Source: Pseudomonadota bacterium
GTDB lineage: Bacteria; Desulfobacterota; Syntrophorhabdia; Syntrophorhabdales; Syntrophorhabdaceae
Reading direction: 5' to 3'
Length of the DNA stretch: 34,555 nucleotides
NCBI GenBank assembly: GCA_026388275.1
Contig: JAPLKB010000013.1
Span: 1-34,555, forward strand
Position numbers and translations under genes: made by a program. The first letter of the stretch is position 1, and every line of letters starts with the position of its first letter. This document shows, one piece after another, positions 1 to 34,555 of the stretch. The notes under the pieces are model-generated. The model was not told the DNA's origin and made no database searches. It saw nothing but the letters and a program-made list of their open reading frames with translations.

Positions 1-62
1 AGAACAGCAAGGGATGCTGTAGCGATTAAAGAGATGCGAAGCTCAATGAGTAAGTTTTTCAT
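1..62 (-). CDS. kdpC: KdpC, K+-transporting ATPase subunit C (5' end only)
   Basis: The first 20 codons run off the left edge. They read MKNLLIELRISLIATASLAV, a short polar start followed by a hydrophobic stretch, which is the usual N-terminal membrane anchor of KdpC. The start codon follows a purine-rich GGAGGAG-type ribosome site lying in the 21-nt gap after the kdpB stop. KdpC is the single-span subunit that assists assembly and ATP binding of the KdpFABC K+ pump. The identification depends on position directly after kdpB plus this anchor, because the rest of the protein is outside the window. Confidence 0.88.
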   Translation of the reverse strand, partial: MKNLLIELRISLIATASLAV

Positions 63-83
63 GTTCCTTTTCTCCTCCTCATC

Positions 84-2105
84 CTATATAAGATGAAGTG
101 CGTTTATGATAATGTCGACCAGTTTTATGCCTGGAAAAGGTGCTATGAGCCCGCCGAGACCGTAGATCAGAAGATTACGTTTTAAGAGCATGGCTGCTCC
201 CAGCGGGCGAAACCGTACGCCGCGCAAGGCAAGAGGAATAAGGGCGACAATGATCAACGCGTTAAAGATGACGGCGCTCAGTATTGCGCTGCTGGGGGAC
301 TTAAGCGCCATGATATTGAGCGGTGCAATGACAGGAAAAACAGTTACCAGCATAGCCGGGATGATGGCAAAATACTTGGCCACGTCATTGGCGATACTGA
401 AGGTTGTCAGGGCTCCACGGGTAATGAGCATCTGTTTGCCGATCTCCACGACCTCGATCAGCTTGGTGGGATTCGAATCAAGGTCCACCATGTTTCCTGC
501 TTCCTTGGCAGCCTGTGTTCCCGTATTCATGGCCATCCCCACATCTGCCTGGGCAAGGGCAGGGGCGTCATTCGTGCCGTCGCCGGTCATGGCGACAAGA
601 TGTCCTGCTGCCTGTTCCCTTCGAATTAATGCCAGTTTGTCTTCAGGCCTTGCTTCAGCAATAAAATCGTCCACGCCTGCTTCCTTTGCTATGGCAGCCG
701 CGGTAAGTTTGTTGTCGCCGGTAATCATCACTGTTTTTATTCCCATTGCTCTGAACCGTTCAAAACGATCTTTAAGTCCGCCTTTTACAATGTCTTTGAG
801 GTGTATAGCACCGAGGACCCTTTCCTTGTCGGCAACAAGTAAAGGAGTGCCTCCTGAGAGTGAGATAAAATCAACAGCATCCTGCACCTCTATTGGAACG
901 CTGCCTCCGACAAAAGACTGTATTGCATCAGCAGCGCCCTTTCGTATCTGCCTATCGTCGATATCTACCCCGCTCATCCTTGTCTGTGCTGAAAAAGAGA
1001 TGAATTTTGCATGGGGCATCTCGGAAATTGAGCGACCCCTGAGGCCATACTGTTTTGCAAGAACAACAATACTCCTGCCCTCGGGTGTTTCATCGGCCAG
1101 AGATGCGAGTTGTGCAATCTTTGCCAGTTCCTCTTTTGTAATTCCCGGTGCCGGCATAAAGTCTGTTGCCTGACGGTCTCCCAGGGTAATTGTTCCTGTT
1201 TTGTCGAGAAGCAGTACATCTACATCGCCTGCCGCTTCCACAGCTCGTCCGCTCATGGCAAGAACGTTTTTCTGCACCATCCGGTCAATACCTGCAATAC
1301 CGATGGCGCTTAATAGTCCGCCGATAGTGGTCGGAATCAAGCAGACCATTAGTGCCACAAGCACGGTGATGGAAAAGACGATGCCCGAATAGGAACCAAA
1401 GGGCTTCAAGGCCATAACGACAACGATGAAGATAATCGTCAGGGCCGAAAGGAGGATTGTCAGAGCGATTTCATTCGGTGTTTTCTGACGTTGTGCACCT
1501 TCCACAAGACTGATCATATGATCGAGAAAACTCTCGCCGGGATTGGCGGTGACGCGGACTTTGATCCGATCGGAGAGAACCCGTGTGCCGCCGGTAACTG
1601 CGCTCCTATCACCCCCTGACTCCCGTATGACAGGGGCGGATTCGCCTGTAATAGCAGATTCGTCTACAGTAGCAAAGCCTTCAATAATTTCGCCATCGGC
1701 AGGTATAACTTCTCCGGCGGACACGATAAAAAGGTCGTTCTTTCGTAATTGATCCGCCCCTAACGGTTGGGTTGAACCGTCGGCCTTGACAAGATTTGCC
1801 ATGGTTTGGGTGCGTGTCTTTCGCAGGGTATTGGCCTGGGCCTTGCCTCGTCCCTCAGCCATAGCTTCTGCAAAGTTAGCAAAGAGCACGGTAAACCAGA
1901 GCCAGAGCGTTACCTGAAGTACAAACGCAAAAGATTCACTGCCGGACCTGAAAAACAATGCCAGAGTAGTGAGGCCGGCCCCCACTTCAGTGACAAATAT
2001 GACGGGATTTTTTAGCAGCGACCGTGGATTTAGTTTTCTGAAGGCATCGGCAGATGCCTGAATAATAATCTCACGGTCAAAAAGAGAATGAGTTTTCAAA
2101 GCCAT
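84..2105 (-). CDS. kdpB: KdpB, P-type ATPase subunit of the KdpFABC K+ pump
   Basis: This is the 673-residue catalytic subunit of the inducible high-affinity K+ transporter in the inner membrane. Visible P-type ATPase signatures are the actuator motif TGES (near residue 154), the phosphorylation motif DKTGTIT (near 302), the TGDN nucleotide-domain motif and the hinge [11 protein letters not shown]. Several hydrophobic segments lie at the N-terminus, around residues 215-270 and near the C-terminus. Length and motif order are normal for KdpB. The ATG follows AAAGGAG at good spacing and sits 13 nt after the kdpA stop, so translation is probably coupled. A 327-codon open frame on the opposite strand inside this gene is only an antisense shadow. 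Confidence 0.98.
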
Positions 2106-2118
2106 AGTTTATACTCCT

Positions 2119-3921
2119 TTAGTATAAAACGGCAGTTTTCATCATGAGAAAATGCTCCACAATGGGACCGAGTGCAAGAGCCGGCAGGAATGTGAGGGCG
2201 CCCACTATGAGGACTGTTCCCACCAGAATTAGCGTAAACATAACTCCCCACACGGGGAAACTTCCTCCTGTTGAAGGGATCAGTTTCTTCCTTGCCATGC
2301 TTCCTGCCAGAGCCATAACAGGCACAATCATAAAAAAACGTCCAAAAAGCATGCCAAGGGCCAATGTCATGTTATACAATGGAGTATTGGCGTTCAAACC
2401 CGCGAAGGCGCTTCCGTTATTACCTGTGGCGGATGAATATGCATATAGTATCTCGGTCAGGCCGTGAGGTCCGCTGTTGTTCAAGCCTGCAAGGCCCCAT
2501 TTGCTGACTATTGCCCATGCAGAAAACCCGAGGATGCTGAAAATCAGTATGAGTAGTGCCAGGACAGAGACTTTCACGTCATAGGAGTCGATCTTCTTTC
2601 CCAAATATTCAGGAGTGCGTCCCACCATAAGACCTGTGAGAAATACGGCAAGCACCACAAAGACAAGCATTCCATAAAGTCCGGCGCCTACGCCGCCGAA
2701 GACCACCTCGCCCAGTTGAATGTTAAACAGCGGAACCAGGCCTCCGAGAGGCGTAAAAGAGTCGTGCATGGAGTTGACTGCACCGCAGGAGGCATCAGTA
2801 GTAACCACAGCAAAAAGGGCGGAATTGAAAATGCCGAAACGGATCTCCTTTCCCTCCATGTTTCCGCTTACAGGGTCTATCCCTAATGCATGGAGCCTCG
2901 GGTTGCCCGCACTTTCAGCAGACCAGCAGACCAGAACGGCAACAATGAAAAGTATTGCCATGGCGCTCCAGACTGTCCAGCCATGCTGCTGTTTTTTTAC
3001 CGTGCGTCCGAGATAATAGGTAAGGCCGCTGGGGATTAGAAAGATCGACAGCATCTGGAGGAAATTGGACAAAGGCGTCGGATTCTCATAAGGGTACGCT
3101 GCATTAGCATTGAAAAACCCGCCTCCATTCGTTCCGAGCATCTTGATCGCTACTTGAGAAGCAACAGGTCCCTGCGGAATGATCTGATCCCTGACTTCCT
3201 GAGTTTCCATTATTGCATTTCCCTTATTGTCCTTCATCTCGTTGCCTGCAACATCTTTTTTGGGTGTCTGGACAACGGCAGTTTCGATAAGACTCGTTTT
3301 TTCGTATGCCTTGAAGTTCTGGATCATACCCTGCGATATGAGGAAAACAGCAAAAATCAGGCAGATGGGCAAAAGCAGATAAAGGTTTATCCTGACCAGG
3401 TCAACCCAGAAATTGCCAATTGTTTTCATAGAATGGTGTGCAATGCCCCGCACAAGGGCTGCGGCCACAGCAATCCCCACGGCTGCCGAGGTAAAATTAT
3501 GGAAGGTAAGTCCCACCATTTGAGAAAAATAGGATAGGGTTGACTCGCCGGCGTAATTCTGCCAGTTTGTATTGGTGGTAAAACTGGCCGCCGTATTAAA
3601 GGCCAGATCAGGGCTGACAGATCCGAAACCCTGCGGATTAAGGGGCAGAATATGCTGGAGTCGGAGGATGGCATAAGTGAACAGGAATCCCGCAAGGCTG
3701 AAGGAGAGCATTGATACGGTATAACGCTTCCAGTCCTGTTCTTTGCCAGGGTCCACGCGGAACAGACGATAAAACAGACGTTCCACAGGCCGCAAAACAG
3801 GATCGAGGGAGGTCCTGCCCTCGGCATCGAGTACGCGGACGAGGTAGAGACCCATCGGTTTGGTAAGGGCAAGGAGCAGAACAATATAAAGTGTCAGTTG
3901 AATCCATCCGAAAATGTTCAT
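2119..3921 (-). CDS. kdpA: KdpA, K+-translocating subunit of the KdpFABC pump
   Basis: KdpA is the channel-like subunit that binds and moves K+, related to the Trk/Ktr superfamily. The 600-residue protein is strongly hydrophobic. It contains the selectivity-loop sequence TNGGGFFNANAAYPYENPTP (around residue 265) and further filter-like loops such as TNTNWQNY and ATGNNGSAF. A polar insert at about residues 205-255 (KTPKKDVAGNEMKDNKGN and following) makes it slightly longer than the approximately 560-residue E. coli form. The start ATG has GAGGGG upstream and lies 15 nt after kdpF. The order F-A-B-C is the standard one. Confidence 0.98.
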   Translation of the reverse strand: MNIFGWIQLTLYIVLLLALTKPMGLYLVRVLDAEGRTSLDPVLRPVERLFYRLFRVDPGKEQDWKRYTVSMLSFSLAGFLFTYAILRLQHILPLNPQGFGSVSPDLAFNTAASFTTNTNWQNYAGESTLSYFSQMVGLTFHNFTSAAVGIAVAAALVRGIAHHSMKTIGNFWVDLVRINLYLLLPICLIFAVFLISQGMIQNFKAYEKTSLIETAVVQTPKKDVAGNEMKDNKGNAIMETQEVRDQIIPQGPVASQVAIKMLGTNGGGFFNANAAYPYENPTPLSNFLQMLSIFLIPSGLTYYLGRTVKKQQHGWTVWSAMAILFIVAVLVCWSAESAGNPRLHALGIDPVSGNMEGKEIRFGIFNSALFAVVTTDASCGAVNSMHDSFTPLGGLVPLFNIQLGEVVFGGVGAGLYGMLVFVVLAVFLTGLMVGRTPEYLGKKIDSYDVKVSVLALLILIFSILGFSAWAIVSKWGLAGLNNSGPHGLTEILYAYSSATGNNGSAFAGLNANTPLYNMTLALGMLFGRFFMIVPVMALAGSMARKKLIPSTGGSFPVWGVMFTLILVGTVLIVGALTFLPALALGPIVEHFLMMKTAVLY

Positions 3922-3936
3922 TTATCTGTGTCCCCT

Positions 3937-4020
3937 CTAAAATTTCTCAGGTCGGAGGACTGTTGCAAGCAGGTATCCGATCAGGATAATTCCTATAAAA
4001 GCTCCGAATAAGTCAGCCAT
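3937..4020 (-). CDS. kdpF: KdpF, small membrane subunit of the K+ pump
   Basis: This 27-codon frame starts MADLFGAFIGIILIGYLLAT and ends VLRPEKF: one transmembrane helix with a short polar tail containing the R-P-E-K-F ending typical of KdpF. KdpF is the accessory single-span peptide that stabilises the KdpABC complex. It lies immediately before kdpA. Its ribosome site AGGAGG falls inside the last codons of the preceding microprotein, three nucleotides separating that stop from this start, so the two are likely translationally coupled. It is easily missed because of its size. Confidence 0.9.
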   Translation of the reverse strand: MADLFGAFIGIILIGYLLATVLRPEKF

Positions 4021-4023
4021 GTT

Positions 4024-4107
4024 TTAAAACCTCCTGCAGGCATCCGCGTATAGCGCGCATAGCCCGAAAAAAACAATTGCGATAAAGATGTAAACAAGAT
4101 CGATCAT
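4024..4107 (-). CDS. 27-residue membrane microprotein between sensor kinase and kdpF
   Basis: The frame begins MIDLVYIFIAIVFFGLCALY and ends ADACRRF. It is one transmembrane helix followed by a short Cys/Arg-rich tail, with a different sequence from KdpF. The ATG overlaps the sensor-kinase TGA (ATGA overlap) and the stop is 3 nt from the kdpF start, so it sits in a continuous translational chain. From memory, short peptides of the pattern M-(x)-D-(L/W)-(V/I)-Y-x(4)-(V/L)-FF-x-L-C precede kdpF in various bacteria; this was not checked by search. A role as a second small pump subunit, or as a link between sensor and pump, is inference from position only. Confidence 0.7.
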   Translation of the reverse strand: MIDLVYIFIAIVFFGLCALYADACRRF

Positions 4108-5954
4108 GAATGATGCTCCTTTTTAGAGATTTGGTCTGTTCTTTTAAGTGTAAAAGTAAAGGTGCTGCCTTTCCCCTCGTGGCTCTCTGCGCGTATTGTC
4201 CCGCCGTGTGCTTCCACGATCTCCTTTACAATGGCAAGACCGAGTCCTGCACCGGTCTCCTTTTTTTGTTTCGGAACACGGAAGAATTGTTCGAAGAGTC
4301 TGTCAAGATATTCTGCAGGAATGCCCCTGCCGGTATCGGAAACTTTGAAAAAGACCCATCGGTTATCTGCAGAGGCGGAAACGGTAATTATTCCGCCCGG
4401 ATTAGTATACCGCAGCGCGTTTCCAAGGAGGTTGGAAAAGACCTGGTTTATCTGCATAGGATCTGCCCAAACTTCAGGCAGGTCATGGGAAAGTTCTGTC
4501 CGAAGCTCTATCCCTCTGTCATGTGCCGACAGCGTATAGATATCGACAGCATCAAGGACAATTGTATTGGGAGAGATTGTCTGAAAATGCATAGTGACCT
4601 TTCCCGATTCCATCCGGCTGATATCGAGGAGACTGCTGAGTATGTCATTAAGTCTGTCGCTGTCTTCTCTTGCCACGAGTAAGAGTTCAACCTGTTTATC
4701 GGTGAGATGCCCCGGGCTTTCATTCTCTTCGAGCAGCAGATGGATCGCCATGCGAATGGATGTGAGTGGTGTCTTCAACTGATGCGATACCGTTGATATG
4801 ATTCCTTTTTTCAACTCGTCCTGTTGCCTCAACTGTGTAACATCTTTGAGCGCCAGCATAACGCCGGTGGGTTGCCCTTTAGCATCTTTGATAGGTATTG
4901 CTTCAGGCCGAAAGAAACGTTCTTCCCCTTTTACAAATTGCTGAATTATCGTTTTTCCGTTTTCCGGAACTGTAATATGCCCACTTTTCAGGGCGCCCTT
5001 GAAAATATCTAAAATAAGAGGAAACTGAATGTCCTGCATCCTGATATCCGGTTTTAATCCGAATATGTCTCTTGCCGATGCTGTTGCCAATTCTATTCGG
5101 CCATCGAAATCTATAACAGCAATGGCATCAGGAAGACTGTTAAATGCCTGCTGTGTGGCCTGTTGTATCCTCACGAGTCTGGCCTGGTCTGAGCGGCGGA
5201 ATTCACGTAGGTTTGCAGTCATTGCATTGAAAGACTCGGAAAGGTAGCCTATTTCATCATGTGAGCTGCTTTGCACAATAAGATCAAGATTCCCCCGTCC
5301 GATCTCATTGGTGGATTTTATAAGACGGTTAATGGGACGGAGAATCCATCGGCCGGTGAAGTACACGAATCCTGATGCTGTGATAATGCCTACGAAGAGG
5401 AGAATATACATTTGCCTTCGTGCATTTGCCGCATCTTTACGGGCATGGTTGTTGGCATCGCTCATGTTCTGCTGATTCATATGAAGAATTTCATCGGCTT
5501 TATCCTTAATCTGCTGGAACGCGGGAAGAAGATCCCTGAAGTAAACATTACGCCTGAAAACCGGCGGCGTGCTTCTGTCCTCAATGCTCTCAAGGCCTTT
5601 TTTATACTGCTTGAAAATCTCCTGGAGAAGGGCTGCCTTTTCATCTTCTCCGGGTACGGTGATATTATTTAATTCAGTCTGAAGCGCCTTCTCAAAGACA
5701 ATCAAATTTTTACTGATAAGCTCTTTGCCTTTTTCCGTATCTCCCAGCAACGTAAAGAGAATCCCACTGTCGATCCGTTCCAGGGCCTCCTTCATTTCCT
5801 GACATGCAATGACGCTACGGTAGTTTTCCCGCAATATTACATCAATAGACTCTCCCAATCGGGAAAGGTGCAGGATGCCCTGAATCCCGATCACCATCAT
5901 GATGAGTAAGAGACCACCGAACCCAAGAGAAAGCTTCTGACGAATTCCCATCAT
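4104..5954 (-). CDS. Membrane sensor histidine kinase (HAMP-PAS-HisKA-HATPase), probable regulator of kdp
   Basis: The 616-residue protein has an N-terminal helix (about 8-28), a predicted helical periplasmic region (30-180), a second membrane helix (182-202), and HAMP (about 200-255). A PAS domain follows (about 265-375), then the dimerisation/phosphoacceptor domain with VSHQLKTPLTS (His391), and a HATPase domain with N-box NALRYTNPGG (about 511), DTGRGIP (about 540) and GAGLGLAI (about 568). It lacks the KdpD and Usp domains of the classical kdp sensor and looks more like KinB/NtrY-type kinases. The first of two adjacent ATG codons is used, with GGAGG 7 nt upstream. It is the first gene of the kdp transcript and overlaps the microprotein by 4 nt. 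K+ or osmotic sensing is inferred from context. Confidence 0.92.
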   Translation of the reverse strand: MMGIRQKLSLGFGGLLLIMMVIGIQGILHLSRLGESIDVILRENYRSVIACQEMKEALERIDSGILFTLLGDTEKGKELISKNLIVFEKALQTELNNITVPGEDEKAALLQEIFKQYKKGLESIEDRSTPPVFRRNVYFRDLLPAFQQIKDKADEILHMNQQNMSDANNHARKDAANARRQMYILLFVGIITASGFVYFTGRWILRPINRLIKSTNEIGRGNLDLIVQSSSHDEIGYLSESFNAMTANLREFRRSDQARLVRIQQATQQAFNSLPDAIAVIDFDGRIELATASARDIFGLKPDIRMQDIQFPLILDIFKGALKSGHITVPENGKTIIQQFVKGEERFFRPEAIPIKDAKGQPTGVMLALKDVTQLRQQDELKKGIISTVSHQLKTPLTSIRMAIHLLLEENESPGHLTDKQVELLLVAREDSDRLNDILSSLLDISRMESGKVTMHFQTISPNTIVLDAVDIYTLSAHDRGIELRTELSHDLPEVWADPMQINQVFSNLLGNALRYTNPGGIITVSASADNRWVFFKVSDTGRGIPAEYLDRLFEQFFRVPKQKKETGAGLGLAIVKEIVEAHGGTIRAESHEGKGSTFTFTLKRTDQISKKEHHS

Positions 5955-5983
5955 CGTTAAACCTCCACTAAAATGTTATAAGA

Positions 5984-5997
5984 GCAAGGATTGTGCC
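5984..5997 (-). promoter_or_regulatory. Sigma-54 (RpoN) promoter of the kinase-kdp operon
   Basis: On the minus strand the sequence CCGGCACAATCCTTGCT matches the -24/-12 consensus YTGGCACG-N4-TTGCW, with the invariant GG (5997-5996) and GC (5985-5984) separated by exactly 10 nt. The predicted start near 5972 gives an 18-nt leader containing GGAGG before the ATG at 5954. The neighbouring response regulator is of the kind that requires sigma-54. No competing sigma-70 promoter is obvious in the gap. Confidence 0.8.
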
Positions 5998-6062
5998 GGA
6001 GGGTTATTTTTTTAAACTATATGATATTGTTGGATATGTTAAAAATGAAGTAATGTCTAATA

Positions 6063-6126
6063 TTGCAATTTTCAATAAACCTGAGAAAAATATATTTCAA
6101 ATTGCAAGGCGGATATTTGTTATCCG
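6063..6126. promoter_or_regulatory. Candidate upstream activator sites for the sigma-54 promoter
   Basis: Two inverted repeats lie 90-155 bp upstream of the predicted start. One is TTGCAATTT (6063-6071) with its complement AAATTGCAA (6099-6107), 27 nt apart. The other is CGGATA-N5-TATCCG (6110-6126). This is the usual distance for NtrC-family enhancer sites. A terminator for the isochorismatase-like gene ending at 6144 is less likely because no T-run follows on that strand. Confidence 0.4.
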
Positions 6127-6143
6127 TGGCAATATAGATTTTG

Positions 6144-6800
6144 TTAGTACTTAATCATGTCAATCATTGTCAGTACCGACTGATTCGATATAAGAGGGGC
6201 ATTCGCCATATTCCAGGCAACATATTGCTCGGCATAAGTGTTTTCAGCAGATATGCCATCCACGGGCAAAATGACCTGCATTCCCCTCAATGCTGCTTCG
6301 CTGGCCGTGTAAAGAACTGCACCGTGTGCCGCTGTTCCTGTTGCAATGACGGTTTTTATACCTTTTTCTTTAAGGATTTTCTCAAGGTTTGTCCCTAAAA
6401 ATTTATCAGGTCCCGATATTACCACAGGTTCATTTCCGAGAGGCATTAATTCCTTTGCAATATCGGTAACAGCAGCGCCTGGAGAAAGGCTGTACAACAC
6501 ATAAACACCCCTGGCACGCGCCTCTGTGAGAAGCTTTTGGACCTTCGGAATTGAAGAAATACAACGGGGGCGGCGGTCGGAGTTACATGTCTGCTTATTG
6601 AAATCAAGGAGCAGAAGCGCCGTAACATTCGGATCAATAGTCACTGGTTTTAATTCCGGTGCAGGAGGGGTTTTCACTGTGTTCCATTCTTCAATAATAG
6701 TCTGCGCTGATACAGGGCAGCAAAAAAAAGTTATTGTACAGATAAGGCACCAGACTAAAAATGTGGGCTGCCGATATAAATTAATTTGTACCCTCTTCAT
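6144..6800 (-). CDS. Exported isochorismatase-family (cysteine hydrolase fold) protein lacking the usual Cys
   Basis: The 218-residue protein starts with a basic N-terminus, a hydrophobic core and a SAQ-type cleavage site near residue 33, so it is probably exported. The fold signature follows: LLLLDFNKQTC (candidate catalytic Asp), GPDKFLGTNLEKIL (candidate Lys), and TGTAAHGAVLYTASEAALRG. In amidase-type members of this family the last motif carries the nucleophilic Cys where this protein has Ala; true isochorismatases such as EntB also lack that Cys. Substrate is unknown. RBS AGGAGG precedes the ATG. It sits between the response regulator and the kinase of the kdp locus. It may act on a periplasmic metabolite or be a binding pseudoenzyme; both are inference. 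Confidence 0.82.
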   Translation of the reverse strand: MKRVQINLYRQPTFLVWCLICTITFFCCPVSAQTIIEEWNTVKTPPAPELKPVTIDPNVTALLLLDFNKQTCNSDRRPRCISSIPKVQKLLTEARARGVYVLYSLSPGAAVTDIAKELMPLGNEPVVISGPDKFLGTNLEKILKEKGIKTVIATGTAAHGAVLYTASEAALRGMQVILPVDGISAENTYAEQYVAWNMANAPLISNQSVLTMIDMIKY

Positions 6801-6879
6801 TTTTGCCTCCTTTTAATTCCGTGAAATGTTAATCATAAAAAACATTAAGTTGCAACTGGTAAAAATGTCTTAAGGTTAC

Positions 6880-7040
6880 CTATTTCTTGAGCGGGTTTAT
6901 TGTTTTATATCCAGGCAATTTTGCAACATTGCATAGATTTTCATCTGAAGCCGCACATATCCAACCTTTTTTTGCGATAGAGTCCCGTCCTCTTCATTAA
7001 AGAATTTAACAAGCACAGATGTGTCAAAAAAGAGTTTCAG
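6880..7040 (-). pseudogene. VapC-type PIN-domain toxin remnant with internal deletion
   Basis: Reading from 7040, a CTG codon is followed by [19 protein letters not shown], the hallmark N-terminus of VapC/PIN ribonucleases with the first catalytic Asp and a following acidic cluster. The frame breaks at a run of seven A residues (plus-strand T-run 6967-6973). In another frame the sequence continues GWICAASDENLCNVAKLPGY and ends INPLKK then TAG at 6880, the usual PIN C-terminus with its (S)D-x(4)-A region. About 70-80 central residues are missing, so no active enzyme can be made. The remnant starts inside the response-regulator stop codon. No intact antitoxin gene is seen. Confidence 0.72.
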
Positions 7041-8401
7041 ATCCCATACTTCTTGCGCCGCCGCCAGAGTGTTGCCTGATCGACGCCGAGAATTCCGGCT
7101 GCTTCCTGAAGCGATGTCGCGGCAGCAAGAACCAGCCTGATGTGCTGTTCCTCGATTTTATCCAGAGCAATCGGGTCGCCTATACCGGGGGCTGTATTGT
7201 CCGGTAAGAGATTTGCTGGAAGGGACTCGATGCCGACCCGATTGCTCTGACAGAGGATTGCTGTTCGCTCAATAACATTGTTCAGTTCCCTTACATTCCC
7301 AGGCCAGTGATATTGTTTTAGCAAACGGAGTGCCTCATCTGTGAAGCCAAGAAAGGACCGATGGTTTGCCCTGCCATAGAATGCCAATAATTTTTCTGCC
7401 ATGGTAGCAATATCGTCTGGGCGTTCGCGTAGCGGCGGAAATTCGATCTGAATAACATTGAGTCTGTAGAAGAGGTCTTCCCGGAATCTTCCGTCCGTTA
7501 CTGCCCGTTCCAGATCCATGTTTGTTGCGGCAATGATCCTCACGTTTGCCTTACGGGTTATATAATCACCGACACGCTCATATTCCCTTTCCTGAACAAA
7601 ACGCAAGAGCTTTGGCTGAAGAGAAACAGGCAGATCGCCTATTTCGTCAAGGAAAAGCGTACCGTTTTCACACGATGCAATGCGGCCGGGGTTGTCTCTG
7701 ACAGCGCCGGTAAATGCCCCTTTCACATGTCCGAAAAGTTCGCTTTCCAGAAGCTCCGAGGAAAAGGAAGGACAGGAGACAATACTGAAGGGTTTATCGG
7801 CGCGGTTGCTCCAGGAATGAATAGAACGTGCAAGAACGGTTTTGCCTGTTCCGCTTTCCCCACGGAGGAGGATGGTGGCATTTGACGAGGCCGCCCTGTG
7901 CGCCAGATTTATTGCATTTTGCATAACCTGACTTTTACTTGAAAAATCTATTTCGGGGCGGGAACGTTCCAGATCTTCCTGAAGCACAGCAACCCGTTGT
8001 TCGAGCGTCCGCATTTCAAAAACCTTACGGACTGCCATTCTGACCTGAGCAGGGGTGAATGGCTTTGGAATATAATCAGCAGCTCCGCTTCTCATTGCTT
8101 CAACCGCCGTGTCGATTGAAGCGTAAGCGGTAATGATGATGATCTTAACCCATGGGGTTGCAGCCAGTAAATGAGGTATGAGATCAAGGCCGTCGTCTGT
8201 TCCAAGTCTCAGATCAATGAACGCAAGATCAAAAGGTACCATCGAAGCTTCTTGCAGGGCATCCTGAAAGTTACTTACGGCAACAATCCTGTATCCCTCT
8301 GCTTCAAGACACATGGATAAAGTCTTGCGGATGTTTGCTTCATCATCCACAACAAGTATGCTTAATGGCTGGGCTTCTTGATTCGGGCCTTTTCTTGTCA
8401 A
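7037..8401 (-). CDS. NtrC-family sigma-54-dependent response regulator
   Basis: The 454-residue protein has a receiver domain (about 13-125: DD pair at 19-20, phosphoacceptor Asp63, Thr91, Lys113). An AAA+ activator domain follows with Walker A GESGTGKT (181-188), GAFTGA (228-233) and Walker [11 protein letters not shown] (249-258), then a Fis-type helix-turn-helix (about 428-453, [20 protein letters not shown]). All residues needed for phosphorylation, ATP hydrolysis and sigma-54 contact are present. The start is a TTG with GGAGAT upstream; no in-frame ATG precedes the receiver domain. It is the only regulator near the orphan kinase at 4104-5954 and the sigma-54 promoter before that gene, so it is the probable activator of kdp. 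Confidence 0.95.
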
Positions 8402-8461
8402 ATTATCTCCATAAATATAAAGATACAGGATAAATCCGGGAAATTCAACAATCTGTAATAC

Positions 8462-8487
8462 AAAAACTTCTTAACCGAGAAGTTTTT
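8462..8487 (-). terminator. Bidirectional hairpin terminator candidate
   Basis: AAAAACTTCT (8462-8471), a 6-nt loop, then AGAAGTTTTT (8478-8487) form a perfect 10-bp stem with A and T runs at its two sides. It could end transcripts coming from the CYTH-fusion gene before they enter the response-regulator gene. It lies about 300 bp after that gene's stop, so another role is possible. Confidence 0.5.
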
Positions 8488-8664
8488 CCCAGGCCGCCAG
8501 AGCTGTCCCGGGTCTGTGTGCCTATGAACTGTTTTGTAAATTCAAAGGCTTAACGATGCGAACTACTGCAAATGTAAGAAAGTTCAGTGGAGTATAGATC
8601 ATGACAATCTTTTATTTTTCCATATGGAAATAATTGAGAACCCAGGGAAAAAGGAGTTGCCCTG

Positions 8665-8750
8665 TCACAAGCGGACAAGGCAATAGGACAAAAAACAGAT
8701 AAAATCTTTTTAGCAGGCTAAGGAGAATTTATCTGCTGAAATTAAAGAAA
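8665..8750 (+). repeat. Dispersed intergenic repeat, copy 1 (core 8716-8735)
   Basis: The core GGCTAAGGAGAATTTATCTG resembles the sequence upstream of rsmD (29203-29222 on the minus strand) and of purB (10097-10116). Similarity to the rsmD copy extends about 85 nt by eye: CTGTC, CAAGCGG, an A-run, ATAAAAT, TTTTT, AGCA, then the core and a GCT-rich/A-rich end. Confidence 0.5.
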
Positions 8751-8784
8751 CAACAATAAGAGCGAAAAAGACAGAATGCCGGGA

Positions 8785-9906
8785 TCATTTCTTTTTCTGT
8801 TTTATTGCCATATGACGTTCATCATACAAAGGATTGCCGGTAATATTGACGTCGACCCTGATAAAAGGGGGAATATGTATTTTAGCCTCTTTTTTTATAG
8901 TTTCAAAGGGTTCGATCTTTAATACGGCGATGCCCTCATGCCTGCCTTTGTATCTGTCGAGTTCAAAGTGCTGGTTGTTCCATAGAAAGCAGGTACGTTC
9001 TTTTATAATAATATCTGTTTTAGAGTCTATGAGCTTTGTAAGATTGAGATACTCCTGTTCTGTAATAAGCCCCTCTTCTTCAATCGTTGTTTTTCTTGAA
9101 AGAAAATAAAGATAGGACCCGTTTTGTCCGCGCTTTCTGATTCTGATCTCTTCTTTCTTATTCCTGGAACGCAAATACATCTGCTCAATTTGTATTGTCT
9201 GGTGAGCCGGTATTTTTTCATATTGGACATTTTTAACAAGGAATTTCTCAGTTATAGGAAGAGGGGCCGGGAGTCCGAGAAAGTGAGAAATAGCAGAAAA
9301 AGTCCTGCTGATCTTGCCCTCAAAGTCAGTTGTATTGTCAATAATTTTAAAATGCGGATGGCCAAGCCAGCTCTCCCGTATCCTTTGATCGATATGGATC
9401 GCTTCTTCGGGTGTTTCTATTCTTGCCGGATTATTGTCTCCAGTATAATACTCAGGTGCTCCATCTGCTGCGGTAACAAGATGTATGACCCCGTTGTATC
9501 TGTCTCTCAGCTTGACCTCGCTCAGCCTCTTTCTCTTTATTATTTCCTTAAAATCATCATCCGGCATAAAAGCTTTTATGTCCATTATGCCCCTGTCGAG
9601 AAGGATAACCTTTTTTCTTTCCGGGAATACTCTCATAACCGTTTGTTTATAGGTTTCTTCGAAGGCAAGCTGCATGTCAAGTATAGCCTCTTCATATATT
9701 ACCACCTGTTTCGATCTGTTCATTTTACGTCGGTCTATACCGCTGTTTGTTATTAAGGTCGCCGTTTCCGGTATGACAAAAATCATAAAACCGTTATCTG
9801 ATAGTTTTTCTGTGAGGTATGCCAGAGAAGAACTTTTGCCTGAGCAGGGGCCTCCTGTGAGTACTATCATTTGAACAGGCTCGATCAATTGGGATGTGTT
9901 GTGCAA
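8785..9906 (-). CDS. P-loop NTPase/kinase fused to a CYTH (triphosphate tunnel) domain
   Basis: The N-terminal half (about 10-215) is an AAA_28-like P-loop domain with Walker A GGPCSGKSS (18-26), VILLDRGIMD (about 100-109) as Walker B-like strand, and a kinase-like lid region. The C-terminal half (about 216-373) looks like a CYTH domain: ITEKFLV at 218, then alternating charged strands (IQIEQMYL, EIRIRKRG, IIKERTCFLW, FELDRYKG, AVLKIEPF). CYTH proteins bind or cleave triphosphates or make cyclic nucleotides. Plant TTM1/2 also join a P-loop kinase domain to this fold. The activity here is unknown. The start is a TTG 6 nt after GGAGA; an ATG at codon 13 is an alternative. It is divergent from purB and stands alone. 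Confidence 0.8.
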   Translation of the reverse strand: MHNTSQLIEPVQMIVLTGGPCSGKSSSLAYLTEKLSDNGFMIFVIPETATLITNSGIDRRKMNRSKQVVIYEEAILDMQLAFEETYKQTVMRVFPERKKVILLDRGIMDIKAFMPDDDFKEIIKRKRLSEVKLRDRYNGVIHLVTAADGAPEYYTGDNNPARIETPEEAIHIDQRIRESWLGHPHFKIIDNTTDFEGKISRTFSAISHFLGLPAPLPITEKFLVKNVQYEKIPAHQTIQIEQMYLRSRNKKEEIRIRKRGQNGSYLYFLSRKTTIEEEGLITEQEYLNLTKLIDSKTDIIIKERTCFLWNNQHFELDRYKGRHEGIAVLKIEPFETIKKEAKIHIPPFIRVDVNITGNPLYDERHMAIKQKKK

Positions 9907-9988
9907 GTGTTATCTCCGATAAAGCAATTTCTTTGCTGCAATTTATCCTGTATGGCATGGGGTGTCAATTGTTTTGTAGTGTGTTTTG

Positions 9989-10017
9989 TTGACAATATTT
10001 TATCTATTGCATAATAT
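9989..10017 (+). promoter_or_regulatory. Sigma-70 promoter of purB
   Basis: A perfect -35 TTGACA (9989-9994), a 17-nt spacer and a -10 TAATAT (10012-10017) face purB. The predicted start near 10024 leaves a leader of about 120 nt. Confidence 0.8.
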
Positions 10018-10034
10018 ATACCTGCCCACTGTTA

Positions 10035-10059
10035 ATGGCAAGCCTTCGATGGCTGCCAT
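10035..10059 (+). promoter_or_regulatory. Hairpin in the purB leader
   Basis: ATGGC pairs with GCCAT and AGCC with GGCT around a 6-nt loop, with one bulged A, at the very start of the predicted purB transcript. It does not match the conserved cores of riboswitches I know (purine, ZTP, PRPP, THF, c-di-GMP), so no ligand is proposed. Confidence 0.35.
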
Positions 10060-10096
10060 ATTAACGAGTTCTGCTCTCGGGCAAGGCATCTTAATG

Positions 10097-10116
10097 AGCT
10101 ACGGGGAATTTACCCG
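10097..10116 (+). repeat. Dispersed intergenic repeat core, copy 2 (purB leader)
   Basis: AGCTACGGGGAATTTACCCG shares the pattern AGCTnCGGnGAATTTAnnCG with the copy before rsmD and, more loosely, with that at 8716. Here it can fold as ACGGG-loop-CCCGT (10101-10117), placed 26 nt before the purB start. Confidence 0.45.
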
Positions 10117-10142
10117 TGAATATTAAACACATGAGGTAAAAA

Positions 10143-11435
10143 ATGATAGAGCGTTATACACTCCAGAGAATGTCCCGTATATGGGAGGAAAAAAATAAAT
10201 TTAAAAAATGGCTTGATATAGAGGTAGCCATTTGCGAAGCTTATGGGGAGTTATCCTTAATTCCGCAGGAAGACCTCAAAAACATTCAAGAAAAAGCTAA
10301 TTTTGACATAAACAGAATCAATGAGATTGAAAAAAGGACAAAACACGATGTTGTGGCATTCATTGAATCCGTATCGGAATTTGTCGGTCTATCCTCAAAA
10401 TACATTCATATGGGGGCAACCTCGTCGGACATACTCGATACATCCTTCTCATGTCTCCTGAAGGAAGCCGGTGATATTCTTATAGAGGACATTCTGTCTC
10501 TTATGGAAGTATTAAAGGAAAAAGCCTATAAGTACAAGACAACCCCGATGATCGGGAGAACTCATGGCATCCACGCGGAACCCATTACATTTGGTCTTAA
10601 AATGGCCCATTTTTATGATGAAATGAGAAGGAACCTCGAGCGCATGAAGGCAGCAAAGGATCGCATAAGCCATGGGAAAATTTCCGGCGCTGTCGGAACT
10701 TTTGCGCACGGTCAACCTTTTGTTGAAGAGTATGTCTGTAAAAAAATGGGCTTAAAGCCTGCGCCTGTATCAACACAGATTATTCCACGCGATTACTATG
10801 CGGAATTTTTTACTACTTTATCCATCATCGGTTCTTCTGTTGAAAAGATGTCTCTTGAAATTCGCAACCTCCAGAGAACGGAAGTCGGCGAAGCCGAAGA
10901 ATTTTTTCAGAAAGGCCAGACAGGCTCATCAGCTATGCCGCATAAGAGAAATCCCATTGCCTCCGAGAATCTCTGCGGTCTTGCCAGACTGCTTAGGGGG
11001 TATGCCCTGTCAGCCCTTGAAAATATTGCCTTATGGCACGAGCGGGATATCAGCCATTCTTCTGTTGAAAGGGTTATTGCACCTGATGCCACCATACTCC
11101 TTGATTACATGCTGGAAAGGTTAAAAAACATGTATAAAAATCTTATTGTATATCCCGAAAGGATGCAGAAAAACATGGATATGTCAAAGGGATTGTACCA
11201 TTCCGAGGCCATCCTTTTAAGCCTCATAAATAAGGGATTCACAAGACAGGAATCTTACAAGATTACCCAGAGAGTTGCCATGATGTGCTATGAAAACAAC
11301 CTCGATTTTACGGAAGAAGTAAAGAAAGATGAGGAAATCGGAAAATATCTCAGCAAGACAGAGATTGAAGACATTATGAGCAACGATCATTATTTCAAAT
11401 ATGTAGATACGATTTTTAATCGAGTGTTCGGGTAA
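10143..11435 (+). CDS. purB: Adenylosuccinate lyase
   Basis: PurB cleaves SAICAR and adenylosuccinate in purine synthesis. The 430-residue length is normal for the short bacterial class. Visible superfamily motifs are HMGATSSDILDT (about 90-101), GRTHGIHAEPITFG (about 138-151, catalytic His) and the signature GSSAMPHKRNP (about 261-271, with the catalytic serine loop). The ATG follows a GAGG-type ribosome site. It has its own sigma-70 promoter and a hairpin at its stop codon, so it is probably a single-gene transcript. Confidence 0.97.
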   Translation: MIERYTLQRMSRIWEEKNKFKKWLDIEVAICEAYGELSLIPQEDLKNIQEKANFDINRINEIEKRTKHDVVAFIESVSEFVGLSSKYIHMGATSSDILDTSFSCLLKEAGDILIEDILSLMEVLKEKAYKYKTTPMIGRTHGIHAEPITFGLKMAHFYDEMRRNLERMKAAKDRISHGKISGAVGTFAHGQPFVEEYVCKKMGLKPAPVSTQIIPRDYYAEFFTTLSIIGSSVEKMSLEIRNLQRTEVGEAEEFFQKGQTGSSAMPHKRNPIASENLCGLARLLRGYALSALENIALWHERDISHSSVERVIAPDATILLDYMLERLKNMYKNLIVYPERMQKNMDMSKGLYHSEAILLSLINKGFTRQESYKITQRVAMMCYENNLDFTEEVKKDEEIGKYLSKTEIEDIMSNDHYFKYVDTIFNRVFG

Positions 11436-11460
11436 ATTACAGACATTGTGTCTGTAATTT
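11434..11460 (+). terminator. Terminator hairpin at the purB stop codon
   Basis: AAATTACAGACA (11434-11445), a 3-nt loop and TGTCTGTAATTT (11449-11460) form a perfect 12-bp stem that begins inside the stop codon and ends in T residues, with more T-rich sequence just after it. Confidence 0.75.
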
Positions 11461-11497
11461 TGCAGCAATTTTTAATTTTTAAGTTGTTCATTTGGTC

Positions 11498-11637
11498 GAT
11501 TGGCGGCATGATTGCAACGCGCATCTGCGGCGGTCTGCTTTACCTTGCGACTTTCGGACATACATCAGTATTATCCTTCGTCCAGCAAGAGCTCGCATCC
11601 CATCCACATCTATCGCATTCCTGCCATGCCGCCAATC
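11498..11637. repeat. 13-bp inverted repeat pair bracketing a 114-bp spacer
   Basis: GATTGGCGGCATG (11498-11510) recurs as its exact complement CATGCCGCCAATC (11625-11637). The total of 140 bp fits a small MITE-like element or a long stem-loop. TTGGCGGCAT appears again, in direct orientation, at 11771-11780. Confidence 0.6.
11572..11589 (+). repeat. Left 18-bp inverted repeat of the restriction island
   Basis: TATCCTTCGTCCAGCAAG is the exact reverse complement of 21818-21835. The two copies enclose fic, radC-like, hsdMSR and the metallopeptidase gene (about 10.3 kb). Confidence 0.7.
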
Positions 11638-11698
11638 ACCCAACCCGTGCTGATCATCCCGGCTATTTTGCACCTTGATACTATACACTATTTATCCG

Positions 11699-11727
11699 TT
11701 GACACTCTCCTTTCTCTTTGATAGCAT
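11699..11727 (+). promoter_or_regulatory. Candidate sigma-70 promoter of fic/radC/hsd
   Basis: TTGACA (11699-11704), a 17-nt spacer and TAGCAT (11722-11727). The -35 is perfect and the -10 is weak (4 of 6). Transcription from about 11734 would run through the TTTGCAG array before fic. Confidence 0.5.
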
Positions 11728-11822
11728 TAGGGAAAATTATTAAGAATGGGCAGTGTATTCAACGGAATTTTTGGCGGCATTCACGGTCTGATTTTACTTG
11801 CAACTGCACATATAAAATTATA

Positions 11823-11876
11823 TATTTGCAGTAAATAGCTTTTCTGCAAATAAGACCAAACATTATTTGCAGAAAA
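11823..11876 (+). promoter_or_regulatory. Three-site TTTGCAG operator array before fic
   Basis: TATTTGCAG (11823-11831), CTGCAAATA (11844-11852) and TATTTGCAG (11864-11872) alternate in orientation with centres about 20-21 bp apart, two helical turns. The right pair extends to a perfect 14-bp inverted repeat, TTTTCTGCAAATAA (11840-11853) and TTATTTGCAGAAAA (11863-11876). The array ends 12 nt before the fic ATG and covers the ribosome-binding region, so occupancy would likely block expression. The binder may be the Fic protein itself, through its C-terminal winged helix (inference). Confidence 0.6.
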
Positions 11877-11888
11877 AGGGTCTGGCAC

Positions 11889-13022
11889 ATGGACGTAAAG
11901 AATTTCAAGGCAGGTGCATATAAGCAGCAATACCAATACAAAAGCTTTATGCCGAATCCCGTTAATATCGACTGGCAGGTAAGCGATAGCGGGCTCATCA
12001 ACCTCCTGAGCGAAGCTGACATCAAGCTGGGTGAACTGAACGCCTTTTCGGAACTGGTGCCGGACATCGACTTCTTTATCAAGATGCATGTAAGTAAAGA
12101 GGCCACCACTTCAAGTCGTATTGAAGGAACCCGGACAAATATTGCCGAGGCAGTGCAGAAGGCCGAATACATTGACCCTGAAAAGAGAAATGACTGGCAG
12201 GAGGTGCAAAATTACATTGAAGCTATGAACGAGGCCATCGACTCACTTGCCTCACTTCCCCTTTCCAACCGGTTGTTATGCAACACGCATACGACTTTGT
12301 TGCAGGGCGTACGCGGGAAGCATAAACAGCCGGGAAAGTTCCGTAAAAGTCAGAACTGGATCGGCGGTGCCACTCTTGCCGATGCATCATTTATTCCGCC
12401 ACATCATGATGATCTACCGGAATTGATGTCTGACTTTGAAAAATTCCTGCATAACAAAAGCCACTCCGTTCCCCATCTCATCAGAATCGGTATAGCCCAT
12501 TACCAGTTTGAAACGATCCATCCTTTTCTGGACGGCAACGGGAGAATTGGACGCCTTCTTATTACGCTCTATCTGGTGAGCGCAGGCCTCCTTTCCAGAC
12601 CCACTTTGTACCTATCAGCCTTTTTTGAGAAAAACAGGCTTCTTTATTACGATAATCTGAACATGGTTCGAACCCGGAATGATCTGACGCAGTGGCTCAA
12701 ATTCTTTCTGGAAGGGGTAAGACAGACAGCGTCCAGCTCTATAGAAACCTTCAGGTTGATCATTACCATGCGCCAGGAAATTGAGCAACGCACTATCATG
12801 ACGCTGGGCAAAAAAACCCCGCTGGCCCAGAAGTTTCTTCATGAGTTGTATGGGAAACCTATTACAGATAGTCAGGAAACATCGAAGCAGCTTTCCATAA
12901 ATCCTTCAACGGCGCTACGCCTTATTGAGGATTTTGTCAGGCTGGGAATACTCAAGGAGATCACCGGCCTAAAAAGAAACAGGGTTTTTGTCTTTGAGCG
13001 ATATTTAAAGCTCTTTGAATGA
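11889..13022 (+). CDS. Fic-family AMP-transferase with C-terminal winged helix
   Basis: The 377-residue protein carries the full Fic motif HPFLDGNGRIGRLL (211-224), with catalytic His211 and the phosphate-binding loop. Fic enzymes transfer AMP or a related group from a nucleotide to protein hydroxyls. An N-terminal inhibitory helix is present: SSRIEGT with Ser75-x3-Glu79-Gly80, the class II autoinhibition motif whose Glu keeps the enzyme off. Residues 295-377 look like a winged helix-turn-helix (LSINPSTALRLIEDFVRLGI), so it may bind DNA and autoregulate. The ribosome site is weak (AAAGGG) and lies inside the operator array. It precedes radC by 34 nt and hsdM by about 770 nt, an arrangement seen in type I restriction loci. 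Confidence 0.92.
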   Translation: MDVKNFKAGAYKQQYQYKSFMPNPVNIDWQVSDSGLINLLSEADIKLGELNAFSELVPDIDFFIKMHVSKEATTSSRIEGTRTNIAEAVQKAEYIDPEKRNDWQEVQNYIEAMNEAIDSLASLPLSNRLLCNTHTTLLQGVRGKHKQPGKFRKSQNWIGGATLADASFIPPHHDDLPELMSDFEKFLHNKSHSVPHLIRIGIAHYQFETIHPFLDGNGRIGRLLITLYLVSAGLLSRPTLYLSAFFEKNRLLYYDNLNMVRTRNDLTQWLKFFLEGVRQTASSSIETFRLIITMRQEIEQRTIMTLGKKTPLAQKFLHELYGKPITDSQETSKQLSINPSTALRLIEDFVRLGILKEITGLKRNRVFVFERYLKLFE

Positions 13023-13056
13023 GGGGGTATGACGAAAATATTTGAGGAATTGAGAC

Positions 13057-13755
13057 GTGATGAAGGAAAACAGCACAACCGGCATTAAGAACTGGCCTAA
13101 GGATGACCGCCCCAGAGAAAGGCTGCTCAAGAAAGGCGCCGGGGCACTGACCAATTCCGAGCTTCTGGCAATTCTTTTGCGTACGGGTACTGAAGGCGCA
13201 AGCGCCATTGATCTGGCACGCCGGATTGTCGATAAGTTCGGCACCTTTCGTAATATGAGCCATACTGACATGCGTGAGTGGAAGGTATTGAAAGGCCTCG
13301 GCCCGGCCAAGATCGCTCAGATTATGGCTGCCCTTGAGATCGGACGCCGTTTCCGTGAAGACGAAGTTCTCAGTGCCAAACAGAAGATTGCCTCTGCTCA
13401 GGATATTGTCGATATAATACTGCCTCAGATACGCGACCTGAAAACTGAGGTATCGAAAGTTGTCTATCTGAACAGCGACAACAGAATCATCGACATTAGT
13501 GATGCTGCCACGGGCACGGTTAACCACGCGATGCCCATTGTCCGGGAAATCATCCATGCTGCCCTGCAAAAATTTGCAACGGCGATTATTTGCGTCCATA
13601 ATCACCCAAGCGGAAATATTACCCCAAGCCCGGAAGATAAGAAATTTACGGAGCAACTTATTACTGCGGGAAAGCTTATGAATGTCAAGATACTGGATCA
13701 TATTATCGTCGGTGACAGCAGCTATTTCAGCTTTACAGATGAAGGGATGATTTGA
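13057..13755 (+). CDS. RadC-like JAB/MPN-domain protein
   Basis: The 232-residue protein has an N-terminal helix-hairpin-helix region (about 20-100, with LTNSELLAILLRTG and LKGLGPAKIAQIMAALEIG). The JAB metalloprotease-like domain (about 110-232) has the motif HNHPSGNITPSPEDKKFT and the ending ILDHIIVGDSSYFSFTDEGM, matching the RadC HxHPSG...D zinc-site pattern. The cellular role of RadC proteins is uncertain: the old repair role is disputed, and many copies sit in mobile or defence loci, as here. The start is GTG at 13057 or the adjacent ATG at 13060; TGAGGA upstream is spaced better for the GTG. It is probably co-transcribed with fic and hsdM, 36 nt before the latter. Confidence 0.9.
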   Translation: MMKENSTTGIKNWPKDDRPRERLLKKGAGALTNSELLAILLRTGTEGASAIDLARRIVDKFGTFRNMSHTDMREWKVLKGLGPAKIAQIMAALEIGRRFREDEVLSAKQKIASAQDIVDIILPQIRDLKTEVSKVVYLNSDNRIIDISDAATGTVNHAMPIVREIIHAALQKFATAIICVHNHPSGNITPSPEDKKFTEQLITAGKLMNVKILDHIIVGDSSYFSFTDEGMI

Positions 13756-13791
13756 TTCACAGTATTTACAATTAAGATTTATGGAGAATTA

Positions 13792-16449
13792 ATGGCGACA
13801 AATAAATTATCACTTTCCCGCTTGGAAACATTCCTCGAAGAGGCTTGCGAGAGTTTAAGGGGCAACATGGATGCTTCCGAATACAAGGAATACATTATTG
13901 CCATGTTGTTTTTGAAGCGGGTAAACGACCAATTTGAAGTTCATAGAGACAGGCGAAAGAAGAAACTTACTGAAGAAAGGGGATTGAGTGAACCTGAAGT
14001 CATTTACGGAGAACTGGAAAGGCAAAACGCACCAGAATATGATTTTTATGTTCCGCTGGCAGCCCGCTGGAAAAAGCTGGACGGCGATCCCGATGTAAAT
14101 GAGAAGGGCGAAACAATAAACTACATCAAAAACCTGCAGGAAGAAATCGGCGACCACCTGAACAAAGCCCTTGCCGCTTTAGAGGATGCCAACCTTGACA
14201 AGTTGGAAGGTGTTTTGAAATCGATCAACTTTAATCGCAGCATCGGGAAAAACAGCAAACAGATTACCGATGAAGATTTGCGGGATCTCATCCGTGAATT
14301 CAATAAAAAGAATCTGACCGATGACAATCTGGAATTTCCCGACTTAATGGGCGCTGCATATGAATACCTGATTAAATACTTTGCCGATAGTGCCGGAAAG
14401 AAGGCTGGAGAATTCTACACGCCCAATGAAGTGGTGCGGCTTCTGGTTAATATTCTTGAGCCGGCAGCGGATTCGGAAGTTTACGACCCCACCGTGGGCA
14501 GCGGCGGCATGCTCATAGAAAGCAAAAACTATGTGGAAAGCCGCTACGGTACTGCCAAAAACCTTTCACTTTACGGACAGGAAAAAAGCGGCACGGTCTG
14601 GGGTTTATGTAAGATGAACATGCTATTTCATTCCATCTACGACAGCAAAATATTGAACGGTGATACCTTAACGAATCCGCTGCACACGGAAAATGGTGAA
14701 TTGAAAACCTTCGATGTTGTGATTGCCAATCCGCCTTTCTCGCAGAACTATACAAAAGACGGCATGAAGTTCAAAGAACGCTTCAATTTCTGGATGCCCA
14801 CAAAAGGTAAGGCCGATTTCATGTTTGTGCAGCACATGGTGGCCAGCGTCAATAATGCCGGACGTATGGCGGTGGTCATGCCGCACGGCGTTTTATTTCG
14901 CGGCGGCGACGAACGCAAGTTCCGGGAATGGCTCATAAACCGAGGCTATCTGGAAGCGGTGATCGGTTTACCCCCTGCATTATTTTACGGAACAGGCATT
15001 CCCGCGAGCGTGATTGTGATCAACAAGAAAGATGCTCATCTCCGGGATAAAGTGCTTTTCATCAATGCCGACCGTGAATACAGGGAAGGTAAAAATCAAA
15101 ACAAACTCCGGCCGGAAGACATTGAAAAAATCGCCTTTGTTTATCGCCATAAAATAGAGATTCCCAAATACAGCAAGTTGGTCGGCAAAAACAAAGCCAT
15201 TGATGAACTGAGCAATTTAGAGAGTGAAGAATACAATCTGAACATTCGCCGGTTTGTGGACAACGCGCCACCCGCCGAACCACATGATGTGCATGCGCAT
15301 CTGCAAGGCGGCATTCCTGAAAGTGAAGTGCAGGCTCTGGCAGATGGATTTGCCAGCTATCCCAGATTGAATGATCAACTCTTCATCCGATTGAAAGACG
15401 GCTATCTGAAATTTACCGCTGCCATTGCCCAAAAAGAAGACATCAAGAAACTGTTCGATGAAAGCGAAAGCATCATAGCCACGCAAGCCCAATACACCAT
15501 TCAATTAAACGGCTGGTGGAATGCCGTGGTGCCGGATTTTGAAGCCCTGCCTGAAAACAAGAATGTCTTTGAACTCTACCGCAAGTTTTCGGAAAGTTTT
15601 TCCACGGCTATTGCTGAACTTACAACGGGGGAGAAAGCAGTGTTGGACAACTTCCAGAGCCGGGGCGCTTTGGCCTCGTATTGGAGCCAGTTGAATATTG
15701 ACTTGAAAAGTGTAGCGGCCAGCGGTTGGAACGCTGAATTGATACCCGATGATGAAATACTGGAAAGCCAGTATCCCGACGTATTAAAAGAACTGAGGGC
15801 CAACGAAGCCCGGAAGGAAGAACTGCAAGCCCTGTTTACCGAAGTAAACGAACTGGAAGATGACGTCTGGAATGAAGAAGATTACGAAGTATGGCGCAGC
15901 AAGGAACTAAAGGAACACAAAGACGGCATTAAAGCCCTCAAAGGTGAACGCAAAGAGGCAGACAAGGAATACAAGAATCTGCTGAAAAGAATTAAGGCCA
16001 ACGAAAAGGCTTTAAAACAGCAGCCCCAATTAGCGGTAAAAATCGCAGCACTAAAAGTAGAGGCAGAAAAGTTTGCCGCTGAAGTGGAACGCCTGGATGC
16101 CATGATTGAGGCGGACGAACAACGCATTGCCAAACACACCGAACGGGAAGAAGAATTGAAGCAATGCAAAAAGAAAATCAAGGAGATAAAAGACCGCAAA
16201 CAGGATTTAGTTGACCTCGCCAGACTAAGCATAACGCCCGAAGAAGCCAAAGAGCTGATTTTAAGCCGGTGGAAGGCAACCTTGCACGAAACCATACACG
16301 GCTATCTGCAAAGCCATAGCCGACAACTGCTGCTGGCAGTGGAAAACCTGCATTACAAATATACTGTTCCTCTGCACGCTATTTTATCGGAGAGAGAAAA
16401 AGAAACAGAATTGTTGAATAGTTTTTTAATGGAGTTGGGGTATGAGTAG
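13792..16449 (+). CDS. hsdM: Type I restriction-modification DNA methyltransferase HsdM, long form
   Basis: HsdM makes N6-methyladenine at the site chosen by HsdS. The N-terminal HsdM_N domain (about 5-150, [20 protein letters not shown]) is followed by the N6-adenine methylase core: SAM motif DPTVGSGGM (232-240) and catalytic NPPF (313-316). At 885 residues it is far longer than the usual approximately 500. The extra 380 residues (about 500-885) include a charged, probably coiled-coil stretch (about 690-830) and may serve as an arm for HsdS/HsdR contact. GGAGAATT precedes the ATG. The last 8 nt overlap hsdS. Confidence 0.96.
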
Positions 16450-17677
16450 AGTAACTGAAAATGTTTTTCAGAAAAATCTGACAGAAATATCTGGCTTTGA
16501 TTATATACCTGAAGGGTGGGAAGCACATCTCATTCAAGATATTTTTGAAATTGGAAGAGGCCGAGTAATTAGCCAAAATGAAATAAACGAACACCCAGGT
16601 AATTATCCGGTTTATTCATCGCAATCGTTTAACAATGGTGTGATGGGAACCATTGATACTTTTGATTTTGAAGGAGAATATTTAACTTGGACAACAGATG
16701 GTGCTTATGCAGGAACTGTATTTCATAGAACAGGTAAATTCAGCTGCACAAATGTTTGTGGTACTTTAAAGGCTAATGAGAAGAAAGTATTTACAAAGTT
16801 TTTCTTATATCATCTTGGAAAAATATCAAAACGATATGTTTCTTACATAGGAAATCCAAAGTTGATGAACGATATAATGGCAAATATTGCTATTACAGTT
16901 CCATCACTTTCCACTCAACGTGACATTGTCCGCATCCTTTCAACCTGCGATGGGGTGATAGAAAAAACACAAGCTGCCATAGCCAAATACAAAGCCATTA
17001 AACAAGGCATGCTGCACGATTTATTTACCCGTGGAATTGATATTACCACCGGCAAACTCCGCCCCAAATATGAAGATACACCGGATTTGTATAAAGAGAG
17101 CAAATTGGGAATGGTGCCTAATGAATGGGAAGAAAAAACGATAGGTGAAGTATGCTCAATGAAAAGTGGCGAAGGAATAACATCAAAATCAATTTCTGAA
17201 ATTGAAGATTATCCAGTTTATGGCGGAAACGGATTAAGAGGATTCACCTCAAGCTTTACACATGAGGGTGAATACATCTTAGTAGGAAGACAGGGTGCAT
17301 TATGCGGTAACGTTACAAGAGTGAGGGGTAAATTTTATGCATCGGAACATGCTGTTGTTGTGACCGTGGAAAATGAAATAAATGTCGATTGGCTTTTTCA
17401 CCAATTAGAGGATAAAAATCTTAATCAATATTCTGAGGCATCAGCCCAACCTGGTTTATCAGTAAATAAAATATTGAAACTTCCAATTATAAAACCGTCA
17501 TTTGATGAACAAAATAAAATTGCAGAACGTTTATTATCCATTGACCAAAAACACCACACCGAACAAACCTACCTGCAAAAGCTGCAACAGTTAAAAGCAG
17601 GTTTGATGGGCGATTTGTTGAGTGGGAAGAAAGTGGTTAAAGTGCCCGTAGAAGCAATAACGCAAACGGAGAATTAA
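16442..17677 (+). CDS. hsdS: Type I restriction specificity subunit HsdS
   Basis: The 411-residue protein shows the two-repeat plan of HsdS. Target-recognition domain 1 (about 20-160) is followed by a conserved helical spacer starting [20 protein letters not shown]. Domain 2 (about 225-350) is followed by the second spacer [20 protein letters not shown]. Each spacer ends in a similar K-Q/L-x-G-(M/L)-(L/M)-x-DL(L/F) pattern. Together the two domains should read a bipartite site. The recognition domains look more A+T-rich than the flanking hsdM and hsdR, as expected for exchangeable specificity cassettes. The ATG overlaps the hsdM end by 8 nt, and the stop is 1 nt before hsdR, so all three are coupled. 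Confidence 0.96.
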
Positions 17678-17678
17678 T

Positions 17679-20600
17679 ATGGCCGAATACATCAATGTGG
17701 AAAAACCTTTTTTGGATAAACTCCGGCAGTTGGAATGGACGGTAATTGACCAGGGTTTAGGTGTCCCTCAAGAACCTGAAAAAAGTTTGCGGGAAAACTT
17801 TAAGCAAGTCCTTTTGCCGAAAGTATTTAAAGAAAGTATTAAAGCCATCAACAAAACGGCTGACAACAGAGAGTGGCTTACCGATACACAGCTCGATGAA
17901 ATCCTTTTTGAAATCCAGCACTTTGCCGGGAAAAGCCTGCATGAAGCTAATAAAGAAATCCACCGTCTGCTTCTCAAGGGCACCAGTGTTTCCCATAACG
18001 AACTTACCGGCGAGCAGGACCCGACCGTCCGATTGGTGGACTTTAAGAACTACGGCAGCAATTCTTTCATTGCCATCAACCAGTTTCGTCTGCTTACGCC
18101 CGGCGCCAGCCGTGAAGGCATTATTCCCGACATAGTTTTATTCCTGAATGGATTGCCTGTTGTTGTCGTGGAGGCCAAAGATTTTGAGGTTGCCGAACCT
18201 TTAAGTGAAGCGTATTTGCAGATTACCCGTTATGCCAATACCCGTGATGATGATTACGGATTTAAGGAAGGCGAGGAAAAACTATTTCATTACAATATTT
18301 TCAGCATCATTACCCGTGGCAAAGAAGCAAGGGTAGGAACGATCAGCGCCGATTTTGATTACTATAACAATTGGGTGGATATATTCCCCGAAGAATACAA
18401 AGTCGTCAAATTTCCGCCCGATGAAGAAAGACAGGAAGTGCTTATCCATGGCATGTTGAACAAGGAAATCCTGGTGGACATCCTGAAACATTTTACCTTG
18501 TTTGTGGAAATAAAAAAAGGCGTGGAAGTAAAAATTGTTGCCCGATATAACCAGTATCGGGCCGTCGGCAAAATTATCAAGAATTATCGAGCGGGACGCA
18601 CGCCGATGGAAAAAGGCGGCGTCGTGTGGCACACGCAGGGCAGCGGCAAGAGTTTGACCATGGTTTTTCTCATTCGCAAACTCCGCAGTTGTGATGATTT
18701 AAAGGACCTCAAAATTATTTTCATCATTGACCGGATCGATTTGGAAGACCAGCTTTCAGAAACCGCGGCACTCACCGGGGAACCCGTAAACATTATTGAT
18801 AGAAGAAACAGATTGCATAGGCTTAGTAACGATACCGGCGACGTGAACATGGTCATGATTCATAAGTTCCTTGATGAAAAAAATATTTCAGCACAATCGC
18901 TGATTGAAGCAGACCTTGTTCCCCATTTCGATAAGTTTGAGACCATTAATAACAGCGACAGGATCTTGTTGCTGATTGATGAAGCCCACCGGACCCAGGG
19001 CGGCGACATGGGCGACAATTTATTTTCTTCATTCCCTAAAGCTGTGCGCATTGGTTTTACCGGAACGCCGTTACTCACCGAGCGTCACGAGATAAAAACT
19101 CATGAGCGCTTTGGCGGCTTTATTGACGTTTACAAATTTGACAAAGCAATTGCCGACAGAGCAACCGTAGAAATAAAATACATCGGCAAAGTATCCAAAG
19201 ATAAACTGGATGATAAAGATGTATTTGATGCCGAGTTTGAAGATATGTTCCAGCTTCGAACACAGGCGGAGAGGGAAGAAATCCAACGTAGGTATGGTTC
19301 TTTCATCGCTTACCTGGAAAGCAAAGACCGCATTGCCGCCATTTCCAAAGATATCATAGAACATTATTACAACGACATATTAGTCAATGGATTCAAAGCG
19401 CAGGTCGTGGCCTCCAGCATTGTAGCTGCCGTGCGTTATAAATATGAATTGGAAATTGCCATTCAAAATAAAATAGCCGCGCTAAAAGTATTGCCGGCAG
19501 GTGACGCAGATGCAGAACTATTGAAGCAATTGGAATTTTTGAAAGTAGCAGCCATTGTTTCCAGCAGCGGCAACAACGAACCGGGCTACATTAGCAAGGC
19601 TCGCAAAGAGGCCTATGACATGAATGCCGTGGAAAACTTTAAACTGGATTTCAACCCGGATAAACCGGAAACTGGAATCGGCATTATTTGCGTGTGCGAC
19701 CGGCTGCTGACAGGTTTTGATGCGCCCATTGAGCAAGTGATGTATCTGGATAAGAGTTTACGGGAACATGATTTATTTCAGGCCATTGCCCGGGTAAACA
19801 GAACAAAAAAAGGGAAATCTTATGGTCTGGTTGTTGATTATTTCGGTGTTACAAAACATCTGGCGGAAGCATTGGAAATTTATACTGACAATAAAAAAGA
19901 TGTGGAGTCATTGAATGATTTTACGAATTATTTCCGCGATATCAATAAGGAAATTCCCATTCTTGAAGCCCGTTACAAACGACTGATCGATTTATTCGGC
20001 GATAACGGCTTGAAGGAGATTGACTATTTCCTGCAACAGAAATTTACCGATGCAGCAAAGGAATTTGAGTTTGCAGAAGAGTGCATTGAAAACGCCAAGA
20101 ACATCAAGTTCAGAGCCGAACTTCTCACCTATGCCAAAAGTTTCTTTGACAGTCTGGATTTGCTTTTCAATGTGCAGGCAGGCACAGAGTACTGGATTCC
20201 GGCGAAACGATTAGGTTATTTGCTGTGGAGGATCAAAAACCGTTATAAAGACGACACCATGGATTTAAAATGGGCGTCCGATAAGGTCCGCAAACTCATT
20301 GACCGGCATCTGCTTTCCCTGGGTATTGATACAAAAGTGCAGCAGGTTTCCATCCTTTCCGAGGAATTTAAAACTGAAGTGGACTACCTGAACAAAACGC
20401 CGAAATCAAAAGCCTCGGAAATGGAACATGCCATTCGCTGGCACATCAAAGTCAATCTGGACAAGGACCCTTCACTTTATAAGCGTTTTAAAGACCGCCT
20501 TGAAACTATTTTGAATGCCTATAAAGAAAATTGGGAAGAGATTGTCAGAGAGTTAGGCAAACTGAGAGACGAAATGGCGGAAGGCAGAAAAGCCGAAACC

Positions 20601-20900
20601 GACGGTATTTCCACCGTGGAAGCACCGTTTTATGATTTGATCAAAAACCATTTAGTTGATGACAGCCCAAATGAAATCAATAAGGCCAAAGAGCTTACAC
20701 GCAGCCTGATATCTATTTTAAAAGAAACGGCGGCAATCAATAATTTCTGGTCGGATAGAGCAGCGGAACAAAGAAGGATAGAGGGGTTGTTGGAAGATGA
20801 GCTTCGTTATTCGCGAATTGAAGGAATATCCAAAAAGGCGGCAGAACTTGCCGCTGAGTTGATGAAACTTGCAAAAAATCGTGAAGCGGATTTGAGATGA
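17679..20900 (+). CDS. hsdR: Type I restriction endonuclease/translocase HsdR
   Basis: The 1073-residue motor and nuclease subunit has an N-terminal PD-(D/E)xK nuclease: Asp151 in PDIVLFLNG, Glu165-x-Lys167 in VVVVEAK, and the accessory QITRY (181-185). Superfamily 2 helicase motifs follow: TQGSGKS (319-325), LIDEAHR (432-438), FTGTP (460-464), and a later motif VI region LFQAIARVNRTKKGKSYG. The C-terminal part is helical and probably contacts HsdM. No truncation or frameshift is seen, so the system looks functional. Its last 4 nt overlap the metallopeptidase gene (ATGA). Confidence 0.97.
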   Translation: MAEYINVEKPFLDKLRQLEWTVIDQGLGVPQEPEKSLRENFKQVLLPKVFKESIKAINKTADNREWLTDTQLDEILFEIQHFAGKSLHEANKEIHRLLLKGTSVSHNELTGEQDPTVRLVDFKNYGSNSFIAINQFRLLTPGASREGIIPDIVLFLNGLPVVVVEAKDFEVAEPLSEAYLQITRYANTRDDDYGFKEGEEKLFHYNIFSIITRGKEARVGTISADFDYYNNWVDIFPEEYKVVKFPPDEERQEVLIHGMLNKEILVDILKHFTLFVEIKKGVEVKIVARYNQYRAVGKIIKNYRAGRTPMEKGGVVWHTQGSGKSLTMVFLIRKLRSCDDLKDLKIIFIIDRIDLEDQLSETAALTGEPVNIIDRRNRLHRLSNDTGDVNMVMIHKFLDEKNISAQSLIEADLVPHFDKFETINNSDRILLLIDEAHRTQGGDMGDNLFSSFPKAVRIGFTGTPLLTERHEIKTHERFGGFIDVYKFDKAIADRATVEIKYIGKVSKDKLDDKDVFDAEFEDMFQLRTQAEREEIQRRYGSFIAYLESKDRIAAISKDIIEHYYNDILVNGFKAQVVASSIVAAVRYKYELEIAIQNKIAALKVLPAGDADAELLKQLEFLKVAAIVSSSGNNEPGYISKARKEAYDMNAVENFKLDFNPDKPETGIGIICVCDRLLTGFDAPIEQVMYLDKSLREHDLFQAIARVNRTKKGKSYGLVVDYFGVTKHLAEALEIYTDNKKDVESLNDFTNYFRDINKEIPILEARYKRLIDLFGDNGLKEIDYFLQQKFTDAAKEFEFAEECIENAKNIKFRAELLTYAKSFFDSLDLLFNVQAGTEYWIPAKRLGYLLWRIKNRYKDDTMDLKWASDKVRKLIDRHLLSLGIDTKVQQVSILSEEFKTEVDYLNKTPKSKASEMEHAIRWHIKVNLDKDPSLYKRFKDRLETILNAYKENWEEIVRELGKLRDEMAEGRKAETDGISTVEAPFYDLIKNHLVDDSPNEINKAKELTRSLISILKETAAINNFWSDRAAEQRRIEGLLEDELRYSRIEGISKKAAELAAELMKLAKNREADLR

Positions 20901-21580
20901 AATTAGACGGTATTGACATTGCCATTGAGAAAACCGGCCGCAGGAAAACAATAAGTATTTTTATTGAACGGGATGGTTCAGTAAGGGTGCTCGCACCTGT
21001 TCAAGCGACAGATGAGATCATTGAAAATGCCGTAAGGGCAAAAGAGTATCAGATATTCACCAAGCTTGCGAAATGGAAGGAGCTTAATCAGGGAAAAGTA
21101 AATCGCGCGTTTGTAAACGGACAATCCTTTCTTTATTTCGGCAGAAACTGCCGTTTGGCAATTGTTGAAGATCAGGATGTGCCGTTGAAAATGACCGGCG
21201 GCTATTTCCATCTCGACAAAAAACATCTAAACCAGGCAGACAAAGTTTTCAAAAATTATTATCGTGAAAAAGCAAAGCAAAAAATAAAAGAACGCCTCAA
21301 ACTAATTGAGGAAAAATTTCAAACCAAACCGTCTGTGATAAAGGTGCTGGAGTTGCAAAACCGTTGGGCATCATGGACACCAAAGAACGGACTTAATTTT
21401 AACTGGAAATGCGCAATGGCTCCTGTGCCGGTTATTGACTACATCATCACTCACGAAATGGTGCATTTAAAATACCCCAATCATTCTAAGGAATTTTGGA
21501 ATGAGCTGGATAATAAAATGCCGAGCTACAGAGAATATGAAAATTGGTTAAAACAAAATGGCGTGAAAATGTCGTTATGA
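20897..21580 (+). CDS. YgjP/DUF45-type M48-like zinc metallopeptidase
   Basis: The 227-residue protein has the zinc motif HEMVH (186-190) with a third candidate ligand His196 (NHSKEFW), the typical HE(L/M)xH-x(5)-H-x(3)-FW pattern of this family. The upstream NRWASWTPKNGLNFNW block (about 155-170) matches the family's NRWGSC...G-x-x-x-xNW segment with Trp in place of Cys. The N-terminal half has the usual beta-rich region (RKTISIFIERDGSVRVLAP). Such genes commonly follow hsdR, and the 4-nt overlap here indicates strict co-expression. A protective or processing role for the restriction complex is plausible but unproven. Confidence 0.9.
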   Translation: MKLDGIDIAIEKTGRRKTISIFIERDGSVRVLAPVQATDEIIENAVRAKEYQIFTKLAKWKELNQGKVNRAFVNGQSFLYFGRNCRLAIVEDQDVPLKMTGGYFHLDKKHLNQADKVFKNYYREKAKQKIKERLKLIEEKFQTKPSVIKVLELQNRWASWTPKNGLNFNWKCAMAPVPVIDYIITHEMVHLKYPNHSKEFWNELDNKMPSYREYENWLKQNGVKMSL

Positions 21581-21817
21581 AATGCCGATAATGTGAAAAC
21601 CAAGGGGATTTTCTTTAAGAAGCCTTTTCATTACCAAGAAAAAAATTGAATTAGTCAATTGATCCCCGTTGATGCCGCCACGTTTTTTCTTAAATTGCTC
21701 CTGCAAAGTTAATGAAAATGCAAGAAAATTTTTTCGGAGGGGGATTTTTTACGCCAATCCATGACCATTGTAATTTCCATTAAACAGTTTCACGGAAATA
21801 GAAACTCCTTATCAAGC

Positions 21818-21835
21818 CTTGCTGGACGAAGGATA
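21818..21835 (-). repeat. Right 18-bp inverted repeat of the restriction island
   Basis: CTTGCTGGACGAAGGATA is the exact reverse complement of 11572-11589. It lies 5 nt beyond the DUF1844 stop codon, so the island ends directly against the housekeeping operon. No gene lies between the metallopeptidase stop (21580) and this repeat. Confidence 0.7.
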
Positions 21836-21839
21836 CCTG

Positions 21840-22091
21840 CTATTTTTTTGCTGCTTCTATATACTTCATTCTTAAGTCATATAGCATATTGCCGACAAGC
21901 CGGTCTTCTTCTACGGTAAGGTTGCCTTTTGTCTTTTCCAAAAGCATTTCTATCAAACCTATTGTCTGCTGGGCAAGAGGAAGGTTTACATTTTTGTCAT
22001 TTGTTAAAGGGTCCGGCAACTCCCCCAGACCTACAAGCACAGAAGTTGATAAAGACAGCATAAACGTACTGAATGTTAATTGGTCTTCCAT
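21840..22091 (-). CDS. DUF1844 protein
   Basis: The 83-residue protein MEDQLTFSTFMLSLSTSVLV... contains the DUF1844 core: a FSTF(I/M)LSL start, GLGELPDP, then LAQQTIGLIEMLLEKTKGNL and E-E-x-L-(V/L)-x-x-(M/L)-L-YDLRM-x-Y. Function is unknown. It is small, helical and has no signal peptide. Similar proteins are frequent in Desulfobacterota and in some other phyla. It is the last gene of the minus-strand operon, 9 nt after the htrA stop. Confidence 0.88.
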   Translation of the reverse strand: MEDQLTFSTFMLSLSTSVLVGLGELPDPLTNDKNVNLPLAQQTIGLIEMLLEKTKGNLTVEEDRLVGNMLYDLRMKYIEAAKK

Positions 22092-22100
22092 ATTATCCCC

Positions 22101-23513
22101 CTAAAGCAAGGTATTAAGTTTCACCGGTACATAAAAAATGGTTTCATTTCTTTTTACCTGATATAAAATATAATTTCTTTTAAGTCCCTCAATCATAAAT
22201 GAATCAAAATCTTTTTTATCTGACACCATATAATTATTTATCTTTATTATCACATCGCCGACATGCAGTCCACTTTTTTCACCTATTCCGTTTTTATACA
22301 CCTTTGTAACTACGACGCCGTTTTTATCCTTTAATTTGAATTTCATTTTCGGATAGCCTTTAATATCGGATACTCTTATGCTGCACAATGCTTCATCAAG
22401 AGGAGACGGTTTGTAATTCAGCATGTCTCCAATATCAACATCAACATCATATGCCTTTTGCCCCCTCATTATTTTGAATTGAATTGATTCCATATTTGCA
22501 GCATTCCTCAAAATATTATGGATTTTTATACCTTCCCTTATCTTTTTCTTGTTAAATTCTACAATTCTATCGCCAGCCTTAATCCCTTGTTTTTCAGCCG
22601 GGCTTTTGGATATGACCTTGTTTACATAGAAATATGTATTTTTATCATCCTTCCTTTTCTCTATAAACAAACCGAAAAGGGGTTTCCTTGTTCCGCTTTC
22701 AAGGAACTCTGAGACCATGTTCATAACGTCTTCTATGGGTATAGCAAATCCTATACCTTTGCCTTCTCCATAAATTGCAGTTACAATTCCTAAAGGATTT
22801 CCTTCTGTATCAAGAAGAGCGCCACCGCTATTGCCTGGATTTATTGAAGCATCTGTCTGGATGAGGTTTACATAGGCCCTGTTATCAATTTTGAGATTTC
22901 TACCGAGTGCACTCACAACTCCCATAGTAACAGAGCTCGAAAGTCCATAAGGGTTCCCGATAACTATTGCCTTTTCGCCAACTTTTACTTTTTTATACTT
23001 GTCTACTTTAAGATAGGGGAAATCTATTTTGTCAGTTATCTTTAAAAGGGCCATATCAAACTCAGGGTCGCTGCCCAATACATACGCATCATATTCTTTA
23101 CCATTTATAAATTTTACCCTTATGCTTATTGCCCTGGAAATCAGGTGCTCATTGGTAACTATGATACCCCTCGGATCCAGTACAACGCCTGAGCCGATAT
23201 TTTCAAATGTTTCTTCTTCTTCCTCTTCTCCGGCAATAAATTTCTTAAAAAATGTTGTTTTTTTATCTTCACCGGTATTCTTAGACAATTCCTCGGTTTT
23301 TATGTTTACTATTGTCTTACTTACCTTCTCCACAACCTCTATGGTTTTATCATCTCTGGCATACATTAAAAACGGAGTTAACAGAATGACAAACAGGAGT
23401 ATGCAAACAAGAAGCAAGGACTTGATAAGATTGAAGGGCGGATTATATGCGCTCGGCCTTTTTGTTCCGGTTGCCGGCTTTTGAATTATACGTCCTGATA
23501 TTTCACTGTTCAC
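22101..23513 (-). CDS. HtrA/DegP-family membrane-anchored serine protease with two PDZ domains
   Basis: The 470-residue protein has a membrane anchor (about 32-52), a linker, and a trypsin-like domain with a complete triad: His123 in TNEHLI, Asp153 in FDMALL, Ser229 in NPGNSGGALL. Two PDZ domains follow (about 265-360 and 385-460, each with a xGLxxGDxIxxxN-type loop: EKQGIKAGDRIVEFN and EKSGLHVGDVIIKIN). It should degrade or refold damaged envelope proteins on the periplasmic face. The annotated start is a GTG inside a heptamer tandem repeat with no clear ribosome site, so the first residues are uncertain; a start a few codons in is possible. It lies 20 nt after coaBC. Confidence 0.92.
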   Translation of the reverse strand: MNSEISGRIIQKPATGTKRPSAYNPPFNLIKSLLLVCILLFVILLTPFLMYARDDKTIEVVEKVSKTIVNIKTEELSKNTGEDKKTTFFKKFIAGEEEEEETFENIGSGVVLDPRGIIVTNEHLISRAISIRVKFINGKEYDAYVLGSDPEFDMALLKITDKIDFPYLKVDKYKKVKVGEKAIVIGNPYGLSSSVTMGVVSALGRNLKIDNRAYVNLIQTDASINPGNSGGALLDTEGNPLGIVTAIYGEGKGIGFAIPIEDVMNMVSEFLESGTRKPLFGLFIEKRKDDKNTYFYVNKVISKSPAEKQGIKAGDRIVEFNKKKIREGIKIHNILRNAANMESIQFKIMRGQKAYDVDVDIGDMLNYKPSPLDEALCSIRVSDIKGYPKMKFKLKDKNGVVVTKVYKNGIGEKSGLHVGDVIIKINNYMVSDKKDFDSFMIEGLKRNYILYQVKRNETIFYVPVKLNTLL

Positions 23514-23529
23514 TGTTCACGATTCACTA
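23502..23529. repeat. Heptamer tandem repeat at the coaBC-htrA junction
   Basis: Four 7-nt units run in tandem: TTCACTG, TTCACTG, TTCACGA, TTCACTA. They span the htrA start region. A related array with ATAGTGA units sits at 28007-28037. Confidence 0.85.
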
Positions 23530-23533
23530 TTTT

Positions 23534-24793
23534 TTAGTACCAATCATCTTCAGCTTTAATTCTTTTTTTCATTAATTTTTTTATAGAATCGAGGATGATA
23601 TGCCCTATTTCTTCCTTGCTGTGGATAGGTACCTGTTTAATATGCCCCGATGTTCCGATGATAGTAACTTCGTTTACGTCAGAACCAAAACCAATACCTT
23701 TCTTTGAAACATCGTTTGCCACAATCAAGTCCAGATTCTTCTTTTTCAACTTTTCCTCTGCATGCTCTATGAGGTTTTCAGTCTCTGCTGCAAAACCTAC
23801 GAGTATTCTATCTTCCTTTATTTTGCCGAGCTCGCCGATTATATCGGGATTTTTCTCAAGCTCCAGCATAATAGTATTTTCATTGCCCTTCTTTTTGATC
23901 TTCTGGCAATTTTCAGCTATGCATCTAAAGTCAGCCACTGCTGCTGCTTTGATAATTATAGTGCAACGCTTGTAGTGCTGCATCACCGCATCTCTCATTT
24001 CACATGCTGTTGTAACATCAACGACTTCAATACCGTTCGTCGGAGGAGGCAGCTGAGTCCTGCCTGTTATGAGAACCACCTGTGCCCCTCTTCTTCTTGC
24101 AACCTTTGCTATTGCAAACCCCATTTTGCCTGAAGACAGGTTGGTAATACATCTCACAGGATCAATGAATTCAGTTGTAGGCCCTGTAGTAATCAGTATC
24201 CTTTCACCTTCCAGATCCTTTTCTGTGAATATATCCTCCATCTTTTCAATAATCTCTTCAATTGTAGGCAACCTTCCTTTTCCGACAGTCCCACAGGCAA
24301 GGTCGCCGATCCCGGGCTCCATAAACTCATACCCGGCATCCCCCAGTTTTTGTATATTCAACTGAACTATCTTGCTTTCCCACATCTTTGTATTCATGGA
24401 CGGCACAAAAAGAATCGGGACTGTAGTGGCCATTACCATGGTTGTGAGAAAGTCATCAGCAACCCCGTTGGCAATTTTTCCGATTATATTTGCTGTTGCC
24501 GGGACAATAACCATCTGATCTGCGATGTCTGAAAGAGCTATATGTCCTATTTTTGAGCCGGAAAAAAGCTCGAACATATCATGGATTACAGGATTACCGG
24601 AAATGGTCTGGAAAGTTAAAGGTGTAACAAATTCCATAGCGTTCTTGGTCATAACTACATGGACGTTTGCGCCCCTTTTTGACAGTTCTCTGACAAGTTC
24701 TGCTGTTTTGTAGGCAGCAATTCCTCCTGTAATTCCGACTATAATCTCTTTACCTTTTAACATCGTAAACATTGTTTCCATAGTCTTTTCCAT
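23534..24793 (-). CDS. coaBC: Bifunctional phosphopantothenoylcysteine decarboxylase / phosphopantothenate-cysteine ligase
   Basis: The 419-residue fusion makes 4'-phosphopantetheine for coenzyme A in two steps. The CoaC half (about 13-190) binds FMN and has the catalytic His84 (HIALSDIAD), the substrate motif PSMNTKMW (131-138) and Cys167 in ACGTVGKGRL. The CoaB half (about 195-419) has the nucleotide-binding ITTGPTTEFIDPVR and the KKKNLDLIVAND segment of the CTP-dependent ligase. The N-terminus could begin at Met1, Met5, Met8 or Met11; the first overlaps the upstream stop by 1 nt (TAATG). coaD is also in this operon, so two CoA enzymes are co-expressed. Confidence 0.96.
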   Translation of the reverse strand: MEKTMETMFTMLKGKEIIVGITGGIAAYKTAELVRELSKRGANVHVVMTKNAMEFVTPLTFQTISGNPVIHDMFELFSGSKIGHIALSDIADQMVIVPATANIIGKIANGVADDFLTTMVMATTVPILFVPSMNTKMWESKIVQLNIQKLGDAGYEFMEPGIGDLACGTVGKGRLPTIEEIIEKMEDIFTEKDLEGERILITTGPTTEFIDPVRCITNLSSGKMGFAIAKVARRRGAQVVLITGRTQLPPPTNGIEVVDVTTACEMRDAVMQHYKRCTIIIKAAAVADFRCIAENCQKIKKKGNENTIMLELEKNPDIIGELGKIKEDRILVGFAAETENLIEHAEEKLKKKNLDLIVANDVSKKGIGFGSDVNEVTIIGTSGHIKQVPIHSKEEIGHIILDSIKKLMKKRIKAEDDWY

Positions 24794-25989
24794 TAAATAT
24801 TAAAACCGAGTTTTCGTATAAGCCGTGTGAACAGATTTGCCATCGGCACATTCACAGGTGAAACTATATCCACCTTCCCGACGATCTCATTATCCAATTT
24901 AACAATAAACTCACCAAGTTTTTGTCCTTCCCTTACCTCGCCCTTTATTTTTTCCGGTAAAACTATTTCTTTTTTCAGATTCCCTTTTTTATCATTTGGT
25001 ACAGTACAGGCAAGGTCTGCAGCCGCTGCCCCTTTCAATTTTCTGTATTTCCCGTCTTCCAGAAAAACGTCTTTATCAATCAACTCGCCCTTTTTTACTA
25101 TGTTCACTGTCTTGTAATAGGAAAATGCCTTCTTCAACTTCTCCATAACAATGCTGTCGCGTATGTTTGCCGTTGGGCTTCCCATAACAACGACAATAAA
25201 TCGTAAATCGTTCCTTTTTCCCGTTGCTGCCACATTAAAACCAGTCTCTCTGTAGTAGCCTGTTTTTAGACCATCAATAACCCCCGGCATTTTGAAGAGA
25301 AGTTTATTATGGTTATTCATAATGAATTTCCCTTCTCTAAAGCCCTCGGTTTTTATTGATGTCCATTCAAGTATTTTAGGATTCTTCAGAAGTTCCCTTG
25401 CAAGTATGGCAAGATCACTGCATGTTGTCAGATCTCCTTCCTGGCCTCTTTCAGGAGGAAGTCCGTGAACAGAATTGAAATGTGTATCAACCATACCTAA
25501 TGCCTTGGCTTTTTCATTCATCAGGTTGACAAATTCATCCTTGCTTCCAGCTATATGTTCGGCAATTGCATAGGCCGCATCATTACCTGAAGCCACAAGG
25601 GTTGCCTTCATCAAATCCTCAAGCGTGAAAACCTCACCTTCCTTTAAATAAACCTGACTGCCGCCTATCTTTGATGCTTCTTTTGATGCGGTAATATTAT
25701 CAGTGAGCTTTATTTCACCCTTTGAAAGTTTATCCAGTACAATACAAGCAACCATAAGTTTTGTTACACTTGCCGGCGCCCTTTTTGCGTTGGCATTTTC
25801 ACCTTCAATTACCTTGCCGTTGCCTGCATCAACGACAATATATGCTTTGTAAGGGTCTTCTTTTCCTGCCTGTATCTTTGCTCCGGATGCTTTAGTGCCT
25901 TTTATAGCTTTTTTATGGGAAGCGGGCTTTCCATACGCCATGTTTGTACAGAGTAAAAGTGCAAGTACGACAACTATCCATCTTTTCAT
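24793..25989 (-). CDS. D-alanyl-D-alanine carboxypeptidase (PBP5/DacA family)
   Basis: The 398-residue protein has a signal peptide (about 1-20, cleavage after MAYG). The penicillin-binding catalytic motifs are Ser74-V-T-Lys77, Ser134-Gly-Asn136 and Lys242-Thr-Gly244, at the spacing of the S11 family. A C-terminal PBP5-type beta domain (about 290-375) and an amphipathic tail ending TRLIRKLGFNI, probably the membrane anchor, follow. It removes the terminal D-Ala of peptidoglycan stem peptides and so limits cross-linking. The start and stop each overlap a neighbour by 1 nt (TAATG), showing tight coupling. Confidence 0.95.
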   Translation of the reverse strand: MKRWIVVVLALLLCTNMAYGKPASHKKAIKGTKASGAKIQAGKEDPYKAYIVVDAGNGKVIEGENANAKRAPASVTKLMVACIVLDKLSKGEIKLTDNITASKEASKIGGSQVYLKEGEVFTLEDLMKATLVASGNDAAYAIAEHIAGSKDEFVNLMNEKAKALGMVDTHFNSVHGLPPERGQEGDLTTCSDLAILARELLKNPKILEWTSIKTEGFREGKFIMNNHNKLLFKMPGVIDGLKTGYYRETGFNVAATGKRNDLRFIVVVMGSPTANIRDSIVMEKLKKAFSYYKTVNIVKKGELIDKDVFLEDGKYRKLKGAAAADLACTVPNDKKGNLKKEIVLPEKIKGEVREGQKLGEFIVKLDNEIVGKVDIVSPVNVPMANLFTRLIRKLGFNI

Positions 25990-26741
25990 TATTTAGTCTT
26001 CTCCATAAACATTTTTATCAGATCAATCGGCAGCGGGAAAATTATTGTAGAATTTTTTTCCGTTGAAATTTCAATCAAGGTTTGCATATAGCGCAACTGC
26101 AATGCCATAGGATTTTGCGAGAGTATTTCAGATGCTTCGGAAAGTTTTGTAGCTGCCTGATATTCGCCTTCAGCGCCGATGATTTTTGCTCTTCTCTCAC
26201 GCTCTGCCTCAGCCTGCCGTGCTATTGCGCGCTGCATTTCCTGCGGCAGGTCTACATTTTTGACTTCCACATTCGATACCTTGATACCCCAGGATTCAGT
26301 ATGTGTATCCAGTATCTCCTGCAATCTCTCATTGATCTTTTCTCTGTGTGCCAACAGGTCATCAAGTTCGGCCTGACCCAGTACGCTCCTTAAGGTTGTC
26401 TGGGAAAGCTGGCTTGTTGCATAGAGATAATTCTCTACATCTATAATTGCCTTTAATGAATCTATAACCCTGAAGTAGACAACTGCATTTACCTTTATCG
26501 ATACATTATCACGCGTAATGACATCCTGCGGAGGAATATCCAGAACAACGGTCCTCAGACTTACCTTTACCATTCTGTCTATTATAGGAATAAGGATTAT
26601 GAGCCCTGGACCTTTTGGAGTGCCCAGTACCCGTCCGAGTCTGAATATTACACCTCTCTCGTACTCATTTAAAACCTTAATTGCACTGATAAGGAAAAAA
26701 ATTATCATAACTCCAACAAAAACAAAAACAGGTAATGTCAT
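25989..26741 (-). CDS. Slipin (stomatin/SPFH-family membrane protein)
   Basis: The 250-residue protein has one N-terminal hydrophobic segment (about 3-24) and an SPFH domain: [50 protein letters not shown] charged helical stretch rich in A/E/R ([20 protein letters not shown], about 165-185) drives oligomerisation, and a C-terminal hydrophobic tail follows. It fits the bacterial slipin group, which forms a membrane scaffold and pairs with an NfeD protease. The partner gene nfeD lies 1 nt upstream in the transcript, the conserved pairing. The order nfeD then slipin is usual. Confidence 0.94.
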
Positions 26742-26742
26742 T

Positions 26743-28056
26743 TTACCCTCCCTTTTTCTTAACTATGAGCAAAAGCCCTTCAATGTTTGTCACAATAACC
26801 TGCTCTCCTTGTGCGATCAGCTCTTCACTTTTTGCGTTCCAGAGTTCTCCATGGAGAAAAACCTTCCCCTCTTTAAATACATCTGTTTTTGCAATGCCAA
26901 ACTCCCCGAGAAGTCCTTCGCCGCCGGTTTTAACCTTTAAAAGCTGAGCCCTTACGGCATACGATAACACACCGAAAAAAAATATGCCAGACAGTATTGC
27001 TACAGTAAGTATACTTTTCCAGGATATGGAGAGCGTGCTTTCAGGAAGATCAACAAGCATTACCGAACCTATGACAATTGATATAATTCCGGCAACGCCG
27101 AGTAAGCCGTGACTTATTATCTTAAGCTCCATAATAAAGAAGACTATCCCGAGTATGATAAGGAATACTCCGGCAAAAGTTATCGGTATTGTCTGAAACG
27201 CATAAAGGGCAAGTATAATGGAAATTCCGCCCACCACTCCGGGGAATATAGCGCCCGGACTGTAAATTTCAAAGAGTATCCCGTAAATACCGAGCATCAT
27301 TAGCAGGTATGCCACATTCGGGTCGCTGAGATATGACAGAAACTTATACTTGAAAGGCATATCGATCTCAACTTTATTCTTACCTTTCAATTTAAGTGTC
27401 ACTTTGCCCTTTTTTGTCTCCACCGTCTTTCCATCTGCCTGCTTCAGAAGATCATCCAGGTTTTGCGCAACGATATCAATAACGTTTTTTTCGAGGGCAT
27501 CCTTTGCAGTTATGGAGGCGCTCTGGCTTACTGCCTTTGCCGACCATTCAACGTTTCGACCCCTCTTGTCGGCGATGCTTCTTACATAGGCTTCAGCGTC
27601 TTTTACAACCTTTTTCATCATATCCTTGTCCACCTTATCTTTTCCGATGGTGACCGGATGTGCTGCGCCAACATTTGTCCCTGGCGCCATGGCAGCGATA
27701 TGAGATGCAAGGAGAATAATGCAACCGGCAGATGCAGCCCGTGCCCCGGACGGGTAAACATACACGATAACCGGTATGCTCGCATCCATAATGTTCTTAA
27801 TAATATCTCTCATTGATGTATCGAGACCGCCTGGTGTATCAAGTAAGATAATAAGGGATTCGCCGCCTTCTTTTTCGGCTTTTGCAACAGATTCTGCTAT
27901 GAATCCTGCAACGGGCGGGTTTATAGCTCCCTGTATTCTGATTGTATATATCTCATTTGCATATGTATTTGATGCGAAAAACGAAATTGCTGCAACAAGG
28001 AATAAGATAGTGAATAGTGAATAGTGAATAGTGAATAGTTTTAGGCTTAACTTCAT
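26743..28056 (-). CDS. NfeD-family membrane serine protease (ClpP-like), partner of slipin
   Basis: The 437-residue protein has a signal-like N-terminus (1-33), then a ClpP-class protease domain with [12 protein letters not shown] and [18 protein letters not shown], where Ser109 is the likely nucleophile as in the PH1510 type. A four-helix membrane block follows (about 235-370), then a C-terminal OB-fold NfeD domain (about 375-437, [35 protein letters not shown]). It probably cleaves the hydrophobic C-terminus of its slipin partner. The first 18 codons include residues ([11 protein letters not shown]) encoded by a tandem DNA repeat. The ATG overlaps the coaD TGA by 4 nt. Confidence 0.94.
28007..28037. 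repeat. Heptamer tandem repeat inside the nfeD signal-peptide codons
   Basis: The unit ATAGTGA occurs 4.4 times in a row. Because it lies within codons for the nfeD N-terminus, a change of one 7-nt unit would shift the reading frame. Confidence 0.85.
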
Positions 28057-28541
28057 TTAATTGAAAATTTCTCCTTTAAGCTCTTTTCAACTGCTTCGGG
28101 AACGAAAGACCCAACCGAACCTCCGAATGCGGCAACCTCTTTTATGGTTCTTGAACTGACAAAGAAATAATCTTTGCTTGTCATCATAAATATCGTATCC
28201 ATACCCATATTTAAATTTCTGTTCATTGACGCCATCTGAAATTCATATTCAAAATCGCTCATTGCACGCAGGCCGCGTATTACAAAACGAGCGTTGACTT
28301 TTTTTACATAATTAACCAATAATCCCTCGAAATTATCGATCAGCACATTTTCGTTGCCGTTTACAGATTGCCTTATCAAATCCACCCTTTCCTGCACGGT
28401 AAAAAGTGATTTTTTTTCAATATTGGTTGCAATGGCAACAATAACCTTGTCAAAAAGTTCAAGGCCTCTCATTAGAATATCTATATGGCCGAATGTAATA
28501 GGATCAAAAGAGCCGGGATACACTGCAATTCTACGTTTCAT
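28053..28541 (-). CDS. coaD: Phosphopantetheine adenylyltransferase
   Basis: CoaD transfers AMP from ATP to 4'-phosphopantetheine, the step before the final kinase in coenzyme A synthesis. The 162-residue length is normal. Motifs are YPGSFDPITFGHIDI (8-22, the T/HxGH nucleotidyltransferase site), VRFVIRGLRAMSDFEYEFQM-like substrate loop (about 85-105) and SSRTIKEVAAFGG (about 128-140, the ISSTxxR-type site). It sits after rsmD, a frequent bacterial pairing, and overlaps nfeD by 4 nt. Confidence 0.97.
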   Translation of the reverse strand: MKRRIAVYPGSFDPITFGHIDILMRGLELFDKVIVAIATNIEKKSLFTVQERVDLIRQSVNGNENVLIDNFEGLLVNYVKKVNARFVIRGLRAMSDFEYEFQMASMNRNLNMGMDTIFMMTSKDYFFVSSRTIKEVAAFGGSVGSFVPEAVEKSLKEKFSIK

Positions 28542-28616
28542 TAAAGACTCCTTGGTAAGTTAGTGAAAAGCAATTAATATGGAACAGCATATAATAGTTT
28601 TTCAGATTTCTGATTT

Positions 28617-29189
28617 TTAACTGCATTTATCGCCAGCCTTGAAAATACTTATTTTTGTGTCTCCATAACCTCTGGTGGTTATTTCCTGTAAACTGCTCCA
28701 GAAAGTCAGGCCGATTTCTTCTCTTTTTGAATACTCTGCAATAAATAACGTATCTTCATTATATACAACATTATTCTTCAGCAACAGCATTGTTTCTTCT
28801 ATATGACCCTTTTTGTAAGGAGGGTCCATAAAAATAATATCATACTTATACCCCTTCTTGTATAGAAAAGGAACTGCATATATTATATCCATATTCAAAA
28901 CAAGGCAATCCTTATCTATAGAGAGATCGGAAAGATTTTTCTGAAGAACGGCAGCCATATCTCCATCTTTCTCTACGGAAGTTACAAAGGCAGATCCTCT
29001 GCTCAGAGCTTCAATGGTGAATGAGCCCGAACCTGAAAAAAGATCCAGGATTTTACAGCCGCCAACATCTCCTATGATGTTAAAGATAGCTTCTCTAACC
29101 TTCGATGATGTATACCGGGCGTTTCCGTCCTTCAATAGTACAATGTTTCTGTCTTTTAAGTGTCCGCCTGTTATTCTGAGTTTATCCAT
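28617..29189 (-). CDS. rsmD: 16S rRNA (guanine-966-N2)-methyltransferase RsmD
   Basis: The 190-residue Rossmann-fold methylase begins LRITGGHLKDRNI and has the SAM motif ILDLFSGSGSFTIEALSRG (about 43-61) and the catalytic motif DPPY (about 122-125). It methylates G966 of 16S rRNA during small-subunit assembly. Length and motif spacing are those of RsmD. No good ribosome site is close to the ATG; GGAGAA lies about 20 nt upstream inside the intergenic repeat. The 75-nt gap to coaD and the 133-nt gap from the ArsA-like gene are the largest in this operon. Confidence 0.94.
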   Translation of the reverse strand: MDKLRITGGHLKDRNIVLLKDGNARYTSSKVREAIFNIIGDVGGCKILDLFSGSGSFTIEALSRGSAFVTSVEKDGDMAAVLQKNLSDLSIDKDCLVLNMDIIYAVPFLYKKGYKYDIIFMDPPYKKGHIEETMLLLKNNVVYNEDTLFIAEYSKREEIGLTFWSSLQEITTRGYGDTKISIFKAGDKCS

Positions 29190-29199
29190 ATTTTATTTT

Positions 29200-29290
29200 A
29201 AGCGAATAAATTCTCCGCAGCTTGCTTCAAAAATTATTTTATGTTTTTTTGATACCACAGCCGCTTGCAGCGGGACAGTTCATCAAGGCT
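29200..29290 (-). repeat. Dispersed intergenic repeat, copy 3 (core 29203-29222)
   Basis: On the minus strand the core AGCTGCGGAGAATTTATTCG precedes rsmD, after CCGCT-GCA-AGCGG, an inverted repeat, and an A-run. It aligns by eye with the copy at 8665-8750 and, in its core, with that before purB. Apparent tiny open frames across it are best explained by the repeat itself. Confidence 0.5.
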
Positions 29291-29322
29291 AAAGGTGAAA
29301 ACAGATTTTCCATGATTTGTTT

Positions 29323-30267
29323 TTACGTAAATAACTCTTCTGCCACATCCATTATCCTTTTTATACCCTTTACTTCATAAGGTGACAGATAGAGCGTAAC
29401 AATATTGGTATCCTTATATGTATTATTTATAAAGTCAATATAATGTTTTTGCATGCCCTTCCGGATTCTGTGAAATTCGCAGTCTTCATTTTTTACAGCG
29501 TGATTGATTATAATATTTTCCACTGTCAGCATATTTTGTTTGAACTCTTCTATAACCCTGCCGGTCAATTTTACGCCAAGAGCTTCAGGGATTGTGACGA
29601 TAACATATGATGTTGTGTTGTTATCCCTGATAAAACTGACTATTTTTTCGGACAAAGCCTCCCAACCCCCTATTATCTCAAGGAGCGTTCTTTTCGAGTT
29701 TTTCTGTCTGGCCATGTCTTTTAATTTTTCGATATAGCTGTACATATTCATATAAAATTTTGTTGCAGCTTCAAGATGTTTGAGAAACAGGTGGGGCAGT
29801 TGAAGCAGCCTCATCGTGTGTCCTGCCGGTGCTGTATCCCAGACAACAACATCATACTTGTTGCCTTCCACAAGGTCTATGATAAAACTCAGCATATATT
29901 CTTCTTCTATGCCGGGGGCTGTCCCGATATAATCAACAAAGTCATAATCCACATCTGCAAAGGAGGAAATAACTTCATATATCTCAGCGCCGAAGCGTTC
30001 TTTCCACTTTTCAAGTACTACATCAGACGATATTTCAAGGCCAAAAAGCGAGTATTCATCAATAATCCTTGTTTCTTTGCTTCCGATTGAGGTTTCAAAA
30101 ATATCGGACAGAGAAGGCGCAGGATCGCTTGAAATAACAAGCACCTTCTTTCCTTCAAGGGCTATTTTGACTGCAATAGCAGAAGCGCACGTAGTTTTGC
30201 CTACCCCGCCTTTGCCACCGACCATGATAAGCTTAGTGTTCTGAGATAAGATATTTTTCAGTCCCAT
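29323..30267 (-). CDS. ArsA/GET3-like ATPase
   Basis: The 314-residue protein has the deviant Walker A of this class, GGKGGVGKTT (17-26), followed by VLVISSDPAPSLSDIFE (the switch I-type DPA motif, D48) and the switch II-like WDTAPAGHTMRLLQLP (about 145-160). It is an ArsA_ATPase-family P-loop enzyme of the SIMIBI group. No arsenite-binding Cys triplet and no ars genes are seen, so an arsenite pump role is unlikely. Family members outside ars operons are poorly understood; a chaperone-like or membrane-targeting job is conceivable. It heads the minus-strand operon. Confidence 0.9.
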   Translation of the reverse strand: MGLKNILSQNTKLIMVGGKGGVGKTTCASAIAVKIALEGKKVLVISSDPAPSLSDIFETSIGSKETRIIDEYSLFGLEISSDVVLEKWKERFGAEIYEVISSFADVDYDFVDYIGTAPGIEEEYMLSFIIDLVEGNKYDVVVWDTAPAGHTMRLLQLPHLFLKHLEAATKFYMNMYSYIEKLKDMARQKNSKRTLLEIIGGWEALSEKIVSFIRDNNTTSYVIVTIPEALGVKLTGRVIEEFKQNMLTVENIIINHAVKNEDCEFHRIRKGMQKHYIDFINNTYKDTNIVTLYLSPYEVKGIKRIMDVAEELFT

Positions 30268-30368
30268 GTTTTATTACCAGCCAAAAGGTAGAATGGAAAA
30301 GTAAAATCCTCTAAAACATTCAAAAAAGAACGTCTTATCCACTAAACCTTTCATTTTATAATGATAAC

Positions 30369-30398
30369 ATTATAAGTAAGGGGATAGTCAAGGGTCAC
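30369..30398 (-). promoter_or_regulatory. Candidate promoter of the ArsA-like/rsmD/coaD operon
   Basis: On the minus strand GTGACC (30398-30393), an 18-nt spacer and a perfect TATAAT (30374-30369) face the ArsA-like gene. The -10 lies in a perfect palindrome, TTATAATG-N4-CATTATAA (30356-30375), so a TATAAT also faces hicA, but without a good -35. Confidence 0.45.
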
Positions 30399-30499
30399 GG
30401 AAAGGGCAGGCAATTATTTTTTCTCTCTTATGACCTGACTTATAACTTTGGAGAGTTCTATCCGGTTACTTTAGTCTTGTGCTATCAGATATTGCTTGC

Positions 30500-30513
30500 A
30501 GCTGATATCAGCT
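30500..30513 (+). promoter_or_regulatory. 14-bp palindromic operator candidate for hicAB
   Basis: AGCTGATATCAGCT is a perfect 14-bp palindrome directly before hicA. HicB proteins with ribbon-helix-helix domains repress their own operon at such sites. It overlaps the alternative GTG start region (30515), supporting the later ATG (30530) as hicA start. Confidence 0.55.
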
Positions 30514-30529
30514 TGTGCCATCATTGGAT

Positions 30530-30784
30530 ATGAAGGCAAAACACCGTCGCGTTCTTGAAGCAATATTTCCGATTCCCACGCGAGGAGGTATTGTATTTTC
30601 CGACCTTGAAGAATTGATAATTGCTCTTGGAGGAAATGTCCGGGAAGGTGCTGGATCTCGGATCGTATTTGAATTGAAGGAAAGCAGGCAGTATCTTCAT
30701 CGGCCCCATCCGGGCAAGGAAGCAAAAGAGTATCAGGTCGAAGAACTGCGTGAGTGGTTTCGACAATTGGAGGTGACACCATGA
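30530..30784 (+). CDS. hicA: HicA-family mRNA interferase toxin
   Basis: The 84-residue protein starting MKAKHRRVLEAIF has the HicA double-stranded RNA-binding-like fold pattern: SDLEELIIALGGNVREGAGS, then RIVFEL and the conserved RPHPGKEAKEYQVEELREWF. HicA toxins cut mRNA and halt translation when free of HicB. A GTG five codons upstream (30515) is an alternative start but lies against the palindrome. The stop overlaps the hicB ATG by 4 nt (ATGA), so antitoxin translation is coupled to toxin translation. Confidence 0.9.
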   Translation: MKAKHRRVLEAIFPIPTRGGIVFSDLEELIIALGGNVREGAGSRIVFELKESRQYLHRPHPGKEAKEYQVEELREWFRQLEVTP

Positions 30785-31128
30785 AAAACGTAATGACCCA
30801 TAGGGGGTATACCGCCCGGATTGAATTTGATCAAAGGGATAATGTCTTTATAGGCAAGATTATAGGGATCGTCGATAATATAACGTTCCATGGAGAAACT
30901 GTAAAAGAACTCCAGACCGATTTTCAGGCTGCCATCAATCATTATGTCGCAGATTGTGAGGCCACAGGCCGCAAACCTTTGAAAGCGGCTTCCGGCAAGA
31001 TAATGCTCCGCGTTTCTCCTGAGATTCATGCCAGAGCCCTCGCCATGGCAAAAACCACAGGTAAAAGCCTTAATCAATGGGCCGAAGAAGTCTTGGGCGA
31101 AGCCGCCCATTTAAACAGGGCGGTATAG
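30781..31128 (+). CDS. hicB: HicB-family antitoxin
   Basis: The 115-residue protein begins MKNVMTHRGYTARIEFDQRD. Its N-terminal half is the HicB partial RNase H-like domain (YTARIEFDQRDNVFIGKIIG, FHGETVKELQTDFQAAINHY). The C-terminal half is a ribbon-helix-helix/Arc-like DNA-binding segment (KIMLRVSPEIHARALAMAKT, SLNQWAEEVL). It neutralises HicA and likely represses the operon. I chose the ATG at 30781, giving the 4-nt overlap with hicA; a longer reading upstream would start inside hicA and adds no domain. Confidence 0.92.
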   Translation: MKNVMTHRGYTARIEFDQRDNVFIGKIIGIVDNITFHGETVKELQTDFQAAINHYVADCEATGRKPLKAASGKIMLRVSPEIHARALAMAKTTGKSLNQWAEEVLGEAAHLNRAV

Positions 31129-31524
31129 TATTGACAGTTGCCTGAAAGCGGTGCTGCGTGGTTTTTGCCTGAGGTACAAAGCTCCTTTCTGTAACTGAGT
31201 TTTTCGTAAATAAGCAATTTATGTCATCTTCGAATTGATAATGGATGATCCTGCAAAAATTTATTGACAATTATATGCCTAAATATCACAATATATTAAA
31301 TAGCTTACATGGCCTTGCTTAAATTACCAACAGGAAACAATAAGAAGATAGAGCTTGCCGGATTTCTTGTTGTTAGGTAAACGTGATATTCTCGGAAAAA
31401 GTGCATGATTAAAACAAACCAACTTACGGCAAGAATAGAAAATTTCAGCATCAACACGAGAACGCTATGAGATATGATTGAAGACAATTATGGATGTAAA
31501 TGGTGATAGGAGCTAAGTGAGGAG
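31129..31524. other. 396-bp gap between hicB and the Mrr-like gene
   Basis: No supported gene. A possible -35 TTGACA is at 31264-31269 but no good -10 follows at 16-18 nt. A 23-codon frame at 31309-31380 (MALLKLPTGNNKKIELAGFL...) has no clear ribosome site. The sequence is A+T-rich, like the gene that follows. Confidence 0.5.
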
Positions 31525-33291
31525 ATGGATATAGAAGAATTATATAGGCAATATCCACATTTATTCCAAGATGTTAAGGATGATTGGATTTTTAAGTCAC
31601 TAGAGCGTCGGTATGGTTTTAATGAAGCTTTTGAAACTTTTATTAAAAGCAGCAAGCTCGGAGTACTCCTCCTCATAACAAAGCGGGCTTCCAAAGAAAT
31701 TGACCTTTTGCGGAACATTCTTAAAAATGCATTAAACCAGAAAACAAAAATCAGCATTGAGGAAGCCTTAAAGGATTTATCTTCTTTTGGATTGACAAAA
31801 CCTAAGAAACCAAGACCAATATTAACAAAACCAATCAAGCCGGAACTGGTATTGGAATCAACCACCGATTTTGCTGCTTACCAATATGTTATACCGAGAC
31901 CTCCAGAAAATTTAACACTAACAGATCGCTATAATAAAGATTATAAGGAATATGCAAATAAAATAGATGAACTTGCGAGAGCCAACAAAAGAATACGTAA
32001 ACAAAAATACCAGGAAATACTAAAAAGAAATGAAGCAGCCAAGATGAAATTTTCCCGTCTTGAAGAAGAATACCAGCGAGATTTAGCTGAATGGGAGAAA
32101 GGTTACCCAAGGCAACGCGCAGAACAAATGGAGAGATACAAGAAAGACTTAGCCAAATGGGAACGCTTGCATCAGAAATTCTTGAAAAAACAAAAAGAAA
32201 TAAATGAACCTATAGAAGAAGCAGAAAAAGGATACTTGACAGGAGAAAAACTAAAGGTCGTTGTAGTTGCACATTTATCAAAGATATTGTCGTGTTCAGA
32301 ATATCCAAGTTATTTCTTTAAGAAATTTGAATTGGACTACAGTCCCAGCACCCAAATGTTAATAGTTGATTATAACTTGCCAGCCCCGGAAGACCTACCT
32401 AGAATAAAAGAATGTAAATATGTCAAAAATAAAGGTGAGATTGAGGCAAAATACCTATCTGAATCCTTCATTAATAGTTTGTACGATGATCTTATTTACC
32501 AAATTGCTCTAAGGACTATATATGAATTGTATACGTTGACGTTGAAAGAAACATTAGGTTCGATAGTGTTTAATGGTTGGGTCAGATCAACAAATAGAGC
32601 AACGGGACAAAAAGTTGACAACTGTATTCTATCCATTCAAGTTAGTCGTGATGAATTCCTATCTATAAACTTTGCGGACATTGATGCAAAAATGTGTTTC
32701 AAACATTTAAAGGGTATAGGAAGTTCAAAGCTATACAGCATAACGCCCATAGCACCGATTCTAACCATTAACCGTGAGGACAAAAGGTTTATTTCTTCCT
32801 ATGAAGTTGCCAAGGATATAGATGAATCTACAAATCTTGCAGCAATGGATTGGGAAGATTTTGAGCACTTAATTAGAGAACTCTTTGAAAAAGAATTTTC
32901 ACAATATGATGGGGAGGTTAAAATAACACAAGCAAGTCGAGACCGTGGTGTCGATGCAGTTGCATTCGATCCAGATCCCATACGAGGCGGCAAAATTGTG
33001 ATTCAAGCTAAGCGCTACACAAACACAGTAGGGGTGGACTCTGTTAGAGACCTTTATGGTACCATCATTAATGAAGGAGCAACAAAAGGGATTTTAATCA
33101 CTACGGCAGATTACGGTCCTGATGCGTATGAATTTGCAAAAGGGAAACCAATTACGCTCTTAAACGGTGGCAATCTATTGCATTTGCTTCACAAACATGG
33201 TCATAAAGCAAAAATAGATTTAATGGCGGCTAAGCTTATTCTCTCAGAGAAAGAAAGAAACCGGGGATTGAAAGAAAATAATCGTAGTTAA
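31525..33291 (+). CDS. Large protein with C-terminal Mrr-type restriction nuclease domain
   Basis: The 588-residue protein ends in an Mrr_cat domain (about 438-560): MDWEDFEHLIRELFEKEF with Glu442, the catalytic pair Asp477 (DRGVDAVAF) and Gln494-Ala-Lys496 (IVIQAKRY), then ILITTADYGPDAYEFA and a LLNGGNLLHLL ending. This is the PD-(D/E)xK variant with Gln in place of the second Glu/Asp, as in Mrr. Upstream are a proline/lysine-rich linker (about 90-130), a highly charged helical arm (about 135-235) and a middle domain (about 240-430) that I do not recognise and that may be the recognition or sensing part. AGGAG precedes the ATG. It appears to be a standalone type IV-like nuclease with no methylase beside it. 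Codon use looks more A+T-rich than in the housekeeping operon. Confidence 0.85.
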   Translation: MDIEELYRQYPHLFQDVKDDWIFKSLERRYGFNEAFETFIKSSKLGVLLLITKRASKEIDLLRNILKNALNQKTKISIEEALKDLSSFGLTKPKKPRPILTKPIKPELVLESTTDFAAYQYVIPRPPENLTLTDRYNKDYKEYANKIDELARANKRIRKQKYQEILKRNEAAKMKFSRLEEEYQRDLAEWEKGYPRQRAEQMERYKKDLAKWERLHQKFLKKQKEINEPIEEAEKGYLTGEKLKVVVVAHLSKILSCSEYPSYFFKKFELDYSPSTQMLIVDYNLPAPEDLPRIKECKYVKNKGEIEAKYLSESFINSLYDDLIYQIALRTIYELYTLTLKETLGSIVFNGWVRSTNRATGQKVDNCILSIQVSRDEFLSINFADIDAKMCFKHLKGIGSSKLYSITPIAPILTINREDKRFISSYEVAKDIDESTNLAAMDWEDFEHLIRELFEKEFSQYDGEVKITQASRDRGVDAVAFDPDPIRGGKIVIQAKRYTNTVGVDSVRDLYGTIINEGATKGILITTADYGPDAYEFAKGKPITLLNGGNLLHLLHKHGHKAKIDLMAAKLILSEKERNRGLKENNRS

Positions 33292-33487
33292 CAGTAAGGG
33301 GAGCGTGAAGCCTTTTCTTCACTTTTTACGATTCTCAGAATCTATGAATGCACTTGCTTTCTCCTGAAGCACAAACAATTTCCTGAAAGTCTAATTCTTA
33401 CTCGCTTTAGGCAAAGCCCTATGTTACAATCGGTAATCGAGCGAGCACCATGTACGCACTAAAATCCACTTCGGAGGCGGAAACTCC

Positions 33488-34396
33488 ATGACTTTACTAT
33501 CGCACTACACCACTCGGGATGGCTTCGAGGGTATAGCAAAGACAAGGACCTTTTGGGCGACAAATTTTTTAGATCTCAACGACACTTCTGAGTTCTTCTA
33601 TGGTTGGCGGCAGCTCACAGAGGCGGCCTTGGAGATCGTTATGAAGGAAATACCGGATGAGAAGAAAGGAAAAGAATTTGACGCTGCAACCATCAGCGAG
33701 AAGGCCACGAATCAGTTTAAGGACTTCATCAAGTCAACGGACGGCTATGGGCATCTATATGTAACTTGCTTTGCACAAGGAAAAAGCGATGGCCACATCA
33801 AAAGTGGTATCCTCACATTGTGGGAAAAGTTCAACGGGCACCAGGGTTACTGTCTGCAATTTGAAAGAGATGATGTGCAGGATATGTTAAATAAAGACTC
33901 GATGGTGTCGGGAGATTATCACGTTCTGGGAATGGTTGAAGTTAAGTATTGCATCGATAGGAATGAAAAGGGATTTCATGAACTGTGTTTTCAGCTTTCC
34001 CAACAATTACTCCTTATCATCATCAACGCTCGAAGCGACATTCCCGCAAGACTTCAACCGGATCGAATGTGGCCTACAAGCGAGTTGCACAGAAGGTTGC
34101 TGGAGTACTGTGCCAGTCATAAAGACCCTTGTTTTAAAGACGAGTGCGAATTACGTATTTTTGCTTATCCGTCTGCTTCACCTCAGCGCATGCCGTTCAT
34201 GCCGACATATGTGAAGAAGCCTATAAGAATGAGCCCTGCCGGTAAGAGATACATCGTGCTCGGTGACCGTGGGAATTCGGGAATCGCGCCTCGACGGGTG
34301 ATTATAGGCACCAAAGCCAATCCCGATATCAAATCAATTTTGGCAAACTATTTGCCTCTTCCTGAAATGGTGTCTGCCAACATGCCCATCGTTTAG
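33488..34396 (+). CDS. DUF2971 protein
   Basis: The 302-residue protein shows the family pattern: an N-terminal LSHYTTRDGFEGIAKTRTFWATNFLDLNDTSEF (HYT and LND-x-x-E), then VTCFAQGK and LTLWEKFNGHQGYCLQFE (the C-F and W-x(5)-G-x-C-(I/L)-x-F motifs), and ECELRIFAYP near the C-terminus (the E-x-E-x-R element). The resemblance of H-Y-T plus a late Glu to ADP-ribosyltransferase-like folds is suggestive but not demonstrated. Function is unknown. Ribosome site GGAGGCGG precedes the ATG. It lies about 200 nt after the Mrr-like gene on the same strand, in an accessory region next to an insertion sequence. Confidence 0.82.
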   Translation: MTLLSHYTTRDGFEGIAKTRTFWATNFLDLNDTSEFFYGWRQLTEAALEIVMKEIPDEKKGKEFDAATISEKATNQFKDFIKSTDGYGHLYVTCFAQGKSDGHIKSGILTLWEKFNGHQGYCLQFERDDVQDMLNKDSMVSGDYHVLGMVEVKYCIDRNEKGFHELCFQLSQQLLLIIINARSDIPARLQPDRMWPTSELHRRLLEYCASHKDPCFKDECELRIFAYPSASPQRMPFMPTYVKKPIRMSPAGKRYIVLGDRGNSGIAPRRVIIGTKANPDIKSILANYLPLPEMVSANMPIV

Positions 34397-34439
34397 AAGA
34401 GAGATTGGGGAAATACTGGGGGTCAGATACTGTCATTAA

Positions 34440-34445
34440 TGTCAA
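34440..34445 (-). promoter_or_regulatory. Outward-facing -35 box at the IS110-family end
   Basis: TTGACA reads outward on the minus strand, just past the transposase stop. No -10 follows at 16-18 nt in the flank. In IS110-family elements a -35 in one end is completed by a -10 in the other only when the excised circle forms, which fits this layout. Confidence 0.45.
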
Positions 34446-34475
34446 GCCCAAAACTCTCCTTTTTTAGTTTTTTTA

Positions 34476-34555
34476 TCATACATCACGATATGGTACTTTA
34501 CCCTTATATACAGCATGTGCGATAAGAAGCAATTTTCTCATTGCAGCAATAACGG
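34476..34555 (-). mobile_element. IS110-family transposase, 3' end only
   Basis: Running in from the right edge on the minus strand, the frame reads VIAAMRKLLLIAHAVYKGKV and ends PYRDV before a TGA at 34476. This is the typical C-terminus of IS110/IS116 (DEDD-type) transposases: A-A-M-R-K-L-L-x-I-A-x-x-V-x-K-x-x-x-P-(F/Y). The rest of the element lies outside the window. The element end is probably within about 60 nt beyond the stop, near 34415-34440. These elements use a bridge RNA from a non-coding end to choose targets. Confidence 0.75.

Follow-up and report, generated by a model that had tools for sequence, protein, structure and literature searches.

A frame of 27 codons lies between a sensor kinase gene and kdpF at the head of a kdp operon, and the locus raises the question of whether this frame is a gene and, if it is, whether it belongs to the potassium pump or to the kinase. 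Passages of the structural papers on Kdp describe the pump as a heterotetramer, with KdpF as a stabiliser (PMC8385062, PMC9651954, PMC12629597).

The small frame and its operon

In the window, that is, the whole stretch of 34,555 nucleotides that was analysed, the genes run on the minus strand in the order sensor kinase, 27-codon frame, kdpF, kdpA and kdpB, and all the features given here lie on that strand. The small frame, which is unannotated, occupies positions 4024..4107; it starts with ATG and encodes 27 residues, MIDLVYIFIAIVFFGLCALYADACRRF, predicted to form one hydrophobic helix with the N-terminus outside and the C-terminus inside. A Shine-Dalgarno sequence, AGGAG (4116..4120), precedes the ATG with an 8-nt spacer, and the start codon shares the tetranucleotide ATGA (4104..4107) with the TGA stop of the kinase gene, as the original prediction had described. 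The 3' end of the frame reads TGC AGG AGG TTT TAA. Here codons 25-26, the 'RR' of the CRRF tail, are at the same time the Shine-Dalgarno sequence of kdpF (AGGAGG, 4030..4035, 9-nt spacer to the kdpF ATG), which bears out the further claim that the kdpF ribosome site lies within the last codons of the small frame.

As for the neighbouring genes, kdpF (3937..4020, 27 aa) is recognised by Pfam PF09604 with E 4e-06 and 27 bits (cut-off 21.2); against NCBIfam TIGR02115 it reaches 22.7 bits with a cut-off of 26.85, so that this model alone would also miss the kdpF of the window. It is followed by kdpA (2119..3921, 600 aa; PF03814, E 1.3e-233) and by kdpB (84..2105), the P-type ATPase subunit, with E1-E2_ATPase and Hydrolase domains (Pfam); since the contig starts just beyond the end of kdpB, kdpC is not visible in the window. 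The sensor histidine kinase (4104..5954) is of the 4HB_MCP-HAMP-PAS-HisKA-HATPase type (Pfam), and the KdpD sensor domain is absent among its Pfam matches, so that the cue of this operon may differ from that of E. coli.

Distribution of the family and selection on the frame

A tblastn search of plasmids with the peptide, at loose E-values, returned 13 records, and each of the four examined proved to be a kdp locus in which a similar ORF precedes kdpF or kdpA. A second match in the source genome (G000:C60, 39% identity, E 0.21) was rejected, as no family-like ORF is listed there. The discovery set of KdpA loci was drawn from 80 genome-contig loci, from plasmid and E. coli records and from further genomes; its 237 loci gave 225 KdpA starts and 206 distinct loci. 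By iterated profile, kdpF was found in 161 loci (at least 8 bits), 160 of them with an extractable ORF, and the peptide profile reached at least 10 bits in 130 of these 160 loci and in 3 of the 46 loci lacking kdpF, fractions that are biased upward because the 80 contig loci are those most similar to the query KdpA. The same threshold was reached by 1 of 2,040 shuffled upstream regions and by none of the 2,644 other windows taken from these loci. Since the profile had been trained on the discovery loci, it was frozen and then applied to a test set of 126 new loci, from the phyla Myxococcota, Chloroflexota and Cyanobacteriota and from Actinomycetota and Bacillota plasmids; here the peptide was found in 90 of the 113 loci with kdpF and in 0 of the 13 without it.

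The carriers include Acidobacteriota, Verrucomicrobiota, Aminicenantes, alpha-, beta- and gamma-proteobacteria, Bacteroidota, Gemmatimonadota, Myxococcota, Chloroflexota, Melainabacteria, Deinococcota, Actinomycetota and Bacillota. A Shine-Dalgarno match of at least 4 nt precedes 82 of 132 family starts, compared with 60 of 660 random positions, and the gene overlaps kdpF by 4 nt in 29 of the 130 strong cases. No peptide gene was found upstream of kdpF in E. coli K-12, in Duffyella and Proteus (Enterobacterales), and in Halobacterium, Lactiplantibacillus and Staphylococcus loci, so that the peptide is not essential to every Kdp pump. Absence of the frame with kdpF kept, which the original prediction had regarded as evidence against a gene, does therefore occur, but in a minority, namely 21 of the 157 kdpF-bearing loci of the discovery KdpA alignment, after divergent copies had been added by eye. 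Neither kdpF nor the peptide gene was found directly upstream of kdpA in 43 of the 206 discovery loci, at least one of which (L056) is cut by the contig end; examples of loci with neither gene are L017, L018, L020, L028 and many from the Cyanobacteriota-phylum search.

The pooled in-frame pN/pS was 0.38 in Bradyrhizobium, 0.40 in Methylobacterium, 0.41 in Acidobacteriota, 0.55 in Verrucomicrobiota and 0.50 in a group of Aminicenantes and members of the window's own phylum. The other two forward frames gave 0.97-1.68; among the reverse frames one gave 0.53-0.74, in every group above the value of the coding frame, and the other two 0.97-1.80. With columns permuted the mean lay at 0.91-1.01, and in none of the five clades did any of 500 permutations come down to the observed value. 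The frame is thus under purifying selection in all five, as the proposed check on synonymous substitutions had anticipated, and a chance ORF is rejected by this selection together with the null counts of the profile, in agreement with the early judgement that the placement was unlikely to be due to chance. Between the window and the sole same-genus genome among the matches listed (89% identical) there are 4 synonymous and 3 amino-acid differences. Judged from these sequence comparisons, the small frame is a real and widespread member of an unnamed gene family, and its peptide is very probably translated.

Among the 73 members of exactly 27 residues, D3 is present in 69, F14 in 70, Y/F20 in 67, C24 in 59 and R/K26 in 63. 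The tail consensus of the family is C-[ED]-[RK]-[LI]; the single hydrophobic helix of the original prediction stands, and the CRRF tail is present in the window but is atypical of the family. Lys and Arg are more numerous after residue 20 than in residues 2-6 in 124 of 129 members, equal in 5 and fewer in 0, a bias that, by the positive-inside rule, would place the N-terminus of the peptide outside.

The family adds to annotation a group that no Pfam or NCBIfam model recognises. For the window peptide Pfam returned 0 families, the only NCBIfam row had E 0.15, far under the cut-off, and the best match in a PDB search had E 5. When 103 members were compared with Pfam, 14 families, none of them KdpF, were touched by 1-3 members each (E up to 0.1). 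Matches to BcsF (3/103 in Pfam, best E 0.0024; 3/103 in NCBIfam, best 0.0074) were taken as generic one-helix similarity and rejected. Some copies are already in databases under other descriptions: WP_191287747.1 of Mycetohabitans, a family member by profile, is annotated before kdpF in RefSeq as 'potassium ABC transporter ATPase', a name unfit for a single helix of 34 residues, and an Arthrobacter copy lies inside an overlong 'hypothetical protein' annotation.

Covariation of the peptide acid with residue 87 of KdpA

When KdpA sequences from loci with and without the peptide were compared, window residue 87 (codon 3661..3663), which is Leu in E. coli, stood out. In the discovery set, a peptide with an acid near its N-terminus (Asp3 in the window, codon 4099..4101) is accompanied by Arg87 in 121 of the 121 loci having a residue there; Arg87 is found in 0 of 15 loci in which the peptide lacks the acid and in 3 of 62 loci without the peptide. 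Left out of these counts were L056, L016 and L214, in which the peptide is cut or unobservable at contig ends; L026 is gapped at residue 87, and L155, L230 and L233, with Asp at ORF residue 2 or 3, were counted as acid-bearing; the uncorrected first count had been 120/120 with the acid and 2/17 without it, again for loci with a residue there.

In a scan of 1,342 KdpA, 72 KdpF and 953 KdpB column-residue tests, Arg87 ranks first over all tests with phi 0.958, followed by KdpA Tyr83 (codon 3673..3675), one turn earlier, with 0.820 over all loci; the best values elsewhere are 0.66 in KdpB and 0.53 in KdpF. Within the peptide-bearing loci alone, residue 87 is again first (phi 0.964) and the next value is 0.843, at KdpA position 142.

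The same pattern was observed in the new loci, where Arg87 is present in 89 of 89 strong acid-bearing matches and in 3 of 3 weak ones; L318, a strong match scored as 'no acid' with Arg87, has its N-terminus cut by the contig end. Among new loci without a peptide match, Arg87 is found in 10 of 18 with kdpF only and in 1 of 13 with neither gene. For some of the Arg87 loci a peptide is nevertheless at hand: L250 and L354 have divergent acid-bearing copies, recognised by eye, in L280 the peptide is displaced by about 0.9 kb upstream, and L177 (discovery) and L364, both with neither gene upstream, have a second, peptide-bearing kdpA close by. No peptide was found in the Arg87 loci L225 and L148 of the discovery set, nor in L256, L257, L270, L271, L283, L317, L331, L332 and L338 of the test set, these nine all from the Myxococcota-phylum search; weak profile matches in L257 and L283 are KdpA's own first helix and are false. 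Thus the acid implies Arg87, but Arg87 does not imply the peptide, and this one-way pattern would fit a membrane salt bridge, provided that an unpaired Asp carries a cost and an unpaired Arg does not matter much. Paired kdpA genes were also seen in L386 and L384, with two KdpA matches each at a distance of about 3-5 kb; one copy has kdpF and the peptide gene, and upstream of the other neither was found.

It could be argued that Arg87 and the acid are just markers of a single old lineage of KdpA in which the peptide is usually retained, with no direct contact between them. Changes of either trait on the tree are rare (11 and 10), Arg87 persists in the 11 loci just listed, and the values of up to phi 0.843 reached by other KdpA columns within peptide-bearing loci are what shared ancestry would give. 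However, residue 87 tops the scan both over all loci and within the peptide-bearing ones, and a FastTree phylogeny of KdpA, from which columns 80-110 had been removed, yielded 9 independent pairs of loci differing in the acid, in which Arg differs in the same way in 7, in the opposite way in 0 and does not differ in 2 (p 0.016). Among the peptide-bearing loci alone, all four independent acid losses match, too few for significance. The paired and displaced copies (L177, L364 and L280) also account for some of the Arg87 loci that seem to lack a peptide. We therefore regard common descent without contact as an unlikely explanation of the covariation, which, as read from the aligned sequences, is a new finding.

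Proposed role of the peptide

We consider it likely that the peptide is a fifth, accessory subunit of KdpFABC, with its helix oriented N-out and held to KdpA through a salt bridge between Asp3 and Arg87. In the AlphaFold2 model of the window KdpA (mean pLDDT 77.1, pTM 0.81), the helix 64-87 ends at residue 87, and a short helix, 104-115 (pore helix 1), precedes TNTN; P104 and F108, which also discriminate KdpA sequences by the peptide, are in the first turns of this pore helix. In potassium channels the end of the helix preceding the pore loop is outside, and with this standard topology the end of KdpA TM2 would be on the same side as the predicted N-terminus of the peptide. Translation, insertion into the membrane, physical contact and function are steps that we infer; gene, conservation, selection, linkage and covariation are read from the sequences themselves. 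The peptide would be produced at the start of the kdp operon, its gene in some cases overlapping kdpF by 4 nt, and would insert so that the acidic N-terminus is outside and the basic C-terminus inside. Its helix could then pack against TM2 of KdpA at the outer end, next to pore helix 1 of the selectivity filter, with Asp3 bridged to Arg87, and might stabilise KdpA or tune potassium entry, as KdpF stabilises the complex.

The genomic linkage points in the same direction. A profile scan of 247 genomes of one phylum gave 15 matches, 12 of which adjoin kdpA and 3 lie inside unrelated frames of 345-498 codons, so that no genuine case of the peptide away from KdpA was met in these genomes. In L181 and L182, where kdpF is relocated ahead of kdpB, the peptide gene remains before kdpA, and in L147 it overlaps kdpA, with no kdpF above the cut-off in the genome. 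By these associations the gene belongs to the pump rather than to the kinase. Between the two roles offered by the original prediction, the overlooked pump subunit is the reading best supported, through linkage to kdpA, purifying selection and the covariation of D3 with R87.

The frame might instead be translated only so that ribosomes reach kdpF/kdpA or translation is sensed, and the peptide itself would remain unused. Such a leader or coupling peptide would agree with a gene that overlaps or nearly abuts kdpF and, in the window, holds the kdpF ribosome site in its last codons, and stretches of about 100-120 nt before kdpF have indeed been described as 5' UTRs: the transcript of M. smegmatis starts 120 nt before kdpF, and because an upstream TTG annotated as a start was negative in a reporter test, these nucleotides were interpreted as a long 5' UTR (PMC5401905); Caulobacter is described as having a leader of about 100 nt before kdpF (PMC8552747). 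By their length alone, these '5' UTRs' may hold the peptide gene, and the TTG of M. smegmatis is not necessarily its start. Against an unused product, residues such as D3 and F14 are conserved across phyla, the frame is under purifying selection and thus not free to vary outside the control codons, and the acid covaries with a residue of KdpA whose codon lies about 440 nt downstream on the mRNA. The gene is also kept in the three loci with kdpF elsewhere or not found. That the tail is conserved merely as the ribosome site of kdpF was rejected in part, since the codons at position 26 are mixed (AGG 16, CGG 14, AAA 11, CGC 9, AAG 7) and the tail is mostly kept even with kdpF at least 18 nt away. 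We thus give a leader function a small probability.

Another origin would be a duplication of KdpF, the peptide sharing its binding place and role. The peptide resembles KdpF (PF09604, TIGR02115) in its size of about 27-29 aa, in its one hydrophobic helix, in the shared operon and neighbouring gene and in being translated just before kdpA; 1 of the 103 members touches the NCBIfam KdpF model at E 0.0086, and hhalign of the peptide and KdpF profiles gives an alignment over 10 columns (single-comparison E 0.0015). The probability of this alignment is, however, 16%, and homology is not convincing. The pattern D3...FF...Y..xC[ED][RK][LI] of the peptide differs from ...YL..ALxRPE[KR]F of KdpF, whose C-terminal Pro-Glu-Lys/Arg-Phe is lacking in the family consensus, the peptide gene sits before kdpF and is absent from E. 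coli, the 130 of 160 kdpF-bearing loci that carry both argue against mutual replacement, and the covarying partner is in KdpA TM2. KdpF paralogy is therefore not supported, and a duplicate with the place and role of KdpF is very improbable.

The other role offered by the original prediction, a coupler relaying the state of the pump to the sensor kinase encoded just upstream, found no support and is highly unlikely: the ATGA-type 4-nt overlap with a kinase-like ORF is shared by the window and relatives such as L004, L005, L034 and L038, and the abstract of a KdpF paper (PMC3618439) speaks of interactions between membrane peptides and sensor kinases, but a kinase-like ORF (called by eye from C-terminal motifs) is directly upstream in just 15 of the 128 loci with enough upstream sequence, 81 of them have no ORF of at least 100 codons ending there, the gene stays with kdpA when kdpF is moved or not found, and the covarying partner lies in KdpA, in a scan that covered KdpA, KdpF and KdpB.

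If the peptide is a subunit, the textbook pump of four subunits would not be the commonest form among the kdpF-bearing operons sampled, in what is a biased sample. Among PDB chains, those matching KdpA at E up to 1e-20 comprise three sequences, all as long as E. coli KdpA (557 residues), and in E. coli K-12 no peptide gene precedes kdpF; the peptide would then be an extra subunit absent from the solved structures. Questions about the role of KdpF and of other small helices would gain a partner with a precise and mutable predicted contact, D3-R87. In a bolder version, which we put forward tentatively and hold to be somewhat less probable than its contrary, the usual bacterial Kdp pump would have at least five subunits and the KdpFABC of E. 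coli would be a reduced form; the missing helix would clamp the outer end of KdpA TM2 to pore helix 1 by the Asp-Arg bridge, so setting how tightly or how selectively potassium is bound where it enters the filter, and some lineages (Bradyrhizobium, Acidithiobacillus) would add another small helix.

One-helix peptides on large membrane machines have precedents in AcrZ and CydX, small accessory helices of transporters and oxidases, which differ from the present peptide in their partner. In Clostridium acetobutylicum, two small genes, orfZ and orfY, were reportedly found ahead of kdpA (Treuner-Lange 1997) and are not known to have been followed up as a conserved subunit. The likeness to the peptide gene and kdpF of the window is one of gene order, and orfZ/orfY are probably an earlier sighting of this pair. 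The accessible passages of the literature searched held no second small kdp peptide, the nearest case being the C. acetobutylicum transcript, written kdpZYABCXDE (PMC5401905).

Other short hydrophobic frames were seen in kdp operons. In L169-L174, from the Bacteroidota-phylum search, a different one, e.g. MDVYYYLFRGILIFLILAGFAALSG..., which the family profile misses, lies directly before kdpF. A further small hydrophobic ORF of 34-46 aa is found between kdpF and kdpA in Bradyrhizobium loci (L067, L069, L073, L076, L078, L087, L088, L101 and L109), where it ends about 5 nt before kdpA, and in an Acidithiobacillus plasmid (L127:1339-1479), where it is annotated as the hypothetical protein UBU64037.1.
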